NCBI GenBank assembly: GCA_035549555.1
Contig: DASZQR010000010.1
Location: 744,001-808,000 of the forward strand
Reading direction: 5' to 3'
Source of the DNA: Patescibacteria group bacterium
GTDB lineage: Bacteria > Patescibacteriota > Microgenomatia > UBA8517
DNA length: 64,000 nt
Below, piece by piece: positions 1 through 64,000 of this stretch; positions within the stretch are counted from its first letter, which is position 1; the number at the start of each line of letters is the position of its first letter. Under the pieces are notes generated by a model, which saw only the letters and a program-made list of their open reading frames with translations, did not search any database and was not told where the DNA came from. A program made the translations under genes and the position numbers.

Positions 1-203
1 CTGGAATTGGTAAAACACAAGATCAGGTAAAGGCAGCGAAAAATGACGACAATATAAATATTTTAGTTCTTGCAAGCGACTTTACGACAGACGAAGAGGC
101 ACAAAACATGCTTAAAGTTTTTTTAGAAACAAAATTTGATAATTTACCTCGTCACGAAAGAAGGCTGGAAGAAATCAAGAATATAGAAGATAATAAATCA
201 TGA
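1..203 (+). CDS. rpiB: Ribose-5-phosphate isomerase B, C-terminal fragment
   Basis: The window opens inside this gene; the reading frame begins at base 3 and stops at TGA 201-203, giving about 66 residues. The visible part has the RpiB/LacAB C-terminal pattern: a strand ILVLASDF, an acidic stretch, then FLETKFDNLPRHERRLEEI, which matches the family's conserved FLxTxF..xRHxRR ending. RpiB interconverts ribose 5-phosphate and ribulose 5-phosphate in the cytosol. Its stop overlaps the start of the pgk-like gene (ATG 200), and rpe and transketolase lie downstream, so a pentose-phosphate role fits. The catalytic N-terminal part is outside the window. Confidence 0.85.
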   Translation, partial: GIGKTQDQVKAAKNDDNINILVLASDFTTDEEAQNMLKVFLETKFDNLPRHERRLEEIKNIEDNKS

Positions 204-1153
204 TCTCTCTTCCCAAGCTTTCTGATTTTAATTTAACAGGCAAACGCGTAATTGTTCGCGCTGATTTGGATATTTCCCCGGAAGATATAAATAATATTCG
301 TTTAACTTCGCTTTCTCAAACTCTCGATTATCTAAAAAATCAAAATGCATTAATTACAATTATTGGACATCGCGGCCGCCCACAAGGGCTTGATGAAAGC
401 TTAAGTCTAAAGCCTTTTGAACAATATTTTAAAAAATGGGAAGCAAGAGTTTTGGAAAATCTTCGTTTTGACGAAAGAGAAGAAAAAAATGACGAAAGCT
501 TTGCCAAAGAATTGTCAGCAGGTCAGGATTTTTATGTTAATGAAGCTTTTGGCGTAAGCCACCGCGAACACGCATCAATTGTCGGTTTACCGAAATTACT
601 TCCTCATGCAGCAGGCTTTAGGTTTGTTTCTGAAATAGAAAATCTTTCCAAAGTTTTAGAAAACCCGCAAAGACCATTAATTTTTATCATTAGCGGATTA
701 AAAGACGACAAGCTTTCATATATGGAAAGTTTTTTAAAATTATCAGATAAAATTTTAATTGGAGGAAGAATGCCGGATTATATTCACGATGACAGTCCTC
801 TTCGACATAATGAGAAAGTTGTTGTTGCCGACTTATTACCAGACAAAGAAGATATCACTATTCATTCAATTGAAAAGTTTGAAACTGAAATAATAAAATC
901 TAAAACAATAGTTGTAAGTGGCCCAATTGGAAAATTTGAAGAAGAAGGCCACAGGCAGGGGACTTCCCGAGTTTTCTTTAATGTTACAAATAGTAATTCA
1001 TTTAAAATTGCAGGAGGGGGGGATACAGAAACTGCAATTAATTTACTTAATCTAAAAGATAAATTTAATTGGATAAGTGTCGGCGGAGGAGCAATGCTAG
1101 AGTTTCTTGCCAAAGGCACTCTCCCTGGAATTGTTTCCCTTCTTGAAAAATAA
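200..1153 (+). CDS. pgk: Compact phosphoglycerate kinase
   Basis: Catalyses 1,3-bisphosphoglycerate + ADP to 3-phosphoglycerate + ATP. Family landmarks appear in order: KRVIVRADLD (usually RVDFNVP), GHRGRP (usually SHLGRP), LENLRFDEREEKND, YVNEAFGVSHREHAS, SGLKDDK (usually GAKVSDK), GPIGKFEEEG, then AGGGDTETA and VGGGAMLEFLAKGTLPGI at the C-terminus. At 317 aa it is about 75-90 residues shorter than usual PGKs; loops are lost in both domains. The usual Asn of the NVP motif is Asp and the usual Asp of VNDAFG is Glu. The start overlaps the rpiB stop by 4 bp. Identification is strong; full activity is assumed, given the altered substrate-loop residues. Confidence 0.9.
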   Translation: MISLPKLSDFNLTGKRVIVRADLDISPEDINNIRLTSLSQTLDYLKNQNALITIIGHRGRPQGLDESLSLKPFEQYFKKWEARVLENLRFDEREEKNDESFAKELSAGQDFYVNEAFGVSHREHASIVGLPKLLPHAAGFRFVSEIENLSKVLENPQRPLIFIISGLKDDKLSYMESFLKLSDKILIGGRMPDYIHDDSPLRHNEKVVVADLLPDKEDITIHSIEKFETEIIKSKTIVVSGPIGKFEEEGHRQGTSRVFFNVTNSNSFKIAGGGDTETAINLLNLKDKFNWISVGGGAMLEFLAKGTLPGIVSLLEK

Positions 1154-1156
1154 CTT

Positions 1157-1729
1157 ATGCCAAAGCGTTTTATAAATCCATCATTAGCTGACGTTACTGA
1201 AGATATCGCAGGCGCTGTTCCCTTAGAAATTATTCAGAAATGGATTACAAGTAATAAAACAAAAAAACTTCACGAAGATATTTTAAAAAATTATTTAGTT
1301 GAAGGAACCGTCGTTGCATCAGACTCCGCGGGCCTTAGTAAATTAAGTGAAGAATTAGATTTATTGGAAGTTATGAAAATAGTAAGTCATCCTAAAGATT
1401 TAGTTTATAAATACGGCAGCGAAATTGGAGGAGTTGGAATTGGAATATGGGCAGCAGACAATACAGAAATGTTTTATCCAAAATCTGTTTCGCCTAAATT
1501 AATTTATGAGAAAATGCAACAAGTCCAAAAAGAATTAGAAAATTTCTCACTTCACATCGGCATGGCGATTCACTACGGAAAATTTATTAAAATCGGTGGA
1601 GGTTTATTTGGTGATGAAGCAGATTTTGTTGAAGATTTGGCGGAAAATCATACTGAAGGAGGAGAAATAAAATTAACTAAATCCTTTTCTAAATTACTAA
1701 ATGACAAACATATATCCAATACCATTTAA
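1157..1729 (+). CDS. Nucleotidyl-cyclase-like protein A (class III cyclase fold, degenerate)
   Basis: 190 aa with no confident family name. The N-terminal half reads GTVVASDSAGLSKLSEE, like the metal-binding first strand of class III adenylate/guanylate cyclases. Near residues 130-175 it reads LHIGMAIHYGKFIKIGG, then GDEADFVEDLAENHTEGGEI, matching the cyclase succession of an IGI..G strand, a GdaVn.Aarl-like helix and a GEI strand. The usual catalytic Asn/Arg helix is not clear. The gene starts 3 bp after pgk and overlaps the next gene by 29 bp; that gene has the same apparent fold. A regulatory, possibly nucleotide-binding, role in the sugar-phosphate operon is inference. Confidence 0.5.
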   Translation: MPKRFINPSLADVTEDIAGAVPLEIIQKWITSNKTKKLHEDILKNYLVEGTVVASDSAGLSKLSEELDLLEVMKIVSHPKDLVYKYGSEIGGVGIGIWAADNTEMFYPKSVSPKLIYEKMQQVQKELENFSLHIGMAIHYGKFIKIGGGLFGDEADFVEDLAENHTEGGEIKLTKSFSKLLNDKHISNTI

Positions 1730-2261
1730 CAAAGACTTTTACGACGATTTGACTAAAAATTTATCAGATAAAAAAGTTTATGATGCAGTCTATAAAAAAT
1801 ATTCTTTTACAAAAACAGTTATTTTAGTCAAAATCCTTCACCCAAAAAGAAAATTTTTATTAGATGAATTAAGCGATTGGTTGCTTGCAAATTCATTAAT
1901 TGAAAAATTATTAGAATTTCATGAAGTCCAAAAAATTAAATCAAACGGAAGTTTAGGGATTTTTGTTACAGATAAAAATGAAGTAGCAATTAATTTTGCC
2001 AAAGATTTGCAGGATAATTTAAGTGACAATTTTAATATTAGTATTGGTTTATGTCGTGGCAATGTTTTATTATTTGATCTTCAAAAAGAAGGATGGGAAA
2101 TTGCCGGCGGACCGGTAAATGTCGCCAGTAAAATCGCAGAAGATAGTGGAGTTGTAAATAAAATTTTAATTGAAGAATCAGTTAAGCTGCCAAAAAATAT
2201 CAAAGGCGAAAATTTTAAATTTGAAATTTCTCATATTGAGATTTCAGGAGTTGCTATCTGA
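1701..2261 (+). CDS. Nucleotidyl-cyclase-like protein B (class III cyclase fold, degenerate)
   Basis: 186 aa. The C-terminal two-thirds look like a class III cyclase core: KSNGSLGIFVTDKNEVAINF aligns with the family's iKtiGDg..avF strand-loop, ISIGLCRGNVLLFDL with the next strand pair, and IAGGPVNVASKIAEDSG followed by ILIEES with the GdaVNvAaRle..a..G.i.vs helix-strand. Clear metal-binding Asp pairs are missing, so catalysis is doubtful. It overlaps protein A by 29 bp in another frame, so the two are probably translated together and could pair, since class III cyclases work as dimers. The pairing is inference. Confidence 0.5.
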   Translation: MTNIYPIPFNKDFYDDLTKNLSDKKVYDAVYKKYSFTKTVILVKILHPKRKFLLDELSDWLLANSLIEKLLEFHEVQKIKSNGSLGIFVTDKNEVAINFAKDLQDNLSDNFNISIGLCRGNVLLFDLQKEGWEIAGGPVNVASKIAEDSGVVNKILIEESVKLPKNIKGENFKFEISHIEISGVAI

Positions 2262-2762
2262 AAGTTTCATTCTCTCTATAACTTGTTCTGGAAAAATAGG
2301 AACTCTTGCCTGTGCTAGGTCTATTATTTTCATAAGCTCGGTAAAATTTTTAGCATTTAAATCTTTTAGTCTCTCTAGAGAAACCTCATTTATATCTAAC
2401 CTCTCCAATTCTTCTCTTTGCATACGAGACATGAATATGGCCGACATTCCAATCATAAATTTAAAATCCATTTCTAATATAGAAAGTTGTGAACTTCTAG
2501 CTTCTGCAAAGAAAGCGTCTGCGCTAGACTTTATACTGTTAATATCTTCATCTCTAAAACCAGATTTTTGAACTAACTCTTTATATTCTTTACCATCTGC
2601 AAATAGTGAATTGGAATTCGCTTGTGTTAAACTTCTCCTAAAACTAATGATAAACTTTAAACAATCTCCACCAGCCTCAGTAATTGCACCATTTTTTATA
2701 AGTTCCGTTATAAATCTCTCGTCTTCTTGTCTTAGCATTTCATTAGCTCTTTGTTCTGACAT
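2244..2762 (-). CDS. Hypothetical protein, helical
   Basis: 172 aa, unrecognised. It is rich in Glu, Arg, Leu and Ser and looks all-helical, with no signal peptide or membrane segment. It converges on the cyclase-like B gene with an 18 bp tail-to-tail overlap and diverges from gap across 38 bp. It is a single-gene unit on the strand opposite to the glycolytic operon. Gene status rests on the long open frame and normal composition. Confidence 0.6.
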   Translation of the reverse strand: MSEQRANEMLRQEDERFITELIKNGAITEAGGDCLKFIISFRRSLTQANSNSLFADGKEYKELVQKSGFRDEDINSIKSSADAFFAEARSSQLSILEMDFKFMIGMSAIFMSRMQREELERLDINEVSLERLKDLNAKNFTELMKIIDLAQARVPIFPEQVIERMKLSDSNS

Positions 2763-2800
2763 ATTTTTTTATTAAAAAAATTATAGTATAGTGAATACAA

Positions 2801-3907
2801 ATGGTCAAAGTTGGCATAAATGGTTTTGGTAGAATTGGGCGTTTAGCTTTTAGAATTGGTTTATTAAAGCACACTGGCGAAATCGAATTTGCAGCAATTA
2901 ATACTTCAGGCAGCATGCCGACAGCAAGTTGGGCACATCTTGTAAATTACGACACAACATATAGGAAATTTGCAAAAGAAATTAAATCTGAGGAATTAAA
3001 AGATCCAAAAGAAGCAACAGATGAAAATCCCCAAATTGGAAATCTAATTGTTGATGGTGTAAAAATTCCAGTTCTTGCTCAAAAAGATCCCGAAAAACTT
3101 CCTTGGAGCAAATACGGAGTTGACGTTGTAATTGAATCTACTGGCCATTTTACAGATGCAGAAGGCGCCGCAAAGCACGCCAAAGGTGGCGCAAAGCGCG
3201 TAATTATTTCAGCCCCTCCGAAGGGGAGTAATGTTAACACTTATGTAATTGGGGTTAATGAATATGACGGTAAATCACAAGTTGTTTCAAATGCCAGCTG
3301 TACTACAAATTGTATTGCTCCAGTTGCAGCAGTAATGCATGCAAAATTTGGAATTGAAAAAGCTGCAATGACAACAGCCCACGCATATACAGATGACCAA
3401 GTTTTGGAAGATGGATCTCATTCAGATTTGCGCCGCGCGCGCGCTGCTGCAGTTAATATTGTGCCCACAACTACAGGAGCAGCAATTTCAACAACTGAAA
3501 CCATTCCCGATCTAAAAGGTTTATTTGACGGCCGTGCTTTAAGAGTCCCAGTTGTCACAGGATCCATTACAGATTTTGCAATTATTACCAAAAAAGTTAC
3601 TTCTATAGAAGAAGTTAATCAGGCATTTATCGACGCTTCGGAAAATGCGTTATACAAGGGCATTCTTGCAGTAAGTAACGAGCCTTTAGTTTCATCAGAT
3701 ATTATTGGCAGAAGCGAATCAGCAATTGTTGATTTAGGATTAACGCAGGTTATTGGCGGCAATTTAGTTAAAGTTTTTGCCTGGTATGATAACGAATGGG
3801 GTTATACAAATCGCCTCGTTGAGCAAGTAGTCCGTGTTAGCAGAAGTTTAAATAGTAACACGGCTCCAACTGATCCAATAACTCTAAGTTTCACTCCTCA
3901 AAAATAA
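2801..3907 (+). CDS. gap: Glyceraldehyde-3-phosphate dehydrogenase, type I
   Basis: Oxidises glyceraldehyde 3-phosphate to 1,3-bisphosphoglycerate with NAD(P)+ and phosphate. The N-terminal Rossmann motif is VKVGINGFGRIGRLAFR; the active site is SNASCTTNCIAPV, with catalytic Cys; the catalytic His lies in TTAHAYT; the C-terminus carries WYDNEWGYTNRLV. At 368 aa it is 30-35 residues longer than usual; an insertion lies around residues 55-85. TATAGT at 2787-2792 sits 8 bp before the ATG, so a very short or absent leader is likely. It heads the plus-strand run to 9935. Confidence 0.97.
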   Translation: MVKVGINGFGRIGRLAFRIGLLKHTGEIEFAAINTSGSMPTASWAHLVNYDTTYRKFAKEIKSEELKDPKEATDENPQIGNLIVDGVKIPVLAQKDPEKLPWSKYGVDVVIESTGHFTDAEGAAKHAKGGAKRVIISAPPKGSNVNTYVIGVNEYDGKSQVVSNASCTTNCIAPVAAVMHAKFGIEKAAMTTAHAYTDDQVLEDGSHSDLRRARAAAVNIVPTTTGAAISTTETIPDLKGLFDGRALRVPVVTGSITDFAIITKKVTSIEEVNQAFIDASENALYKGILAVSNEPLVSSDIIGRSESAIVDLGLTQVIGGNLVKVFAWYDNEWGYTNRLVEQVVRVSRSLNSNTAPTDPITLSFTPQK

Positions 3908-3930
3908 TCTCTTCGTGCTAAAATGAATTT

Positions 3931-4569
3931 ATGAAGATCATTCCTGCCATTTTAACTGATGACATTAGCGAATTAACGTCCCTTGAAAATAAAGCTGAAG
4001 GCATTGTTGATCGAATTCAAATTGATGTTATTGATAATAAATTTGCCAACAATTCCACAGTTGATCCAGCAGTTTTAAAAAATATAACAACTGTTTTAAA
4101 TTTGGATTTTCATTTAATGGTCAAAGATCCAGTTGAATGGGTAGAGCATTGTGTGCCAAATAGCGCCAATAGAATGATTGGCCAAATTGAATTTATGCAA
4201 AATCAAATGGAATTTGTCGATAAAGTAAAGGCAACGACCACAGAAGCTGGTCTCGCAATTGATTTGGATACACCAATTGAAAAAGTGAGTCAAAATGTTT
4301 TACCCAAATTAGATGTCTTGCTTTTAATGAGTGTTAAAGCTGGTTTTGGCGGTCAGGAATTTGATCTTTCAGTTTTTGACAAAATAAAAGCAGCTAATGA
4401 ATTACGACACAAACTAAATTTAAATTTTAAATTATTGGTTGATGGCGGAGTAACAGTTGAATTAGTTCACGAAATGGAAAGTTTGGGAGTTGATGAAGTT
4501 GCAGTCGGAAAAAGAATATTTGAACCAAGTCTTGTAGATAATCTAAAATTATTCAATGGTCAAAATTAA
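3931..4569 (+). CDS. rpe: Ribulose-phosphate 3-epimerase-like protein
   Basis: TIM-barrel protein of 212 aa, the usual family length. Motifs: IPAILTDD, IQIDVIDNKFANNSTV (family H-x-D-V-M-D-x-x-F-V), DFHLMVKDP, LDVLLLMSVKAGFGGQEF (family VNPGFGGQ) and LLVDGGV. The first metal-ligand His of the family is Gln here (QID), while the Asp of that motif, the His of FHLM and the Asp of VDGG remain. The usual FHPEA is changed to GQIEF. Context beside rpiB and transketolase supports pentose-phosphate epimerase function. TAAAAT at 3919-3924 ends 6 bp before the ATG. Confidence 0.8.
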   Translation: MKIIPAILTDDISELTSLENKAEGIVDRIQIDVIDNKFANNSTVDPAVLKNITTVLNLDFHLMVKDPVEWVEHCVPNSANRMIGQIEFMQNQMEFVDKVKATTTEAGLAIDLDTPIEKVSQNVLPKLDVLLLMSVKAGFGGQEFDLSVFDKIKAANELRHKLNLNFKLLVDGGVTVELVHEMESLGVDEVAVGKRIFEPSLVDNLKLFNGQN

Positions 4570-5158
4570 ACACATCTCTTATTTTGGTTTTGCAGACACA
4601 GCGCCGTCCGACCCGTTGTACAAAGAAGCTTACGAATGTGCAAAATTTTTAGCGCAAAAAGGATTTGTCACAATAAACGGCGGCGGTCCGGGAACTATGC
4701 GTGCTGTTTCTGAAGGCGCTAAAGCTGGCGGCGGGACAACAATTGGAGTTACTTTTTATCCAAAAGATATTACAAATTTTGAAGGACGCGACCCGAATAA
4801 TCCAATTGATCAGGAAGTTGTCACTAAAAATTATCTTGAGCGAACACTTAAACTTCTTGAATTAGGAGATTTGTATGTTATTTTCGCAGGGGGAACAGGA
4901 ACAATTTCAGAATTTGGAATGGCTTGGGGATTAGCAAAACTTTATTATGGTCATCACAAACCTTTAATTTTGTATGGAAAATTCTGGAAAGCAATCATTG
5001 ATTCATTTATTAATAATATGAGAATTCGTCCTGAAGATTTAAAAGTTTATAAAATTGTAGAAACTCCGGAAAAGGCATATGAAGAAATTCTAACTTTTGA
5101 AAGGTTAATTAAAGATAAAGAAAACGCAAATAGCAACGAAAAAGCTTTCGAGCTATAA
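4556..5158 (+). CDS. LOG-family-like Rossmann nucleotide-binding protein
   Basis: 200 aa. It carries GGGPGTMRAVSEGAKAGGG, the LOG/TIGR00725-type phosphate-binding loop, and FAGGTGTISEFGMAW, which corresponds to the family's PGGxGTxEE motif but with Ala for Pro and a single Glu. LOG enzymes release cytokinin-type bases from nucleotide monophosphates, and bacterial members are often phosphoribohydrolases; activity here is not assured because of the altered motif. It overlaps rpe by 14 bp and precedes transketolase by 13 bp. Confidence 0.75.
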   Translation: MVKIKHISYFGFADTAPSDPLYKEAYECAKFLAQKGFVTINGGGPGTMRAVSEGAKAGGGTTIGVTFYPKDITNFEGRDPNNPIDQEVVTKNYLERTLKLLELGDLYVIFAGGTGTISEFGMAWGLAKLYYGHHKPLILYGKFWKAIIDSFINNMRIRPEDLKVYKIVETPEKAYEEILTFERLIKDKENANSNEKAFEL

Positions 5159-5171
5159 AAGATCTACTGCC

Positions 5172-6014
5172 ATGGATTTAGAATTAGCTGCCAACCAAAT
5201 AAGAATTGATATTATCACTATGCTTGAGCGCGCCGGTTCTGGTCATCCCGGCGGCGCTCTTGGAATGGCAGATATTTTTGCAAGTCTTTATTTTAGTATT
5301 TTAAATCACGATCCAAGTAATCCTGATTGGGAAGAACGCGACAGATTAATTTTAAGCAATGGCCATATCGTACCTGTGCGTTATGCAGCCATGGCAGAAA
5401 GTGGTTATTTTGACGTTAAAGAATTAAAAACACTTCGCAAATTAAATTCTAGATTGCAAGGTCATCCGGAACGCGGTAAATTGCCAGGTTTAGAAACAAC
5501 TTCTGGCCCATTAGGTTCTGGTTTGGGCCAAGCTGCTGGGATTGCTCTTGGTGCGAAATTAGATAATAAAAGATTTAGAGTTTATTGTGTCATGTCTGAC
5601 GGGGAGCAGGATGAAGGAAATACTTGGGAGGCAGTTTTATTTGCAGTCAAATACAAATTAGGAAATTTAACTGCAATTATTGATAGAAATAAAATTCAAT
5701 TAAGTGGTAACACAGAAGAGATAATGCCCATTAATTTTTTAGTTGATAAATATAAATCTTTTCATTGGAATGTTGAAGAAATTGATGGGTCTAATTTCAA
5801 AGAAATTGCGACTGCTATTAAAAAGGCAAAAGATATTTATGATAGACCAACAGTAATTATTGCAAATACTATTCCAGGTAAAGGAGTTAGCTTTATGGAA
5901 AATAAATATGTATGGCATGGCAAAGCTCCAAATAAAGAAGAGGCAAAATTGGCATTAAAGGAATTAGAAAAAACGCGTGATGAAATTAAAGAAAGGATAA
6001 AAGAAAATGATTAA
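5172..6014 (+). CDS. Transketolase, N-terminal (thiamine diphosphate) subunit
   Basis: 280 aa. This is the Pyr/PP split form of transketolase, in which the N-terminal half is its own gene. Visible motifs are SGHPGGALGMADI, SNGHIVP, QGHPE...GLETTSGPLGSGLGQAAGIALG, and the ThDP/Mg site SDGEQDEGNTWEA...IIDRNKIQLSG. It moves two-carbon units between ketose and aldose phosphates with the next gene's product. The two overlap by 8 bp, so translation is probably coupled. Split transketolases are common in archaea and CPR. Confidence 0.95.
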   Translation: MDLELAANQIRIDIITMLERAGSGHPGGALGMADIFASLYFSILNHDPSNPDWEERDRLILSNGHIVPVRYAAMAESGYFDVKELKTLRKLNSRLQGHPERGKLPGLETTSGPLGSGLGQAAGIALGAKLDNKRFRVYCVMSDGEQDEGNTWEAVLFAVKYKLGNLTAIIDRNKIQLSGNTEEIMPINFLVDKYKSFHWNVEEIDGSNFKEIATAIKKAKDIYDRPTVIIANTIPGKGVSFMENKYVWHGKAPNKEEAKLALKELEKTRDEIKERIKEND

Positions 6015-6999
6015 TCCCAAACAAAATCTTTCAGAAAATATTTTCAAAAAAAATATTGAACAAGCTTCCACTCGTATTGGTTTTGGCGAAGGATTATTAA
6101 TTGCAGGAGAAAAAAATATAAATGTTGTTGCCTTATCTGCAGATCTTGAAGAGTCCGTTCATGTAAATTTATTTAAAGAAAAATTCCCGCAACGTTTTTT
6201 TGAAACCGGTGTTGCCGAACAGGCAATGATAACAGTTTCATCAGGTCTTGCAAATTACGGTAAAATTCCTTTTGCAGCAAGTTATTCTGTATTTTCTCCA
6301 GGTCGCACCTGGGAACAAATTCGTACCACTATTTGTATTAACAATGTTCCAGTAAAAATTATCGGCAGTCATACAGGATTAACTGTTGGCCCAGACGGTG
6401 CAACTCACCAAATGCTTGAGGATTTTGCTTTAATGAGAAGTCTTCCCAATATGATTGTAATTTCTCCTTGTGACGCCGAAGAAGCCAAAAAAGCAACGCT
6501 TGAAATTGCCAAAAATAATAAACCAAGCTATCTTAGATTAACTCGCGCCAGTACTCCTGTTTTTACAACTGATAGAACCCCATTTAATATTGGTAAAGCT
6601 GAAACTTTTTGGGAAAGCAAAAATCCATTAGTTGCAATAATTGCAACAGGTCCATTAGTTTATGAAAGTTTACTTGCCGCTAAAGGGTTGCAAAATAGAA
6701 TGGATGTTTTAGTTATAAATTGTCACACGATAAAACCTCTTGATGAATTAGCAATAATTAGAGCCGCCAAAACTTGTGGGGCAATTATTACAGTAGAGGA
6801 CCATCAAATTAATGGAGGACTCGGCTCTGCAGTTGCTGAGTGTTTATCAAAAAATTTCCCAACTCCAATTGAAATGGTTGCAGTTGAAGACAAATTTGGA
6901 GAAAGTGGAAGTCCAGATGAATTATTAGAAAAATATAATTTAACTAAAGAAAATATAATTGAAAAAGTTAAAAAAGTTATCGCGCGCAAAAACTCCTGA
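6007..6999 (+). CDS. Transketolase, C-terminal subunit
   Basis: 330 aa, the partner of the preceding gene. It contains the pyrimidine-binding domain (VALSADLEESVHVNLFKEKF, FETGVAEQAMITVSSGLA with the catalytic-type Glu, and the YSVFSPGRTWEQIR stretch) and the transketolase C-terminal domain (GSHTGLTVGPDGATHQ, ITVEDHQINGGLGSAVAE). It begins inside the end of the N-terminal subunit gene. Together they link the pentose phosphates made by RpiB and Rpe to glyceraldehyde 3-phosphate and fructose 6-phosphate. Confidence 0.95.
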   Translation: MINPKQNLSENIFKKNIEQASTRIGFGEGLLIAGEKNINVVALSADLEESVHVNLFKEKFPQRFFETGVAEQAMITVSSGLANYGKIPFAASYSVFSPGRTWEQIRTTICINNVPVKIIGSHTGLTVGPDGATHQMLEDFALMRSLPNMIVISPCDAEEAKKATLEIAKNNKPSYLRLTRASTPVFTTDRTPFNIGKAETFWESKNPLVAIIATGPLVYESLLAAKGLQNRMDVLVINCHTIKPLDELAIIRAAKTCGAIITVEDHQINGGLGSAVAECLSKNFPTPIEMVAVEDKFGESGSPDELLEKYNLTKENIIEKVKKVIARKNS

Positions 7000-7016
7000 C
7001 GTGTTATAGTTAATTT

Positions 7017-8000
7017 ATGGACGAATTAGAAAATTTAGCCAAAGCCTTGGTCACAAAAGGAAAAGGTATTTTGGCAGCTGATGAATCTTTCCCGACAATT
7101 GAAAAAAGATTTACTGCAGTCGGAATAAGCTCAACCCAAGAAGCAAGGCGCGCTTATCGCGAAATGCTTTTTACAACTCAAGGCATTGAAAATTTTATAA
7201 GCGGTGTGATAATGTTTGATGAAACTTCAAGAGATAAAACATCAACCGGAGAAAACTTTACAGATGTTTTAATTAAAAAAGGAATTATCCCAGGAATAAA
7301 AGTTGATCAGGGTATGGAAGACATGGCAGGCTATCCGGGAGATAAATTAACAGACGGTTTAACAGGTCTAAAAGAAAGATTGGTAGATTACAAAGAATTA
7401 AAACTACAATTTACCAAATGGCGTGCAGCTTTTTCTATTTCCGAAGTCAATCCTTCAATTCAATGTGTTGAAGAAAATGCCAATCGTCTGGCTGAGTATG
7501 CATCCATCGCACAAAGCTCAGGTTTTGTCCCAATAGTTGAGCCAGAAGTTTTAATGGACGGAAGTCACACTATTGATAAATGCTATGAAGTGACTCGTAG
7601 TGTTTTGCGAATTGTTTTTATGAAACTAAAAGACAAAAATGTAAATTTTAGAGCAATGCTCCTCAAGCCAAATATGGTTCTTCCTGGAAGTGGATCGGGC
7701 ACTGCAACTTCAGAAACTGTTGCCCAAAAAACCATTGAAGTTCTTAAAGATTGTGTACCTCAAGAAATTCCAGGTATTGTCTTTTTATCTGGTGGTCAGT
7801 CTGAAGAAGAAGCTGCAAATAATTTAAGAGAAATGAATAAAAGAGATGACGTTCCTTGGGAATTATCTTTCTCTTTTGGAAGAGCTCTTCAAAATTCAGC
7901 TTTAGAAATTTGGAAAGGAAATCCTACAATGGTTAAAGATGCTCAAGATAAATTTTTAGAAGTTGCTAAGGTAAATTCTAACGCTCGAAATGGCAAATAA
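7017..8000 (+). CDS. Fructose-bisphosphate aldolase, class I
   Basis: Cleaves fructose 1,6-bisphosphate to dihydroxyacetone phosphate and glyceraldehyde 3-phosphate through a Schiff-base Lys, with no metal. At 327 aa it belongs to the eukaryote-like class I family: GKGILAADESFPTIEKRF at the N-terminus, KWRAAFSI, IVEPEVLMDGSH, AMLLKPNMVLPGSGSGT (the Lys of LLKPNM is the Schiff-base residue), and FLSGGQSEEEA plus SFSFGRALQ phosphate-site motifs. TATAGT at 7005-7010 ends 6 bp before the ATG, which suggests an internal promoter giving a leaderless transcript. Confidence 0.96.
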   Translation: MDELENLAKALVTKGKGILAADESFPTIEKRFTAVGISSTQEARRAYREMLFTTQGIENFISGVIMFDETSRDKTSTGENFTDVLIKKGIIPGIKVDQGMEDMAGYPGDKLTDGLTGLKERLVDYKELKLQFTKWRAAFSISEVNPSIQCVEENANRLAEYASIAQSSGFVPIVEPEVLMDGSHTIDKCYEVTRSVLRIVFMKLKDKNVNFRAMLLKPNMVLPGSGSGTATSETVAQKTIEVLKDCVPQEIPGIVFLSGGQSEEEAANNLREMNKRDDVPWELSFSFGRALQNSALEIWKGNPTMVKDAQDKFLEVAKVNSNARNGK

Positions 8001-8985
8001 TTTCACTCTTCTTAGTATTGGTGATGCCTCGCTTGATACTTTTATAGAACCAAGTGAAGTTGATACAACTTGCGAAATTGACAATAAAAAATGTCTGATT
8101 AGTTTTACTTATGGAGATAAAATTCCAGTTAAATCTCTTGATTATTCAGTCGGCGGCAATGCTGCCAATAACGCAGTTGGTGCAAGTCGTTTAGGTGTCG
8201 AGACTGCAATTCTTCTAACAATTGGTCAGGATAATTCAGGTAATCAAATATATGAGACACTTGAAAAAGAAAGAGTTTATACAGGTTTTATTAAAAAAGA
8301 TGAAAACACAACTTCAAACTCATCAATTGTAATAAGATATCTTGGCGAGCGTACTATTTTTACATATCATTCTCCAAAAATCTATCAATTTCCGGTAGAT
8401 GTTCCCATTCCTCAGTGGATCTATTTAACTTCAATGGGGGAAAATTTTGCAGAATTTTATGAATCGGTTTATGAGCTTTTAGCGCAAAATCCAAACATAA
8501 AGTTAGGTTTTAATCCAGGCAGCTGGCAACTAAAAGCCGGAATAGAAAGTTTAAAAAACATTTTATCTCGTACCGTATGTTTATTTGTAAACAAAGAAGA
8601 AGCCGAAAAATTAACAGGGATTGAAAAATCTGAAAATAATCACAAAAGTTTATTAGATGGTTTATCAAATCTTGGAGTCCAAATTCCAATTATCACAGAT
8701 GGCGGAAATGGCTGTTTTGCAAAAGCCGATGGCAAATATTGGAAGTTAGGAACTCTTAATATTCCAGTGATTGAAAGAACTGGTGCAGGAGATGCATTCG
8801 GAAGTGGCTGTTTATCGGCACTAATTAAAGGTAAATCTTTAGAAGAAGCCCTAGTTTGGGGGATGTGTAATTCTAGTTCTGTGATAAGTTTCATCGGTTC
8901 TCAAAAAGGATTATTACATGATAGTGAAATTCCATCTTGGCTTGAAAAAGTAAGAAGTAGTAACATTAAAGTAGAAGAATTATGA
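7990..8985 (+). CDS. PfkB/ribokinase-family sugar kinase
   Basis: 331 aa. PfkB motifs: SVGGNAANNAVGASRLG (signature 1 region) and ERTGAGDAFGSGCLSAL (signature 2, with the catalytic Asp in GAGD; the usual leading Asp is Glu-Arg). Substrate cannot be read from sequence; fructose 6-phosphate, fructose, ribose or adenosine are all possible. Its place after class I aldolase and transketolase makes a fructose-phosphate substrate attractive, since no PfkA is in the window, but that is inference. It overlaps the aldolase gene by 11 bp. Confidence 0.85.
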   Translation: MANNFTLLSIGDASLDTFIEPSEVDTTCEIDNKKCLISFTYGDKIPVKSLDYSVGGNAANNAVGASRLGVETAILLTIGQDNSGNQIYETLEKERVYTGFIKKDENTTSNSSIVIRYLGERTIFTYHSPKIYQFPVDVPIPQWIYLTSMGENFAEFYESVYELLAQNPNIKLGFNPGSWQLKAGIESLKNILSRTVCLFVNKEEAEKLTGIEKSENNHKSLLDGLSNLGVQIPIITDGGNGCFAKADGKYWKLGTLNIPVIERTGAGDAFGSGCLSALIKGKSLEEALVWGMCNSSSVISFIGSQKGLLHDSEIPSWLEKVRSSNIKVEEL

Positions 8986-9935
8986 AAATTTTAGTCACAA
9001 GAAAAATTCCCGGCAATCATATTCAAAAATTAATTGATGCACATCACGATGTAGTTGTCTCTGATTTTGACAGACCATTAACAGCCGAAGAATTAGTTGA
9101 AAAAATTCGCGGGGTTGATGTTATTTTAAGTCAATTAACAGACAAAATTGACGCCGAAGTAATGGACGCAGCAGGTCCACAATTAAAATTAATCAGTAAT
9201 TATGCAGTCGGTTTCGATAATATTAATTTAGACGATGCTAAAAGAAAAAATATTTACGTAACCAATACTCCCTGCGATGAAGTAAATGTTGCGGTTGCCG
9301 AGCATACAATTGCCTTAATTTTAAATATTGCCCGCCGCGTTAGTGAAGCAGATCACGCAGTGCACGAAGGCGCATATCATGGCTGGGAACCTGATCTTTT
9401 TGTTGGCGAAAGTTTAATGGGAAAAACCTTGGGAGTAATCGGACTTGGCCGTATTGGAAAAATGGCAGCAGTTCGCGCCCATGCTTTTGGAATGAATGTT
9501 ATTTATAGTCAGCACCACAAAGATGAAAACGAAGAATTTTGTGTTATGTGTGGAAGTCTTGACGAATTATTTATGAAAAGCGATTTTATAAGTCTTCATG
9601 TTCCTTTAAACGAAGAAACCCGTCACATAATAAATGAATTAGCTTTTTCAAAAATGAAAGACGGAGTATTTTTAGTTAATACCGCTCGCGGTCCAATTGT
9701 CGACGAACATGCTCTAGTTCAGGCATTAAGAAGTGGAAAAGTAAAAGGTGCTGCTCTTGATGTTTTTGATAATGAGCCGGAAATTAATCCAGAATTAATG
9801 GGTATGGAAAATGTAATATTAACTCCACACATAGCATCCGCCACAAATGAGGCCAGAAACAAAATGGGAGAGTTAGCAGTTAATGCAATTCTTGATGTTG
9901 CTTCAGGTAAAGTTCCGCAAAACTTGGCAAAATAG
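8982..9935 (+). CDS. D-2-hydroxyacid dehydrogenase (glyoxylate/hydroxypyruvate reductase-like)
   Basis: 317 aa. Two-domain NAD(P)-dependent reductase: N-terminal catalytic half with ISNYAVGFDNINLDDA, nucleotide fold GVIGLGRIGKMAA, then NTARGPIVDEHAL (active-site Arg), FDNEPEINPEL (Glu) and LTPHIASATNEAR (catalytic His). It reduces a 2-keto acid to a D-2-hydroxy acid, which could regenerate NAD(P)+ for the GAPDH upstream; the exact substrate is unknown. The start overlaps the PfkB stop by 4 bp (ATGA), and this is the last gene of the sugar-phosphate run. Confidence 0.93.
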   Translation: MKILVTRKIPGNHIQKLIDAHHDVVVSDFDRPLTAEELVEKIRGVDVILSQLTDKIDAEVMDAAGPQLKLISNYAVGFDNINLDDAKRKNIYVTNTPCDEVNVAVAEHTIALILNIARRVSEADHAVHEGAYHGWEPDLFVGESLMGKTLGVIGLGRIGKMAAVRAHAFGMNVIYSQHHKDENEEFCVMCGSLDELFMKSDFISLHVPLNEETRHIINELAFSKMKDGVFLVNTARGPIVDEHALVQALRSGKVKGAALDVFDNEPEINPELMGMENVILTPHIASATNEARNKMGELAVNAILDVASGKVPQNLAK

Positions 9936-9956
9936 TACTTCAGGTATAATAATCTT

Positions 9957-10961
9957 ATGAATTTACCTTTCAGAAAAAAGAAAGAAGAAAATGAGGAATT
10001 AGATCCAATTCCTGAAATAAAACCAGTTAGGCGTAGAAAGAAAAAAGAAGAACCTCCAAAACCATGGGGAAGAATAGAACGACTAATTATTTTTATTTTT
10101 CTAATTGGTCTCCCTGTTTTATCAATCATTTTCTTTATTAAATCAAAAAGTTCGCGCACTGCCGTTCCTGCCAAAATAAATGCTCCAATCATAAATAATT
10201 TTGTCCCTCTTGCAACTCCTGACACAGATGAATTAAATACCACATTAAATAATGAAATTTCCAATTTAACAGGGACTTATGGAATTTATTTGAAGTCAGT
10301 CGATGGCAGTTACTCCCTTGGAATAAATGACAATATTGAGTTCGACGGCGCTTCTCTTTTCAAGCTTCCTTTGATGATCGCTTACTATCAGGCAGTTGAT
10401 AATGGCAAAATAGATCCACAAACTTCATATACTTTAAAATATTCCGATGATGAGGGAGGTGCAGGTATTTTAGCAAGCATGGCTCCGGGGACAGTTGTAA
10501 CCTACAAAGATATTGTCCAGGCAATGGGAAAAAATTCCGATAATACAGGTTTTCAAATTATGGAAAATGTATTGGGCCAGGATGCAGAGACAAACGAAAT
10601 ATCCAATCTAAATATGAATAATACAGATTTTAGTCAAAGTGAAACAACTCCTTATGATATCGGTTCGCTTTTTTATCAATTAAATAACACCAATTTAATT
10701 TCCAATTCTTCAAAAGATGAATTTTACTCCTTTTTAACAAATACAGATTTTGAAAATTTAATTCCAGCTGGAGTTCCATCAAACATTAAAGTAGTTCATA
10801 AATATGGAGCAGACGATGGAGAATTAAATGATGCAGGTATTGTTTATGCCGCAAAGCCGTATATTTTAGTAATCATGTCCAAAGATATTGACGAAGACCA
10901 GGCCGATGTAGAAATTCCTAAAATATCAAAAATAGTGTATGATTGGAGTACGCATGAATAA
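9957..10961 (+). CDS. Membrane-anchored class A beta-lactamase-like serine hydrolase
   Basis: 334 aa. A charged cytoplasmic tail (residues 1-40) is followed by one membrane segment (about 42-61) and an outer domain with the serine beta-lactamase triad: SLFK (Ser133, Lys136), SDN (194-196) and KYG (282-284) in place of KTG. No clear omega-loop Glu166 equivalent is visible, so it may be a D,D-peptidase/transpeptidase-like or inactive homologue rather than a resistance enzyme. Two class A penicillin-binding proteins lie nearby. TATAAT at 9945-9950 ends 6 bp before the ATG, a strong leaderless promoter. Confidence 0.85.
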   Translation: MNLPFRKKKEENEELDPIPEIKPVRRRKKKEEPPKPWGRIERLIIFIFLIGLPVLSIIFFIKSKSSRTAVPAKINAPIINNFVPLATPDTDELNTTLNNEISNLTGTYGIYLKSVDGSYSLGINDNIEFDGASLFKLPLMIAYYQAVDNGKIDPQTSYTLKYSDDEGGAGILASMAPGTVVTYKDIVQAMGKNSDNTGFQIMENVLGQDAETNEISNLNMNNTDFSQSETTPYDIGSLFYQLNNTNLISNSSKDEFYSFLTNTDFENLIPAGVPSNIKVVHKYGADDGELNDAGIVYAAKPYILVIMSKDIDEDQADVEIPKISKIVYDWSTHE

Positions 10962-11817
10962 GATAGTAAAAAAGATAAAATTTTTCTTCGACGTATTAGT
11001 AAAAAGTTTAACCAAGTTTCAATATTATAAAGAAATTAAAAAAGCAAAATTTTCTTTTTCAGTTAAATACTTATTCTTTCTTTTTTATTTAGTTTCATTA
11101 ATCGGCAGTATTGTTTTTGCAGGCTCTCTTGGTGCAATTGTTTTGCCAAAAGTTCCAGGATTTATAAATACTTTTGAATCAAAAGCAAATTCGCTATATC
11201 CAACAGGGTTAGTCGTAACGATCAAAGACGGAAAAGTTAGCACAAACGAAAAGGAGCCAATTTATATTGATTCCTTAAATCAATTTGGCTTAGCAAAAAA
11301 TTATGCTCATTCTTTAACAATAGATACTAATGCCAGTCCGTCAGATATTAAAAATAAAAATACAGCAGTTTTAGTAACGGCAGATACAATTGTTACAGTT
11401 GATAATACAGGTACTGGTTTTCAATCTTATCCAATAGATAAATCTACAAATACCACAATCAATCAAGGAGAATACAATAAATTAATCACACAAATCTCTC
11501 CATATTTAAAATATATAGAGCCAGGAATAATAATTTTAATTATTTTATCAATTGTAATTTGGCCATTTATTGCTGCAGGTTTGTCTCTTGCAGGGCAATT
11601 AATTTATCTTTTAATTTTCACTGCAATTTTTTATTTAATCTTAAAGTTAATGAAAAAAGAATATACATTCAAAAAATTATTACAACTTGATATGCACGGA
11701 AGTACATTGCCAATTCTTTTAAGTTTTATAGTTGCAGCTGTAGGAATTCAAATGCCTCCGCTTTTAGGAAGCGCAATTCTTTTTGTCTTCATGATGATTG
11801 TAATAAATCAAATTTAA
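10954..11817 (+). CDS. Multi-pass membrane protein, DUF1189-like
   Basis: 287 aa from ATG 10954, which overlaps the previous stop by 8 bp; an ATG at 10939 in frame is less likely. There is one membrane segment near residues 40-65, an external domain reading YPTGLVVTIKDGKVSTNEKEP, then three or four membrane segments in the C-terminal third. This layout and the YPxGLxxxIxxGxxSxNxxEP pattern resemble the DUF1189 family, whose function is unknown. It converges on the penicillin-binding protein gene with a 4 bp overlap. Confidence 0.65.
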   Translation: MNKIVKKIKFFFDVLVKSLTKFQYYKEIKKAKFSFSVKYLFFLFYLVSLIGSIVFAGSLGAIVLPKVPGFINTFESKANSLYPTGLVVTIKDGKVSTNEKEPIYIDSLNQFGLAKNYAHSLTIDTNASPSDIKNKNTAVLVTADTIVTVDNTGTGFQSYPIDKSTNTTINQGEYNKLITQISPYLKYIEPGIIILIILSIVIWPFIAAGLSLAGQLIYLLIFTAIFYLILKLMKKEYTFKKLLQLDMHGSTLPILLSFIVAAVGIQMPPLLGSAILFVFMMIVINQI

Positions 11818-13976
11818 TTATTTAGCGTAGCGCTTGGCGTCGCAATTTTATTAAGCCCTGCACAAATTTTATTAACATCAGTTCCGTTTAAAAATAAATC
11901 ATTTTTGCTGCAAGGTGCAGCTATTAGTCCATCAGGTACATTCCAATTTATTGGTTTATCGCTTCCAATTAATTTACCTTCTATCTCATTCCAAATTGGT
12001 GCAGCTCCAGTAATTCCTGATGCAATTCTTGCCATTGGCGAATTATCATTGTTGCCAACCCATACAGCTGTTAAATAATTCTGATTAAATCCAATTGTAA
12101 GATTATCTCTTAAATCGTTACTTGTTCCAGTTTTTACAGCAACTTCCGGATGGCCATTAATAACTAGAGATGAATGTTCCCCAAATTCTGGAGCCCGTGC
12201 ATTATTATCAGACAAAATATTAATAAGCTGGTAAGAAACTCGTGGATCAATTACATTTTCGCTTTCGCAGTTTCCCGTATCGCAATCAAATGGCAAATTG
12301 TTTCCTTTATAATCAGTTACTTTAAGAAGTGAATTTATGGCAGGCCTATTTCCAGAATCTGCAACCGTTGCATAAACTCGCGCCATATCAATAAGTCTTG
12401 TGCTTCCTCCTCCAAGTGTTAATGAAAGCCCATAAGTATTCTTTTCATTCCAGGTTGTAATTCCCATTGCTTGTCCTAAATTAATCATGTTCTGCACTCC
12501 GTATGACGCCAAAACTTTTACCGCCGGAATATTTCTCGATTGTGCAAGTGCATTCCTTAAAGTTATCGGCCCGACAAATTTTCCATCATAATTTACAGGA
12601 GTATAAGAAGGTGATCCAGCAAATTTAAAAGTAATAGGTGAATCATCAATTACAGATAGCGGCGTATATCCATGTCCCAAGGCATATGCATAATTAACAA
12701 TTTTTATTGAGGACCCAGGTGGCCGAAGTGCAGTTGTAACATTTACCTCACCATCATTAGTTGCATTAAAATAATCAGTCGACCCGACCATTGCAAGTAT
12801 ATCTCCTGATTTTGGATCAAGTACAATTGCGGCTCCGTTTGTAACATGCAATCCTTTTAAGTTTGCAACTTGTGATGTAACAGCATCTTGTGCAATTTGC
12901 TGGATATTATAATCAAGTGTTGTAATTACGTTTAGTCCTCCGCGTTCAACTTCATCTTCTCCATATTCATCAACTAATTTTTGCCTGACATACATTACAA
13001 AATGTGGCGCTTTAATATTAGTTTGGTTATTTGCAAAATTAAGTTTTTCGTTAATTGCTTCGTTGTATTGGTCAGCGGTTATAAATTTATCTTGTTTCAT
13101 AAGTCCAAGCACTTCCTGTTGTCTGTTAATTGCAAGGTCTGGATCTGCACCAAACGGGGAATATGTGGTTGGTGATTTTGGAAGTCCGGCAAGAAGTGCC
13201 GATTCTGCGGTTGTCAGTTGCGATACATCCTTTCCAAAATATTGTTCGGAAGCAGCTTCAATTCCATAAGCGCTTCCGCCGTATGAAACTTCATTCAAAT
13301 ACATGGAGAGAATTTGATCTTTACTAAATTCACGTTCAACTTCAATTGATAAAACTAATTCTTTAATTTTGCGGCTCCAGGTTTTTTCAGGGGAGAGAAG
13401 TGTGTTTTTTACAAGTTGTTGTGTAATCGTGCTCCCTCCTTCTGTTAAATCTTGATTTGTAATATCAGCAAGTAAGGATCTTATGATTCCTTTCCAGGAA
13501 AATCCATATTCGTTATAAAAATTTGAATCCTCAGCAGCAAGTGTTGCTTTGCGAGTAATGTCAGGTACTTGAGGAAGGGCAACCGGAGTCCTGTTTTGGT
13601 CTTTGTAGATTTGATAAAGAAGTATTCCATTGCGGTCATATATTTTTGTAGAAACATCAACTTTGCGATTAATAAGCTGATTGGGTGATGGAAGTCCGCG
13701 AAAAACAAAATACCATATACCAGCAACAATTATTAAAATAAAAATAACAAATGCAAATAATATTTTTATCCGCGTAGTAATTCCAATTTTTCGGTAGAAA
13801 GTGATTTTAATATGGAAAATTTTCGGCTTTCTTTTCTTCCTATAATCTTTAGATTGATAGATAACTTGTTCCCTTGGCTCTTTAATAATTCTAATAGCTT
13901 CTACGATCAAAAAACTACAAAAACTCCCAATAAATAGGACAATAAAGTATAAGGACTTAAAAAATCTACGAAGCAT
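11814..13976 (-). CDS. Class A penicillin-binding protein (GT51 glycosyltransferase plus transpeptidase)
   Basis: 720 aa bifunctional peptidoglycan synthase. It has a basic cytoplasmic N-terminus with two hydrophobic stretches (residues 8-30 and 72-93), then a GT51 domain with the catalytic Glu in AAEDSNF (E149) and GGSTITQQLVKN (180-191), and a transpeptidase domain with SSIK (Ser422, Lys425), SRN (480-482) and KTG (615-617). It polymerises lipid II and cross-links stem peptides outside the membrane. The usual His of the EDxxFxxHxG motif is Glu-Tyr here (NEYGF). It is a close relative of the gene at 14711-17038. Confidence 0.95.
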   Translation of the reverse strand: MLRRFFKSLYFIVLFIGSFCSFLIVEAIRIIKEPREQVIYQSKDYRKKRKPKIFHIKITFYRKIGITTRIKILFAFVIFILIIVAGIWYFVFRGLPSPNQLINRKVDVSTKIYDRNGILLYQIYKDQNRTPVALPQVPDITRKATLAAEDSNFYNEYGFSWKGIIRSLLADITNQDLTEGGSTITQQLVKNTLLSPEKTWSRKIKELVLSIEVEREFSKDQILSMYLNEVSYGGSAYGIEAASEQYFGKDVSQLTTAESALLAGLPKSPTTYSPFGADPDLAINRQQEVLGLMKQDKFITADQYNEAINEKLNFANNQTNIKAPHFVMYVRQKLVDEYGEDEVERGGLNVITTLDYNIQQIAQDAVTSQVANLKGLHVTNGAAIVLDPKSGDILAMVGSTDYFNATNDGEVNVTTALRPPGSSIKIVNYAYALGHGYTPLSVIDDSPITFKFAGSPSYTPVNYDGKFVGPITLRNALAQSRNIPAVKVLASYGVQNMINLGQAMGITTWNEKNTYGLSLTLGGGSTRLIDMARVYATVADSGNRPAINSLLKVTDYKGNNLPFDCDTGNCESENVIDPRVSYQLINILSDNNARAPEFGEHSSLVINGHPEVAVKTGTSNDLRDNLTIGFNQNYLTAVWVGNNDNSPMARIASGITGAAPIWNEIEGKLIGSDKPINWNVPDGLIAAPCSKNDLFLNGTDVNKICAGLNKIATPSATLNN

Positions 13977-14005
13977 TAGTTGGAACGTATTGTATCATTT
14001 ATCTG

Positions 14006-14048
14006 TTCGAATGAATATTCGAAATGACAAGAACTGTAATCAGTTCTT
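14006..14048 (-). terminator. Two adjacent hairpins after the 177-aa gene
   Basis: 14006-14023 is a perfect 7 bp inverted repeat (TTCGAAT, loop GAAT, ATTCGAA). 14029-14048 is a perfect 8 bp inverted repeat (AAGAACTG, loop TAAT, CAGTTCTT). The second begins at the stop codon of the minus-strand gene ending at 14047. Neither is followed by a long T-run, so rho-independent termination is only possible; they may also separate that gene from the penicillin-binding protein downstream. Confidence 0.4.
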
Positions 14049-14580
14049 AATTAGTAAATTTGAAAGTAGAATTAATATCCTTAATTTCTAAAGCCCTTTG
14101 ACATTGAAAGGCATCATAAGGTACAGGTATATTGCAATTAACATTATCTATATTGTTGTCGCTTATAAAATAATAATTATTTTTAACACCAAGAATTTTA
14201 CCTCCACCACGGGAATTAGTCCAATCTTGCCATTGTTTTGTAGAAAAAATAGATATTGATAAAATACACGCTGAAGCATAAGTTGGTCTATTAAAATGAA
14301 AACAAATTTGTGCAGTACTTGCAAAACCAGGATCTTTATATTTATTTAAATCATCAGTTTCATCAACTAAATATCCATTCCAGGTTGAAGGAAACTTTAA
14401 TGTAAAACCCCAATTTGTATTTGTATAAAATATCGGGGAATTAGAATTATTTTGTAACACTAAATTACTGTGTAAATTTTCCTGGTATTTAATTCCCAAA
14501 AAAAATGCAATCACAGGAATAATTACAAAAAATGAAAGTGCAATGTATCTTAAGGTTCTATATTTTCTATAATTCTTCAT
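14047..14580 (-). CDS. Membrane-anchored protein of unknown function
   Basis: 177 aa. One N-terminal membrane segment (about residues 11-28) includes PVIAFFLGIKY, followed by an external domain with a WGFTLKFPSTWNGY stretch, a pattern often seen in PsbP-like or DUF-type surface domains of CPR proteins. It has several Cys (CFHF, CILS, CNIP, CQRA) that could form disulfides outside the cell. Its ATG overlaps the stop of a 43-codon ORF upstream, and it lies between two penicillin-binding protein genes on the same strand. Function unknown. Confidence 0.65.
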   Translation of the reverse strand: MKNYRKYRTLRYIALSFFVIIPVIAFFLGIKYQENLHSNLVLQNNSNSPIFYTNTNWGFTLKFPSTWNGYLVDETDDLNKYKDPGFASTAQICFHFNRPTYASACILSISIFSTKQWQDWTNSRGGGKILGVKNNYYFISDNNIDNVNCNIPVPYDAFQCQRALEIKDINSTFKFTN

Positions 14581-14708
14581 TTCATTAATTGAATCATTTC
14601 AAAATACCCCCCAAGTTCAAATGCAATTACAGGCATTGTAAAAAATAAAATTAAAGCAAGTAATTTAGAAAAAGTGGTAACAGTAGTTAAATATTTTGGC
14701 AGTTTCAT
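14577..14708 (-). CDS. 43-aa membrane peptide, coupled to the next gene
   Basis: A short frame begins with ATG at 14708, two bases after the penicillin-binding protein stop, and ends with TGA overlapping the start of the 177-aa gene (ATGA). It encodes one hydrophobic segment containing TMPVIAFELGGYFE, which resembles PVIAFFLGIKYQE in the N-terminus of the next gene. It may be a real small membrane protein or a truncated copy of that N-terminus. The stop/start overlap argues that it is translated. Confidence 0.5.
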   Translation of the reverse strand: MKLPKYLTTVTTFSKLLALILFFTMPVIAFELGGYFEMIQLMK

Positions 14709-14710
14709 AT

Positions 14711-17038
14711 TTATTGTCCGCTTGGAGTTGGCGTTGCAATAGGTGTTGGTGTAAATTTCGAATTATCGCTTACTCCAAATATTGGATAATTTATAGTCAC
14801 ATTATAAGTTGGAAGCGGGCAATCAAGACAAAGAATTGTTCCGAGTGGATCTTGAACAATCGGATGTTGCTCTTGTTGTACTTGGTCAGGAGTTGCGCTG
14901 CTTGATGCAATCATATGTGTATCTTTATAAACAGTTAAATTTTGTGTCATTGTAGGAATTGCTTGTGGTTGTGTTCCGTCAATAAAATAATCAAATCTTG
15001 CTGGGCACCCAGGATTATTTGGATCGCCGCTTGTTGGTGCAAGTCCAGTATCAGCGCAAATTGTCATGCCCTTAACATCAGACGGTTGTGTTGGCCAGGC
15101 ATGCCCGTCATCGGACTTATTATAAAACCCTTTCTCGCTTTTGTTTAGCGCATATGCAATTACTTTATTAAAAATAGGGGAAGCTCCAGTTATTCCCGAA
15201 ACGCTTCCGTTCATTGGTGTATTGTCATTGTTACCAACCCAAACAACTGCGGCAATCTGCCCCGTATATCCGTCAGTCCAATTATCTCGTCTGTCATTGG
15301 TTGTTCCAGTTTTTACGGATACTTCAGGGTGCCCGGAAACTACCAAGTAAGATGAAGTTCCAAATTCCTGCGCTCTTGCATTATTATCAAGTAGTATTTG
15401 TGAAATTAAAAATGAAACATCTTGCGGAACGACTCTATTTCCAGTCAAATCATCAAGTTTATTATCTTCAAGTACATTTCCTTTCCAGTCTGTAATTTTT
15501 GTAATTGCCACAAGCGGTTCTTTTATTCCGCCGTTTGCCAGAGTTCCGTAAGCTTCAGCCATATCATAAGGTGTAACTTCTCCTCCTCCCAATGTTAAAG
15601 AAAGACCGTATTTTGAAGGGTCTGTAAAAGTTGTAATTCCAACGCTTGTCGCAAAATTTATAAAATTATTAAGACCATTGAGTGCCAAAACTCGAACAGC
15701 AGGAATGTTAAACGAATTTCCCAGTGCAAATCGCACAGCTTCGCCTCCATGAAATTGCCCATCATAATTTACTGGACAATAAGGTTGCTGTCCCGCAACA
15801 TCAAAACAAGTTGGCACGTCAGCAAGTATTGTTGCAGGAGTTATTTTGCGGTCGCGAATTGCAAGTGCGTAATTAAAAGGTTTTATTGAAGACCCGGGTT
15901 GTCGGTCAGCAAAAATAACATTTACATTTCCGTCATTTTTTGCATCAAAATAATCTTTGCTGCCGACCATTGCAAGTATTTCTCCGTCAGCGGGGCGGGT
16001 TACTATTACGGCTCCATTTTTTACGTTTTGATTAACAAGTTTTCCAACTTCTGTAGCTACAGTTTGTTGTGCAAAATTCTGTAAATCTAAATCAAGCGTT
16101 GTATAAACTCTTAACCCTCCTTCGTTTACCATTTGTTCGCCGTACTGTTGTACCAGTTGATCTTTTATCCAGAGTGCAAAATGCGGCGCCTGTATTTGCG
16201 ATGGTTCTGCATAAATAAGAGGTTCTGCTTCAGCTGCATCAGCTTGTGCTTCGGTAATATATTTATTAGTTACCATTGATTTAAGTACTTCAATTTGTCG
16301 CTGTTTTGCAAGTTCCGGATGCGCTCCAAAAGGGGAGTAATAAGTCGGCGCTTGTGTAAGTCCTGCAAGAAGTGCTGCCTGTGCCAAATCTAAATCTTTA
16401 GCGCTTTTGTTAAAATATTGTTGCGATGCGCTTTCTATTCCGTATGCATCTCCTCCGTATGGCACTTGATTTAAATAAGCTTCCAAAATTTGTTGTTTTG
16501 TATAAATAGATTCAATAATCATTGCAAGGAATAATTCCTGAATTTTTCGCTTTATAGTGCGGTCTTGTGTCAAAAATGCATTTTTAACATATTGTTGTTC
16601 AATAGTACTTCCGCCTTGTAAGTCTCCTTTAAAAACAGTGCTATAAGCAGCTCTAATTATTCCAGTCGGCGAGAAAGCACTGTGTTTATAAAAATCTTTA
16701 TCTTCAATAGAAACAGTAGCATTCCCTACATAGGGAGGGAGGTCAGATAATTTTATTGGGTCACGTTTTTTATCAGCAAATATTTCGTAAATTAGTTTAC
16801 CCGAGCGGTCAAAAATTTGTGTAGAAACTGGTTCTTTTTGCCCAAGGCTTGTTGGTAAAGGAATTCCAGAAAAAAGATATACCAGTCCTGCAATAACAAC
16901 TGTAAAAAAAATAATTTTTTTTCTAAAATGTGTATCTCTAAAAAATCTTTTTTTCTTTTCTTGAATTGGTTTCTCAATTAATTTTTCAAGAGTTTGTTTT
17001 TTCTCTGTACTATCTTTGAAAGTTTTTTTCTCCGCCAT
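14711..17038 (-). CDS. Class A penicillin-binding protein (GT51 plus transpeptidase), second copy
   Basis: 775 aa. A 40-residue Lys-rich cytoplasmic tail precedes one membrane anchor (about 41-60). GT51 motifs are SIEDKDFYKHS (Glu112) and GGSTIEQQYVKN (142-153). Transpeptidase motifs are SSIK (Ser383, Lys386), SFN (442-444) and KTG (576-578). The C-terminus has a Cys-containing extension (TICADTGLAPTSG...CPARF, then CLDCPLP) and ends Pro/Thr-rich (PTPIATPTPSGQ). TATAAT on the minus strand sits 5 bp before the ATG. Having two such synthases suggests division of labour in wall growth; this is inference. Confidence 0.95.
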   Translation of the reverse strand: MAEKKTFKDSTEKKQTLEKLIEKPIQEKKKRFFRDTHFRKKIIFFTVVIAGLVYLFSGIPLPTSLGQKEPVSTQIFDRSGKLIYEIFADKKRDPIKLSDLPPYVGNATVSIEDKDFYKHSAFSPTGIIRAAYSTVFKGDLQGGSTIEQQYVKNAFLTQDRTIKRKIQELFLAMIIESIYTKQQILEAYLNQVPYGGDAYGIESASQQYFNKSAKDLDLAQAALLAGLTQAPTYYSPFGAHPELAKQRQIEVLKSMVTNKYITEAQADAAEAEPLIYAEPSQIQAPHFALWIKDQLVQQYGEQMVNEGGLRVYTTLDLDLQNFAQQTVATEVGKLVNQNVKNGAVIVTRPADGEILAMVGSKDYFDAKNDGNVNVIFADRQPGSSIKPFNYALAIRDRKITPATILADVPTCFDVAGQQPYCPVNYDGQFHGGEAVRFALGNSFNIPAVRVLALNGLNNFINFATSVGITTFTDPSKYGLSLTLGGGEVTPYDMAEAYGTLANGGIKEPLVAITKITDWKGNVLEDNKLDDLTGNRVVPQDVSFLISQILLDNNARAQEFGTSSYLVVSGHPEVSVKTGTTNDRRDNWTDGYTGQIAAVVWVGNNDNTPMNGSVSGITGASPIFNKVIAYALNKSEKGFYNKSDDGHAWPTQPSDVKGMTICADTGLAPTSGDPNNPGCPARFDYFIDGTQPQAIPTMTQNLTVYKDTHMIASSSATPDQVQQEQHPIVQDPLGTILCLDCPLPTYNVTINYPIFGVSDNSKFTPTPIATPTPSGQ

Positions 17039-17062
17039 TACTAATTATAACTCAAACCATCT

Positions 17063-17644
17063 TTACGGATAAATAGATAGACTTTTGCGAAGATGTTGTT
17101 GAAGATCTTCAGAAAATTCTACATTTTTGACACTAGACTTAACTAAATCAAATATATGGCCACTCATATTATATTGAGTTAAAACCTCAACTTTATTGAC
17201 TGCAGTTTCCTCTAACAATTCCCTGGCTTCAACATTACTAAGATGTAAGCGGACAAACATTAAAGAAGAATGAAATTCTACTTGAACTGGATTGCAATCT
17301 TTATCAGGAATATTTAATAAATCTAAATCAACAGGAAGCTGGCCTTCTTTATAATATTTAAACCACGAAGTTTGTCTTGTTCGTTTATTTCTGCAAACTA
17401 CTTGAACTAAAGACTCTTGGAGGTTATTGTGAATGCGAAAACCTTGCGTACGAAGTTCGCCTAAAGAATGATTAACAGCTTCTAAAGTAGTTCCTAAATC
17501 AGAATTACACTTCCATCTTACCCAAGTAGCACGGCCATTATCACTAATTTCTAAATTATTTTCTAAAAATTCTTGTTCGTGACTTGTTGGATTCAATCTA
17601 TCAATAGTCATCTGTTTTCGTGATCTTATTATATTTACAATCAT
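17063..17644 (-). CDS. Hypothetical protein
   Basis: 193 aa, soluble, mixed alpha/beta composition, no signal or membrane segment. There is a basic patch near residues 90-100 (CRNKRTRQTSWFKYYK). It diverges from the HEPN gene across 28 bp, so the two could share regulation. An in-frame internal ATG (MTIDRLN, residue 12) is an alternative start. No family recognised. Confidence 0.55.
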   Translation of the reverse strand: MIVNIIRSRKQMTIDRLNPTSHEQEFLENNLEISDNGRATWVRWKCNSDLGTTLEAVNHSLGELRTQGFRIHNNLQESLVQVVCRNKRTRQTSWFKYYKEGQLPVDLDLLNIPDKDCNPVQVEFHSSLMFVRLHLSNVEARELLEETAVNKVEVLTQYNMSGHIFDLVKSSVKNVEFSEDLQQHLRKSLSIYP

Positions 17645-17672
17645 AAATCAATGAAGTTATACTTTTTAAGTA

Positions 17673-18176
17673 ATGCAAGATAATTTAAAAAATAAACCCT
17701 GGTATGATTATCTTGAAGAAGATTTAGTTGAGCTTCTTGAGGAATCTTTTGAGCTCCTGGCCGTCGTTCCTTTATGGAAAGACACTTTCCATGATTATTC
17801 TTTTATAGTTTTCCCAGCAGCAAAAGCTTACGAAGGTTTTCTTAAAAAATTATTTTTGGATTTAAATTTTATAACAAGTGAAGATTATTACGGCAAACAT
17901 TTTAGGATTGGTATGGCTTTAAATCCGTCGCTTGAAGAAAGATTTCGCTCAGAAAGCGTTTACGATAAATTAACAGCAATGTTTAATGGTGATAAAACTC
18001 TAAGTGCCAATCTTTGGGAAGCCTGGAAAAATTGCCGCAATCTTTTATTTCATTGGTTCCCGGATGAAAAACGGGCAATTGATTTTAATGAAGCAAAAAA
18101 GAGAGTAGAGATGATAATTGGTGCTGTTGATGAAGCTTACGATAAGTGTAAAATGAAGTTAAATGAAGGTAAGTAA
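17673..18176 (+). CDS. HEPN-domain protein resembling the RNase domain of RnlA/LsoA toxins
   Basis: 167 aa, predicted all-helical. Residues 40-60 read DYSFIVFPAAKAYEGFLKKL, and residues 122-127 are RNLLFH, an R-x4-H motif of the HEPN ribonuclease superfamily with the typical polar residue after Arg. E. coli RnlA is a HEPN RNase whose C-terminal region carries this kind of motif; here that domain stands alone. It overlaps the CPBP protease gene by 14 bp. An RNA-cleaving defence or toxin role is inference from the motif; no obvious antitoxin lies next to it apart from the CPBP protein or the divergent 17063-17644 gene. Confidence 0.55.
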   Translation: MQDNLKNKPWYDYLEEDLVELLEESFELLAVVPLWKDTFHDYSFIVFPAAKAYEGFLKKLFLDLNFITSEDYYGKHFRIGMALNPSLEERFRSESVYDKLTAMFNGDKTLSANLWEAWKNCRNLLFHWFPDEKRAIDFNEAKKRVEMIIGAVDEAYDKCKMKLNEGK

Positions 18177-18813
18177 AACTACATTAATTAAGCATGTTAC
18201 GCTTCTTTTTACTTTCCTTTTGCTTGTGTGGGGATTTTACCGCATCCTTTTTCAGCTCCCTGATTTTGTTGAAGAAATAATAATTAAGCCAGTTATTTGG
18301 ATCATTCCAGTTTTTTATTTAGTAAAATTGGAAAAAAATAATTTACAAAGTATTGGCATAACCTGGAAAAATCTTTTTAAAGGCATTTATTTAAGTTTAT
18401 TTTTAGGAGCACTTTTCACAATCGAAGCAGTAATTGCTAATTTTTTCAAATACGGTCAATTTAATTTTGCAGCAAATTTAGGAAATGAAACTCTTTTCAC
18501 ATCGCTTGCAATTTCCTTTGCAACAGCAATTTCAGAAGAAATAGTTTTTAGAGGTTATTTTTTTACTCGCATCTGGGCAGTTCTTGGAAACGAATGGCAG
18601 GCAAATATTATTACAACAATTGGCTGGACAATAATTCATATTCCAATCACTATTTTTGTAAATAAACTAGATCCGCTTTCGGCTGCAGTTTATCTATTTT
18701 TAACTTTTGTATTTGGACTTGGATCTGCATTTGTTTATGCTCGCACCAAAAATATATCTTCATCAATTTTTCTTCACGTTCTTTGGGAATGGCCCATTGC
18801 TCTCTTTAGATAG
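18163..18813 (+). CDS. CPBP-family intramembrane metalloprotease
   Basis: 216 aa with about seven hydrophobic segments. The three CPBP (Rce1/Abi) motifs are present: EEIVFRG (Glu125, Glu126, Arg130), a His in TIIHIPI (His159), and FLHVLWEW (His205). These proteases cleave within the membrane; bacterial members have been linked to bacteriocin immunity and prenyl-protein processing. It starts inside the HEPN gene end, so the two are co-expressed. Confidence 0.88.
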   Translation: MKVSKTTLIKHVTLLFTFLLLVWGFYRILFQLPDFVEEIIIKPVIWIIPVFYLVKLEKNNLQSIGITWKNLFKGIYLSLFLGALFTIEAVIANFFKYGQFNFAANLGNETLFTSLAISFATAISEEIVFRGYFFTRIWAVLGNEWQANIITTIGWTIIHIPITIFVNKLDPLSAAVYLFLTFVFGLGSAFVYARTKNISSSIFLHVLWEWPIALFR

Positions 18814-18855
18814 TTTGATATTTTCACGACAGTAAGTGTTCGCATTTGTTTTGTC

Positions 18856-18884
18856 TTGACGTACTTGCACTTAGTTTGTACTAT
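18856..18884 (+). promoter_or_regulatory. Sigma-70-type promoter for the DUF5667-like gene
   Basis: TTGACG (18856-18861), 17 bp spacer, TACTAT (18879-18884); TATTAT at 18882-18887 is an alternative -10. It decides the start of the next gene at ATG 18897, because an upstream in-frame ATG at 18846 lies before the promoter. Confidence 0.6.
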
Positions 18885-18896
18885 TATTCTTACCCA

Positions 18897-19520
18897 ATGC
18901 TTAAGAATTTATTACTCTTTTTCGGGAGTTCACTTCTAGCTTCGTTAATACTAATAATTTCAATACTTAGGGTCTCTCAGGTTCAAGCTTTTTCTCAAGA
19001 TCTTCCAACTCCTTCACCGGTAAAATCTACAAATTTAACAATAGTTAGCAATCTTCCTTATCCAGGCCATATTTTGCCTGATAGTCCTTTTTGGCCAATG
19101 ATCGCGTTAAGAGATAAAGTCTGGAGTTTGTTAACAATAAATCCCGCTCAAAAAGCAAATCTTAATTTAGCTCTCGCCAACAAAAGGTTGGCAGCAGCAG
19201 TTGTCTTATTTGAAGAAGGTAAATCAAATTTAGGTTTTTCTGTTTTATCAAAGGCTGAAAATTATTTAAGCGAATCAAATAGGGAAGAATATTTAGCTTC
19301 ACAAGAAGGTAGTGACATGAAAGATTTTTTACAAAAATACACACTTTCAACAATTGAGCATGCAAAAGTTATAAATAGTCTTGCAACTGTTGCTCCGGAA
19401 AATGTTAAACCGTTAATTATTAAAATTGAAAATTCTCCAAATACTCTTTATGGTTTTGGCCGCGATAATTTAAACGAAGTACATCTTCCAGTTCCTCAAA
19501 ATCCATATCTTTTAAATTGA
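18897..19520 (+). CDS. DUF5667-like secreted or membrane-anchored protein
   Basis: 207 aa from ATG 18897. An N-terminal hydrophobic segment (about residues 4-27) is followed by LPYPGHILPDSPFWPMIALRDKVWSLLTINPAQKANLNLALANKRLAAA, the pattern of DUF5667 (a helical extracytoplasmic domain frequent in CPR and some Firmicutes). Function unknown. The start follows from the promoter at 18856-18884; the longer frame from 18846 adds an unlikely leader. Confidence 0.75.
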   Translation: MLKNLLLFFGSSLLASLILIISILRVSQVQAFSQDLPTPSPVKSTNLTIVSNLPYPGHILPDSPFWPMIALRDKVWSLLTINPAQKANLNLALANKRLAAAVVLFEEGKSNLGFSVLSKAENYLSESNREEYLASQEGSDMKDFLQKYTLSTIEHAKVINSLATVAPENVKPLIIKIENSPNTLYGFGRDNLNEVHLPVPQNPYLLN

Positions 19521-19545
19521 CCTCTTTTGAATTATTAAAATCCAG

Positions 19546-19620
19546 TTGACGAAAAATTTTGAGAAGATAATATGAATTTATCTTAAAAAGTTTTCATATA
19601 TGAAAACTTTTAATTTTTTT
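19546..19620 (+). promoter_or_regulatory. Promoter and palindromic leader of the ribonucleotide reductase gene
   Basis: TTGACG (19546-19551) with a TAATAT at 19568-19573 forms a likely promoter. Downstream, 19586-19611 is a perfect 26-nt palindrome centred on CATATATG, followed by a T7 tract (19614-19620) just before the ATG at 19626. As RNA it would make a strong hairpin plus U-run, like an intrinsic terminator or attenuator; as DNA it could be a repressor operator. It lacks the 10-nt core spacing of an NrdR box, and no cobalamin riboswitch is visible. Confidence 0.5.
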
Positions 19621-19625
19621 CAAAT

Positions 19626-22025
19626 ATGCCAACAGTTGTTCCAACACAAAAAGAAAAAGAAGTAAAAGAAACTAAGAAAAATTTATTAAATAAAGATTTT
19701 GTTTTTGCCTCTCCAGTAAACCCTACTGTATTAGATGGCTTTAGACAGGAAATTTTTCTTGATAGATATTCTCTCAAAGACGAAGAGGGAAAAGCTCTCG
19801 AGAAATATCCAGAACAAATGTGGAGGCGTGTTGCATGGGGAATAAGCCAACAAGAAGCTACAAAACTTCAAAAATTCTGGGAAGAAAAGTTTTATCAGGC
19901 AATGAAAGATTTCAAATTTATTCCAGCTGGAAGGATTTTATCCGGCGCCGGAACTCCTTATGAAGTTACTTATTATAATTGTTATGTAATTCCGTCTCCT
20001 TCAGATTCTCGTGGAGGAATTATGGAAAATATAACTACAACTGTTGAAATTCAATCCCGTGCTGGTGGAGTTGGTTTAAATTTAAGTACACTTCGCCCTC
20101 GCGGCGCCCGAGTTAAAAAGGTAAACGGCACATCAAGCGGTCCTGTTAATTGGGCTTCTCTTTATTCAACTGCAAATCACGATGTTATCCAGCAGGGAGG
20201 TTCTCGCCGCGGTGCATTAATGTTAATGCTTAATGATTGGCATCCAGATATTGAAGAATTCATTACAGTCAAAGAAGATCTAAGTAAAATTCCTGGAGCA
20301 AACCTTTCAGTCTGTGTTTCAGATGATTTTATGGCTGCCGTTAAGGGAGATTTAGACTGGGAATTAAAATTCCCAGATACTTCATTTGAAAAGTATGATG
20401 ACGAATGGGATGGAGATATAAAATCTTGGCAGAAAAAAGGTTATCCAACCAAAGTTTATAAAACAGTTAAAGCAAAAGATATTTGGGAAATGATTGCAAA
20501 AGCGGCCTGGAGATCTGCAGAGCCCGGAGTTGTTTTCATTGATCGCTACAACAAAATGAGCAACACTTGGTATTTTGAAAAAATTATTGCAACCAATCCT
20601 TGCGGTGAGCAAGGCCTTGGCCCCTGGGGAGTTTGTAATTTAGGTCATCTTAATTTGCCAATGTTCGTTAAAGATGGGCAAATGGATTACGATGCTTTAA
20701 AAGAGCACGCAGCTATTGCAACTAGATTTTTAGATAATGTTGTTGATGCAAATTATTATTTCTACAAAGAAAATGAAGAAGCTGCTAAAAAAATAAGGCG
20801 CACAGGCCTTGGCACTTTAGGTCTTGGCGATGCTTTAATCAAAATGGGAATCAAATATGGAAGTGATGAAAGTTTGGTAGCAATTGATAAAATTTATAAA
20901 ACAATTCGCGATAGCGCTTATTCTACCTCAGCATCTCTTTCAAAAGAAAAAGGACCTTTTGGTGGATTTATTAAAGAAAAATATATGAAAGGCCAGTTTA
21001 TTAAAAAGCTTCCAGTCGAATTACAGGAAAAAATAGAGAAAAATGGCATTAGAAATGCAGTTATCCTAACCCAAGCTCCAACTGGTACGATCTCTATATT
21101 GGCGGGAGTTAGCTCAGGTATTGAGCCAGTTTACGAATTTACTTTTAAGCGAACTGATAGAACAGGAGTACATGTAGTCAACCATCCTTTATATCAGGAA
21201 TGGATTGATAAACATCCAGGCGATAAGGTTCCAGATTATTTTGTAAGCGCCAGTCAATTAAGTCCTGAAGAACATGTCAGAGTCCAGGCAAAAATTCAAG
21301 AATATGTTGACTCATCAATAAGTAAAACTGTGAATGCTCCAGAAAGTCACAGTGTTGAGGATGTCAAAAAGCTTTACAACTTGGCTTACGAATTGGGTTG
21401 TAAAGGTGTCACTTATTTTAGAGATGGAAGCAGAACTGGAGTTTTATCAAAAGTCGATGAAAAGAAAGAAGAGGCACCTGTAGCTCTTGAAATTAAACCT
21501 CGCCCAACCAAAGTTGAAGGAGCAACTTATAGAATTCCAACCCCTATGGGAAGTGCATTTATCACAGTAAATCAAGATCAAAATGGCAATCCCTTTGAAG
21601 TTTTCGTCGCAATCGGCAAAGCCGGCTCGGAAGTTGCAGCAATGGCAGAAGCGATTGGAAGATTAATTTCTACAACTTTAAGATTTGGAAATCATATGCC
21701 TCCTCTTGAAAGAGCAAAAGATTTAGTGGAGCAGTTGCAGGGAATCGGCGGCGGAAGTTCTGTTGGCTTTGGTCCAAACAAAGTGAGAAGTCTTCCCGAT
21801 GCTGTTGCCAAAGCAATCTCAATGCATTTTGGTCTTATGCCAGTCCATAAAGATGAAACTCAGGCGGTTCAGCAAAGTTTAGAAATAACAGTTGAATCAG
21901 CCCAGTTAACTATTAATAGTAGCCCAAGTCTTAAAAAAGATTTATGTCCAAGCTGTGGCCAGGCAAGTCTAGTCCTCGAAGAAGGTTGTAAGAAGTGTTA
22001 TAGCTGTGGTTATTCTGAGTGTTAA
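19626..22025 (+). CDS. nrdJ: Ribonucleoside-diphosphate reductase, adenosylcobalamin-dependent (class II)
   Basis: 799 aa. Reduces ribonucleotides to deoxyribonucleotides using adenosylcobalamin to make the thiyl radical. Visible are YYNCYVIPSP (first redox Cys), GGVGLNLSTLRPRGA, NPCGEQGLGPWGVCNLGHLNLP (radical Cys and Glu of NPCGE, second redox Cys), TQAPTGTISILAGVSSGIEP, and a TSCPD-type domain at about 640-710. The C-terminus ends in CPSCGQ...CKKCYSCGYSEC, a Cys cluster that probably binds zinc and relays electrons. A cobalamin adenosyltransferase two genes downstream supplies the cofactor. Confidence 0.96.
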   Translation: MPTVVPTQKEKEVKETKKNLLNKDFVFASPVNPTVLDGFRQEIFLDRYSLKDEEGKALEKYPEQMWRRVAWGISQQEATKLQKFWEEKFYQAMKDFKFIPAGRILSGAGTPYEVTYYNCYVIPSPSDSRGGIMENITTTVEIQSRAGGVGLNLSTLRPRGARVKKVNGTSSGPVNWASLYSTANHDVIQQGGSRRGALMLMLNDWHPDIEEFITVKEDLSKIPGANLSVCVSDDFMAAVKGDLDWELKFPDTSFEKYDDEWDGDIKSWQKKGYPTKVYKTVKAKDIWEMIAKAAWRSAEPGVVFIDRYNKMSNTWYFEKIIATNPCGEQGLGPWGVCNLGHLNLPMFVKDGQMDYDALKEHAAIATRFLDNVVDANYYFYKENEEAAKKIRRTGLGTLGLGDALIKMGIKYGSDESLVAIDKIYKTIRDSAYSTSASLSKEKGPFGGFIKEKYMKGQFIKKLPVELQEKIEKNGIRNAVILTQAPTGTISILAGVSSGIEPVYEFTFKRTDRTGVHVVNHPLYQEWIDKHPGDKVPDYFVSASQLSPEEHVRVQAKIQEYVDSSISKTVNAPESHSVEDVKKLYNLAYELGCKGVTYFRDGSRTGVLSKVDEKKEEAPVALEIKPRPTKVEGATYRIPTPMGSAFITVNQDQNGNPFEVFVAIGKAGSEVAAMAEAIGRLISTTLRFGNHMPPLERAKDLVEQLQGIGGGSSVGFGPNKVRSLPDAVAKAISMHFGLMPVHKDETQAVQQSLEITVESAQLTINSSPSLKKDLCPSCGQASLVLEEGCKKCYSCGYSEC

Positions 22026-22264
22026 TGTCTCATACTCCATTTGATGTTCTTGAAGAAAAATTAAACAAAGGAATTAAAAAAGTTAAAGTTGGCGGTATTT
22101 ATTTTCATTATAAAAATCCAAACCATTATTATGTTATTGAATCAGTTGGTTTTATAGAAAGCTCTGAAGAAGTTGCAGTAGTTTATCGCGCCTTATATGG
22201 CAAAGGCATTGTCTGGGTCCGCCCTCTTGAAGAATTTTTACAAAAGTTTACTATTGTAAAATAA
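22025..22264 (+). CDS. DUF1653 family protein
   Basis: 79 aa from ATG 22025, which overlaps the nrdJ stop by one base (TAATG). GIYFHYKNPNHYYVIESVGF followed by VVYRALYGKGIVWVRPLEEF matches DUF1653, a small beta-rich family of unknown function. Tight coupling to nrdJ and the adenosyltransferase suggests an accessory role in nucleotide or cofactor metabolism; this is inference. Confidence 0.85.
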   Translation: MSHTPFDVLEEKLNKGIKKVKVGGIYFHYKNPNHYYVIESVGFIESSEEVAVVYRALYGKGIVWVRPLEEFLQKFTIVK

Positions 22265-22858
22265 ATGCCAATCTATACTAAAAAAGGTGATAAAGGAGAA
22301 ACTGGATTATTTTCTCATAACCCTGAGCAAAAAATCAGAATTTCCAAATCATCTTTAAGGGTTCGAGCAATTGGCGCAATTGACGAATTAGATTCCTTTA
22401 TTGGTCTAGCCAAGAGTTTTACTAACGATAAATCTTACACAAAACTTCTTTCAGAAGTTCAAAGAAATCTTTTAACCATTGGATCCCATCTCGGTGGTTC
22501 TGGTTTAAAATTTTCAAAATCCAAAACTAATTTTCTGGAGAAAAAGATTGACGAGTGGGATAAAGAGCTTCCCAAACTTAGTAATTTTATTTTGCCTGGT
22601 GGAACAAATTTAGGAGCTCAATTACATGTTTGCAGATCAGCTACAAGAAGAGCAGAAAGAGAAATTACTGCATTAAGCGAATTAGAATCTGTTCACGGTA
22701 ATATAAAGATGTATATAAATAGACTAAGCGATTTTATGTTTCAGTTTAGTCGCTATGTAAATTTTAAAGAAAATATTAAGGAAGAAATATGGGTTGGCCG
22801 TGCTACAATAAATCATGCCCGTGACTCCGGAAATTCCAGTAGATCAAAAAGTAGTTGA
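22265..22858 (+). CDS. ATP:cob(I)alamin adenosyltransferase, PduO type
   Basis: 197 aa. Motifs: IYTKKGDKGETGLF (the ATP-binding N-terminal loop), VRAIGAIDELDSFIGLA, FILPGGTNLGAQLHVCRSATRRAERE (the conserved R-RxxE helix) and NRLSDFMFQFSRYVN. It transfers adenosine from ATP to reduced cobalamin to make adenosylcobalamin, the cofactor of the class II ribonucleotide reductase 240 bp upstream. No de novo B12 pathway is visible, so salvage of scavenged corrinoid is likely. Confidence 0.93.
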   Translation: MPIYTKKGDKGETGLFSHNPEQKIRISKSSLRVRAIGAIDELDSFIGLAKSFTNDKSYTKLLSEVQRNLLTIGSHLGGSGLKFSKSKTNFLEKKIDEWDKELPKLSNFILPGGTNLGAQLHVCRSATRRAEREITALSELESVHGNIKMYINRLSDFMFQFSRYVNFKENIKEEIWVGRATINHARDSGNSSRSKSS

Positions 22859-23108
22859 GCACCCGTCTGAAATTTTTTCGGAAAATCTAGCTAGTGCAGG
22901 TATCGCTTCTACTCCTCAAACTCCCAAAGCCACTTTAAATAGTAATAATCAGCCTATAACGCAAAATGGAACTCAATCTGCTAAAATACAGATTCCATCC
23001 GATAGAAATTCACTAATTCAAAAAGCGGGAGGTTCTATTAATGACGCTGCTACTTGGCTCGCTAGATTTTTCTTGAGGATGTTAGCAAAAGAAAATGCCA
23101 ATAACTAG
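22815..23108 (+). CDS. Small Pro/Ser/Asn-rich protein of unknown function
   Basis: 97 aa overlapping the adenosyltransferase gene by 44 bp and the VirD4-like gene by 14 bp. The first 65 residues are low-complexity and polar (VTPEIPVDQK, QTPKATLNSNNQPI); the C-terminus is an amphipathic helix (DAATWLARFFLRMLAK). It could be a membrane-associated accessory of the ATPase that follows. No family recognised. Confidence 0.5.
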   Translation: MPVTPEIPVDQKVVEHPSEIFSENLASAGIASTPQTPKATLNSNNQPITQNGTQSAKIQIPSDRNSLIQKAGGSINDAATWLARFFLRMLAKENANN

Positions 23109-25464
23109 TTCATCAGTTCCAGTTTCTGTATCTTCTTTGCCGGCAATAAACTTTCCGGTATTATTTTTTGCTGCTCTCTTTTTTTGTATCGCAGTTTTAA
23201 TTCTCGCAGTTTTAGGTTTCATTGGTTTTACTTTTTACAAAAATCGTCACCGAGAAGAGAGATCTTTAAAATCAGTTCTACTTCAAATTGCAGTTCCTCA
23301 AACAAATGACATCAAAATTGACGCCATGGAACAGTTATTTTCTAGTCTTAATTCCATTAAAAAAGGAGGTTGGAAACAAAAATACGATGTTCAGCCTGTT
23401 GTTTCATTTGAAATTGTAGCGCGCCCCGAAGACATTAGGTTTTATATTTGGACGCCAAAAAAATTAGTAGATTTAATTGAAAAACAGGTTCACGGCGCTT
23501 ACCCTCAAGCTGAAGTAAAACAAGTTGATGAATATAATATTTTTACAGAAGATGGAAAAGTTGCATACAAATCTTTTCAATTAAAAAAGCCAAACTTTAA
23601 TCCAATTAGAGTTTACAAAGATCTAGCAACCGATCCGCTTTCAAGTTTGACTTCAGCTCTTGCCAAAATGGGAGCAGGTGAGGGCGCTGCAATCCAGATT
23701 GTAATCTCTCCTGCAGAAATTCCCTGGAGCAAAGAAGGAAAAGATTTCATTAGTAAGACCAAAAAGCAGGAAAGTGATCCTGAAAAAGCAAAGTTTAGTG
23801 TTTCTGGAAAATCTCTTGAAAATGTAGAAACCAAAGTTAATAAACCAGGTTTTGAAACTTCAGTTCGTATTGTTGTCGTTGCGGCAACCGAAGAATCAGC
23901 CAAAGCCCATTTAAGCAATATTAGTAGTACCTTTGAACAATTTAACGGTGAATTAAATGGCTTAGGAGGGCGTAAAATTTTTAATAAATCCATGTTTATG
24001 GAAGATTTTCTGTATCGCTATCAGCCAGAGTTCAATGTCCGCGGCAATCACAAGTCAGTTTTAAATTCAGAAGAACTTGCAACTCTTTATCACTTTCCAA
24101 ATCGCGCAATCACAACTCCTCATATTTTTTGGGTAAATGCAAAAACTGCTCCGGCCCCAGCAGAAATTCCAACCAGTGGTTTATATCTTGGCAAAAGCGT
24201 TTACCGTGGCGTTGAAAGGCCTGTTTATATCGGCAACGAAGATCGTCTTCGCCATATGTACATTATTGGAAAGACAGGAACAGGCAAGTCAGAATTTTTA
24301 AAGCAAATGATTCTTCAGGATATTAATGAAGGCAAAGGTTTATGTTTTATGGATCCGCACGGCGATGCTGTTGAGCAGATCCTTGAAATGATTCCTCCAG
24401 AGCGCGCCGAAGATGTTATTTACTTTAATCCTTCAGACACCGAGCGTCCTGTTGGTCTAAATTTAATGGAAGCAAAAACAGAAGACCAAAAACATTTTGC
24501 AGCTACGGCCGTTATTAACATGATGTATAAACTTTTTGATCCCTATAAAACTGGTATTGTTGGTCCTCGTTTTGAGCACGCAGTCAGAAATGCCATGCTT
24601 ACAGCAATGTCCGCTCCAGAAACTTCTTTTATTGAAGTCATGCGCATTTTGACAGACGCCAGATATGTTCAAGAATTATTGCCTCAAGTTACTGATCCAA
24701 TTGTCAGGCGTTACTGGACAGACCAGATTGCTCAAACAAGTGATTTCCATAAATCAGAAGTTCTTGATTATATTACTTCCAAATTTGGAAGATTTGTTAC
24801 CAATAAATTGGTGAGAAATATTATTGGTCAGTCGCAATCTTCGTTTGATTTAAGAGAAGTAATGGACACCGGAAAAATTTTGCTAATTAATTTATCAAAG
24901 GGAACTTTAGGAGAAGAGAATTCTAATTTCTTGGGATTAATTTTAGTTCCTCGCATTCTTATGGCTGCAATGTCTCGAGCTGATACTCCTATGGAAAATC
25001 GCCGCGACTTTTTCCTTTATGTTGACGAGTTTCAAAACTTTGCGACTCCTGATTTTGCTGTCATTTTATCAGAGGCAAGAAAATATCGTTTGGGATTAAC
25101 AGTTGCCAATCAGTTTATCGGCCAGGTTGAAGAAGAAGTTAAAGCTGCTATTTTTGGAAATGTCGGTTCAATTATTTCTTTTCGTGTCGGTGTAACTGAT
25201 GCCAGTTATTTGTCTCATGAATTTACGCCTGTATTTTCAGAAGACGATTTATTAAATGTCGAACGATATCACGCTTTTATGAAAACAATTGTAAATAATG
25301 AGCCCGTCGCGCCTTTTTCAATTGATACCACAAAAGATATTAAAGGAGATAAAGAAAAAGCCAATAAACGTGTCGCAGAAATAATTAAAGAAATGAGCCG
25401 ACTTCGCTATGGCAAAGACGCAAGGTTAGTCGAAGCCGAAATTACAAGACGTGCAAAATTGTAA
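23095..25464 (+). CDS. VirD4/TraG-like membrane-anchored DNA-transport ATPase
   Basis: 789 aa. One strong N-terminal membrane segment (about 20-48), a poorly conserved middle domain, then a P-loop ATPase: GKTGTGKSEFLKQM (Walker A), CFMDPHGDAVEQI, and FFLYVDEFQNFATPDF (Walker B), followed by ANQFIGQ and NVGSIISFRVG, as in type IV secretion coupling and TraD/HerA-like proteins. Such ATPases in CPR often accompany VirB4/TraC and type IV pilus genes, which are absent here. It may move DNA during conjugation or uptake; direction is unknown. Confidence 0.85.
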   Translation: MPITSSSVPVSVSSLPAINFPVLFFAALFFCIAVLILAVLGFIGFTFYKNRHREERSLKSVLLQIAVPQTNDIKIDAMEQLFSSLNSIKKGGWKQKYDVQPVVSFEIVARPEDIRFYIWTPKKLVDLIEKQVHGAYPQAEVKQVDEYNIFTEDGKVAYKSFQLKKPNFNPIRVYKDLATDPLSSLTSALAKMGAGEGAAIQIVISPAEIPWSKEGKDFISKTKKQESDPEKAKFSVSGKSLENVETKVNKPGFETSVRIVVVAATEESAKAHLSNISSTFEQFNGELNGLGGRKIFNKSMFMEDFLYRYQPEFNVRGNHKSVLNSEELATLYHFPNRAITTPHIFWVNAKTAPAPAEIPTSGLYLGKSVYRGVERPVYIGNEDRLRHMYIIGKTGTGKSEFLKQMILQDINEGKGLCFMDPHGDAVEQILEMIPPERAEDVIYFNPSDTERPVGLNLMEAKTEDQKHFAATAVINMMYKLFDPYKTGIVGPRFEHAVRNAMLTAMSAPETSFIEVMRILTDARYVQELLPQVTDPIVRRYWTDQIAQTSDFHKSEVLDYITSKFGRFVTNKLVRNIIGQSQSSFDLREVMDTGKILLINLSKGTLGEENSNFLGLILVPRILMAAMSRADTPMENRRDFFLYVDEFQNFATPDFAVILSEARKYRLGLTVANQFIGQVEEEVKAAIFGNVGSIISFRVGVTDASYLSHEFTPVFSEDDLLNVERYHAFMKTIVNNEPVAPFSIDTTKDIKGDKEKANKRVAEIIKEMSRLRYGKDARLVEAEITRRAKL

Positions 25465-25465
25465 A

Positions 25466-25873
25466 CTAATATTGTTTCGTCATTGAAAACTTAATTTCTT
25501 CTCCAAATAAACCATTAAGTGTTCCGCGAACTGCATTATATTTATATTCAGGATGTTCATTATGATCATCATATTCAAACTTCCAATCAGTTTCTTCAAT
25601 ATTTGGAGGGCGCATTGGATTTAAACTAAGCATGCTAAAAGCTTCTGCCAATTTAGACCGATTGTGATTAAATAATCTCTGTGCTTGTTCTAAATTAGGT
25701 GTTTCAATGTTAATCCCTCCAGGATAAATTCCTTCTGTAAAATTACAATTAACAGAAACAGTTGGGTGATATTCTGTTGGTTTAGATAAAGACCATTGAC
25801 CATTTTTTGCAAAAATGTTTTGCCCTTTTTCTTTAGCTAGAGCTCTCTCAACTGCGTCTCGATAGTCTGTCAT
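25466..25873 (-). CDS. Hypothetical protein
   Basis: 135 aa, soluble, no recognised family. It is rich in Asn, Pro and Tyr (WKFEYDDHNEHPEYKYNAV), with beta-rich character. It converges on the VirD4-like gene with 1 bp between stops and diverges from the DUF1801 gene. On its strand TATAAT lies 8 bp before the ATG, suggesting its own leaderless promoter. Confidence 0.6.
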   Translation of the reverse strand: MTDYRDAVERALAKEKGQNIFAKNGQWSLSKPTEYHPTVSVNCNFTEGIYPGGINIETPNLEQAQRLFNHNRSKLAEAFSMLSLNPMRPPNIEETDWKFEYDDHNEHPEYKYNAVRGTLNGLFGEEIKFSMTKQY

Positions 25874-25895
25874 TTGATATGATTATATCAAATGA
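25870..25895. promoter_or_regulatory. Perfect 11 bp inverted repeat between divergent genes
   Basis: TCATTTGATAT (25870-25880), 4 bp GATT, ATATCAAATGA (25885-25895). It covers the start codon of the minus-strand gene and its -10, and lies 10 bp upstream of the DUF1801 start. A dimeric repressor site or mRNA hairpin is possible; part of the symmetry comes from the AT-rich -10 itself. Confidence 0.4.
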
Positions 25896-25905
25896 CCTTT
25901 GAATT

Positions 25906-26256
25906 ATGAAAAATGTAAAAACAATTGACGAATATATCGCTTATTATCCAAAAGAAGTTCAAGAAATTTTAAATAAATTTCGTAAAACAATTCATGACAT
26001 TGCACCAAATGCAACCGAGTCAATTAATTATGGAGTCCCAACTTTCAAATTAAATGGCAAAAATTTGGTTCATTTTGCAAGCTTTCCTGATCATTACAGT
26101 TTTTTCCCAACTTCATCAGGTGTTTCCCACTTCCAAAAAGAATTAAAAAATTATAAAACTTCAAAAGGCACAATTCAGTTTCCAGTAAACAAAGAAATCC
26201 CTTGGGATTTAGTAAAACAAATTACAGAATTTCGAGTAAAAGAAGTAATGAAATGA
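25906..26256 (+). CDS. DUF1801 (YdhG-like) protein
   Basis: 116 aa. IDEYIAYYPKEVQEILNKFRKTIHDIAPNATESINYGVPTFKLNGK and later HYSFFPTSSG and GTIQFPVNKEIP match the DUF1801/YdhG family, a frataxin-like alpha/beta fold. Members are reported in iron or stress contexts, but the function is not settled. It precedes a tRNA by 17 bp, and the tRNA's -10 begins directly after this gene's stop. Confidence 0.85.
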   Translation: MKNVKTIDEYIAYYPKEVQEILNKFRKTIHDIAPNATESINYGVPTFKLNGKNLVHFASFPDHYSFFPTSSGVSHFQKELKNYKTSKGTIQFPVNKEIPWDLVKQITEFRVKEVMK

Positions 26257-26273
26257 TATAATAGCTTCAGTTT

Positions 26274-26348
26274 GGGCCCTTCGTTCATCGGCTAGGACGG
26301 GTCTCTTATAAAGACCAAAGGATGGTCCGACTCCATCAGGGCCCACCA
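26274..26348 (+). tRNA. tRNA-Ile (anticodon UAU)
   Basis: Acceptor GGGCCCT pairs with AGGGCCC; D stem GTTC/GGAC; anticodon stem GGTCT/AGACC with loop CTTATAA, giving anticodon TAT at 26307-26309; T stem GATGG/CCATC with loop TCCGACT; discriminator A; CCA encoded at 26346-26348. A UAU anticodon reads the Ile codon AUA directly, where most bacteria use lysidine-modified CAU. TATAAT at 26257-26262 is the -10. The T loop lacks the usual second T. Confidence 0.85.
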
Positions 26349-26350
26349 AT

Positions 26351-26587
26351 ATGAAAGATCAAAAATCCAAACCAGAAAAATTAAAAGAACTTCACACTAA
26401 ACGTGATGAAATTATTGCTCATCTTGAAATTTTGCATAAAAACTTTAGGGGAGTGCACCATGAAGATTCAGCATCTGAAATTAAGTACGCTCAAATCAAA
26501 GTTTATGAAAGTTTTGTTGAGTCTTTAAATACAGAAATAAAACAATTAGAATCAGAAGATAATGCAGACAAAACTGATTCTCATTGA
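26351..26587 (+). CDS. Small coiled-coil protein
   Basis: 78 aa, highly charged, with heptad-like helices (LKELHTKRDEIIAHLEILHKNF; IKVYESFVESLNTEIKQLE). It starts 2 bp after the encoded CCA of tRNA-Ile, so its mRNA probably arises by tRNA 3' processing. It overlaps the exonuclease gene by 26 bp. Function unknown. Confidence 0.65.
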   Translation: MKDQKSKPEKLKELHTKRDEIIAHLEILHKNFRGVHHEDSASEIKYAQIKVYESFVESLNTEIKQLESEDNADKTDSH

Positions 26588-27443
26588 TGGCAATGCAATT
26601 TTGCACCGTGCCTTTCACGCTCTTCCTTCAAATTTAAAAAGTAAGAGAGGTGAGCCGGTTAATGCTGTTTACGGCTTTGTAGCGATTTTGATTAATTTAG
26701 TAACAGCTCAAAATCCAACTCACATTGCAGTTTGTTTTGATACGCCGGTTGAAACCTTGAGAAAAGCTCAATATGTCGGTTATCAAGCAACTCGTCCTCG
26801 CCTTCAATCAGATTTATCAAGTCAATTCGAGTTAACTTATAAAGTTTTAAAAGCGATGAATATTCCAATTTACAAAAAAGAGCGTTATGAGGCAGACGAT
26901 TGCATCGGCACAATTGTTCACCAATGCGTTGGTTTGGTCGACGAAGTTGTAATCGTTACAGGTGATCGTGATATTTTGCAATTAGTAAATGATAAAAATA
27001 AAGTTCAAGTTTACATGCCAGTCCAGGGAATAAATAAAGCAAAGCTTTATAATGAAAAAGAAGTTTTTGACAGGATGGGTGTCAAAGCTTCACAAATTAT
27101 TGATTACAAAGGTCTTGCAGGGGATTCATCAGACAATTATCCCGGAGTCCCAGGAATAGGCCCGGGGACAGCAACAAAGTTATTAAGGCAATATAAAACT
27201 CTTGAAGATATCTACAAAGACATTTCAAATATTCCCGAGAAAATTTCCAAAAAATTAGCTCTTGGTGCCGAGTCCGCTGTAATGTCTAAAAACTTAGCAA
27301 CTATTATGGTTGATGTCCCAATAACTTTTAATTTAGAAGATTCCGGGAAATGGAGTTTAAATAGTCAAAAAGTCCTAGATGAATTTGCCGAAATTGGTTT
27401 TAAAACTTTAACCGCTCGTGTTAAACAACTTCCTCTTATTTAA
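26562..27443 (+). CDS. 5'-3' exonuclease (DNA polymerase I N-terminal-type nuclease)
   Basis: 293 aa, a stand-alone FEN/PIN-type nuclease. Motifs: LILIDGNAILHRAFHA (first metal Asp), AVCFDTP, RYEADDCIGTI (acidic cluster), VTGDRDILQL (acidic cluster), YKGLAGDSSDNYPGVPGIGPGTATKLL (metal Asp and helix-hairpin-helix). It removes 5' flaps and RNA primers at replication and repair. No polymerase domain follows in frame. Confidence 0.93.
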   Translation: MQTKLILIDGNAILHRAFHALPSNLKSKRGEPVNAVYGFVAILINLVTAQNPTHIAVCFDTPVETLRKAQYVGYQATRPRLQSDLSSQFELTYKVLKAMNIPIYKKERYEADDCIGTIVHQCVGLVDEVVIVTGDRDILQLVNDKNKVQVYMPVQGINKAKLYNEKEVFDRMGVKASQIIDYKGLAGDSSDNYPGVPGIGPGTATKLLRQYKTLEDIYKDISNIPEKISKKLALGAESAVMSKNLATIMVDVPITFNLEDSGKWSLNSQKVLDEFAEIGFKTLTARVKQLPLI

Positions 27444-27786
27444 ATTCGCCTATCTTTTTATAAGCATAAATTCCAGCATTATATTCCTCCAAAGCAGGCC
27501 AGCTTTTTATATATGCAAAATAACATCCGGTTTCTGCCATATAAGAAAATAAAAAATGTTTATTAAAACCTTTCTCTTCAACAATTTGTCTGCTCAATTT
27601 CGTTCTTTCCTGTTCTTTTAGTTTGTATTCAATCTCAAAAATCTCACTTTCGTTTAATGTTTTAATGTCATTCAAAAAATGCCAGTTCCCCGGGACAAAA
27701 AAGAACAAAACGTCGCCGGTTTCATGTTGTTTTGTAATTTCTCCGTTTACTTCAAATGAATAACCAACCCCAATATTTTCCGGCAT
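27436..27786 (-). CDS. Hypothetical protein
   Basis: 116 aa from ATG 27786. Aromatic and charged, with KQHETGDVLFFFVPGNWHFLND in the first half and YMAETGCYFAYIKSWPALEEY in the second; no membrane segment predicted. The tail overlaps the exonuclease stop by 8 bp, and it diverges from the glycosyltransferase gene. No family recognised. Confidence 0.55.
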   Translation of the reverse strand: MPENIGVGYSFEVNGEITKQHETGDVLFFFVPGNWHFLNDIKTLNESEIFEIEYKLKEQERTKLSRQIVEEKGFNKHFLFSYMAETGCYFAYIKSWPALEEYNAGIYAYKKIGEFK

Positions 27787-27844
27787 CAATTGCTTATATA
27801 ATTTCTATTTTTAGAAGTCAAATATAAAAGATATAATAGTTAAT

Positions 27845-29017
27845 ATGAAAGTAGCTATTGTCCATGATTATTTAATAGATTTCGGCGGCGCAGAGCGCGT
27901 TCTTTTAGCTCTCCATGAAATTTATCCTGATGCGCCGGTATATGTTTCTATTTACAGACCAGACAAATTAGGAAAATTTAAAGAAGATTTTAAAAACATA
28001 AAAATTATCCAAAGTTGGTTTGGAAATCTTCCTTTTGCAGACATTTTAATTTCTCCTCTTCGCTTTTGCTTACCAATTATTTGGAAAGAATTTGATTTAA
28101 GCGATTACGATTTAATTATCGATAGTTCCGCCTGGGCAATTACTCGTGGTTTTAAAACAAAAGATAATCAAATAGAAATTTGCTATTGTCATACTCCTCC
28201 TAGATATATTTATGGTTTTGATACTTCGAGATCTTGGAAAAATAAATGGTACGGACCGTTAATAAAAATATATGCAGGTTTTGTGAATGAATTTTTAAGA
28301 AATTATGACTCCAAAATGTCTCAAAAAGTAGACTATTTTATAGCCAATTCCAAAAATGTAGCAAATCGCATCCAGGATTTTTATCACAAAGATTCTGTAG
28401 TAATTTATCCGCCAGTGGAATTGCAAAGTGAGAATCCAGTAAAAACGAGTCGACTGGCCACGAAGTCCGAAGGAGCGAGTTTTTACGATTCGAACGAGAG
28501 ATATTTCCTAGCTGGAGGAAGATTGGTCGCTGCTAAAAATTTTGATTTAATAATCAAAGCTTGTATGAAAGCAAATGTTAAATTAAAAATCTTTGGTACC
28601 GGGATTTTAGACAATGAATTAAAAAGTCTTGCCAATAAAAATATGAGCAAAGCTCGCGCAACTTCGTTGGTAGAATTTTTAGGGAAAGTAGACGACAAAA
28701 ATTTATATGATTTATATGCAGGTGCATCAGGATTTATTGTTGCCCAAAAAGACGAGGATTTTGGAATCACTGCAATTGAATCTCAAATCACAGGAACTCC
28801 TGTAATTGCATATCGTGGAGGTGGTTATTTGGAAAGTGTTATCGAAAATAAAACTGGAATTTTCTTTGATGAGTTAACAATTGATAGTTTATCAAAAGCA
28901 ATTTCGAAATTTGAAAAAATAAAATGGAATAAAAAAACAATTCAAGATAATGCCAAGAAGTTTTCAAAAGAAAAATTCAAACAAAAAATTAGAAGCTTTA
29001 TTAAAAAAGTTACTTAA
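27845..29017 (+). CDS. Glycosyltransferase family 4 protein (WbaZ-like)
   Basis: 390 aa GT-B enzyme. The N-terminal acceptor domain has VHDYLIDFGGAERVL, DLIIDSSAWAITRG and CYCHTPPRYIY; the C-terminal donor domain has YFLAGGRLVAAKNFDLIIKA, FLGKVDDKNLYDLYAGASGFI and DEDFGITAIESQITGTPVIAYRGGG with the EX7E-type Glu pair. Members transfer mannose or similar sugars to lipid-linked glycans or polysaccharides. Residues about 198-222 are an insert absent from the usual alignment. TATAAT at 27832-27837 lies 7 bp before the ATG. Confidence 0.92.
   Translation: MKVAIVHDYLIDFGGAERVLLALHEIYPDAPVYVSIYRPDKLGKFKEDFKNIKIIQSWFGNLPFADILISPLRFCLPIIWKEFDLSDYDLIIDSSAWAITRGFKTKDNQIEICYCHTPPRYIYGFDTSRSWKNKWYGPLIKIYAGFVNEFLRNYDSKMSQKVDYFIANSKNVANRIQDFYHKDSVVIYPPVELQSENPVKTSRLATKSEGASFYDSNERYFLAGGRLVAAKNFDLIIKACMKANVKLKIFGTGILDNELKSLANKNMSKARATSLVEFLGKVDDKNLYDLYAGASGFIVAQKDEDFGITAIESQITGTPVIAYRGGGYLESVIENKTGIFFDELTIDSLSKAISKFEKIKWNKKTIQDNAKKFSKEKFKQKIRSFIKKVT
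28440..28500 (+). other. In-frame, compositionally distinct insert in the glycosyltransferase gene
   Basis: The stretch between the PPVEL strand and the YFLAGGRL strand is less AT-rich than its surroundings and contains imperfect inverted repeats (AAAAACGAGTCGACT...AGTCCGAAGG...CGAGTTTTT). It reads through in frame as about 20-25 polar residues. It looks like a small inserted element tolerated in an inter-domain loop. Confidence 0.45.
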
Positions 29018-29204
29018 CTTTTTTGGTAGAATCAACAAATCTCGTCCCATCGATAATAAAAGTTGTTGCTGTTATTATTAACCCAGAAAAAAATAAAGGT
29101 CCAAATAGATTTATATTTACAATTACTCGTTCAAACGATCCCACCATCAAACCAATACCGCTACCCAACGCCTCCGGATGATATCTCCTTTCTTTAGTTA
29201 CCAC
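29010..29204 (-). CDS. Small membrane protein
   Basis: 64 aa from a GTG at 29204. After a polar N-terminus it has two hydrophobic stretches (GIGLMVGSFERVIVNINLFGPL and FFSGLIITATTFII). Its last bases overlap the glycosyltransferase stop. On the minus strand AT-rich -10-like sequences lie 3-6 bp before the start, back to back with the MutM promoter. Function unknown; an ATG 20 codons downstream is a shorter alternative. Confidence 0.5.
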   Translation of the reverse strand: MVTKERRYHPEALGSGIGLMVGSFERVIVNINLFGPLFFSGLIITATTFIIDGTRFVDSTKKVK

Positions 29205-29241
29205 AAAATTATAATATGAAAATTTTTGTTATAATGCAACT

Positions 29242-30111
29242 ATGCCAGAGCTTCCAGAAGTTGAATCAATTCGTTTACAATTAGAAAAGTTTTTATTAGG
29301 ACACAAAATTATTTCCTTAGAAGTTAAAGATAGAAGAATTTTTCAAGGAGATGAAAAAGAAATCATTGGCGCAAAATTTATTAAAGCAAGGCGTTTTGGC
29401 AAAGTCACAGTATTGGATCTTGATAACAATAAATCTTTAATGATTCATGTCAAAATGACCGGCCAAGTTATTTATAGAGGTCCGAATTTAAAAAAGCCAT
29501 TATTATCTCCAAAAATTTCTGGAGGTCTTGGCGGCCCTCATACTCATGTAATTTTTACTTTAGATAACGATGGGAAAATTTATTACAATGATTTTCGAAA
29601 ATTTGGTTGGTTTAAAATTGTCGACACAAAAGATGTTGAAAAAACTGATTTAGTGGGCAAAATGGGTCCAGAGCCTTTTAAAAATTTAACCTTAGAATAT
29701 TTCAAAAATGTCTTATCAAAAACTCGTCGTCCAGTAAAAGTCGTAATTATGGACCAAAGCAAAGTTGCAGGGGTTGGAAATATTTATGCAAACGATGCTC
29801 TTTATTTATCAAAAATAAATCCTGCTCGTCCTGCAAACTCTTTAAACGAAAATGAAACTAAAAAACTTTTTGATGCTATTCATGAAGTTTTAAACGAGGG
29901 AATGAAACACGGTGGTTCTTCAGAAAATACTTTTGTAACTCCAGACGGTGGAGAAGGAGGATATCAGCGTCACACCTTGGTTTATGGAAAACAAGGTATT
30001 TTATGTCCTGTCTGTAAAAAAGAGAAGATAATCAAAATAATGCTTGGCGGCCGCGGTACTTATTATTGTCCATATTGTCAGCCCGAAACAAAAGAAAGTA
30101 AACTATTTTAA
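29242..30111 (+). CDS. mutM: Formamidopyrimidine-DNA glycosylase
   Basis: 289 aa. Begins MPELPEVESIR, whose Pro after Met is the catalytic nucleophile and Glu the acid. Helix-two-turn-helix region: MDQSKVAGVGNIYANDALYLSKINP. The C-terminal zinc finger is CPVCKKEKI...GRGTYYCPYCQ. It excises 8-oxoguanine and formamidopyrimidines and nicks the abasic site. TATAAT at 29230-29235 ends 6 bp before the ATG. Residues 85-100 (SPKISGGLGGPH) form a small insert. Confidence 0.97.
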   Translation: MPELPEVESIRLQLEKFLLGHKIISLEVKDRRIFQGDEKEIIGAKFIKARRFGKVTVLDLDNNKSLMIHVKMTGQVIYRGPNLKKPLLSPKISGGLGGPHTHVIFTLDNDGKIYYNDFRKFGWFKIVDTKDVEKTDLVGKMGPEPFKNLTLEYFKNVLSKTRRPVKVVIMDQSKVAGVGNIYANDALYLSKINPARPANSLNENETKKLFDAIHEVLNEGMKHGGSSENTFVTPDGGEGGYQRHTLVYGKQGILCPVCKKEKIIKIMLGGRGTYYCPYCQPETKESKLF

Positions 30112-30545
30112 TGCAATACATAAAAGCTTTAATTGTTTTAATAATTTATGTTGTTTTTACTAGAAGCTTATTTATTGCAATGGTTTTATTTCCAAACACT
30201 CCAGCAGCTTTCTTAATTGAAGTCTCCTCAGCTTCTTTTTTTGGATTTTTATGGCTTTATTTTTTTGAACACGAAAACCTTTTCTCGTTTGTAAAAATTA
30301 TTAAAAACAAGAAAAAATCTGCAGAACAAAAATTTCTGGATAAATTTATAAAATTTGGAGCAGTTACAGCAACAATTCTTATTGGTTATATTGGTGGCCC
30401 GCTTTTTGCAAGTTTAACTTCCCATTTAATTTTAAAAGATTTTAAATATAAATATTTATTAGTTATTTTCATTTGCGCCACATCTTCTTTCGTTGCTCTT
30501 GCACTTGCGCGCGGTGTACTGCATTTGGTAATACGTTTAGTATGA
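30111..30545 (+). CDS. Multi-pass membrane protein of unknown function
   Basis: 144 aa with four hydrophobic segments (about 4-25, 28-48, 80-105, 113-140) and a basic loop (KIIKNKKKSAEQKF). The start overlaps the mutM stop by one base and the stop overlaps the recF start (ATGA), so it is translated with both repair genes. No family recognised. Confidence 0.7.
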   Translation: MQYIKALIVLIIYVVFTRSLFIAMVLFPNTPAAFLIEVSSASFFGFLWLYFFEHENLFSFVKIIKNKKKSAEQKFLDKFIKFGAVTATILIGYIGGPLFASLTSHLILKDFKYKYLLVIFICATSSFVALALARGVLHLVIRLV

Positions 30546-31552
30546 TCCAAAAAGTCCGTCTTCAAAATTTTAGAAATCTTCCTGATGATGTTTTTACGTT
30601 TGCAAAAGACACAACAGTTATTGTTGGCCCAAATGCAGCAGGTAAAACAAATCTTTTAGAAAGTATTTTTATGCTTTCTATTGGTAAATCTTTCAAATCC
30701 AATTTAGAAAATGAAATAATTAAAGAAAAAAAAGACTTCGCAAGGATAAAGGGGCTGTTGTCTGATAATGCAAAATTAGAAGTTATTTTAAGTAAAATAT
30801 CTCACAAAAAGTTTTTAGTAAACGCAGTTAATAAACGAATGGTTGATTTTGCAGGTAATTTAAAAACAGTTTTATTTGCTCCTTCTGATTTAGATTTAGT
30901 TACTTCCTCTCCTTCTTTAAGAAGAAAATTTTTGGATAATGCATTGTCGCAAGTTGATAGAGAATATCGCAGACAATTATTGTCTTATGAAAAAGGTTTG
31001 CGATCAAGAAATAAATTATTATTTAGAATTCGCGAAGAGCATTTGCCTTCATCTCAATTACTTTTTTGGAATCAACTTTTAATAAAAGCTGGAGATTATA
31101 TAAGTATGTCAAGAGAAAATTTTATTAATTTTATAAATGAAAATAATTCTTTAAGTGGTGAATATAAAATTACATACGATAAAAGTGTAATTAGCGAAAA
31201 AAGATTAAGCGACTACGAAATAGCTGAAATAGCATCCGCTACAACTTTAGTTGGCCCCCATAGAGATGATTTTATTTTTCAATATAAAGGAAAAAATTTA
31301 AGTTCTTTTGGAAGCAGAGGAGAGCAAAGAATGGGAATTTTGTGGATCAAATTGTCGGAGTTAGAGTTTATTTTTAACAAAACAAATAAAAAGCCAACTC
31401 TTTTATTAGATGATATCTTCTCAGAATTAGATGAATTCCACAGAGAAATTGTTTTTAATGTAACCAAAAATCAACAAACTATTATTACAACTGCAGACCC
31501 GGAATTTTTAGAAAACTTCAAAGTTGACGAAAAAATAGAGTTAGGAATATAA
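30542..31552 (+). CDS. recF: DNA replication/repair protein RecF
   Basis: 336 aa from ATG 30542, which overlaps the preceding TGA; an upstream frame extension reads poorly. ABC/SMC-like ATPase: MIQKVRLQNFRNLPDD, Walker A GPNAAGKTN, signature SSFGSRGEQRMGIL, Walker B LLLDDIFSELD, and TTADPEF near the end. RecF helps load RecA at gapped DNA. Length is slightly under the usual 350-370 aa. Confidence 0.94.
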   Translation: MIQKVRLQNFRNLPDDVFTFAKDTTVIVGPNAAGKTNLLESIFMLSIGKSFKSNLENEIIKEKKDFARIKGLLSDNAKLEVILSKISHKKFLVNAVNKRMVDFAGNLKTVLFAPSDLDLVTSSPSLRRKFLDNALSQVDREYRRQLLSYEKGLRSRNKLLFRIREEHLPSSQLLFWNQLLIKAGDYISMSRENFINFINENNSLSGEYKITYDKSVISEKRLSDYEIAEIASATTLVGPHRDDFIFQYKGKNLSSFGSRGEQRMGILWIKLSELEFIFNKTNKKPTLLLDDIFSELDEFHREIVFNVTKNQQTIITTADPEFLENFKVDEKIELGI

Positions 31553-31560
31553 TTCATTAA

Positions 31561-31740
31561 ATGCCTGAAATAAAAGAAGGTATTATTAAACAAATTGCTC
31601 CAGGTTTTCAAGAAGCTGCTCGACTCAATAAAACAGAAAAATTAAAAAACCCATCCAAACAAGTTTCCAACGAGAAGCCTGATTATTTAAAACATCCAAC
31701 ACCAACGCCTGTTTGGTTTGAAGACCCAGATAAGTATTAA
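31561..31740 (+). CDS. 59-aa hypothetical protein
   Basis: A short frame from ATG 31561 to TAA 31740, 8 bp after recF. It is polar and Pro/Lys-rich (NEKPDYLKHPTPTPVWFEDP). Placement directly behind recF and normal codon use support a real gene; function unknown. Confidence 0.55.
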   Translation: MPEIKEGIIKQIAPGFQEAARLNKTEKLKNPSKQVSNEKPDYLKHPTPTPVWFEDPDKY

Positions 31741-31994
31741 TCTTTCTTCAGTCTTGCCACAAAATAGGTAACAAGTACTGCAAATACCGTCACAATTACT
31801 GCATAAATAAGCAGGCTGATTAAGCCTGAATCCTTACCAAAAAATGGTTTTACATAGTCAGTAATTATTTCTTGTATAACTTGGTTCCATGCAAGTGCTG
31901 CAACAAGCCCAAAAGCGCTGGTTATAAGAGTTAGCATTTGCTCAACTGTCTGTTCTCGCAAATTCTTTTCTTTCTGTGTTTCCTTGTCAGCCAT
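31737..31994 (-). CDS. DUF5654-like membrane protein
   Basis: 85 aa. A charged N-terminus, then a hydrophobic stretch with TSAFGLVAALAWNQVIQE, and a second segment LISLLIYAVIVTVFAVLVTYFVA. The AALAWNxxIQ pattern is typical of DUF5654, a small family known mainly from archaea and CPR. Function unknown. It converges on the 59-aa gene with a 4 bp overlap. Confidence 0.75.
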   Translation of the reverse strand: MADKETQKEKNLREQTVEQMLTLITSAFGLVAALAWNQVIQEIITDYVKPFFGKDSGLISLLIYAVIVTVFAVLVTYFVARLKKD

Positions 31995-32024
31995 ATTTAA
32001 GAATATGTATAGTATAGTTGATAT

Positions 32025-32876
32025 ATGATTTTCGACAAAGCTCAGCTTAAAAAACTATATTTCCCGCACAAGGACAGTAGTGGGGAAGATAACGGTCAGG
32101 TAACAATCATAGGTGGATCCTCGCTCTTCCATGGTGCTCCGCTTTTTGGCTTAATTGTAGCTTCTCGAATTGTTGACATGGTCTTCTTTTCATCTCCTGA
32201 AAAAAGTGTTGGCATGATTGCAGAAAGCTTAAAAAGTAAATTATTTTCCTTCATTTGGGTTCCTTGGAACGAGGTAGAAAGCTATGTAGAAAAATCAGAT
32301 GCTATTTTAATTGGTCCTGGTTTTATGCGTTACCACAGCGAAAAAACTCCCTATGATAAACGATTCGAAATCTGCGATGAAGTTTGTATGGAAACAAAAA
32401 AAATCACAGAATCTTTACTTAAAAAATTCCCCAATAAAAAATGGGTCATTGATGCCGGCAGTCTGCAAACAATAACTCCTGATGTTATTCCAGAAAATGC
32501 AATTCTCACCCCTAATAAAAAAGAATTTAAATTATTATTTGGCGCCGAATTTTCTCATGATGTCGCAAGTAAAAAAGCCAAAGAATATAACTGCATTATT
32601 GTTGTTAAAGGCCCGGTGACTTTTGTTTTTTCCAAAGACGAAGTTTTTGAAATTCATGGCGGGAATGCTGGTCTAACCAAAGGCGGAACAGGAGATACTC
32701 AGGCTGGTTTAACAGTAGCTTTGCTTGCCAAAAACGATCCTGTTTTAAGTGCATGTGCTGGAAGTTTTATCATTAAATACACAGCCGACGAATTGCAAAA
32801 GAAAGTTGGGTTTTATTACAACTCAGATGATCTCGCCTCTAAAATCCCAGAAGCTTTGAATAAATTAATAAATTAA
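32025..32876 (+). CDS. nnrD: ADP/ATP-dependent NAD(P)H-hydrate dehydratase
   Basis: 283 aa of the YjeF C-terminal/ribokinase-like family. Motifs: GQVTIIGGSSLFHGAP, DAILIGPGFMR, WVIDAGSLQ, AILTPNKKEFKLL, VVKGPVTFVF and NAGLTKGGTGDTQAGL, the last containing the GTGD catalytic loop. It dehydrates damaged NAD(P)HX back to NAD(P)H. The usual epimerase partner domain is not fused here. TATAGT at 32013-32018 ends 6 bp before the ATG. Confidence 0.88.
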   Translation: MIFDKAQLKKLYFPHKDSSGEDNGQVTIIGGSSLFHGAPLFGLIVASRIVDMVFFSSPEKSVGMIAESLKSKLFSFIWVPWNEVESYVEKSDAILIGPGFMRYHSEKTPYDKRFEICDEVCMETKKITESLLKKFPNKKWVIDAGSLQTITPDVIPENAILTPNKKEFKLLFGAEFSHDVASKKAKEYNCIIVVKGPVTFVFSKDEVFEIHGGNAGLTKGGTGDTQAGLTVALLAKNDPVLSACAGSFIIKYTADELQKKVGFYYNSDDLASKIPEALNKLIN

Positions 32877-32893
32877 GATAAAATACTATTTCT

Positions 32894-33148
32894 ATGCAAG
32901 AAAAATGTATTTGTATTTATCAAGAAGAACAAGGCACTCACGATTTATTAAATCTGGAATCATTAACAAAACAAGAACAAACATTAATAATTAAACACAT
33001 GTTTGAAGTTGGAAGATCTTCAGAAGAACATCCTGACTATTGTTATATGGGGTTTCTAGGCAGAAATGTTAACAGATATCCTGGCATAAGATATGCAATA
33101 ACAACCATGGGAAGTCCATTCCACAAGACAATACTTCAAGAAAAATAA
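32894..33148 (+). CDS. Hypothetical protein
   Basis: 84 aa, soluble, Cys near both ends (EKCICIYQ; DYCYMGF), Gln/Glu/His-rich helix in the middle (LTKQEQTLIIKHMFEVG). It starts 17 bp after nnrD. No family recognised. The 63 bp after it hold two small inverted repeats (CCGCA...TGCGG and CTTGT-GA-ACAAG) and no gene. Confidence 0.55.
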   Translation: MQEKCICIYQEEQGTHDLLNLESLTKQEQTLIIKHMFEVGRSSEEHPDYCYMGFLGRNVNRYPGIRYAITTMGSPFHKTILQEK

Positions 33149-33211
33149 CTTCTTGTTTCCCGCATTCTTTGCGGTTAAAATAAGCATAGCTTGTGAACAA
33201 GTTCATAATTT

Positions 33212-34279
33212 ATGTATTCTCCAAAATTTGCGATTTCAAACAAAATTCTAAAAAATATTTCAGCAGCTGAAGCTTCCAAAGAAGTTATCGAAAACGCACC
33301 CTTAGTTCCTTCATTCGAAAAACAATTTCAATCAGATGCTTTAGTTCGCACTGTTTATCACGGAACTCATATTGAAGGAAATGATCTTACTATGATCCAA
33401 ACCAAAAAAGTTTTGGAAGGAGAAGAAGTATATGCCCGTGACCGCGATATTCAGGAAGTTATTAATTACAGAAACGTTGTAAATCTTTTGGGGCAGTTAT
33501 CAGAAAGAGAAAAATACGACACAGCCGAATTAAATTTAATTCACCAAAGCACAGTTGATAAATTAATTGATCCATCAAAAGTTGGCCATCTTCGAAATAC
33601 TCAAGTTGTTATCAAAGAAGAGGGAACTGGAAAGATTATTTTTTCTCCTCCCAATTTCATCGAAGTTCCTTATCTTTTAGAAGATTTTTTTGAATGGCTT
33701 AATTCGGCAGATGCAAAAGATATTCATCCAATAATCAGAGCTGGTATCACTCATTATGTTTTAGTTTCCATACATCCTTATGTTGAAGGAAATGGTCGTA
33801 CTGTTCGCGCTTTCACAACTCTTGTCATGCTGAAAGAAGGTTATGATATCAGGCGCTTTTTCGCTCTTGAAGAACATTTTGATAACGATTTGGGAGCTTA
33901 TTATGAGGCGCTTGGTAAAGTAGACTCTGCAAATGAAAATTTGGGATTAAGAGATCTGACTCCTTGGCTTGAATATTTTACTTTGGTTGTTGCAAGCGAG
34001 CTTGCAAAAATAAAAGAAAGAGTCAGAAAATTGTCTGTTGACACTCGTCTAAAAACAAAAATCGGCAATCAAGTTGCCCTTTCTGAAAGGCAAATGAAAT
34101 TAGTAGAATTTTTATCTGATGAAGAAAGCGCTGGTATGAAAGAATTAAAAAGCGTTTTGAATTTTGTCTCAGAAGATACAGTTTTAAGAGATCTTACAGA
34201 TTTGATTAAAAAAGGTATTATTAAAAAGGAAGGGCAAACAAAATCTGCCCGTTATGTAATTATAAATGCCAATAAGTGA
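33212..34279 (+). CDS. Fic-domain protein with C-terminal winged helix
   Basis: 355 aa. The Fic core motif HPYVEGNGRTVR (His188) is intact, so AMP or other NMP transfer to a protein hydroxyl is expected. The N-terminal region has YHGTHIEGN (residues 49-57), which sits where the inhibitory (S/T)xxxE(G/N) motif is found; the Glu-Gly is kept but the Ser/Thr position is Gly. The C-terminal 60 residues form a winged helix (KELKSVLNFVSEDTVLRDL...LIKKGIIKKEG), common in Fic regulators. Confidence 0.92.
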   Translation: MYSPKFAISNKILKNISAAEASKEVIENAPLVPSFEKQFQSDALVRTVYHGTHIEGNDLTMIQTKKVLEGEEVYARDRDIQEVINYRNVVNLLGQLSEREKYDTAELNLIHQSTVDKLIDPSKVGHLRNTQVVIKEEGTGKIIFSPPNFIEVPYLLEDFFEWLNSADAKDIHPIIRAGITHYVLVSIHPYVEGNGRTVRAFTTLVMLKEGYDIRRFFALEEHFDNDLGAYYEALGKVDSANENLGLRDLTPWLEYFTLVVASELAKIKERVRKLSVDTRLKTKIGNQVALSERQMKLVEFLSDEESAGMKELKSVLNFVSEDTVLRDLTDLIKKGIIKKEGQTKSARYVIINANK

Positions 34280-34463
34280 TCCGCAATTTTTATTCATGAT
34301 TTTAGTTTTGCCAGGTCTTTTTGGTCTAACAATGATTGGTGAAGGAGTTCACAAAATCACAACAGAAGATAATAGTGGTTTAATTAATATTATTTTTGGT
34401 CTCGTTTTTCTCGGTGTCGTTGCTATTGCATATATTTTCTTCACTCGTTATTATCAAAAATAA
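34266..34463 (+). CDS. Small two-span membrane protein
   Basis: 65 aa with two hydrophobic segments (FLFMILVLPGLFGLTMIG and INIIFGLVFLGVVAIAYIFF). It overlaps the Fic gene by 14 bp and shares one base with the ligase start. Function unknown; possibly co-expressed with either neighbour. Confidence 0.65.
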   Translation: MPISDPQFLFMILVLPGLFGLTMIGEGVHKITTEDNSGLINIIFGLVFLGVVAIAYIFFTRYYQK

Positions 34464-36139
34464 TGAAATTTAATGAATTTTCAAAATATCTCGAGAAATT
34501 AGAAGAAACTTCTTCCAGATTAAAAATTACGGATATATTAGCAGATCTTTTAAAAAAATCTGACAAAAATGAAATCGATAAGGTTATATACTTATCGCTT
34601 GGCATTTTAGCGCCAAGTTTCAGAGGAATTGTTTTTAATGCTGCAGACCAGATGATAATTAGAAGTATCTCCTTGGCATTTAATGAAAAAATAGAAAAAG
34701 TTAAAGATGAATATAAAAAGCTTGGAGATCTTGGTCTAGTATCAGAAAAACTTTCCAAAAATAAAGATAGTGGTTTAAGCGTTTCAGAGGTGTTCAACCG
34801 ATTGCGCGAAGCGGCAATCGAAGAAGGAGTTGGTAGTCAGGAAAGACGTGTTAATAAAATTGCAGATATTCTAAAATCAGTTGATCCGCTTTCCGCAAAG
34901 TTTATTACTAGAATTCCTCTTGGAAAACTAAGATTAGGTTTTTCAGAAAAAACAATTATTGATGCTCTTGCCATTAGTAAGTTTGGTGACAAATCCAAAA
35001 AGTCACGCCTTGTAAAAGCTTTTGAAGTCATGCCCGATATTGGTTTGATTGCAAAAGAACTGCCAATGCACCCATCTCCCAAAATTGGTATTCCAGTTTC
35101 TCCCATGCTTGCTCAAAGATTAAATAGTCCACGGGAAATGTTGGAAAAAATGGGAGAAGTGGCAGTTGAGCCAAAATTTGACGGGCTTCGTGTCCAAATC
35201 CATTTTAAAGATGGCGAGTACTTTGCGTTCACTAGAAATCTTCATAATATTTCTCTAATGTTTCCAGAATTAGCAAACCTAAGTAAACATTTAAAAGCAA
35301 AGGAGGTAATTTTGGATTCTGAAGGAATTGGTATCGATGAAGAAACAAAAAAGATTTTAGATTTTCAGACAATAATGACTCGTCGCCGCAAACACGATAT
35401 TGCAGAAATTGCAACAAAAATTCCTGCCAATTTTTATTGTTTTGATATTTTATATAAAGATGGCGTTAATTTAATGGACAAACCATATTTAGAAAGGCGA
35501 AAAATCCTAAGAGATACAGTTAAATCAGGCGAATTATTAAAAGTCGATGAAGAAATAACAACAACAGATCCAAAAGAAATCGCAAAATTGCACGAAGATT
35601 ATATTAAAAAAGGATTAGAGGGAATTATGGTCAAAAAAGCAGATAGCACATATGTTCCAGGCCGTACAGGTTGGCGATGGGTAAAAATGAAGCAGGCCGA
35701 GTCTGCTCAAGGTAAACTATCAGATACTGTTGATTGCGTTGTCATGGGTTACACAGTCGGAAAAGGGAAAAGAGCAGGTTTTGGTATTGGCCAATTTTTA
35801 GTAGGAATTTTAGATGGTGACAAGATTAAAACTATCACAAAAGTTGGAACTGGTTTAACAGACGAACAGTTTAAAGAACTAAAAACCAGATTGGAAAAGT
35901 TAGTAGTAAAAGACAAACCAAAAGAATATGAGGTAAATAAAATACTGGAGCCAGATTATTTTGTCGAGCCAAAAGTGGTTGTTGAAATTGCAGCCGATGA
36001 TTTAACAATTAGTCCAAATCACACAAGTAAGTATGCTCTTCGTTTCCCTCGCCTCGTCAACTTTCGTGATGACAAAGAAGTGAAAGATGCAACTACATTA
36101 AAAGAAGTTGAAAGTTTATACAAACTTCAAAAGAAATAA
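34463..36139 (+). CDS. lig: ATP-dependent DNA ligase, archaeal type
   Basis: 558 aa. Seals nicks using ATP through a Lys-AMP intermediate. The N-terminal DNA-binding domain (1-220) is followed by nucleotidyltransferase motif I EPKFDGLRVQ (Lys238), motif III around FYCFDILYKDG, motif IV GLEGIMVKK and motif V WRWVKMKQ, then an OB-fold (VDCVVMGYTVGKGKRAGFG). Most bacteria replicate with NAD-dependent LigA; this resembles archaeal Lig1. Whether it is the main ligase cannot be told from this window. Confidence 0.94.
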   Translation: MKFNEFSKYLEKLEETSSRLKITDILADLLKKSDKNEIDKVIYLSLGILAPSFRGIVFNAADQMIIRSISLAFNEKIEKVKDEYKKLGDLGLVSEKLSKNKDSGLSVSEVFNRLREAAIEEGVGSQERRVNKIADILKSVDPLSAKFITRIPLGKLRLGFSEKTIIDALAISKFGDKSKKSRLVKAFEVMPDIGLIAKELPMHPSPKIGIPVSPMLAQRLNSPREMLEKMGEVAVEPKFDGLRVQIHFKDGEYFAFTRNLHNISLMFPELANLSKHLKAKEVILDSEGIGIDEETKKILDFQTIMTRRRKHDIAEIATKIPANFYCFDILYKDGVNLMDKPYLERRKILRDTVKSGELLKVDEEITTTDPKEIAKLHEDYIKKGLEGIMVKKADSTYVPGRTGWRWVKMKQAESAQGKLSDTVDCVVMGYTVGKGKRAGFGIGQFLVGILDGDKIKTITKVGTGLTDEQFKELKTRLEKLVVKDKPKEYEVNKILEPDYFVEPKVVVEIAADDLTISPNHTSKYALRFPRLVNFRDDKEVKDATTLKEVESLYKLQKK

Positions 36140-36613
36140 TCAGCCTAATCTCTCCGAACCACCAATTGTTCCATTTCGTCTTATTTCATCAATAATATAC
36201 AAATTTCCTTCGTCAGAATCCGCTTCTAACATTTCTTCTATAGTGGTGAATATTAAATCTGCAATATCTCTTCTTCCTAAATTAAGTAAGTCGTGATTTT
36301 TCGCCAGTCCGCCAATCGGTAAATAATTTATATCATTTTTTATTCTTTCTCGTGCTCCATTAGCACTTTCTGCAATCTGTATGTTTTTGGTAAAACTACC
36401 ATCAGTAGAATTTATAGAATTAAGCTCGTTCCAGCTCTCACTTACAGATAAATATCCATCTCTACTAATTTTTATACAACCACCACCATAAAGATTGATA
36501 TAATTTTTTAAAGTATGCTTGGTAATTCCAAATTTATTACAAACATCTTCTACTAACTCTCCATTGTATAAGCCAATATTTGCCACAAACATGGCTTTTT
36601 TAGAATTCTTCAT
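36140..36613 (-). CDS. Hypothetical protein with helix-turn-helix-like N-terminus
   Basis: 157 aa. Residues about 14-38 read NGELVEDVCNKFGITKHTLKNY, which fits a helix-turn-helix; the rest is helical and acidic (FTTIEEMLEADSDEGNLYIIDEIRR). A DNA-binding role is inference. On its strand TATAAT ends 6 bp before the ATG, a clear leaderless promoter. It converges on the ligase gene with no gap. Confidence 0.6.
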   Translation of the reverse strand: MKNSKKAMFVANIGLYNGELVEDVCNKFGITKHTLKNYINLYGGGCIKISRDGYLSVSESWNELNSINSTDGSFTKNIQIAESANGARERIKNDINYLPIGGLAKNHDLLNLGRRDIADLIFTTIEEMLEADSDEGNLYIIDEIRRNGTIGGSERLG

Positions 36614-36683
36614 GTTGAAATTATATCACGTTTTTTTATTCTTCCTCTTGACCAACCAACATTCAAGTCATTATTATTAAGTC

Positions 36684-37016
36684 ATGGCAGCAAACCCAAC
36701 AGGTTTAGGTAAAAACGAAGAAGCAGCACTTAGCTACATTATCCCTCTTCTTGGCGGAATAGCATTTTTAATGATCGAAAAAGATAAATACGTCAGGTTT
36801 CACGCTATGCAATCAATCGTTTTCTGGGTTGCAACTACTTTAATTTGGATGGTTCTTGGATTTACAATTATTCTCTTATTTTTCGCTCCAATTTTCTTTA
36901 TTGCAGCATTTATTCTTTGGTTAGTCTTGGTTTACAAGGCCTGGCAAGGAGAGGAATGGGAAATCCCAGTTTTGGGAAAATTTGCTCGTCAGTTTCTCTC
37001 AAAAGTTAACAATTAA
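36684..37016 (+). CDS. DUF4870/Tic20-like membrane protein
   Basis: 110 aa, three membrane segments. NEEAALSYIIPLLGGIAFLMIEKDKYVRFHAMQSIVFW is the family hallmark (conserved RFHAxQ after the first hairpin), and the C-terminus YKAWQGEEWEIPVLG fits. Function unknown. TTGACC (36648-36653), 18 bp spacer and TATTAT (36672-36677) with 6 bp to the ATG form a full promoter. Confidence 0.85.
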   Translation: MAANPTGLGKNEEAALSYIIPLLGGIAFLMIEKDKYVRFHAMQSIVFWVATTLIWMVLGFTIILLFFAPIFFIAAFILWLVLVYKAWQGEEWEIPVLGKFARQFLSKVNN

Positions 37017-37876
37017 AGTTCTTCAAGGTACTGTTTCTTTCCTGTTTCTTTTATCTCAACAAGTTCCAAATAGCGCTCTGTTGTAGAAAGTCTTTTGTGT
37101 CCTGCAACTTGACTTATAGTAACCAAATCAACTCCGCGCTTTAAGTTTTCAATAATAAAAGTTGTTCTTAAGTCATTTACTGAAAATTTTCCAATTCCAG
37201 CTTTTTGAATATATCTGTCAACCGAAGCGCGAATATTCCTGATAGCAAGTTGCTTCCCGTTTTTGCTTATAAAAACAAAAGTAGAATCTTTTGGAACTTC
37301 AATTAAATAGTTTGTTAATGCCATTTTTGCAAGTTTATTTAAAGGCACGTTTCTGGTTGGTTGTGTTGCGTATGCTTCAATAGTTATCTCTGCATCTTTA
37401 ACGTTTGCAACTTTTAAGTTTGCGACCTCTGAAATACGAAGTCCTGTTTGTAAAATAAGTTCTACAATTGTTGCAATTCGTCTGTCTGCTCGTACTACAT
37501 CTCGAAGTGCTCTATACTCAAGTTCACTCAAAAACTTTGGATTACTTACAGTTAATTTTGGATGAGTTACTTCTTTGCTTGGGTCAACCAAAATTATTTG
37601 TTTCTCAACCATCCACCTAAAAAAGGTCTTTACAGCGTTTAATTTTCGGCTTGTAGATTTTGGTGTATATTTTTGTGAAAGCAAATAATCCCTAAATCCT
37701 TCAATATCCTCTTTTTTAACATTTTCAGGCATAGCCTTATTCTTTTCAGTCAAATAATTAATTAACTGGTCAAGGTCTGCTCTGTAAGCTAAAATAGTAG
37801 CAGGTGATCGATGTTTCTCTTTTAAATCATCGATAAATTTAGGTAATATATTATTAATAGGCTCTGTGTTCGCCAT
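37013..37876 (-). CDS. Tyrosine recombinase, XerC/XerD-like
   Basis: 287 aa. N-terminal SAM-like core-binding domain (KHRSPATILAYRADLDQLINYL), then the catalytic domain with TGLRISEVANLK (first Arg), FVFISKNGKQL, FSVNDLRTTFI (second Arg; the box II His is Asn), VAGHKRLSTTERY (His and nucleophile Tyr). It probably resolves chromosome dimers, or integrates an element; no attachment site is visible. It diverges from the FtsB-like gene across just 18 bp. Confidence 0.9.
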   Translation of the reverse strand: MANTEPINNILPKFIDDLKEKHRSPATILAYRADLDQLINYLTEKNKAMPENVKKEDIEGFRDYLLSQKYTPKSTSRKLNAVKTFFRWMVEKQIILVDPSKEVTHPKLTVSNPKFLSELEYRALRDVVRADRRIATIVELILQTGLRISEVANLKVANVKDAEITIEAYATQPTRNVPLNKLAKMALTNYLIEVPKDSTFVFISKNGKQLAIRNIRASVDRYIQKAGIGKFSVNDLRTTFIIENLKRGVDLVTISQVAGHKRLSTTERYLELVEIKETGKKQYLEEL

Positions 37877-37894
37877 ATCCTATATATTAGCACA

Positions 37895-38260
37895 ATGTTA
37901 ACCAGAATCAAATCATTATTACAAGTTTTATCGCTTTTTTTAGCCGTTTTATTGGCTTTTTCTCTTATCAAAAGTATTGTAAAAATCACTGGTTCTGGAA
38001 GTAAAATAACTGATGAAGAAGTAAAAGTAATAGCACTCCAAAAGCAAAACGAAATTTTAAATAGTGAGCTTCAAAGCGTCCAAACCCCGCAATTTATCGA
38101 AAGTCAAGCTCGGGATAAACTTGGTTTAGCCAAAAAAGGGGAAATTGTAGTGGTTCTTCCCGATGAAAATAGTCTCAAAGCTCTTGCCCCAAAAGTAGAA
38201 GTTAAGACTTATTCTCTCCCAGATCCAGTTTGGCGTGATTGGTTGAAGCTATTTTTGTGA
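37895..38260 (+). CDS. FtsB/DivIC-like cell-division protein
   Basis: 121 aa. One N-terminal membrane segment (about 9-27), a coiled coil (EEVKVIALQKQNEILNSELQSV), then IESQARDKLGLAKKGEIVVVLP, the septum-formation initiator signature. FtsB-type proteins link the early divisome to wall synthesis outside the membrane. TATATT at 37883-37888 ends 6 bp before the ATG. Confidence 0.85.
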   Translation: MLTRIKSLLQVLSLFLAVLLAFSLIKSIVKITGSGSKITDEEVKVIALQKQNEILNSELQSVQTPQFIESQARDKLGLAKKGEIVVVLPDENSLKALAPKVEVKTYSLPDPVWRDWLKLFL

Positions 38261-38275
38261 TATAATACGCTCACA

Positions 38276-38344
38276 TGCGGGGTAGTGTACAGTGCACGGG
38301 AGGCTCATAATCTCTCAGGCTAGGCGCAACTCCTAGCCCCGCAA
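38276..38344 (+). tRNA. Unusual tRNA with anticodon CAU (initiator-like acceptor stem)
   Basis: Acceptor TGCGGGG pairs with CCCCGCA over 7 bp, as in initiator tRNAs; D stem GTGT/GCAC with a 5-nt loop ACAGT that lacks the GG pair; anticodon stem GGAGG/TCTCT with loop CTCATAA, anticodon CAT; T stem CTAGG/CCTAG with loop CGCAACT instead of TTCRANY; CCA not encoded. The three G:C pairs typical of initiator anticodon stems are absent. TATAAT at 38261-38266 gives a start 8-10 bp before the tRNA, so it is probably transcribed. Identity (fMet, Met or Ile) is uncertain. Confidence 0.6.
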
Positions 38345-38349
38345 CACGA

Positions 38350-38802
38350 ATGATTGAGGTGAAAGAACTTAAAAAAGGTGAGGACTTCATAGGAAATTGC
38401 GTAGTTTTTTTCTGCCATGATGGCAAAGGAAACGTCGTTATGTCAAAAAGAGGACAAAACGCAAGAGACGAAAAAGGAGTATGGGATATTGGCGGCGGTG
38501 GAATTGAATTTGGTGATACCGTTGAAAATACCTTAAGACAAGAAATACAACAAGAATATGGCACAGATGTTTTGGATTACGAATTTTTAGGATATAGAGA
38601 TGTTCATAGAATTAATAACAATAAACCAACTCATTGGATTGCTTTAGATTTTAAAGTTCTAATCGATCCTTCAAAAGTAAAAAATGGCGAACCGCATAAA
38701 TTTGATGACGTAAAAATGTTTTCTGTTAAAGATTTACCAAAAGAAATTCATTCTCAATTTCCACTGTTCCTTAAACTTTATAAAGAAAAGTTAGGAATTT
38801 AA
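38350..38802 (+). CDS. NUDIX hydrolase
   Basis: 150 aa. The Nudix box reads GGGIEFGDTVENTLRQEIQQE (split over residues about 55-76), with Asp at the first variable Glu and the RxExxxE core kept. It hydrolyses a nucleoside diphosphate linked to another group; the substrate is unknown. It starts 5 bp after the CAU tRNA, so its mRNA start may come from tRNA processing. Confidence 0.9.
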   Translation: MIEVKELKKGEDFIGNCVVFFCHDGKGNVVMSKRGQNARDEKGVWDIGGGGIEFGDTVENTLRQEIQQEYGTDVLDYEFLGYRDVHRINNNKPTHWIALDFKVLIDPSKVKNGEPHKFDDVKMFSVKDLPKEIHSQFPLFLKLYKEKLGI

Positions 38803-38829
38803 CTCTTTTTTTAGTAAAATACGCTTATT

Positions 38830-38902
38830 GCCAACGTAGCTCAGTGGTTAGAGCACAGCATTCATAACGCTGCGGTCGGTAGTCCGATTCTACCCGTTGG
38901 CA
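38830..38902 (+). tRNA. tRNA-Met (anticodon CAU)
   Basis: Acceptor GCCAACG/CGTTGGC; D stem GCTC/GAGC with loop AGTGGTTA; anticodon stem CAGCA/CGCTG (one A-C mismatch next to the loop) with loop TTCATAA, anticodon CAT; T stem GGTAG/CTACC with loop TCCGATT; discriminator A; CCA not encoded. TAAAAT at 38815-38820 is the likely -10. It is elongator Met-like, but a tRNA-Ile awaiting lysidine cannot be excluded. Confidence 0.85.
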
Positions 38903-38941
38903 CTATTTGATTTCAGTAAAATAAATTCTATACTTCAACTA

Positions 38942-39226
38942 ATGTCACCAAGTATTAACGATTTTTTAGAAAGCGAAACAATTAAACCTAAAAAAGGGAC
39001 ACAATTTGTCTTTTCAAAAGAAGGAGCAGAAAGAATAAACAAAGAATCTCGACTTTTTAATTTCAAAGAAGGAGATAAATTAACATACCCAGCTCTTTCT
39101 AATAATGACGGAAATCACATTTACAGATATTTACAAATGCACCATGAAAGAACCGGTGGTTCGTTGCCGATTTACCGAGACCAAGACTTGTTCGCAAAGA
39201 TGTTGCCGTTTTCTAAAGAAAGATAA
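38942..39226 (+). CDS. Hypothetical protein
   Basis: 94 aa from ATG 38942; an upstream in-frame ATG (38897) lies inside the tRNA and is rejected. Basic, soluble, with FVFSKEGAERINKESRLFNFKEGDKL and YRYLQMHHERTGGSLPIYRD. No family recognised. It lies 36 bp before trpS and may share the tRNA transcript. Confidence 0.55.
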   Translation: MSPSINDFLESETIKPKKGTQFVFSKEGAERINKESRLFNFKEGDKLTYPALSNNDGNHIYRYLQMHHERTGGSLPIYRDQDLFAKMLPFSKER

Positions 39227-39262
39227 CTTCCAATTCTTCCTTCAATCAATTACAATCAGGTC

Positions 39263-40252
39263 ATGGACAAAATTGTTTTCTCGGGTATTCAGCCATCTGG
39301 AAATCTTCACATTGGAAATTATATCGGCTCTATTAGTCAATGGGTCAAAGGCCAAAATGATGGGTTAAATATTTTTTGCATTGTGGATATGCATGCAATC
39401 ACAGTTCCGCAGGAGCCAGAAAAGTTGCATAGCAAATCTTTAGAATTAGCAAAAATTTATTTGGCATCAGGAATTGATCCGGATAAAAATATTTTATTTC
39501 TTCAATCTCATAACCCGGACCATGCAAATCTTGGTTGGATTCTAAATTGCTTCGTTTCAATGGGCCAACTTAATCGCATGACTCAGTATAAAGACAAAAG
39601 CGAAGGAAAAGATTTTGTAAGCGCTGGACTTTTTGATTATCCAGCCTTAATGGCAGCAGATATTTTGTTGTATGACACGACAGAAGTTCCAGTAGGCGAA
39701 GACCAAAAACAACATGTTGAATTAACAAGAGATATTGCTGAGCGCTTTAATTCAAAGTTCGGTGAAACTTTTGTAATTCCTAAGCCAGTGATTCCGTCCG
39801 CAGGAGGTAGAATCATGAGCTTAGTTGATCCAACTAAAAAAATGAGCAAATCAGATACTAATCCAAATGCAACTATTTATTTATTAGATGATCCATCAAT
39901 TGCAAAGAAAAAAATTATGTCAGCAACAACTGATAGCGATAATCAAATTAAATATAATTGGAAAGAAAAACCGGGAATTTCTAATTTAATAGAAATTATG
40001 AATCAATTATCAGGCCAAAGCATCGAAGAAATTGAAAGTGAATTTGCTGGTAAGTCATATAAAGAATTTAAAGAAGCAGTTTCAATTATTGTTGGCGATT
40101 TTCTTTCAGATTTTCAGGAAAAATACAGTGAATTTGACGATAATAATAAAGTTCTAGAAATATTAAAAGCAGGAAGCGAGAAATCATTTAAACTTTCTCA
40201 TCCAAAATTACAAGAAACATATAAGAAATTAGGTTTTGTCGTTAATAAATAA
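39263..40252 (+). CDS. trpS: Tryptophanyl-tRNA synthetase
   Basis: 329 aa class I synthetase. SGIQPSGNLHIGNYIG holds the HIGH-type motif (HIGN), VDMHAITVPQ and AADILLYD line the substrate pocket, and KKMSKSD is the KMSKS loop. It charges tRNA-Trp. TACAAT at 39251-39256 ends 6 bp before the ATG, indicating a leaderless start. Confidence 0.97.
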   Translation: MDKIVFSGIQPSGNLHIGNYIGSISQWVKGQNDGLNIFCIVDMHAITVPQEPEKLHSKSLELAKIYLASGIDPDKNILFLQSHNPDHANLGWILNCFVSMGQLNRMTQYKDKSEGKDFVSAGLFDYPALMAADILLYDTTEVPVGEDQKQHVELTRDIAERFNSKFGETFVIPKPVIPSAGGRIMSLVDPTKKMSKSDTNPNATIYLLDDPSIAKKKIMSATTDSDNQIKYNWKEKPGISNLIEIMNQLSGQSIEEIESEFAGKSYKEFKEAVSIIVGDFLSDFQEKYSEFDDNNKVLEILKAGSEKSFKLSHPKLQETYKKLGFVVNK

Positions 40253-40253
40253 T

Positions 40254-40604
40254 ATGGATCACATTACAATTCAGGATTTTGGCAAAGTTGATATTAGAAT
40301 TGGAACTGTAAAAAAAGCAGAAGTGCCAGAGTGGTCTCATTGGGTAATAAAGCTTACAATTGATTTTGGATCAGAAATTGGTGAGAAAATTATTTTTTCT
40401 GGAATTATGAAGTTTTATAAAGCCAAAGATTTGGAAAATAAACAATTTCCATTTGTTGTAAATTTAGTTCCCAAAAAGATAGGACCGCAAGGAGATTATA
40501 GTAATGGAATGCTCATGGCAGTCTCTACTGGCGAGACAGAAGAAGACAAACCAGCTTTATTTAATCTAAAAGAAAAAGTGGAAAACGGCAGTAAAGTACT
40601 CTAA
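40254..40604 (+). CDS. Stand-alone tRNA-binding domain protein (CsaA-like)
   Basis: 116 aa from ATG 40254; the frame is open further upstream but only from a TTG inside trpS. ITIQDFGKVDIRIGTVKKAEV and FPFVVNLVPKKIGPQGDYSNGMLMAV match the EMAP/CsaA-type OB fold. Homologues bind tRNA or act as export chaperones. Its position after trpS hints at a tRNA role. Confidence 0.88.
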   Translation: MDHITIQDFGKVDIRIGTVKKAEVPEWSHWVIKLTIDFGSEIGEKIIFSGIMKFYKAKDLENKQFPFVVNLVPKKIGPQGDYSNGMLMAVSTGETEEDKPALFNLKEKVENGSKVL

Positions 40605-40664
40605 CTAGCGCTTGTCTACTTTGTGTGCTAATATAACTCTCGCAAGCTTAGCTTTTAATAAATT

Positions 40665-42557
40665 ATGGAAGACGAAAATAAAAAAAATAATTCAAAAATT
40701 CCCAAGATTCCCCAGAAAGGCATCAAAGTAAAAATAAATTTATTTCGAGTTGGTATTGCAATTTTAATTTTCCTAACGATTGCTCCTTTTGTTTTAGCTT
40801 TTTTCCAGAATCAAATCCAAAGTTCAGAAATTCCTTTATCGGTAGGCTTAGATGATATTAAAGGTGGAAAAGTAAGTAAAGTTGAAGTTGATAATGATAC
40901 TTTAACTTTTGATTACAAAAACGGCAGTACAAAGACTGCAACCAAAGAAGACACAATTAGCTTTACAGAAATTTTAAGCAGAGCAAACATCGATCCTTCA
41001 AGTGTAAATTACACTATTCAAGACCAAACAATAAGTAAAACTCTTGGCGATGTTGCAGGAATTGTTTTACCGGTTTTATTCACAGGCGGAATTATTTATT
41101 TACTTTTTAGAATGCAAACCAGAAATGCAGGAGACATTTTTTCCTTTGGAAGAAGTAAGGCAAAATTATTTGCTAAAGGCAAACAAACTATTACTTTTAA
41201 AGATGTTGCAGGAGTTGATGAAGCCAAAAAAGAATTAGAAGAAATTGTTGATTTTCTAAAACATCCTGCAAAATACCGCGCTATTGGTGCCAGGACTCCA
41301 AAAGGAGTTTTATTATTTGGCCCGGCAGGAGTTGGAAAAACTTTGCTTGCAAGAGCAGTAGCAGGTGAAGCAAATGTTCCGTTTTTCAGCATGGCAGGTT
41401 CTGAATTTATGGAAATGCTTGTTGGAGTTGGTGCAAGCCGCGTTAGAGATTTATTTGCAAATGCCAAAGCAGCTGCTCCTTCTATAATTTTTATCGATGA
41501 AATTGATGCAATTGGCCGTCAACGAGGTCGAAGCGGTTTTGTCGGCGGTCATGATGAAAGAGAACAAACTTTAAATCAAATCTTGGTAGAAATGGACGGC
41601 TTCACTCCAAATGACAATGTTATTGTTATGGCAGCAACCAATCGTGGAGATTTGCTTGATCCGGCGCTTTTAAGGCCTGGCCGTTTTGATAGAAGAATTA
41701 CTCTTGATATGCCAGATAAAGACGGCAGAAAAGCAATTTTGCAAATTCATGCTCGTGGTAAAAAATTTGTCAAAGATATTAATTGGGACAGAATTGCAGA
41801 CCGTACAGTTGGTTTTTCAGGAGCTGATTTGGAAAATATGCTAAATGAAGCAGCAATTGCTGCAGCTCGTGCAGACAAAAAAGAAATTAATATGGAAGAT
41901 GTAGAAGAAGCTGCAACTAAAGTTAAAATGGGCCCAGCGAGGCATCGTCTTCAAAGTGAAGAAGATAGGCGTATTACTGCTTATCATGAAGGCGGCCATG
42001 CTATTGTCACAAATTCAATTCCCAATATGGATCCAGTTCATAGAATTTCAATTGTGGCACGCGGTATGAGTTTAGGTCACACCTTAATTCCGCCAGCAGC
42101 AGATCGCACTCATGAAACTAAAAAACATTTTGAAGCACAGCTTGCAGCAATGATGGGAGGCCGGGCTGCTGAAGAAATTATATTTAACGATATAACTGCA
42201 GGAGCGAGCAATGACATTGAAAATGCCACAAGACTTGCAAGAGCCATGGTCACAGATTTTGGAATGAGCGATTTAGGCCCAATCAATATGGGTGCCCAAA
42301 CAGGTTATGATGACTTTGGAAATGTAAACTGGACCGAAGCTTCAAGTGTTTCACCAGCTATGCAGGAAAAAATTGATTTGGAAGTTAAAAAGTTTATGGA
42401 TACCGCTCATAAAACCGCAGTTGCAGTTTTGAAAAAAGAAAGAAAGAAATTAGACGCAGTTGCTTTAAGCTTATTAAAAGACGAAACTCTAGACCGTGAT
42501 CAATTTGAAAAAATAGTTGGAGATAAAAATAAGTCCAAGGCAGGTGAGAATAAATGA
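40665..42557 (+). CDS. ftsH: ATP-dependent zinc metalloprotease FtsH
   Basis: 630 aa membrane-bound AAA+ protease. Two N-terminal membrane segments (about 27-47 and 126-146) flank a short outer domain; AAA motifs are FGPAGVGKT (Walker A), IIFIDEIDAIGRQRG (Walker B) and the second region of homology ATNRGDLLDPALLRPGRFDR; the protease site is YHEGGHAIV (HExxH). It degrades misfolded membrane and selected soluble proteins. TATAAC at 40632-40637 is the likely -10, so this gene has a leader of about 20 nt. Confidence 0.97.
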   Translation: MEDENKKNNSKIPKIPQKGIKVKINLFRVGIAILIFLTIAPFVLAFFQNQIQSSEIPLSVGLDDIKGGKVSKVEVDNDTLTFDYKNGSTKTATKEDTISFTEILSRANIDPSSVNYTIQDQTISKTLGDVAGIVLPVLFTGGIIYLLFRMQTRNAGDIFSFGRSKAKLFAKGKQTITFKDVAGVDEAKKELEEIVDFLKHPAKYRAIGARTPKGVLLFGPAGVGKTLLARAVAGEANVPFFSMAGSEFMEMLVGVGASRVRDLFANAKAAAPSIIFIDEIDAIGRQRGRSGFVGGHDEREQTLNQILVEMDGFTPNDNVIVMAATNRGDLLDPALLRPGRFDRRITLDMPDKDGRKAILQIHARGKKFVKDINWDRIADRTVGFSGADLENMLNEAAIAAARADKKEINMEDVEEAATKVKMGPARHRLQSEEDRRITAYHEGGHAIVTNSIPNMDPVHRISIVARGMSLGHTLIPPAADRTHETKKHFEAQLAAMMGGRAAEEIIFNDITAGASNDIENATRLARAMVTDFGMSDLGPINMGAQTGYDDFGNVNWTEASSVSPAMQEKIDLEVKKFMDTAHKTAVAVLKKERKKLDAVALSLLKDETLDRDQFEKIVGDKNKSKAGENK

Positions 42558-42581
42558 GTCAAGAATATAATATTCACTATC

Positions 42582-42762
42582 ATGAGCATGTTTTTCAGAT
42601 CAACGAACAAGAAGAAATTCTTTTAAAACAAAAGAATCTGCCAGAGAATTTAGACCTCAAACAACAACACAGGAAGATATAATACAAACTAATTCAGACA
42701 TCTTAATAAATGGAATAGTAAGTTTGTGTAGCAAAGAAATAACTATTGATGGAAAAACATAA
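42582..42762 (+). pseudogene. Small frameshifted gene, or programmed frameshift
   Basis: From ATG 42582 the frame reads MSMFFRSTNKKKFF and stops at TAA 42624-42626; one base on, the next frame continues KTKESAREFRPQTTTQEDI and ends at TAA 42760. Removing one T from the TTTT run at 42621-42624 joins both into a 59-aa protein. A different 42-codon frame (ATG 42554, overlapping the ftsH stop, to 42682) covers part of it. The gene may be broken, misassembled or read by a +1 shift. Confidence 0.4.
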
Positions 42763-42994
42763 ACCATTTAATTTAACAACAGAAAGCGACTTAAAAATTG
42801 CTTTTGATTTTTCTCTTAGACATTTAACCAACCCAGAATACGTCAAAGTAGTTAAAACTTTTCAAAGAGATACCGATGAACAAGACAAAAGACATAATTT
42901 CCAAATAGCACATTCATATCGAATCTGTGCATCAAAAGGAATCGTAATGGGACAAGCAACAAGAAACATTCCTTTTCATGAATTCGTAGAATAA
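42749..42994 (+). CDS. Hypothetical protein
   Basis: 81 aa from ATG 42749, overlapping the end of the frameshifted ORF by 14 bp. Soluble and charged (LKIAFDFSLRHLTNPEYVKVVKTF; DKRHNFQIAHSYRICASKG). No family recognised. Confidence 0.5.
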   Translation: MEKHKPFNLTTESDLKIAFDFSLRHLTNPEYVKVVKTFQRDTDEQDKRHNFQIAHSYRICASKGIVMGQATRNIPFHEFVE

Positions 42995-43010
42995 TTTAAT
43001 TCCTGCCCAA

Positions 43011-43319
43011 TTAACTGGAGTTACTCAAACTCTGTCTATATTCATTAATTGCATCTTGTATGGTCTGTTCATCTTCGTAAACTAATTGACAGGCTTTTTC
43101 TCGCATCTCCTCCTCATTAAAAGTTCCATTTGCTTTTAATGAATCTCGAGCTTCAAGTTTAGCAAGCCCAAGATCCAATCCTTCCTCCCAATCAAGTTTT
43201 GAAAGTTCTTTTAGTCTTTGTATTAATCCGGGAAATGTTACGTCTATAGCTGTGTCCAAAAAATCACAATAAATGTTATAAGATCTCACAGATTTCTCAT
43301 AAGTTCCTTCAACTGTCAT
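43011..43319 (-). CDS. Hypothetical helical protein
   Basis: 102 aa, acidic, predicted helical (LIQRLKELSKLDWEEGLDLGLAKLEARDSL). On its strand TATTAT ends 7 bp before the ATG. It is a single-gene unit facing away from pth. No family recognised. Confidence 0.55.
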   Translation of the reverse strand: MTVEGTYEKSVRSYNIYCDFLDTAIDVTFPGLIQRLKELSKLDWEEGLDLGLAKLEARDSLKANGTFNEEEMREKACQLVYEDEQTIQDAINEYRQSLSNSS

Positions 43320-43364
43320 AATTTAAATAATATATACAAATTCGTTTTCTGTTACAATACCCAT

Positions 43365-43937
43365 ATGAAACTTCTTGTTGGTCTTGGAAATCCAGAAGCC
43401 AAATATTTTAATACTCGTCATAACATTGGCTACAAATTTATTGACGCAATGAACGAAAACCTTAAAACAAAATATAAAAGAAAACCAGGAGCAAATTCTG
43501 AAAAATTTCTACAAAGCATTATTTGGGATTATTCTCCGTTTGCATGTCTTGCAAAGCCCTTAAAGTATATGAACGATTCAGGTATTTCAGTTAAAAAATT
43601 AGTTGATGCATATAAATTAGATTTAAAAGATCTATATATCGTTCACGATGATTTAGATATAGCCCTCGGTGAATATAAAATCCAGTTTGGAAAAGGTCCA
43701 AAAGTCCATAATGGCATTCAAAGTATTATCGATGAATTAGGAACTGATCAATTTGGAAGAATTAGAATTGGAATTGAAAACCGTCAGGCCTTGAGTGAAC
43801 AAAGTGAATCGAAAGGTCGCATTCCTGGAGACAAGTATGTTTTACAAGACTTCACAGCTGATGAAAAACCTGTTATAAATTGGACTATACAAAAGTTAAT
43901 CCATGACGAATTTTTCGAATCTCTCCGATACGCTTAA
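43365..43937 (+). CDS. pth: Peptidyl-tRNA hydrolase
   Basis: 190 aa. Motifs: LLVGLGNPEAKYFNTRHNIG (Asn and catalytic His), KPLKYMNDSG (Asn), and YIVHDDLDIALGEYKIQFG with the Asp, followed by KVHNGIQSI. It frees tRNA from peptidyl-tRNA dropped by ribosomes. Between RIGIENR and the YVLQDF strand there is an extra polar stretch (QALSEQSESKGRIPG). TACAAT at 43353-43358 ends 6 bp before the ATG. Confidence 0.93.
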   Translation: MKLLVGLGNPEAKYFNTRHNIGYKFIDAMNENLKTKYKRKPGANSEKFLQSIIWDYSPFACLAKPLKYMNDSGISVKKLVDAYKLDLKDLYIVHDDLDIALGEYKIQFGKGPKVHNGIQSIIDELGTDQFGRIRIGIENRQALSEQSESKGRIPGDKYVLQDFTADEKPVINWTIQKLIHDEFFESLRYA

Positions 43938-44181
43938 AAAATATCAATTAACTGATAAAGATAAATTCATTTCCGCTGAATTCCAAAAATATGCATACGA
44001 TTTAGCAGTTGAATTAGGAGATTTAGAACATAAATCTCTTTATATGAAATTAGCAAAAACGACTCCAAGAATCTTGCTTGAAAATGCCCGCACTTTTGTC
44101 AAAGATGCAGATAACGCTAGAAGTAAAGCAAGACTTTTTATGTGGAAGTTAAAACAGTTAAAAGAAGAAAAGAAAAAGTAG
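43903..44181 (+). CDS. Hypothetical helical protein coupled to pth
   Basis: 92 aa, overlapping the end of pth by 35 bp in another frame. Lys-rich and helical (DTLKKYQLTDKDKFISAEFQKYAYDLAVELGDLEHK; C-terminus KARLFMWKLKQLKEEKKK). A basic C-terminal helix could bind RNA; this is inference. The gene stops exactly where the minus-strand gene ends. Confidence 0.65.
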   Translation: MTNFSNLSDTLKKYQLTDKDKFISAEFQKYAYDLAVELGDLEHKSLYMKLAKTTPRILLENARTFVKDADNARSKARLFMWKLKQLKEEKKK

Positions 44182-44535
44182 TTATCTAAAAAATATTACT
44201 CCAGGAGTATTAGCAACTGTAATTGAGCCTTTTTCATAAATTCCTTTCATATTTTTATGGTAAGTATTACCATCTTCGTCAGTAACTATTGTAGAAGCTA
44301 AAGTTACAATTTTCCCTCTAGCAATAATTTCATTATTTTGTCTTATTTCGCCATTAGGCGCGGACGGCAATTGTATCAATATGCGAGCTTGTTGAAATAG
44401 AAAAAAAGAATTATGTAATACACCACCCTTAATAGCTCTGAAATATTGTTGTCCTTTTTCTTTGAAACTCATTGCATCAGGATTTATAATTGTAATTTCT
44501 CCTGTTTCATAATCTCTTTCTATGCCTGAGCTCAT
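44182..44535 (-). CDS. Hypothetical protein, beta-rich
   Basis: 117 aa. Alternating hydrophobic strands and turns (GEITIINPDAMSFKEKG; GKIVTLASTIVTDEDGNTYHK; GSITVANTPGVIFF). No signal peptide. On its strand TATAAT lies 10 bp before the ATG, back to back with the CvpA-CAP gene promoter. No family recognised. Confidence 0.55.
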   Translation of the reverse strand: MSSGIERDYETGEITIINPDAMSFKEKGQQYFRAIKGGVLHNSFFLFQQARILIQLPSAPNGEIRQNNEIIARGKIVTLASTIVTDEDGNTYHKNMKGIYEKGSITVANTPGVIFFR

Positions 44536-44561
44536 AATTAAATCTATTATATAATATAAAC

Positions 44562-45530
44562 ATGAATTTTTCTGGTAATTGGGTAGATCTTGTAATAATT
44601 TTAGTTTTAATCATTTTTACTTACCAAGGTTTTGTAAATGGTTTCTGGTCAATTCTTATTGATTTTATTTCCTTTTTTGGTTCGCTTTTATTATCTTTAA
44701 AGACTTATCAATTTATAAGCAGTATTCTCCAGAAAAATTTTGCAATTAATTTACAAATCGCAAACGCAGTTGGTTTTTTAGTTTCTGCAGTTTTTATTGA
44801 AATTATTATTAGTTATTTTCTAACTTTACTCATTTCAAAAATCCCCACAAAAATTCTTCATCATCCAGTAAACAAAATTATTGGCTGTATTCTTTCTTTT
44901 GCTCAAGGAGTTATTTTAGTTGCCTTTGTCATTACTTTAGCAATTGCTCTTCCAATAAATCCTAAAATTAAAACAGATATCAGTAATTCTCAAATTGGAA
45001 ATTATATCCTCAGCAAAACCGCTGGTTTAGAAAAAGAAATTGATAATGTTTTCGGAGGAGCCATAAACCAGTCGCTCACTTATTTAACTGTTGAGCCAGA
45101 AAGTAAAACTTCAGTTCCCCTTGATGCCCCAAGTAATAATTTAACGATTGATCGCGATGATGAAACAAAAATGTTTCAGTTAGTTAATGAAGAGCGAACT
45201 ATGCGCGGAATACAAGCTCTCACATGGGATATAAAATTAGTAGTTCTTGGGGAAAATTATGGAAAATTTATGTGGCAAAATCATTATTTTGGCCATTATG
45301 ATCAAGAAGGCCACGATGTTGCTTACCGTATGCAACAAGCAGAAATTAGCTATCAAGTAGCAGGGGAAAATCTGGCGCTTGCTCCAACAGTCGAAGTTGC
45401 CCACACTGGATTAATGAATTCTCCCGGTCATAAGGCAAATATTTTAGATAAAGATTTCAAAAAAATTGGAATCGGAGTAATTGATAATGGTTTTTACGGC
45501 AAAATTTTTGTGCAAGAATTCACAAATTAG
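44562..45530 (+). CDS. CvpA-like membrane domain fused to a CAP/SCP extracellular domain
   Basis: 322 aa. Residues 1-135 have four membrane segments in the CvpA pattern (VDLVIILVLIIFTYQGFVNGFWSILIDF...); residues about 200-322 are a CAP (cysteine-rich secretory/PR-1) domain: MFQLVNEERTMRGIQALTWD, HYFGHYDQEG, AGENLALAPTVEVAHTGLMNSPGHKANILD and IGIGV. CvpA proteins occur with colicin V production, and CAP domains bind lipids, sterols or cell-wall components. TATAAT at 44550-44555 ends 6 bp before the ATG. Confidence 0.9.
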   Translation: MNFSGNWVDLVIILVLIIFTYQGFVNGFWSILIDFISFFGSLLLSLKTYQFISSILQKNFAINLQIANAVGFLVSAVFIEIIISYFLTLLISKIPTKILHHPVNKIIGCILSFAQGVILVAFVITLAIALPINPKIKTDISNSQIGNYILSKTAGLEKEIDNVFGGAINQSLTYLTVEPESKTSVPLDAPSNNLTIDRDDETKMFQLVNEERTMRGIQALTWDIKLVVLGENYGKFMWQNHYFGHYDQEGHDVAYRMQQAEISYQVAGENLALAPTVEVAHTGLMNSPGHKANILDKDFKKIGIGVIDNGFYGKIFVQEFTN

Positions 45531-45545
45531 TTTAAAATGATTTAA

Positions 45546-46097
45546 ATGAAAAAAGAGCTTGCCCTCCATTTAATTACAACCATTCTATTATTTATTCCAG
45601 TTTTTCTTTTGCGCTTTTTGAATCTACAAAATCTTTCTAATAATTTAATTTTCCTTCCATATTTAATTGGCGGTCTTATTGGCGCAGTCTTGCCAGATAT
45701 TGATCACGTGATTTATGTTTATTATTTAAAGCCTTATGAGTTAACCAGCCAGCGTGTAATGTATCAAGCTCAAAAAGGAAATTTAACAGAAAGCTGGAAC
45801 ATTTTATCAAACACTCGAAGCGAGCGAACGAATTTAATTTTTCATTCCATATTATTTCAAATTATTTTTGTAATTTTAAGTTTTCTTGTCATTACTTCAT
45901 CAAGTAGTTTGCTTGGGAAAGGTCTTGTTATAGCTTTTTTACTACATCTTCTTTTAGATGAATATCTTGATTTAAAAACTAATATAAATTTACAAAACTG
46001 GTTTAAAAATATTCCAATTCAATTAGACCAAAACCAGTTAACAATTTATCTTCTTACAAATTTCGCGATCATTTTAATTTTTGCATTTCTGATGTAA
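45546..46097 (+). CDS. YdjM-like inner-membrane hydrolase domain protein
   Basis: 183 aa, four to five hydrophobic segments. PYLIGGLIGAVLPDIDHVI and later LIFHSILFQ and LLHLLLDEYLD place Asp and His residues as in the LexA-binding metal-dependent hydrolase (YdjM/DUF457) family. Between segments lies a short GC-richer stretch (NTRSERTN). TAAAAT at 45533-45538 lies 7 bp before the ATG. Function not established. Confidence 0.6.
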   Translation: MKKELALHLITTILLFIPVFLLRFLNLQNLSNNLIFLPYLIGGLIGAVLPDIDHVIYVYYLKPYELTSQRVMYQAQKGNLTESWNILSNTRSERTNLIFHSILFQIIFVILSFLVITSSSSLLGKGLVIAFLLHLLLDEYLDLKTNINLQNWFKNIPIQLDQNQLTIYLLTNFAIILIFAFLM

Positions 46098-46106
46098 AAT
46101 CCTCTT

Positions 46107-47510
46107 GTGACCAAACTCCAGGAAAAATATAAAGAAATTTCTCTTCTTTCTGATATCCAAGCGATTTTAAGCTGGGATGAAGAAGTTAATATGCCAGAAA
46201 AAGCTGCTGAAAACAGAGGAGAACAAACTGCGTTTTTAGTTTCACTACTAGCTGATAAATGGCAGGATAAAACTTTTCAGGATTTAATTTCAAAAGAAAA
46301 AAACAAAAATACAAAAAGAATTTTAGAGAGATCATTAAAAATTTACAATAAAATCCCAAAGAAATTATTAATAGAAGAATCAAAATTAATTTCTGAAAGT
46401 TTTACAGCTTGGGTTGAAGCGAGAAAGAAAAAAGATTTTAATATTTTTGCTCCGTATCTGGAAAAATTAATTTATATAAGTAGAAAAAAAGCGAAATATT
46501 TAGGATATAAAAATAATCCATACGATGCATTATTAGACCTCCACGAGCCAGGTTTAACTGCAGAATTTGTCGAAAATTTATTTTCTAAATTAACTCCACA
46601 GTTGTTAGAAATTATAAAAAATATAAAACAAACTAAAAAACATACTAAATTTAATATGAATATTAATAAACAAAAAGAAATTGCTGGATTTGTTTTGCAA
46701 AAAATGGGTTACGATTTTAATGCCGGAAGAATGGATGTTGCTCCTCACCCTTTTGAAACGACTTTGGGAAGGTTTGACGTTCGTATTACAAATCGTTACG
46801 ACGAAAAAAGTTTGGAAAGTTTAACTGGCGCAATGCATGAAGGCGGCCACGCCTTATACGAGCAGGGAGCAGACCTTAAATACGAAAACACTCCCTTAGA
46901 TCACGGTGTCTCCCTTGGGATTCACGAAAGTCAGTCCAGATTCTGGGAAAATATGATTGGAAGAAGTAGACAATTTTGTAAATATATTTCATCAAAATAT
47001 AATTTAACTCCGGATGAAATTTATAATTTATTAAATAAAGTTGAAAAAAGTTTCATCAGAGTTGATGCAGATGAGGTAACTTACAATTTACATATAGCAA
47101 TTCGTTTTGAAATTGAAAATGATCTAATTAACGGAAAAATAAAAGTTAAAGATTTGCCTGAAGTCTGGAATTCGAAAATGAAAAAATATTTAGGAATCAC
47201 TCCAAAAAATAATTCCGAAGGAGTTTTGCAGGATATTCATTGGGCTCACAATTCTTTTGGCTATTTTCCAACATATACTTTGGGAAATTTGTATGCAGGG
47301 CAATGGTATTATTTTCTTAAAAAAGATATTAAAAATTTTGATAAGTTGGTCGAATCTGGAAACTTCAAACCAATTTTAAATTGGCTAAGAAAAAATATTC
47401 ACCAGTATGGAAGTTTTTATTATCCAGATGAATTAGTTAAACGCGTTACAGGAGAATCTCTTAATCCAGATTATTTTGTAAATTATTTAAAAGAAAAATA
47501 TGAAAGTTAA
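46107..47510 (+). CDS. Carboxypeptidase M32 (Taq type)
   Basis: 467 aa from GTG 46107. The zinc site is MHEGGHALYEQG (His244, Glu245, His248), preceded by HPFETTLGRFDVRITNRY and followed by DHGVSLGIHESQSRFWENMIG (third ligand Glu) and WAHNSFGYFPTYTLGNLYA, all M32 signatures. It trims C-terminal residues from peptides in the cytosol. TAAAAT at 46095-46100 ends 6 bp before the GTG, which supports this start. Confidence 0.94.
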   Translation: MTKLQEKYKEISLLSDIQAILSWDEEVNMPEKAAENRGEQTAFLVSLLADKWQDKTFQDLISKEKNKNTKRILERSLKIYNKIPKKLLIEESKLISESFTAWVEARKKKDFNIFAPYLEKLIYISRKKAKYLGYKNNPYDALLDLHEPGLTAEFVENLFSKLTPQLLEIIKNIKQTKKHTKFNMNINKQKEIAGFVLQKMGYDFNAGRMDVAPHPFETTLGRFDVRITNRYDEKSLESLTGAMHEGGHALYEQGADLKYENTPLDHGVSLGIHESQSRFWENMIGRSRQFCKYISSKYNLTPDEIYNLLNKVEKSFIRVDADEVTYNLHIAIRFEIENDLINGKIKVKDLPEVWNSKMKKYLGITPKNNSEGVLQDIHWAHNSFGYFPTYTLGNLYAGQWYYFLKKDIKNFDKLVESGNFKPILNWLRKNIHQYGSFYYPDELVKRVTGESLNPDYFVNYLKEKYES

Positions 47511-47970
47511 TTGGTTAAGAGTAATCAAAACTTTAAACTTAATTTTTTGGTTCCCAATCGCAATAATCTCTCTTCTATTTCCAATAGAAGAAGCAGTTTC
47601 TTATTCTAAGATCAGTTATTTTTTTGTTGGAATCCTAATAATGCTTATTCTTCTTTGTGGATCGTTTTTAATAAATATTTTTAATATAATTTTTGTTATT
47701 TTAGGAAACTTATATTTAGTTAAATTCAAGAAGATAATTAACTCTAATATTTATATCACCTTTATTGCAGCTCTTTTAAATTTATTTTTATTCATTGTCT
47801 TAGAATTAACTTGCAACACTAACCCTGTTTGTTATGAAGAAGGTTCATTGATAAGTGGAAGCGGAATAATTTTATTTATTTTTGCGGGAACCATTTTTTG
47901 GACTTTACCATTTTCTTATATCTGCAATAAGGTAATTTTAAGGTTCTCAAAAAATAAATTTATCTCTTGA
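47500..47970 (+). CDS. Four-span membrane protein of unknown function
   Basis: 156 aa with four hydrophobic segments and little else; a Cys-containing outer loop lies near residue 105 (ELTCNTNPVCYEEGS). It overlaps the carboxypeptidase end by 11 bp. No family recognised. Confidence 0.65.
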   Translation: MKVNWLRVIKTLNLIFWFPIAIISLLFPIEEAVSYSKISYFFVGILIMLILLCGSFLINIFNIIFVILGNLYLVKFKKIINSNIYITFIAALLNLFLFIVLELTCNTNPVCYEEGSLISGSGIILFIFAGTIFWTLPFSYICNKVILRFSKNKFIS

Positions 47971-47996
47971 CTTCATTAATAATTTAAAGATATAGT
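47967..47996 (+). promoter_or_regulatory. Sigma-70-type promoter for trxA
   Basis: TTGACT (47967-47972), 18 bp spacer, TATAGT (47991-47996). The -35 overlaps the stop codon of the membrane-protein gene. Predicted transcript start is about 48003, giving a leader near 10 nt for the redox operon. Confidence 0.65.
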
Positions 47997-48012
47997 GTGG
48001 ACAGCTTAAAAT

Positions 48013-48333
48013 ATGGCAACTATTAATATTGCGGACAGTGATTGGGAAGAAAAAGTTTTAAAAAGTTCGACTCCTGTATTGGTAGATTTCTGGGCAACAT
48101 GGTGCGGCCCATGCAAAATGGCAGAGCCGGTTTTAGAAGAACTGTCAAATGAATATGCAGGTAAAGTTACAATTCTCAAGGTTGATGTTGATGCAAATCC
48201 GCTCGAATCAGGAAAATTAGGAATAATGTCAATTCCGACAACTGTTTTATTTAAAGACGGAAAAGAAATTGGTAGACAAGTAGGTTTTTCAGGTAAAGGA
48301 AGCTTTGAAGATTTAATCAAAAAAGGAATTTAA
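48013..48333 (+). CDS. trxA: Thioredoxin
   Basis: 106 aa. Thioredoxin fold with active site FWATWCGPCKMAEP (WCGPC), VDVDANP and the cis-Pro in SIPTTVLFKDG. It reduces cytosolic disulfides and is itself reduced by the reductase encoded two genes on. It heads the block with the Pro-rich peptide, trxB and a DsbA-like gene. Confidence 0.97.
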   Translation: MATINIADSDWEEKVLKSSTPVLVDFWATWCGPCKMAEPVLEELSNEYAGKVTILKVDVDANPLESGKLGIMSIPTTVLFKDGKEIGRQVGFSGKGSFEDLIKKGI

Positions 48334-48352
48334 TTTTAAGGAGGTGATTTAA

Positions 48353-48583
48353 ATGCAACAAGATCAAAATAACGGCGGACAAATGCCAGGACAGCAACCA
48401 ACAATGCCAGCTGATCCAAATGCACCAGTCATGCCACCTACACCAGAACCAACTCAACCAGCAACACCAGCACCAGCACCAGAAGGACAACCAACTGGAA
48501 TGCCAGGTGAAATGCCAAAACCAGAAGGTCAAGGTGATTCAGGAGTAAACATGCCACCAGCAAACGGTGGACAAACAATGTAA
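48353..48583 (+). CDS. Pro/Gln/Met-rich low-complexity peptide
   Basis: 76 aa with no Cys and no hydrophobic core, made of repeats such as MPADPNAPVMPPTPEP, QPATPAPAPEGQP and GMPGEMPKPEG. A full Shine-Dalgarno (AAGGAGGTGAT, 48341-48351) precedes the ATG, the strongest in the window, so high translation is expected. Disordered linker or surface-binding roles are possible; function unknown. Proline uses CCA almost only. Confidence 0.7.
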   Translation: MQQDQNNGGQMPGQQPTMPADPNAPVMPPTPEPTQPATPAPAPEGQPTGMPGEMPKPEGQGDSGVNMPPANGGQTM

Positions 48584-48585
48584 TA

Positions 48586-49485
48586 ATGAATGAAGTTTTT
48601 GATATAGCTGTGATCGGATCCGGCCCAGCCGGTCTGACCGCAGCTATTTACACTACAAGAGGATCTGCAAAAACTATTCTTTTTGCAGGAGAAAGTTGGG
48701 GCGGGCAATTAATGCTTACCACGTTAGTTGAAAATTACCCTGGCTTTCCTGATGGAATTCAGGGCCCGGATTTAATGGCCAATATGAGGAAGCAAACAGA
48801 AAATGTTGGCGCAAAAATTGTAAACGAAAAAGTAACTTCAGTAGATTTTAGTAGTAAGCCCTTTACTATCAATAATTCATATAAAGCAAAAGTCGTGATT
48901 ATAGCAACTGGCGCCGAAACTGTGTGGTTGGGAGTTCCTGGTGAACAAAAATTAATTGGCCGCGGTGTTTCTTCTTGTGCTCCCTGCGATGCACCGTTTT
49001 TTAAAAATAAAAAAGTCGCAGTAGTTGGTGGAGGAGATTCAGCAATGGAAGAAGCCTTAGTTTTAGAAAAAGTTGCAAGCGAAGTAACAATTCTTTGTAG
49101 AAAAGATGTTTTTCGTGCATCAAAAATAATGCAGGAAAAAGTTTTAAAAAATCCAAAAATAAAAGTGATGTTTAATACAGAAATTAAAGAAATGGTAGGA
49201 GATCAAAAACTGGAAAAATTAATTTTAAACAACGGAGAGTTAGTAGTTGATGGAGTTTTTGTAGCAATCGGTCATTCGCCGTCATCCAATATTTTCCAAG
49301 GAAAAATTGAATTAGATGAAAAAGGTTTTATAAAAATGTTTGAAAAAGATGGATATCACACATTAACTTCTGTTGAGGGAGTTTTTGTTGCAGGCGATGT
49401 TCATGATTATCATTATAAGCAAGCAATCACAGCGGCAGGTTTGGGGTGTATGGCTGCTCTTGACGCCTTGAAATATCTCGGCTAA
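48586..49485 (+). CDS. trxB: Thioredoxin reductase
   Basis: 299 aa flavoprotein. FAD motif IAVIGSGPAGLTAAIYTTRG, redox site SSCAPCDAPF (Cys131, Cys134; usually CATC), second dinucleotide motif VAVVGGGDSAMEEAL and C-terminal FAD contact GVFVAGDV. Transfers electrons from NAD(P)H to thioredoxin. It starts 2 bp after the Pro-rich peptide gene, consistent with one operon with trxA. Confidence 0.96.
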   Translation: MNEVFDIAVIGSGPAGLTAAIYTTRGSAKTILFAGESWGGQLMLTTLVENYPGFPDGIQGPDLMANMRKQTENVGAKIVNEKVTSVDFSSKPFTINNSYKAKVVIIATGAETVWLGVPGEQKLIGRGVSSCAPCDAPFFKNKKVAVVGGGDSAMEEALVLEKVASEVTILCRKDVFRASKIMQEKVLKNPKIKVMFNTEIKEMVGDQKLEKLILNNGELVVDGVFVAIGHSPSSNIFQGKIELDEKGFIKMFEKDGYHTLTSVEGVFVAGDVHDYHYKQAITAAGLGCMAALDALKYLG

Positions 49486-49488
49486 AAT
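49460..49488 (+). promoter_or_regulatory. Promoter for the DsbA-like gene, inside the end of trxB
   Basis: TTGACG (49460-49465), 17 bp spacer, TAAAAT (49483-49488), with 6 bp from the -10 to the ATG at 49495. It gives a leaderless transcript independent of trxA-trxB. Confidence 0.65.
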
Positions 49489-49494
49489 GCGCAT

Positions 49495-50394
49495 ATGGCT
49501 AAGGCAAAACAAAAAGAAACTGTTACTACAAAACAAAACAGTATTTTAGAAAACTTAAAAAAGTTTAATATAAAATCAATTTTAATTGTTGCAGTTATCT
49601 TAATGGCATTTGTAATCGGCCGCCTCACTCAAAAAGTTGAAGATCTTACAGGAGTTTCTGCAACAACAAATACTACAGCTACAACAACTGGAACAGGTAC
49701 AACTGGTACAACCACTCCAACAGTTTCGCTAGATACAATTAAAGGTTTATGGGATAAAAACATCATAAAATTGGGTAATGCAAACTCTAAATTATTATTC
49801 GTAGAAGTTGTTGATCCTAGCTGTCCATATTGCCATGCCGCCGGTGGATATGATCCCGAAGTTGGTCAACAAATGGGGACTCAATTTACTTATTCAGCTA
49901 ATGGAGGTAGTTACCAACCACCAGCAAGCGAAATGGAAAATTTAGTAAAACAAGGAAAAGCCTCAATGGCATTTGTTTATTATCCTGGCCATGGTGATGG
50001 AGAAGTTGGAATGACAGCTTTATATTGTGCAAACGAACAGAGTAAATTTTGGCAGGTTAATAACCTTCTTATGTCAAATGCTGGCTATAATCTAATGAAT
50101 AATACGAAAATTAAATTTAATCCAACACAAACTGATATAACTAATGGTTTTAGAGCTTATCAACCACAAGACGCTACAACAATGGCAAACTTCTTGAAAT
50201 CCGCTGTTGATACCAATTTCATGACTTCGTGCATTAATAGCAAGAAATATGTTTCTCAACTTACTGATGATACAAATTTAGCAACATCACTTGGAGTAAC
50301 AGGAACTCCAGGTTTTTTTGTTAATTCAACCTTGTATCCAGGTGCATATTCCTGGACAGACATGCAGTCTACAGTAAATTCAGCTCTCAAGTAA
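49495..50394 (+). CDS. Membrane-anchored DsbA-like thioredoxin-fold protein
   Basis: 299 aa. A cytoplasmic Lys-rich start, one membrane segment (about 28-43), a Thr/Gly-rich linker (residues 56-77) and an outer DsbA-type domain with active site DPSCPYCHAAG (Cys110, Cys113) and cis-Pro loop GTPGFFVNS. It probably forms or shuffles disulfides outside the membrane, such as in the Cys-bearing surface proteins of this window. The stop overlaps the convergent methyltransferase gene. Confidence 0.9.
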   Translation: MAKAKQKETVTTKQNSILENLKKFNIKSILIVAVILMAFVIGRLTQKVEDLTGVSATTNTTATTTGTGTTGTTTPTVSLDTIKGLWDKNIIKLGNANSKLLFVEVVDPSCPYCHAAGGYDPEVGQQMGTQFTYSANGGSYQPPASEMENLVKQGKASMAFVYYPGHGDGEVGMTALYCANEQSKFWQVNNLLMSNAGYNLMNNTKIKFNPTQTDITNGFRAYQPQDATTMANFLKSAVDTNFMTSCINSKKYVSQLTDDTNLATSLGVTGTPGFFVNSTLYPGAYSWTDMQSTVNSALK

Positions 50395-50916
50395 TTCAGT
50401 AATTTTGTAGGCCACCACTGCAGCAGCCCCCCAGACATTAAATGAATGATTTATTCCGTACATTGGCAACTCTACAATGATATCAGCTGTCTCCAAAACC
50501 TCTTTCTTAACTCCACCAGTTTCATTTCCCACCACAATCGCACAGGGGAATTTAACTTTAGAACTTAACTCTTTTATTGGTATTGATCTTTTATCTTGTT
50601 CTACAGCAATTATCTGTACACCCTCACTTTTTAATTTATTAATTACCTCCATTATGTCATCAATCTTGCTCCAAGGTACCCAATTTTCTGTTCCCACTGC
50701 CGCTTTATGGATTCTTGAAGATGGGGGATATTCGCTCTCGCCACAAATAAACAGTCTTTTTGCAGAAACCGCATCAGAAAGTCTAAAAAGAGATCCAATA
50801 TTATATGTATCAATCACATTATCGCTTACTATATAGATAGGATTATGTCTGATCGTTTTTAAATCCTCTTCAGAAGGTGTCTGATGACGAAGCACTCCAG
50901 GTTTTAATTTTTGCAT
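50380..50916 (-). CDS. TrmH/SpoU-family RNA 2'-O-methyltransferase
   Basis: 178 aa SPOUT fold. Motif 1 NIGSLFRLSDA, motif 2 CAIVVGNETGGVKKE, motif 3 ELPMYGINHSFNVWGAAAVV, which together form the trefoil-knot SAM site. It methylates tRNA or rRNA riboses; the target is unknown. On its strand TAAAAT ends 6 bp before the ATG. It overlaps the DsbA-like gene tail to tail by 15 bp. Confidence 0.9.
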   Translation of the reverse strand: MQKLKPGVLRHQTPSEEDLKTIRHNPIYIVSDNVIDTYNIGSLFRLSDAVSAKRLFICGESEYPPSSRIHKAAVGTENWVPWSKIDDIMEVINKLKSEGVQIIAVEQDKRSIPIKELSSKVKFPCAIVVGNETGGVKKEVLETADIIVELPMYGINHSFNVWGAAAVVAYKITELLES

Positions 50917-50945
50917 ATTGCTATTTTACCAAAAACAAGCCGCTT

Positions 50946-51182
50946 TTAATAATTCGGCGCCACGTAAGAAGAAGTAGTTGGAGAAATGTAGCCATTATTC
51001 ATATTATTTCTTGCTATAAAAAAATAATAAATTACAAAATAAACTACCGCACCAATAACTAAATAAATCACAATCCATTGCCAGAGAGGCCTTTTCCCAT
51101 AACCTTTCGTGTATGACTTAGAATAACTTTTCTTTGCTGAAGTTTTCTTTGTTGTTTTCTTGCTTTTCTTCTTTGTTGCCAT
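50946..51182 (-). CDS. Lys-rich single-span membrane protein
   Basis: 78 aa. The first 30 residues are Lys/Ser/Thr-rich (ATKKKSKKTTKKTSAKKSYS), then one membrane segment (WIVIYLVIGAVVYFVIYYFF), then a short Asn/Tyr/Ser outer tail. The basic tail could touch nucleic acid at the membrane; this is inference. Confidence 0.65.
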   Translation of the reverse strand: MATKKKSKKTTKKTSAKKSYSKSYTKGYGKRPLWQWIVIYLVIGAVVYFVIYYFFIARNNMNNGYISPTTSSYVAPNY

Positions 51183-51229
51183 AATTAAATATAAAAAGTT
51201 TCAAAAAGACTTGTCAAGATATAAAATCA

Positions 51230-51697
51230 TCATTCTAACATAGTCCCTTTAGGAACTAATTGTGGGATGCTAAAATCTTTTTCTCTAATTTGGTCTGCCA
51301 ATCTGTGGAAAGTTGCCTTTATGTCTATTTCTTTTGGTAATTCTTCCACAGTCATAAAACCTGCTGCTTTCATTCTTGCATCATGGTCGTCAATTCTATC
51401 TCTACTTGGATAACTAGCCCTTACTAATTTCCCATCCCCAGTTGCTTGATACATAAGTTGCTGTTCACCATACATACTTTTATCAGGAATTGTAAAAATT
51501 GATATATTTTGTTGTTCTGGTGTATTTATGCAATTCAGCATTTCAAACCATCTTCCTCCCAATTTAACACTAAATTCAATAACATCAACCTTATAGGAAC
51601 CAGAATGTCTTTCAAAAACAAATTTCCTGTCTTTTGAATCATTCAAATATTCTACTTTTCTCACACCTGGAGCTTCTACTAAAAAATCTTCCGCCAT
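51230..51697 (-). CDS. Hypothetical protein, paralogue of the gene at 61865
   Basis: 155 aa, soluble. It aligns along its length with the 155-aa product at 61865-62332: VEYLNDSKDRKFVF, RWFEMLNCI, a Tyr-x-x strand, RIDDHDARMKAAGF and ELPKEIDIKATFHRLADQIREKDFSIPQL all have counterparts. No known family was recognised. It is a single-gene unit between a membrane-protein gene and the export operon. Confidence 0.7.
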   Translation of the reverse strand: MAEDFLVEAPGVRKVEYLNDSKDRKFVFERHSGSYKVDVIEFSVKLGGRWFEMLNCINTPEQQNISIFTIPDKSMYGEQQLMYQATGDGKLVRASYPSRDRIDDHDARMKAAGFMTVEELPKEIDIKATFHRLADQIREKDFSIPQLVPKGTMLE

Positions 51698-51735
51698 AAT
51701 TAACTAAATTCTAACATATTATTTACAAATACAAC

Positions 51736-52926
51736 CTACTCATATCTAAGTGCTTGAATTGGATCAAGCTTTGAAGCTCTTATTGCTGGTGCTACTCCAA
51801 AAACAACTCCTACAATCATTGAAAATCCAAAAGATAAAATTACAGACCAAAGGGGAACAGATGTTGTTATAAAATGATTTATTATTTGCGAAAATAAAAA
51901 CCCAAGACCAATTCCCACAATTCCACCAATGCTTGACAAAATTACAGCTTCAACTAAAAATTGATTTCTTATATCATCTGGCTTTGCTCCAAGCGCTTTA
52001 CGAAGTCCTATTTCTCGAGTGCGTTCTGTAACGCTAACTAACATAATATTCATTACTCCAATTCCTCCAACAAGAAGTGATATCGCCGCAATTCCTCCAA
52101 GTGCAATTGTAAGTACGCCTGTTATTTGTGCAACAGTTGAAAGCGTTTCGCTTTGTGTCATGACGCTAAAATCATCTTCTTTAAGCCGCCGAAGTAGTAT
52201 TTCTTTCACTTTATCTTGTATTTGGTTAACATTATCAGTCGAGTTTGCAGAAACATAAATTGCATTAGGGTTTGTTATCCCAAATTGTTTTTGTGCAGCA
52301 GTTAAGGGAATAAAAATTGCATTATCCATATCAATTCCAAATGTACTTCCTCGTGCTCCCATTACTCCGATTACTGTGTATTTTATTCCTCCAACATCAA
52401 TTTGTTTGTTAATTGGATCAGAGTTAAAAAGTTTTGTAACTACAGTTTTTCCTATTACTGCAACATGTCTTGAACCATCTTCCTGTGATTGGCTGAAAAA
52501 ATTTCCTTCATCAAATTTTATTGCCGTAATTAGTTTTGTATAATTTGCATCAACCCCGCCAATTGTTACTCCTTTATCAATTTTATTTCCATTTTTAAGC
52601 GTTCCAACGCTTTGTATTGAAGCTGAAACTTCAGCTTGCCCTTGAAGTTTGGTTTTTAGGTTACTTGCATCAGTTAGTAATAATTTATTTGCTTGCACTC
52701 CTCCAGGGCCTCTTCCTCCGCCAATAGTTCCAGGAATTACAAACATTAAATTAGATCCTAATCCCTGAATTTGCTGAGTTATATAAATCTGAAGTCCGGA
52801 AACGACAGATACAAGTAAAATTACAGACATGACTCCAATAACAATTCCAAGAATTGTCAAAAAACTTCTAAGTCTATTTGCAAGTATTGCAGTCAGTGAA
52901 CTTGATAATGTTTCGTTAATGTCCAT
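51736..52926 (-). CDS. MacB-like ABC transporter permease
   Basis: 396 aa. N-terminal membrane segment after [23 protein letters not shown], a large outer MacB-PCD domain (about 50-265), and three C-terminal segments of the FtsX domain with [22 protein letters not shown]. It is the last gene of the operon and overlaps the ATPase gene by 11 bp. With the ATPase and adaptor it forms a mechanotransmission-type exporter of unknown substrate. Confidence 0.94.
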
Positions 52927-53596
52927 ACAAATGCCCGTCTTTTATTGTCACGCGTCTTTTTGCTTCTTTTGCTATTTCGTCGGAGTGGGTGATAAGTATT
53001 ATTGTTCGCCCTTCCTTATTTAAATCTTTAAATATTTGCATCACTTCTTCTCCTGTTTTGCTGTCAAGGTTTCCAGTTGGTTCATCAGCTAAAATTATCT
53101 CCGGGTTTGTTACCAGTGCTCGTGCGATTGCAACTCTTTGTTGTTGCCCTCCAGATAATTGATTTGGTTTTGAATTTAATTTTTCCCCAAGCCCAACAGA
53201 TTGCAAAGCTTTTGCTGCTAAGCTTTTTCTCTCGCTAGCATTAACTCCGCTATAAATAAGTGGAAGTATTACATTATCAAGAGCGCTTGTTCTTTTTAAT
53301 AAATTAAAAGATTGAAATACAAATCCAATTTTTTTATTGCGTATATTTGCAAGTGTAGTTTCTTTAAGTTTAGAAACATCTTGTCCATCTAAAAAATATT
53401 TCCCGTTTGTTGGATGGTCCAGTAGTCCCAAAATATTCATTAGTGTAGATTTGCCGCTTCCAGAAGGACCAACGATTGCTACAAATTCTCCTTTTTTAAT
53501 ATCTAAGTCAATATCATAAAGAGCTTGAAAAGTTACTCCTTCGGCTTCAAAAATTTTATTTACCTTTTGTAAATCAACAGAAAGTTTGGACATCAT
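52916..53596 (-). CDS. MacB/LolD-like ABC transporter ATPase
   Basis: 226 aa. Walker [14 protein letters not shown]-loop region FVFQSFNLL, signature [15 protein letters not shown], Walker [13 protein letters not shown] and H-loop ILITHS. Drives the permease encoded next. The start overlaps the adaptor stop by 4 bp (ATGA). Confidence 0.96.
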
Positions 53597-54654
53597 TTGA
53601 CATCTTGTGGGTTAGTAACTATCTTGTCTCCAGCGTTAAGTCCCGACAATACTTCCACATCAGTATCAGATTTTATACCAGTTGTTATTGTTCGCTTTTC
53701 GACTTTTCCGTTTGCGTCTTTTATATACACATGTGTGTCATCAATTAATGCATCTTGTGGAATAGTTAGTGTATTTTGTTTTTGCGCAGTAATTATATTT
53801 GCATTTCCATTAAGTCCATAAATTTGGGAAATTCTTGGATCGCTGACTTCTATTTTGACAGTTACTGTAACTGCTCCAGTTGTATCAGTTTGAGTTGTTG
53901 GTTCTATTTCAACTACTTTTCCGTCAAAAGTTGTGTCTCCGTAAGCGTTTAGTGTTATTTGTGCGCTCTGTCCAACCTGCACACTTGCAATATCACTTTC
54001 GTCAACTGTTGCATCAAAGTCTTTAGAACTAAAATCAACGACTTGAGCTATCACATCAGTAGGAGTTACATTTTGTCCTGTCGCTAAATTTCCTTGAGTT
54101 ACAACAATTCCTGAAATCGGCGAAGTAAGATTTGTTTGGCTTAATGCATCTTGTGCTGCAAGCAAGGTGTTCCATGCATTATCGTTTGCAACTTCAGCCG
54201 CAGTTCTTGCAGCTTTTTGTGCAAATGTTTCATTACTTCCGTTATTTTTATCTGCATCATGTTCTGCATCAACTGCTGCCTGTGTTTCTCTTCTATTATT
54301 TAATGCATCCTGATAAGTAGCATTTGCTTGTGTCGAATCAAGTGATGCAATTGTCTGTCCCTTTATGACAGTATCCCCATTATTTACTGCTAAATAATTT
54401 AATTTTCCAGCTTGATTAAAATGAAGTGTTGCAACTGTTTTTCCGCTAAGCACGCCTGATGCACTCACACTGCTTGCAATATTATTTGTTTCGGCTGTTG
54501 TATAAGTTAATTGTGCTGGTTTTTTGCCACCGCGCAAAATTAAAAACAGGAAAAACAAAATCACAACAATTCCAATTATTTTTGTTCTTCGTCCGCTGTT
54601 TTTAATTTTCTGCCAAATATTTTTAAGAATTTGCATCTGTGGATATTTTATCAC
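53593..54654 (-). CDS. MacA/HlyD-type membrane-fusion adaptor
   Basis: 353 aa from GTG 54654 overlapping the marR stop (GTGA). One N-terminal membrane segment (about 24-41), a biotinyl-lipoyl-like half ([18 protein letters not shown]...[21 protein letters not shown]), a coiled-coil hairpin between them and beta-barrel and C-terminal domains. In a monoderm-like cell it would extend outward from the MacB-like exporter rather than join an outer-membrane channel. Confidence 0.92.
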
Positions 54655-55106
54655 GAATGTGTCGTAATCACCTTTTTAAGTAAATTTATAAACTGCTCTA
54701 ATTCTTCATCGCTAAAATCATTAAATCCGCTGGAAATATTTTTTAAATAATTTGTTTTTATTTCCCTAATTCTGTTTTTTGCAAAGCGCGACAAACTTAT
54801 ATTAAAAACTCTCCTGTCTTTTTTATCTTCCATTCTTTCAACCATTTTTTTCTCGACCAATTTATCAACAAGTTGAGTAACAGCTCCAGGAGTGACATTA
54901 AGTTTCATTGCAAGTTCTTTAACAGGGACACCGTCTTGGTTCTTTTCAAGTGCAAATAAAAGTCTTGCTCTCTGATGTCCAAAATGAAATTCTTTTTTAA
55001 AATTTTTTGCTTTGTGTTCATTGTGCATTTGGCGAAGTGGACCAACAAAAACGTCAGCCAATTGTTGAGAAGCTTCCTGTAGTAATTTCTCTCTTTTCTT
55101 ACTCAT
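54651..55106 (-). CDS. MarR-family transcriptional regulator
   Basis: 151 aa winged-helix protein: VKELAMKLNVTPGAVTQLVDKLVEKKMVERMEDKKDRRVFNISL contains the recognition helix and the DxRxxxxxLT-type wing. It is the first gene of the exporter operon, so it probably represses the operon and itself and is relieved by a ligand the pump removes. Confidence 0.92.
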   Translation of the reverse strand: MSKKREKLLQEASQQLADVFVGPLRQMHNEHKAKNFKKEFHFGHQRARLLFALEKNQDGVPVKELAMKLNVTPGAVTQLVDKLVEKKMVERMEDKKDRRVFNISLSRFAKNRIREIKTNYLKNISSGFNDFSDEELEQFINLLKKVITTHS

Positions 55107-55220
55107 TTTGTTTAGATATTAAATATTTTAGTACCTAAAGCGATTTTGTCAAGTATTTGCAAATAGGGTATACAATATAATTACATTATCAGAAGTTTAC
55201 CTTATATTTTTAAATTTGTG

Positions 55221-55243
55221 AGGCCCTGCCAAGGGCCTTTTTT
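55221..55243 (+). terminator. Intrinsic terminator or attenuator ahead of the Cys-rich gene
   Basis: AGGCCCT (55221-55227), loop GCCA, AGGGCCT (55232-55238), then a T-run (55238-55243): a 7 bp GC-rich stem with U-tract, the best terminator in the window. It lies about 50-60 nt downstream of a possible -10 (TATACA/TACAAT near 55171-55176) and 20 nt upstream of the next start codon, so it would stop transcription before that gene unless read through. Confidence 0.75.
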
Positions 55244-55263
55244 GTTAAAAGGGGGTGAAAATT

Positions 55264-55476
55264 GTGAAAGAAAAATTTCCTTGTTTACATTGTCCTTTTG
55301 CGAACGAAATTGGTTTAACTAATCGTGCAAGCGGACGCGATCTTGTTACCAAAGCAGTCATGGCTGGAGATCCTACGACTCTTAATAAGCTTGTAGGTGC
55401 GGCATGCCATTGCACAGTTAAATGGGAAGAAAGAGTCAAGCCGCAGTGTGTCGGTTTACATCCTAAAGTAGCTTAA
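55264..55476 (+). CDS. Small Cys-rich protein A (CxxCPFA)
   Basis: 70 aa from GTG 55264, chosen because AAGGGGG (55249-55255) then has normal spacing. Cys pattern: PCLHCPFA, AACHC and PQCVG, likely zinc-binding. Less AT-rich than its neighbours. It shares the CxxCPFA start and the later Cys spacing with the next gene. Function unknown; the terminator in its leader implies regulation by attenuation. Confidence 0.6.
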   Translation: MKEKFPCLHCPFANEIGLTNRASGRDLVTKAVMAGDPTTLNKLVGAACHCTVKWEERVKPQCVGLHPKVA

Positions 55477-55481
55477 AACTT

Positions 55482-55700
55482 ATGGGCAAAGAGAGAAATT
55501 CTGGTCTTTGCGGTAAGTGTCCCTTTGCGCTGCAAATGGAAGCTACCATCTTGCATAAACACCGTAATGATCTATTGGTAATTATAAAAAACACAGTTCA
55601 TCCAGATTATCTTTTGGATCAAGTTATTCGTCAGTGCCAAGCAAATGGCGGCTCACTTGCCAGAGAAGGAAAAAAATTTCCTAATTGCACCTTTAGATGA
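55482..55700 (+). CDS. Small Cys-rich protein B (CxxCPFA)
   Basis: 72 aa, 5 bp after protein A. LCGKCPFALQMEATI, then a helix with LLVIIKNTVHPDYLLDQVIRQC, then FPNCTF: four Cys in a C-x2-C...C...C layout. It appears to be a diverged duplicate of protein A. Function unknown; a zinc-binding fold is likely. It is followed by tRNA-Glu after 30 bp. Confidence 0.6.
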   Translation: MGKERNSGLCGKCPFALQMEATILHKHRNDLLVIIKNTVHPDYLLDQVIRQCQANGGSLAREGKKFPNCTFR

Positions 55701-55730
55701 TAAAATAGGCGTGGCTTTGCCGTATAATAC

Positions 55731-55803
55731 GGCCCCATCGTCTAGAGGCCTAGGACACAAGACTTTCATTCTTGTAACCTGGATTCGAATTCCAGTGGGG
55801 TCA
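55731..55803 (+). tRNA. tRNA-Glu (anticodon UUC)
   Basis: Acceptor GGCCCCA/TGGGGTC (one G-T pair); anticodon stem CAAGA/TCTTG with loop CTTTCAT, anticodon TTC at 55765-55767; T stem CTGGA/TCCAG with loop TTCGAAT; discriminator A; CCA not encoded. A palindromic CCGTATAATACGG directly abuts the 5' end; its TATAAT is too close to be this tRNA's -10. Confidence 0.92.
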
Positions 55804-55868
55804 CAAAATAAATATAGGAGAGTATAATATGTTTCTTGGGTTCGTAAGCAAAGCTTGCGGTACCCTTC

Positions 55869-55940
55869 GGGTTCGTAGCTCAGTGGTAGAGCAACTCCCT
55901 TTTAAGGAGATGGTCGAGGGTCCGATCCCCTCCGAACCCA
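55869..55940 (+). tRNA. tRNA-Lys (anticodon UUU)
   Basis: Acceptor GGGTTCG/CGAACCC; D stem GCTC/GAGC; anticodon loop CTTTTAA, anticodon TTT at 55901-55903; T arm with loop TCCGATC; discriminator A; CCA not encoded. TATAAT at 55823-55828 is a likely -10. About 30 bp upstream the sequence GGGTTCGTA occurs a second time, a partial copy of the tRNA 5' end. Confidence 0.9.
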
Positions 55941-55973
55941 CCGAAGGTGGGTGTTATTCCTCCCACTCATCAT

Positions 55974-56047
55974 TGCGGGATCGTCTAATGGTAGGACAGC
56001 AGACTTTGGATCTGTTAATTGGGGTTCAATTCCCTGTCCCGCAGCCA
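55974..56047 (+). tRNA. tRNA-Gln (anticodon UUG)
   Basis: Acceptor TGCGGGA/TCCCGCA; anticodon stem GCAGA/TCTGT with loop CTTTGGA, anticodon TTG at 56006-56008; T arm GGGGTTCAATTCCC; discriminator G; CCA encoded at 56045-56047. The following protein gene begins one base later. Confidence 0.92.
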
Positions 56048-56048
56048 A

Positions 56049-56288
56049 ATGTGGTTTGTCTACATTCTTCTTTGCCAAGATAATTCTTTTTATACAGGCA
56101 TTACAAATAATTTATCCAAAAGATTTAAGGCTCATAAAAACGGAAAAGGTGCAGCTTACACAAAATCTCACAAACCTGTAAAAATTATTTACCAAGAAAA
56201 ATTTCCTGATAAATCTTCTGCTTTAAAAAGAGAAATAGAAATTAAGAAATGGCCAAAGAAGAAAAAAGAACTTTTAATTTCTTCTTAA
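56049..56288 (+). CDS. GIY-YIG endonuclease-domain protein
   Basis: 79 aa from ATG 56049, 1 bp after the tRNA-Gln CCA. WFVYILLCQDNSFYTGITNNLSKRFKAHKNG is the GIY-YIG core (VYI...YTG, Arg in the following helix), and LKREIEIKKWPKKKK closes the UPF0213-type domain. Small members are DNA nucleases of unclear role. It overlaps the convergent PAP2_3 gene by 47 bp. The start inside the tRNA offered by a longer frame is rejected. Confidence 0.9.
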   Translation: MWFVYILLCQDNSFYTGITNNLSKRFKAHKNGKGAAYTKSHKPVKIIYQEKFPDKSSALKREIEIKKWPKKKKELLISS

Positions 56289-57159
56289 TAAAACTCCAAT
56301 GGTTTACCAGCAAAAAAACCGTTGTTGCATAAATTGCCCCAAACAAAACATCTGTAAAATAATGTTCTCCCAAATAAATTACTGCAATCCATACTCCAAA
56401 CAAATATGGCAAAAACAAAAGTGCGCGCTTTTTATATTTTTTAAATAAAAACAAAAATATAAGTGTCGGAACAGCTGCATGAAGAGAGGGGAATGCAGCA
56501 ACGGGGTCAGCTGAAACCAATTGATAAACGGTAGGAAGAGATAGTTGTGACGGCAAAAAATGGGCCATGACATGTCCTGTTACTTCTTCAATTGGCGGCA
56601 AATATCCTTGTCCTGATGCCATCCAAGGTGGCATTGCGGGGAATATTATAAAAGTTATAAAACATGCATAAGCTAGTAGTACAAAAGCAAGCGAAAACTT
56701 TTTAAAAAAAGCTCTATCTTTTATCCAAAAATAATATCCAACAAGCATCGGCATAACAAAGTAGGCGATATAGCAGGTAACCAAAAAATAATCATACCAC
56801 TGTAAATGATTTGGATTATAAAAAAGCTGTTGCAGTTTTATTGTTGGCACAGTCCCAAAAATAAATCTATCAATACGTATCATTGTTAAAATATGCACAT
56901 TGCTATTAATATGCGGCACTATTCCTCTTAAAAATTCGTATCCAAAGAAAAAAAGTAAGAAAGGAATCCAGTCAAATAAAAACATTTTAATTCGCCCGGC
57001 AAGTAGTGCTCCAAATATCGCAAACGCAAAAAATTGATCAGGAGAAAACCATGACCGATGAATTATCATATAAGCACAAACTCCAATAAGATAAACAAAA
57101 GAGATAATTAATAAACTTTTCTCGTGCTTTTTAAAAAATATTTTTAATTTTTTAATCAC
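56242..57159 (-). CDS. PAP2_3 (inositolphosphotransferase/phosphatase-like) membrane enzyme
   Basis: 305 aa from GTG 57159 overlapping the kinase stop (GTGA). Six or more membrane segments; phosphatase motifs AAFPSLHAAVP (PSxxH) and YLGEHYFTDVLFG (HxxxD). The PAP2_3 group includes Aur1-like inositol-phosphorylceramide synthases and lipid phosphatases. Here a role on lipid or undecaprenyl phosphates is plausible. It is the last gene of an operon with a two-component system. Confidence 0.85.
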   Translation of the reverse strand: MIKKLKIFFKKHEKSLLIISFVYLIGVCAYMIIHRSWFSPDQFFAFAIFGALLAGRIKMFLFDWIPFLLFFFGYEFLRGIVPHINSNVHILTMIRIDRFIFGTVPTIKLQQLFYNPNHLQWYDYFLVTCYIAYFVMPMLVGYYFWIKDRAFFKKFSLAFVLLAYACFITFIIFPAMPPWMASGQGYLPPIEEVTGHVMAHFLPSQLSLPTVYQLVSADPVAAFPSLHAAVPTLIFLFLFKKYKKRALLFLPYLFGVWIAVIYLGEHYFTDVLFGAIYATTVFLLVNHWSFIKKKLKVLFSSLAIS

Positions 57160-58166
57160 AGTGGTAATGATATCTCAAAAGTACTTCCTTTATTTATTTC
57201 TGATTTTACATTGATACTTCCGCCGTGCTCTTCAACAATTTTTCTTGCTATTGAAAGACCAAGTCCGTATCCTCCTGTTGCTTTACGGCTTCGAGCCATA
57301 TCAGTCCTGTAAAATCTGTCAAAAATATGTGGCAGATCCTCTTTAGCAATTCCTATTCCGTGATCAGTAACTGATATTAGAACATGATGATCAGATTTTG
57401 CTGTCTTAATTTCAATACTGCTTTCCTTTGTACTATATTTAATCGCATTATCTAATATTATTACCAGAAGCTGTTCTAAAGAATCTTTATCTCCATAAAC
57501 TTTCACATTAGATATTAGTTTTACAACGTCATCGCTGCAAGCTATGCTTATTTCTTTTTCGTGAGCCATGTTGTTTACCTGTTTAACTGCGCTGTTTACA
57601 ACTTCTTTCAATGAAATTTTTTCTATCTTTGTATTTACAATTGGCTTTTCATGTCGTGCAAGTGTAAGCAGGGAAGAAGAAAGTGTTTGCAGTTTATTTA
57701 CTTCTTCAATGCTCTCAGTGGCAAGTGTTTTGCTTTCTTCAATTGTTGGCTTTTTCTCCCGCAAATATACTTCAAACGCAGTTTTAAGTGAGGTAAGGGG
57801 TGTCCCAAGTTCGTGGCTGGCGTCCGATATAAACCGATTTTGCTCATCAATCATTTCTGAAATTGGCGCAAGTGTAATACCTGCTAAAAAGTATCCGATA
57901 AGCCCTGAAACAGCCAAAATTATGACATTAATAAATACAAGTGTTACTACGATTCTTCGCTCAGTTTCTTCAATTAACGATGGGTCGACTGTAACTGTTG
58001 GTGCAGCATAACCAAAACGTATTTCAATCCTTGTCCTTTGTATTTGGTCAAATCTTTCTACTTCGCTGACAAGCGAACGATAAATCACAACACTAAAAGA
58101 AATGCTAATTACCATAATAATTAGCAGGTACCATAAGGTAAGCTTTATCCGTGCATTTTTAAACAT
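57156..58166 (-). CDS. Sensor histidine kinase
   Basis: 336 aa. Two membrane segments (about 10-30 and 72-95) flank a small outer sensor; the H-box is FISDASHELGTPLTSLK (His118), followed by N-box IILDNAIKYS, D/F/G boxes HIFDRFYRTD and TGGYGLGLSIARKIVEEHGG. It phosphorylates the response regulator encoded just upstream; the start overlaps that gene's stop (TAATG). Confidence 0.95.
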   Translation of the reverse strand: MFKNARIKLTLWYLLIIMVISISFSVVIYRSLVSEVERFDQIQRTRIEIRFGYAAPTVTVDPSLIEETERRIVVTLVFINVIILAVSGLIGYFLAGITLAPISEMIDEQNRFISDASHELGTPLTSLKTAFEVYLREKKPTIEESKTLATESIEEVNKLQTLSSSLLTLARHEKPIVNTKIEKISLKEVVNSAVKQVNNMAHEKEISIACSDDVVKLISNVKVYGDKDSLEQLLVIILDNAIKYSTKESSIEIKTAKSDHHVLISVTDHGIGIAKEDLPHIFDRFYRTDMARSRKATGGYGLGLSIARKIVEEHGGSINVKSEINKGSTFEISLPL

Positions 58167-58819
58167 TATTTAGAAGATAATCTATATCCAAATCCTCGTT
58201 CGGTTTCAACATCAATTCCTTTTTTGCGAAGATTCCTTATATAAACTTCAACTGTGTTTGGCAAAATATCTGCATCATAATCCCAGACATGATTAATTAT
58301 GGTGTCCTTTGAAATAATTTTATCAGGATGTCTCATAAAGTATTCCAGTAAACTAAATTCTTTGCTTGAAAGCTTTACTCTTTTGCCTTTTTTAGTAACC
58401 TTGAAATTCTCTATATCAAGCTCCAAGTCAGACGCTTTGAGTACATTAGAAACTACATTTTTAGGTCTTCGTGTAAGAGCTCTTATTCTGGCAAGCAATT
58501 CTTCAAAAGAGAAAGGTTTTGTCAAATAATCATCAGCTCCAGCGTTTAGTCCTGCAATTTTGTCTTCTATTTGTCCTTTCGCCGTAAGAATTAAAATTGG
58601 TGTTTCAACTTTTGCAGTTCTTAAATTTTTGCAAATTGTCATCCCATCAATTCCAGGAAGAAGCAAATCAAGAAGTATTAGATCATAATCTTCGCTGCTT
58701 GCAAGATCATATCCGCTAGTCCCGTCATAAGCTGTGTCAACTGCATATCTTTCTTGCTCAAGTCCTTTTTTGATAGTATTTGCAATGCGTCTTTCATCTT
58801 CAATAACAAGTATTCTCAT
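58166..58819 (-). CDS. OmpR/PhoB-type response regulator
   Basis: 217 aa. Receiver domain with VIEDERR, phospho-acceptor Asp51 in LILLDLLLPG, LTAKG and YLTKPF (conserved Lys); C-terminal winged helix with LSSKEFSLLEYFMRHPDKIISKDTI and VEVYIRNLRKK. First gene of the operon with the kinase and PAP2_3 enzyme, so probably autoregulated. Confidence 0.96.
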   Translation of the reverse strand: MRILVIEDERRIANTIKKGLEQERYAVDTAYDGTSGYDLASSEDYDLILLDLLLPGIDGMTICKNLRTAKVETPILILTAKGQIEDKIAGLNAGADDYLTKPFSFEELLARIRALTRRPKNVVSNVLKASDLELDIENFKVTKKGKRVKLSSKEFSLLEYFMRHPDKIISKDTIINHVWDYDADILPNTVEVYIRNLRKKGIDVETERGFGYRLSSK

Positions 58820-58909
58820 AGTTCACATATTATACATTAGACCCTGAAAACTAACTTAAAATTTTATTGTCACTTGTATTTATGAGTTTCTTTCTATACA
58901 ATTTGGCCA

Positions 58910-59512
58910 ATGTTAAAAAACATTTCATCAAGAATTTTTCCTCCAAAATTGCTTTTAATTCCCGCTGCCGTTATTCTTGCAATTCTTCTTTATCATTTCA
59001 AAGGCGTTTTTGTCGCGGCAACTGTAAACGGTGAACCAATAAGTAGATATGCAGTTGTTAGTGAACTTGAAAAAGAAGGTGGACAATCAGTTTTGGATAA
59101 TTTAGTTACCAATGATTTAATTTTACAGGAAGCTAAAAAAGAAAAGGTTACAGTTACTCAAAGTGAAATAAACGATCAGATAACCCAGATTACAGATAAT
59201 CTTAAATCTCAAGGAGAAGATTTAAATACTGCTCTTGCAGCTCAAGGAATGACACAAAAAGATTTGCAAGATCAAGTGAAATTACAGCTTTTAGTTCAAA
59301 AAATGGCAGGTAAGTCTGTTACGGTTTCAGACCAGGAAATCTCAGATTATTTCAATCAAAACAAAAGCACATATCCAAAAGGAGCAACTTTGGCAAGTGA
59401 GCAAGCAGATATTAAAAACACTTTGCAACAACAAAAATTGCAGCAAGCTGAAAGTACTTTTATCGATGGTCTTAAATCCAAAGCAAAAATTAACTATTTT
59501 GTTGGTTATTAA
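58910..59512 (+). CDS. SurA_N-domain membrane-anchored chaperone-like protein
   Basis: 200 aa. One N-terminal membrane segment (about 15-35), then VNGEPISRYAVVSELEKEGGQSVLDNLVTNDLILQEAKKEKVTVT, the SurA/PrsA N-terminal chaperone fold, and a helical C-terminus. No parvulin PPIase domain is present, unlike PrsA. It likely helps exported proteins fold. TACAAT at 58897-58902 lies 7 bp before the ATG. Confidence 0.88.
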   Translation: MLKNISSRIFPPKLLLIPAAVILAILLYHFKGVFVAATVNGEPISRYAVVSELEKEGGQSVLDNLVTNDLILQEAKKEKVTVTQSEINDQITQITDNLKSQGEDLNTALAAQGMTQKDLQDQVKLQLLVQKMAGKSVTVSDQEISDYFNQNKSTYPKGATLASEQADIKNTLQQQKLQQAESTFIDGLKSKAKINYFVGY

Positions 59513-59663
59513 TAATTTTTAAATTTTCTTCCTTTTCTTTTTTTATTTGTTCCAAAAATTCTATCTCAGCTAATTCTTCAGGGTACTCAGGTTCGTTTGC
59601 GGGGAAAATATAGGTTCTTATTTTAATTTTGATTTCCTGTTTGTTAGAATTAACTTCAATCAT
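59490..59663 (-). CDS. 57-aa charged hypothetical protein
   Basis: A short frame from ATG 59663 to TAA at 59490, overlapping the SurA_N gene end by 23 bp. It reads IKIKIRTYIFPANEPEYPEE then an acidic/Lys-rich helix (EIEFLEQIKKEKEENLK). On its strand TATAGT (59670-59675 complement) ends 6 bp before the ATG, the spacing seen at many other genes here, which supports it. Confidence 0.6.
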   Translation of the reverse strand: MIEVNSNKQEIKIKIRTYIFPANEPEYPEELAEIEFLEQIKKEKEENLKIINNQQNS

Positions 59664-59718
59664 AATCAAACTATAACCCTTCTATTTAAAAAGTAAATAT
59701 TTTTGCTATACTATGTCC

Positions 59719-59931
59719 ATGCTTTTAAAGTCGCTATTAAACCCCTTTTCAATTCTTTTTCCATTTTTTATTTTGTTTTTTGCTCTGGATCTTGTTTTCA
59801 AAGCCATGGCTCTTTGGAAAGCGGCTCGAAATAGTCAAAAAATTTGGTTTGTAGTTTTATTAATAGTTAATTCAATAGGAATTCTTCCAGTTATATATCT
59901 ACTTTTCTTCCAAAAAAAGAATTCAAAATAA
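59719..59931 (+). CDS. DUF5652-like membrane protein
   Basis: 70 aa from ATG 59719, chosen over the ATG at 59713 because TATACT (59707-59712) then ends 6 bp upstream, as at other promoters here. Two membrane segments; LDLVFKAMALWKAARNSQKIWFVVLLIVNSIGILPVIYLLFF is the DUF5652 pattern common in CPR. Function unknown. Confidence 0.85.
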   Translation: MLLKSLLNPFSILFPFFILFFALDLVFKAMALWKAARNSQKIWFVVLLIVNSIGILPVIYLLFFQKKNSK

Positions 59932-59933
59932 GT

Positions 59934-60056
59934 ATGGAAAGATCTGATGGTTGGATACCAGCATCCATGAAAGAAAAATCAAAACCGAGAGTTTTTGAAG
60001 ATGCAGCACAAAATATCCAAAACGCAGGTAAAAACACAAGACCCTTTACTGATTGA
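59934..60056 (+). CDS. 40-aa hypothetical peptide
   Basis: ATG 59934 to TGA 60054-60056, 2 bp after the DUF5652 gene. Polar and basic (ERSDGWIPASMKEKSKPRVF). Only its position and open frame support it. Confidence 0.4.
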   Translation: MERSDGWIPASMKEKSKPRVFEDAAQNIQNAGKNTRPFTD

Positions 60057-60085
60057 TACTGTACAAATGATTACACCAATCATAG

Positions 60086-60469
60086 ATGAAAATTAAAGCT
60101 CTCTTTGGTCACAGGCTTCAGGGAAATAAATTCATGCAAAAAATGGTTTTGCAAACTCTCGAAAAATTTCCCAAAGATATTCAAGAATTTATTGCAACTC
60201 ACGTTTGGTTTGTAAGTAGTTTTGAAGATGGTTGGGCATTTACTTTGCGGGGTGATGAATTAAAGAAAAATGAATATTTAATTTTTCTTTCCGACGAATT
60301 ATTAAAAGAAAATCCTGGACAAATAACTTGGACAATTGCGCACGAAATTGGACATGTTGTCTTAGGCCACAGAAATTCAATTGGAAAATTACAAACCAAA
60401 AAAGAAATTAGTGAACAAGAAAAAGAAGCTGATCGATTTGCAAAAAAATATTTACAAGTTGTCTCTTAA
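60086..60469 (+). CDS. Small zinc metallopeptidase (HEIGH)
   Basis: 127 aa. AHEIGHVVLGH gives the HExxH zincin motif (His86, Glu87, His90), and EQEKEADRFAKKYL supplies the downstream Glu ligand as in ImmA/IrrE- and M48-type peptidases. No membrane segment. Substrate unknown; ImmA-like proteins cleave repressors, but no partner repressor is next to it. Confidence 0.85.
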   Translation: MKIKALFGHRLQGNKFMQKMVLQTLEKFPKDIQEFIATHVWFVSSFEDGWAFTLRGDELKKNEYLIFLSDELLKENPGQITWTIAHEIGHVVLGHRNSIGKLQTKKEISEQEKEADRFAKKYLQVVS

Positions 60470-60844
60470 TGCATTTATTCTTGAATAACTTAATTTTTTG
60501 CGAATCCGATTGAAAGTTTCCATAGGATGTATTATTTCATTTCCTGCAAGAATTTGTACAACAACTGCATTGCTGTCTAAATTTATAAATGTCCAAAAAC
60601 TTCTTTCATTAGAGGTGGCATACAAAGGTATGTTTATTTCTCTAAAATTAACTATAAAATGAGGAGAATTCGGATCATCAGAAGATTGTCTTTCAAATTT
60701 ACGAATCATATGCTCTTTTTCCAATTTTTCTAAAACTATTCCGCACAAATAAATGGATAATTGTTGACGATCTGAATTTGATAATCCGTCTGGTAGAAGG
60801 CGAAGTGATTCCATAATTAAGCAAATATATCTTAATAATTTCAT
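60452..60844 (-). CDS. Hypothetical protein
   Basis: 130 aa; an internal ATG at residue 11 (MESLRLLPDGL) is an equally good start. Soluble alpha/beta (FIVNFREINIPLYATSNERSFWTFINLDSNAVVVQILAGNEI). It overlaps the metallopeptidase gene by 18 bp and diverges from the receiver gene. No family recognised. Confidence 0.55.
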   Translation of the reverse strand: MKLLRYICLIMESLRLLPDGLSNSDRQQLSIYLCGIVLEKLEKEHMIRKFERQSSDDPNSPHFIVNFREINIPLYATSNERSFWTFINLDSNAVVVQILAGNEIIHPMETFNRIRKKLSYSRINALRDNL

Positions 60845-60893
60845 TAATTCAAATTCTCTTCAATTTAATTTCCAAAAGGTGTAAAATCTAAAA

Positions 60894-61289
60894 ATGTCGG
60901 AACGACAAAAACATGTCGTTTTAATTGATAACGATGAAAAGTTATTGAGAAATAAAACTGCAATATTGGCGAAAGCCGGATTCAGATGTTCTCAAATAAA
61001 CACAAGTATAGTTCGAGAAAAGGGAGTTATTCCCGAAATTGAGACAATTCAAGCTTCAGGCGATCAAATAGATCTGGTATTAACTGATTTTCATGCAATA
61101 AACGATCTGGATTCAACAGATTATAGTGGTTTCAGAATAGCAATGGCTTTAAAAGAAATGAAACAAAATACTGTAATTTTTAGTTCAGAAGATCACGCAG
61201 ATCTAACTCAAAAATATGGAGTTATTTTCTTGAGTAAAATGTTAGAAGAATCAGAATTCATTCAACAAGTTAATAATCTAATAAAATAA
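60894..61289 (+). CDS. Stand-alone receiver-like (CheY-like) protein
   Basis: 131 aa. HVVLIDNDEKLLRNK gives the acidic pair (Asp12, Asp14), LVLTDFHAIND the phospho-acceptor (Asp65), VIFSSEDH the switch Ser (97) and IFLSKM the Lys (115). The core is extended between strands two and three. No output domain; no kinase next to it. TAAAAT at 60882-60887 ends 6 bp before the ATG. Confidence 0.75.
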   Translation: MSERQKHVVLIDNDEKLLRNKTAILAKAGFRCSQINTSIVREKGVIPEIETIQASGDQIDLVLTDFHAINDLDSTDYSGFRIAMALKEMKQNTVIFSSEDHADLTQKYGVIFLSKMLEESEFIQQVNNLIK

Positions 61290-61301
61290 GTTTGACCTTT
61301 C

Positions 61302-61330
61302 TTGACTTCTTCAATTTTTAGGACTATAAC
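61302..61330 (+). promoter_or_regulatory. Consensus-like promoter with an rRNA-type repeat
   Basis: TTGACT (61302-61307), 17 bp spacer, TATAAC (61325-61330), 7 bp before ATG 61338. The 17-mer TTGACCTTTCTTGACTT (61292-61308) also occurs at the 16S promoter (62342-62358). Confidence 0.7.
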
Positions 61331-61337
61331 AAGGCAA

Positions 61338-61622
61338 ATGAGTTGTGAATGTGCAATCCTAACACGAGCTGAACAATTAGCTCATCAAAAAGGTCTTTTG
61401 CCTCATGATGAGCATTTAAAGTGCGAATTTAAAAATGTTTGTGAAGGTCAAATCTGTTTCAAAGAATATTTTGCAGAAACAAGACATATTAATATAAACG
61501 GCCAGGAGGCACATCCTCTTAATGCCCAAGAAGCTTTCAATTCCAGACTTCAAAAAACACATGATATAAATCACATTCAAAGTCTGGTTTCTATCGGGCT
61601 TCCTAATGTTAGTTTAAATTAG
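61338..61622 (+). CDS. Small Cys/His-rich hypothetical protein
   Basis: 94 aa from ATG 61338; an in-frame TTG at 61302 lies within the promoter and is rejected. SCECAILTRAEQLAHQKGLLPHDEHLKCEF and NVCEGQICFKEYF place five Cys and several His, so metal binding is likely. No family recognised. Its strong promoter predicts high expression. Confidence 0.65.
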   Translation: MSCECAILTRAEQLAHQKGLLPHDEHLKCEFKNVCEGQICFKEYFAETRHININGQEAHPLNAQEAFNSRLQKTHDINHIQSLVSIGLPNVSLN

Positions 61623-61649
61623 TTTTAGCCCCAAAAAAGTAAAAGGTAA

Positions 61650-61787
61650 TTAAACACACTTCCAAACTCTTTTTCCATCAATAATTGTGTATCCGCAAGG
61701 AGGGAATTCTTCAGACATGTCATAATAAAAATAATTCTTGGCCCAAATTAAACCGCCAATAACAAGAACTGCAACAATAATTAACAT
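61650..61787 (-). CDS. 45-aa single-span membrane peptide
   Basis: ATG 61787 to TAA at 61650. One N-terminal membrane segment (LIIVAVLVIGGLIWA), then a short outer tail EEFPPCGYTIIDGKRVWKCV with two Cys that could form a disulfide. On its strand a TATAAT lies 20 bp before the ATG. The pattern of hydrophobic and Cys residues argues against chance. Confidence 0.6.
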   Translation of the reverse strand: MLIIVAVLVIGGLIWAKNYFYYDMSEEFPPCGYTIIDGKRVWKCV

Positions 61788-61864
61788 GAGGCGTCTATCA
61801 CATCTCGATTATATCATTGCAATTCTATTTAATTCAGCTTCAGAAAAGAGTAGAATAACTGATT

Positions 61865-62332
61865 ATGAAAGAAATAGGTAGTCAAGACATCTCCGAAGTA
61901 GAAATATTAAGTGATGATAAAAAAAGAAAATTTGTTATAACGGATAATTACGGCATCCAAAGCATATCTTTCTCTGTACTTGTGGATAGAAAGTGGTTCA
62001 ATATGTTTACATTTATAAAAGATAAAGATAATTCCTTATATAGTATTTTTGTAACTACTATACCAACAGAACCTATCTATTCAGAAGAAGGATTTTCCTA
62101 CCGAAGCATCAATGGTGGAAAACGTACGGTTATCAACTCTCGCACCACTGAAAGAAAGTTAAGAAACCATGAAGAGAAAATGGCAAAATCAGGCTTCAAA
62201 TCATATCCAGATTTTCCAGAGGAAGTTGATATGATAGAAACATTTGAGCAATTTGTGTCACAAGTAAAAAAGCGAGAGTTTAAAATACCTATTTTAACGA
62301 TTAAAAATCCACATCAAGAGTTAGTCGATTAG
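61865..62332 (+). CDS. Hypothetical protein, paralogue of the gene at 51230
   Basis: 155 aa, soluble. Shared blocks with the 51230-51697 product: VEILSDDKKRKFVI, RKWFNMFTFI, IYSEEGFSYRSINGGKR, RNHEEKMAKSGF and FPEEVDMIETFEQFVSQVKKREFKIPIL. It lies directly before the rRNA promoter. No known family recognised. Confidence 0.7.
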   Translation: MKEIGSQDISEVEILSDDKKRKFVITDNYGIQSISFSVLVDRKWFNMFTFIKDKDNSLYSIFVTTIPTEPIYSEEGFSYRSINGGKRTVINSRTTERKLRNHEEKMAKSGFKSYPDFPEEVDMIETFEQFVSQVKKREFKIPILTIKNPHQELVD

Positions 62333-62341
62333 TAAGATCTA

Positions 62342-62370
62342 TTGACCTTTCTTGACTTACCATATATAAT
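62342..62370 (+). promoter_or_regulatory. rRNA operon promoter
   Basis: TTGACC (62342-62347), exactly 17 bp, TATAAT (62365-62370): the closest match to the sigma-70 consensus here. A second TTGACT (62352-62357) lies inside the spacer. Predicted start near 62377 leaves a leader of about 210 nt before the 16S. Confidence 0.8.
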
Positions 62371-62589
62371 ATCTTCACAAAGTTAACTTGTTGGAAAGTT
62401 CGAAAGAATACTACCAGTTAACAACTTCATAAGTCCATTTTGGACAAGCACTTTGACAATCAAGATATAACTGTAAGCGTTTCTGGCCCTCCATTCAAAC
62501 GTCAACGAATGGAGACAAGTCAATTTATGGCTATTTGTCACTTACGATTTTGAATTTATTCAAAATCCGCAAGTTGACGTAGTCAACTT
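62371..62589 (+). other. 16S rRNA leader with three hairpins
   Basis: No protein gene. Inverted repeats: CTCCATTC/GAATGGAG (62489-62514, 10-nt loop), ATTTTGAAT/ATTCAAAAT (62547-62566) and AAGTTGAC-GTA-GTCAACTT (62571-62589), the last ending at the mature 16S 5' end. They could guide leader folding, RNase III processing or antitermination; the trailer needed to test pairing is outside the window. Confidence 0.6.
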
Positions 62590-64000
62590 ATTTGAGGGTT
62601 TGATCCTGGCCCAGGACGAACGCTAGCGGCGTGCTTTAAGCATGCAAGTAGAGCGAGTAGTAGCAATACTACTAGCTGCGAACGGCTGAGTAATTCAATA
62701 GGAATCTTTCCTTTAGTGGGGAATACCTCATCGAAAGATGAGCTAATACCGCATAATATCTCCGGATGAAAGCGATTAACTTCGCGCTGATTGAGGAGCC
62801 TATTGCCCATCAGGTAGTTGGCAGGGTAAAAGCCTACCAAGCCTACGACGGGTACCCGATCTGAGAGGATGACCGGGCAGAATGGGACTGAGACACGGCC
62901 CATACACCTACGGGTGGCAGCAACTGGGAATCGTACACAATGGAGGAAACTCTGATGTCGCGACGCCGCGTGAAGGATGAAGGCGTTTTCGTTGTAAACT
63001 TCTTTTGCCATAAGTGAGAACTTATGGAGAATAAGCACCTGCTAATCTCGTGCCAGCAGCCGCGGTAATACGAGAGGTGCAAGCGTTGTCCGGATTTATT
63101 GGGCGTAAAGCGTTTCTAAAGGCTCTTTTATAAGTTATTCTTTAAAGCCCGAGGCTCAACCTCGGAAAGGGGAATAATACTGTAAGAGTTGAGATATTTC
63201 GGGGTTACTAGAACTATCGGTGTAGGGGTGAAATCCGTTGATATCGATAGGAATTCCAAGGGCAAAGGCAGGTAACTAGGAATATTCTGACGCTGATGAA
63301 CGAAAGCTAGGGGAGCGAAAGGGATTAGAGACCCCTGTAGTCCTAGCCGTAAACTATCTTCGCTAGAGATGGGATTTTTTCCGTCTCGTAAGTTAACACG
63401 TTAAGCGAAGCGCCTGGGGAGTACGAACGCAAGTTTAAAACTCAAAGGAATTGACGGGGAGGCGCACAACCAGTGGAGCATGTGGTTCAATTCGAGACGA
63501 ACCGAAGAACCTTACCAGGGTTTGACATGTTATCGTGTTAGTTCACTAGAAATAGAGAATGATCTTTGTGAAAACAGAGATGATAACACAGGTGTTGCAT
63601 GGCTGTCGTCAGCTCGTGCCGTGGGGTGTTCCCTTCAGTGGGGTAACGAGCGCAACCCCTGCCATATATTAGATATTTATATGGGACTTTTTATCCTTGT
63701 GATAGAAGGAAGTGGGGACGACGTCAAGTCAGCATGGCCCTTATGTCCTGGGCTACACACATGCTACAATGAAGCCGACAATGGGTTGCCAAGTTGTAAG
63801 ACGGAGCTAATCCCATCAAACGGCTTCTCAGTGGGGATTGAGGGCTGCAACTTGCCCTCATGAACGCGGAATTGGTAGTAATCGCAAATCAGCTATGTTG
63901 CGGTGAATACGTTCTCGCCTCTTGTACACACCGCCCGTCAAGTCAGCAAAGTTAGGGGCACCCGAATGTCTAGTGATAGGCAGAAGGTGACACTAGCGAT
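62588..64000 (+). rRNA. 16S ribosomal RNA, 3' end beyond window
   Basis: Start placed by aligning GGTTTGATCCTGG with E. coli positions 11-23. Universal blocks are present: GTGCCAGCAGCCGCGGTAA (63050-63068), ATTAGAGACCCCTGTAGTCC (63324-63343), AACTCAAAGGAATTGACGG and TTGTACACACCGCCCGTCA. About 1413 nt are visible with no intron-like insertion; the anti-Shine-Dalgarno end is missing. Several helices differ from typical bacteria with compensating changes, as in CPR. Confidence 0.97.

Follow-up and report, generated by a model that had tools for sequence, protein, structure and literature searches.

Two overlapping genes in the window, by which we mean the whole 64,000-nucleotide stretch of DNA analysed here, from a Patescibacteria group bacterium with a genome of about 1.01 Mb, together correspond, as two halves, to one gene that other genomes carry intact and that encodes a single chain there. 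The initial annotation had described overlapping genes of 190 and 186 aa between pgk and gap, and both open reading frames were found, with the exact coordinates given in Table 1. It had also implied two independent degenerate cyclases, for which the fused relatives present in three lineages substitute one ancestral gene in two pieces. The gene relationship, the split, the fold and the complementary pattern of active-site residues were computed, and on these features a split and asymmetric nucleotidyl cyclase of class III, or an ATP sensor, is the most likely identity of the pair, both of these functions being predicted.

Table 1. The gene pair, the gene 5' of it and the active-site positions, in window coordinates (coordinates of residues are those of their codons; residue roles are assigned by alignment)
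Feature	Coordinates	Strand	Description
pgk	200..1153	+	final gene in tpiA-rpiB-pgk; directly 5' of A, 3 nt between them
Gene A, 190 aa	1157..1729	+	C1-like N-terminal half of a tandem class III nucleotidyl-cyclase-like protein
A Asp56 (in SDSAGL)	1322..1324	+	first metal-Asp position (Me1); invariant, 14/14
A Asp101 (in WAADN)	1457..1459	+	second metal-Asp position (Me2); invariant, 14/14; hhalign and MAFFT agree
A Asp156	1622..1624	+	at the place of the transition-state Asn, which is lost; Asp in 14/14
A/B overlap, 29 nt	1701..1729	+	place of the split
Gene B, 186 aa	1701..2261	+	C2-like C-terminal half; +1 frame relative to A
B Lys44	1830..1832	+	lost first metal-Asp position; most fused relatives have Glu
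B Lys80	1938..1940	+	equivalent of purine-binding Lys; Lys in 13/14 B halves
B Ser84	1950..1952	+	second metal-Asp position, lost; Pro, Ser or Asn in relatives
B Glu133	2097..2099	+	equivalent of purine-binding Asp
B Asn140	2118..2120	+	transition-state Asn; invariant, 14/14
B Lys144	2130..2132	+	replaces transition-state Arg; Lys in 14/14 B halves and in single-domain kin

Fused proteins of about 406-436 aa that contain both domains are encoded in one genome of the window's class (G225), in another of the same phylum (G397), in five cyanobacterial genomes and in Microbispora, Nonomuraea and Actinoallomurus. The product of A shares 36-50% identity with the N-terminal half of these proteins, and that of B is 43% identical to the fused G225 protein. 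Relative to the fused proteins, the window lacks about 37 aa between the halves, comprising the linker and the last strands of domain A. The start ATG of B lies exactly at the domain boundary; an in-frame TAA immediately precedes it and rules out any upstream extension of B. In a tree of the halves, all A halves formed one clade and all B halves another, each of them starred, with window A sister to G225 A (98/90) and window B sister to G225 B (100/99). Because each window half is sister to the corresponding half of G225, the simplest reading is that the fused form came first and the split later. Long branches meet in this tree, and our claims from it are confined to shallow relations, with none made on the deeper order of A halves, B halves, their single-domain kin and canonical cyclases. 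We propose that one tandem cyclase-like gene was split, in the lineage of the window, into two overlapping genes that are probably translationally coupled. A programmed +1 frameshift joining A and B was considered and set aside, as no known slippery motif was seen in the overlap when judged by eye. A long stem branch (1.54) unites window B with the B half of G225, and both carry a Glu-to-Lys change at the first metal position; B therefore evolved faster than A in this lineage.

Both split halves are as conserved as those of the fused relative, so there is no visible sign of the split having inactivated them. Of the 39 columns of A that are invariant in 12 fused relatives, 34 are kept in window A and 35 in fused G225; of the 34 such columns of B, 23 are kept in window B and 21 in fused G225. 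The end branches of the window halves, set against those of the fused G225 sister, measure 0.54 versus 0.53 for A and 0.45 versus 0.96 for B. The retention of these columns, together with end branches no longer than those of the sister, points to ongoing selection or to a split that happened very recently. The same two observations weigh against a non-functional split, in which the gene would be an early pseudogene, or the break an artefact of assembly or sequencing in a draft genome, the real or ancestral protein being a single chain. A loss of about 37 aa combined with a change of frame also exceeds a simple base-call error, and the start codon of B falls precisely where one domain gives way to the next. 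We regard such a non-functional split as quite unlikely, even though no relative is split at the same place, none of the genomes compared belonged to the window's own genus, the missing 37 aa take in strands of domain A, and some Microbispora copies of the fused gene also show frame breaks. In one of these the open reading frame ends at 251 aa (L012, 5980-6735), and at L034/L035 (contig C22 of G825) the first 43 residues lie in another frame; these breaks could be decay or sequencing errors.

Structure prediction indicates that each domain has the class III cyclase core fold. An AlphaFold2 model of the fused G225 protein, built from a 15-row alignment (pLDDT 81, pTM 0.78), aligned end to end with C1-C2 catalytic cores, with both domains covered. 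It matched the whole core of human AC5 (8sl4; VIA Z 27.1, 329 residues, rmsd 3.2), human AC9 (6r3q; VIA Z 26.4) and human soluble adenylyl cyclase (VIA Z 22-23), as well as 6yii from Pseudomonas aeruginosa (Z 20.3) over 322 residues, which is nearly the whole model. Window A, folded separately by AlphaFold2 (pLDDT 82, pTM 0.80), matched the class III cyclase domain of Ma1120 (5d0g; VIA Z 16.6, rmsd 2.3, 141 residues), and the fold of window B rests on the fused G225 model and on Pfam and profile matches. Pfam Guanylate_cyc (PF00211) matched window B with an E-value of 0.0014 at 18.7 bits, below the curated cut-off of 21.9 bits, and matched two fused relatives at 22.3 and 23.9 bits; window A had no Pfam or NCBIfam match. 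In hhalign comparisons with single-domain kin, A scored 98.4% and B 99.5%; against canonical cyclases the B halves scored 97.7% and A a weak 18.5%. Compared directly with each other, A and B had no visible relation by BLASTP and no significant profile match by hhalign, and the halves are therefore linked solely through their single-domain kin and their fold. The fold search thus returned a cyclase-like and not an unrelated fold, and the earlier description of both proteins as cyclase-like holds, for A through its predicted structure and for B through the weak Guanylate_cyc match, the profiles and the fused model.

Active-site residues were assigned from a joint MAFFT alignment with single-domain kin and canonical cyclases, backed by hhalign, and are thus alignment-based and not derived from superposition. 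By this alignment, the two metal-binding Asp of class III cyclases are present in A only, in 14 of 14 sequences. Asp56 aligns with the Asp of single-domain kin (LDMSGF) and of canonical cyclases (FADIVGF), and the hairpin that carries Asp101 is equivalent to EADN or IGDA with a one-residue insertion. Because of this insertion and the weak match between A and canonical cyclases, the assignment of the second Asp rests on the single-domain kin. We had also considered that A might have lost its second metal Asp, with Gly at the naive GD position, and dropped this because single-domain kin align AADN with EADN. The Asn/Arg pair is lost from domain A. At the position of Glu133 in B, nearly all cyanobacterial and actinomycete relatives have Asp and one has Gln. 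The transition-state pair is not complete in the family, as Asn is kept and Arg is replaced by Lys in 14/14. The initial annotation had found no clear set of metal Asp pairs in either gene; this must be revised, since A has both Asp56 and Asp101, each in 14/14, and B keeps the complementary residues. Complementary losses are the pattern of the C1 and C2 domains of animal adenylyl cyclases. The losses from A and B appear reciprocal in the same way and would thus give one composite site.

Beyond the computed features, we infer a manner of assembly for the split halves, ATP as the ligand, catalysis and a regulatory second site. The products of A and B would pair head to tail as a heterodimer, an arrangement formed within one chain in the relatives. 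An A-B heterodimer had been suggested from the initial reading of the sequence and is the natural interpretation, because the two halves are covalently joined in the fused relatives. The pair would form a single composite nucleotide site, to which A would give the two metal Asp and B the base-contacting Lys and acid, the Asn and the Lys that stands in for Arg. At the second, pseudo-symmetric site, catalytic residues appear to be gone on both sides and invariant acidic residues kept on A, and this site may be regulatory. The ligand would most likely be ATP with metal, and the reaction most likely slow or conditional formation of a cyclic nucleotide.

The fused relatives combine, in a head-to-tail core, two unlike cyclase domains whose losses complement each other, the C1-like one first; in the window the two domains are on separate chains. 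Evidence against a composite cyclase comes from the transition-state Arg, which is Lys throughout, from the purine-binding Asp, which is Glu in the window, and from window A itself, which lacks the last strands of its domain. The replacement of Arg in B, along with the loss of both its metal sites, would suit a dead pseudo-cyclase that senses ATP or another metabolite, its composite site binding without cyclising and a partner or the pseudo-site relaying its output. Around the pseudo-site positions, A has strongly conserved acidic and loop residues (D155, E158 and ENxTxGxE in the numbering of the fused protein), which suggests binding over plain catalysis, and 6yii, a bacterial structure with two such domains, bears the title of a class III adenylyl cyclase-like ATP-binding protein. 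However, three lineages retain, at one composite site, the Asn and the base Lys as well as the two metal Asp, beyond what simple binding needs, and the Arg-to-Lys replacement also occurs in single-domain kin, which retain the other catalytic positions. We therefore rate a pure sensor as a possible but rather unlikely explanation. That A and B instead form a functional composite-site pair with some predicted cyclase activity seems to us an evenly balanced proposition.

Animal adenylyl cyclases are fused asymmetric pairs with one catalytic and one regulatory site. Like the mammalian membrane and soluble enzymes, the family described here has class III domains in the order C1 then C2, with the metal Asp in the first and the base Lys, acid and Asn in the second; it has one composite and one degenerate site, and the fused model superposes on the whole mammalian core (Z 22-27). 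Unlike them, it is bacterial, has no membrane or other domains, carries Lys for the transition-state Arg and shares 12-16% identity with them, and the window protein is encoded as two genes. Canonical bacterial class III cyclases (Ma1120, Rv1900c, CyaC) resemble the family in the fold of each domain, but their homodimers have two equal sites, whereas in this family two different domains share out the roles. The closest sequence kin of both halves are single-domain class III-like proteins with the motif EADN...NLASK (L019-L023, L040-L048 and L050), which share the Lys for Arg; they differ in having one domain, in keeping the other catalytic positions and in being expected to form symmetric homodimers. 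Three of these single-domain genes (L019, L020 and L021, with EADN...NLASK and Lys for Arg) lie near a gatB-like gene and a small open reading frame for an RNA-binding (RRM-like) protein, across several genomes belonging to a single family within the window's phylum, with identities judged by eye. We put forward, tentatively, that the family is a bacterial counterpart of animal C1-C2 adenylyl cyclase, with divided roles, a single composite site and a conserved regulatory pseudo-site, present in Patescibacteria-like genomes, cyanobacteria and actinomycetes and split in one lineage into a two-gene heterodimeric cyclase.

The structure 6yii (PaPycC) is similar to the family in being bacterial and in having two cyclase-like domains per chain, and differs in sequence, with 11% identity to the fused G225 model protein; a sequence-profile search against the PDB did not find it. 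It reportedly has a swapped, C2-C1 domain order and no cyclase activity. According to a 2022 review, a fused dimeric class III cyclase was unknown in bacteria (PMC9552081). The statement in the initial annotation that no system of this kind had been described is too strong, given the animal C1-C2 layout and the solved bacterial structure 6yii, which has two domains and was later assigned to the clade A PycC proteins (PMC11224242). What is new here is the order of C1 then C2 with divided roles in a soluble bacterial protein, and its split into two genes; 6yii is a two-domain precedent.

The naming of 6yii as a clade A PycC (PMC11224242) also bears on whether the pair could be a Pycsar-type pyrimidine cyclase (PycC) acting in phage defence, as do weak PADLOC matches, with E-values of 0.015 for window B, 0.012 for one fused relative and down to 1e-5 for single-domain kin. 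The base-contacting Lys and acid, however, are of the purine type. Beside the loci read, by eye, no defence effector (a TIR protein, or a membrane protein with a cNMP-binding domain) or other cNMP-binding gene was recognised, and the genome of the window encodes no PF00027 protein. A role as PycC in phage defence is accordingly very improbable. Proteins of the cNMP-binding family PF00027 were absent from G225 and G397 as well, and so none of the three genomes has an obvious receptor for a cyclic product. As a mark of carrier genomes, we discarded this absence as uninformative, since PF00027 is missing from about half of the class.

The gene is sparsely scattered. Among the window genome and 55 others of its family, order and class, it is in 1 of 56. 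Wider searches gave two convincing cases in 374 genomes of the class, 2/380 in a sample of the phylum (where the other matches were single-domain kin), 3/247 in the actinomycete class and 5/244 in cyanobacteria. No further relatives were found in the order around G225. Phages, plasmids and viral contigs were searched without a match, and hence there is no sign of a mobile carrier there.

The initial annotation placed the pair inside a glycolytic operon and proposed a system tied to sugar-phosphate metabolism. The first part is correct on one side, A beginning just past the pgk stop codon at the end of tpiA-rpiB-pgk, all three of which run in the direction of A; on the other side, gap is set apart from B by an open reading frame on the opposite strand, 2244-2762 (-), and none of the relatives examined keeps the location. 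This open reading frame encodes 172 aa of unclear family, with a weak Pfam Death-domain match (E 0.038). The window pgk is itself short (317 aa) and has an atypical ISGLKDDKLS where a GGAK-like motif is expected. Near the pair lie gap, an epimerase, transketolase halves, an aldolase and a PfkB-type kinase, several of these identities being judged by eye. The pair does exist in relatives, in fused form, so it is not absent from all of them as it might have been; it is not next to pgk or gap in any relative examined, and the neighbours differ at every locus read. The glycolytic link is local only, and the proposed sugar-phosphate system is not borne out. A dedicated regulator of glycolytic or pentose-phosphate flux, kept with pgk and gap, would explain why the pair follows tpiA-rpiB-pgk at 3 nt, close to gap and other sugar-phosphate genes; given the different neighbours in every relative examined and the absence of the gene from the other 55 genomes compared at family, order and class level, we consider this highly unlikely.

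The window genome, G225 and G397 each have a separate canonical class III cyclase, and such cyclases occur in 8 of 136 other genomes of the class (9/137 in all). This co-occurrence concerns three genomes, was noticed after the fact and serves as a lead only. In the window genome, the canonical domain is part of a 618-aa membrane protein (FSDIASF, KYIGDA, GDNVNLGSR) encoded at L074, 1571-3427 (-), on contig C10 of G000 at about 213 kb, and its gene adjoins that of a FecR-type-looking protein.

In a class of small genomes where canonical class III cyclases are rare (9/137 genomes), the split pair is a candidate for nucleotide signalling. More broadly, a bacterial family with a C1-C2-like division of labour and a natural split would be a small soluble system in which to probe what advantage asymmetry brings and what the second site does.

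Follow-up and report, generated by a model that had tools for sequence, protein, structure and literature searches.

The closest described systems to the locus analyzed here are two bacterial leaders in which transcription can end before the gene is reached. The E. coli greA leader yields transcripts of 37-59 nt with about one third readthrough, and an excess of Nus factors has no effect on this GraL readthrough, according to the sections of PMC6829880 drawn on here. The NusA protein of B. subtilis controls its own expression by stimulating termination in the 5' leader of its gene, as stated in the part of PMC12288461 that cites Mondal 2016. For the Patescibacteria or Candidate Phyla Radiation, our literature search retrieved no paper on intrinsic terminators, transcription termination or nusA attenuation. 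The DNA considered here, referred to as the window, is a stretch of 64,000 nucleotides (G000, contig C10, positions 744001-808000) from a Patescibacteria genome of 1.01 Mb; the contig has 810,692 bp and a G+C content of 34%. Its setting is of interest as few intrinsic terminators were found in this genome and several of them lie between a promoter and a gene, and a pair of small cysteine-containing ORFs, P1 and P2, would be governed by a switch of the same kind.

The leader of P1 and P2

The elements of the locus, in window coordinates, are the following.

54651-55106, minus strand: MarR-family regulator, divergent, first gene of an HlyD/ABC/MacB-type export operon
55146-55174, plus strand: promoter candidate A, TTGTCA - 17 nt - TATACA, 9/12, the -10 lacking its final T
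55154-55165, no strand: palindrome TATTTGCAAATA between the divergent marR and P1 promoters
55180-55208, plus strand: promoter candidate B, ATTACA - 17 nt - TATATT, 9/12, ending 11 nt before the hairpin
55220-55243, plus strand: intrinsic terminator, hairpin 55220-55239 followed by T6, 8-bp stem, 4-nt loop
55250-55258, plus strand: Shine-Dalgarno-like AGGGGGTGA region of P1 (putative role)
55264-55476, plus strand: P1, 70 aa, GTG start, cysteines 7, 10, 48, 50 and 62, motif CLHCPFANEIG
55482-55700, plus strand: P2, 72 aa, cysteines 10, 13, 52 and 69, motif CGKCPFALQM
55698-55706, plus strand: extended -10 TGATAAAAT (TGn + TAAAAT, poor -35), overlapping the P2 stop
55731-56047, plus strand: tRNA-Glu(UUC), tRNA-Lys(UUU) and tRNA-Gln(UUG), neighbours of P1 and P2

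The sequence-only reading of this DNA had placed a strong terminator between a promoter-like sequence and two small CxxCPFA ORFs, and this anatomy was confirmed, both ORFs being present as it had described them. The hairpin, GAGGCCCT-GCCA-AGGGCCTT, has 8 pairs, 5 of them G-C, and a folding energy of -14.2 kcal/mol by itself. It is the strongest of seven terminator-like sites between positions 44000 and 63999, a region whose shuffled sequence contains 13.0 +/- 4.2 weak terminator-like sites, and a search allowing up to 3 mismatches shows no second copy of it in the window. P1 begins about 25 nt after the end of the hairpin, with the Shine-Dalgarno-like sequence GGGGGTGA about 6 nt after the U-tract. 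As no plus-strand ORF of at least 90 codons is found from 50394 to 55220, that is, for about 5 kb before the hairpin, the element is best read as a leader terminator rather than as the 3' end of a gene. The locus has the layout expected of an attenuator, an intrinsic terminator on the coding strand between a promoter-like sequence and the first gene. The genes immediately upstream all lie on the minus strand, as would suit an insulator that keeps antisense or stray transcription out of the P1, P2 and tRNA region, but this function is quite improbable: the promoter-like sequences ahead of the terminator would be wasted, and the hairpin has no U-tract behind it when read on the minus strand.

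Two promoter candidates precede the terminator. Candidate A, next to which an additional TATAAT is found at 55176-55181, would initiate near 55181, leaving about 39 nt up to the hairpin, against only about 5 nt for a start from candidate B. Candidate B itself ends 11 nt from the hairpin, a geometry that returns in two other leaders of this genome, those of nusA (10 nt) and of the VanW-like gene (11 nt). No promoter-like match of at least 8/12 begins after the hairpin and before P1, and the earlier claim stands at the point where it had declared itself vulnerable, a separate promoter between the terminator and position 55264. With a terminator in the leader and no promoter-like match after it, transcription from the upstream promoters must read through to P1.

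Conditional readthrough, perhaps sensed by the leader RNA, had been proposed on this basis. The first half of the proposal is supported by the leader position of the terminator and by the recurrence of the arrangement at other genes, above all nusA, and the second half is not supported. The predicted fold of 55182-55290 has a z-score of -2.3 and pairs the Shine-Dalgarno region with the 5' leader, as might be expected of a ligand- or metal-sensing attenuator of the riboswitch type. However, the leader of about 5-39 nt before the hairpin is too short for the aptamer and alternative anti-terminator of a riboswitch or T-box, no credible competing anti-terminator was seen in it, an Rfam search gave no match, and the outer helix around the terminator is not significant, 14.7% of shuffles being as good. 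For these reasons a ligand-sensing leader RNA is unlikely, and a riboswitch-type attenuator would be an extremely doubtful description of the locus. The outer helix was also considered as an architecture common to the terminators at P1, 184906 and 651660, and rejected (14.7%, 3.3% and 32% of shuffles as good, respectively).

On the upstream side, the palindrome TATTTGCAAATA occurs exactly once in the window, at 55154-55165, and at 2 mismatches its copies are near chance (23 vs 16.6 +/- 3.65 expected). A copy with 1 mismatch lies at 51720-51731, where 23 nt separate it from the downstream start of ORF 51230-51697 on the minus strand, and these two sites are possible candidates for MarR operators. 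MarR itself was rejected as a conserved partner of the pair, marR being matched in the own genome only (1/47 family genomes). On the downstream side, the tRNA-Glu/-Lys/-Gln cluster is probably a unit separate from P1 and P2. The three tRNA genes are clustered in many relatives' loci, where P1 and P2 are missing, and the position beside them was dismissed as a conserved site of the pair, with no such genes in the loci of 20 relatives. The extended -10 at 55698-55706 is probably the tRNA genes' own promoter, so that readthrough from the P1/P2 leader would not be needed for their expression. An inverted repeat, CCGTATAATACGG, at 55720-55732 of the window, stands directly before the start of tRNA-Glu and extends into it.

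P1 and P2 as an orphan pair

P1 and P2 are probably genes. Their common C..CPFA is found in 2 of the 3043 stop-to-stop frames of at least 60 codons on contig C10, and these two frames, of 70 and 72 codons, are adjacent, with 5 nt from the P1 stop to the P2 start. The codon score of P1 is moderate and near gene-like, and a Shine-Dalgarno-like site stands at tight spacing before it. All of this argues against chance frames, a reading that we regard as very improbable, even though no homologues were found and P2 scores poorly, within the range of spurious frames, with an atypical codon usage (8th percentile). The deviating composition that had been noted for the pair dissolved on comparison with the genome: the first two codon positions of P1 stand at the 96th percentile for G+C and the third at the 77th, those of P2 at the 74th and 91st, all of these percentiles, like the codon usage of the pair, being inside the genome's range, and the local rise in G+C comes partly from the tRNA genes. 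The suggestion of an acquired cassette loses its footing as well, since composition is not outlying and no donor was found; only the absence of the pair elsewhere speaks for acquisition.

Homologues were sought with protein, two-row HMM and DNA-pattern searches in genome sets that overlap and include the own genome. None was convincing among 56 relatives, 50 family genomes, 373 class genomes or 379 phylum genomes, nor in a peptide-pattern search of the GTDB r220 contigs or in searches of IMG/VR, phages and plasmids. Among the Pfam, PHROGs and NCBIfam models none matched above its cut-off, one weak NCBIfam match falling far below. The CxxCPFA DNA pattern occurs at 49 places in 46 of the 373 class genomes, two of these places being P1 and P2 themselves; all 47 others were read and set aside, mostly as short, antisense or unrelated frames. 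Among the candidates rejected individually, L058, L059, L036, L002 and L004 are frames that arise by read-through or are unrelated, and L176 (E 3.5e-4) contains an internal stop and lies opposite a long ORF, in antisense. Rejected by eye were L094, which forms the C-terminal part of a 179-aa frame, and L070 and L072, small Cys-rich proteins with another pattern. The last two, of 97 and 105 codons (G242 and G113, two genomes of one genus), look alike by eye and share CxGCPFAGxCxPC followed by later Cys pairs.

The nearest match, L177, is a 99-aa frame with CERCPFAQEMG in a genome of another family of the phylum (G617); it is identical to P1 at 7 of 11 residues over the motif, has no similarity outside it, and within its own family occurs in a single genome out of 245. 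In IMG/VR a stricter CxxCPFA pattern hit 9 contigs, and 7 of the matches fall within large proteins encoded by about 917-981 codons. These phage proteins, some 950 aa long (L180-L183, L185-L187), carry the motif as P1 and P2 do, without likeness outside it. By these matches, CxxCPFA is a motif shared by proteins that are otherwise unrelated. The search for a small-protein family with this Cys pattern, which the sequence-only reading had recommended, came back empty within its reach, an outcome that this reading had itself named as refuting its view, and for want of homologues no family can be claimed; in the collections searched, P1 and P2 are, on sequence comparison, orphans and a lineage-specific pair.

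That the two are diverged duplicates, as had also been suggested, is plausible from the common motif, and an alignment brings four cysteine columns into register. Their global similarity exceeds that of shuffles when taken whole (p 0.018) but not without the motif (p 0.226), local similarity after the motif is at shuffle level (p 0.93), and BLASTP of P1 against P2 returned no alignment. Since similarity outside the motif is no better than in shuffles and BLASTP aligns nothing, duplication is a guess, if a reasonable one. Small zinc-knuckle and zinc-ribbon proteins have a C-x2-C pair followed by later cysteines, a pattern seen in P1 and P2 too, the difference being that neither matches a Pfam, NCBIfam or PHROGs model above cut-off. 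Each probably binds a metal ion, putatively zinc, through C-x2-C and two later cysteines, and our guess would be small metal-stabilised binding or regulatory proteins. AlphaFold2 gave pLDDT values of 53.5 and 48.4 and no usable model, the four Cys columns being aligned in sequence only.

Leader terminators on contig C10 and at nusA

Strong terminators are rare in this genome: strict criteria return 18 in the 810,692 bp of the contig, 14 of them outside genes, and stems of at least 6 return 27, of which 18 are intergenic. With P1 added by hand to the gene list, a gene on the same strand starts within 60 nt downstream of 7 of these 18 (6/17 without P1) and ends within 60 nt upstream of 6; a further 3 have an opposite-strand start at most 60 nt away. 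A promoter of at least 9/12 ending 4-16 nt before the hairpin was found for 4 of the 18 (VanW-like, nusA, M23 peptidase and P1). At control positions, unmatched in base composition, the frequency was 2.9%, which gives a binomial P of 0.0016 in a test devised after the pattern had been seen. Beside P1, the following leader terminators, given in contig coordinates, were recognized.

172795-172813, minus strand: typA/BipA, TATAAT 8 nt before the hairpin, poor -35
272668-272687, minus strand: VanW-like gene, promoter of at least 9/12, 11 nt before the hairpin
573141-573159, minus strand: ribosomal protein L3 downstream of S10, longer leader
608519-609643, minus strand: nusA leader terminator locus, outside the window
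651660-651679, plus strand: M23 peptidase, promoter of at least 9/12

At 233113-233133 on the minus strand of the same contig, a promoter, a short hairpin and a terminator stand before tRNA-Leu with no gene between, an arrangement that looks like a free small RNA.

The leader of P1 and P2 could by analogy specify an independent small RNA, about 30-60 nt long, the two genes being expressed via leakage or an unrecognised promoter only. The strong hairpin close to a promoter and the resemblance to 233113 (minus strand) would fit this proposal. We nevertheless consider it unlikely, as a good Shine-Dalgarno-like sequence of P1 follows the U-tract by about 6 nt and Rfam has no match; moreover, a GraL-like leader could serve as both a small RNA and an attenuator.

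The arrangement at nusA is conserved. A GGTGGG...CCC(A/G)C(C/T) hairpin with a T-tract precedes nusA in all 30 family loci (L146-L175), taken from 42 genomes with a match, and in most of them TTGACT-17-TA(A/G)A(C/A)T lies ahead of the hairpin. Beyond the family, 40 nusA loci (L189-L228), belonging to 26 further families of the class, were hand-chosen out of 266 genomes with a nusA match; a sense terminator at most 300 nt upstream of nusA was present in 27 of the 40, compared with 1/40 in the antisense control. This conservation suggests that nusA may be controlled by leader termination across the class, and control of the B. subtilis type would then extend to a group of bacteria with small genomes. 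The conserved nusA leader is a stronger result than the P1/P2 pair itself.

Proposed control and its counterparts

On balance, and by a modest preference, we favour for P1 and P2 a lineage-specific operon under promoter-proximal attenuation, with readthrough set by the termination machinery. Polymerase would initiate from either or both of the promoter candidates (55146-55208), most transcripts would be released near 55243 with a length of about 30-60 nt, and a fraction of polymerases would pass the terminator and produce a P1-P2 mRNA. The level of readthrough would be set by NusA, NusG and NTP supply and not by a ligand-binding leader RNA, with MarR as a possible further regulator acting on the promoter. 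The attenuation reading draws on the anatomy of the leader, on the recurrence of this anatomy in the genome and on its conservation at nusA, the P1 leader itself having no homologue for comparison. We infer the termination, the readthrough and its control, as well as the metal binding proposed above. A bolder extension, in which the nusA, typA, M23, VanW-like and P1/P2 leaders would all report termination capacity and P1 and P2 would be metal-dependent factors modifying termination, their own leader included, seems to us most improbable.

Compared with the described systems, attenuation at P1 and P2 would resemble that at greA in having an intrinsic terminator shortly after overlapping promoters, the short RNAs and partial readthrough being observed for GraL, in the material cited above, and predicted for P1 and P2. 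The genes behind the terminator differ: greA encodes a conserved RNA polymerase factor, whereas P1 and P2 are orphans whose leader is described from its DNA. As Nus factors have no effect on GraL in the cited sections, the factor in control at P1 and P2 may be one other than NusA. B. subtilis nusA differs in that P1 and P2 are not known to encode a termination factor, and autoregulation of the NusA type would therefore not apply to them directly. The likeness, as far as the cited part of the B. subtilis work describes it, is that a terminator in the 5' leader governs entry into the gene, and the genome that carries P1 and P2 has such a terminator at its own nusA.
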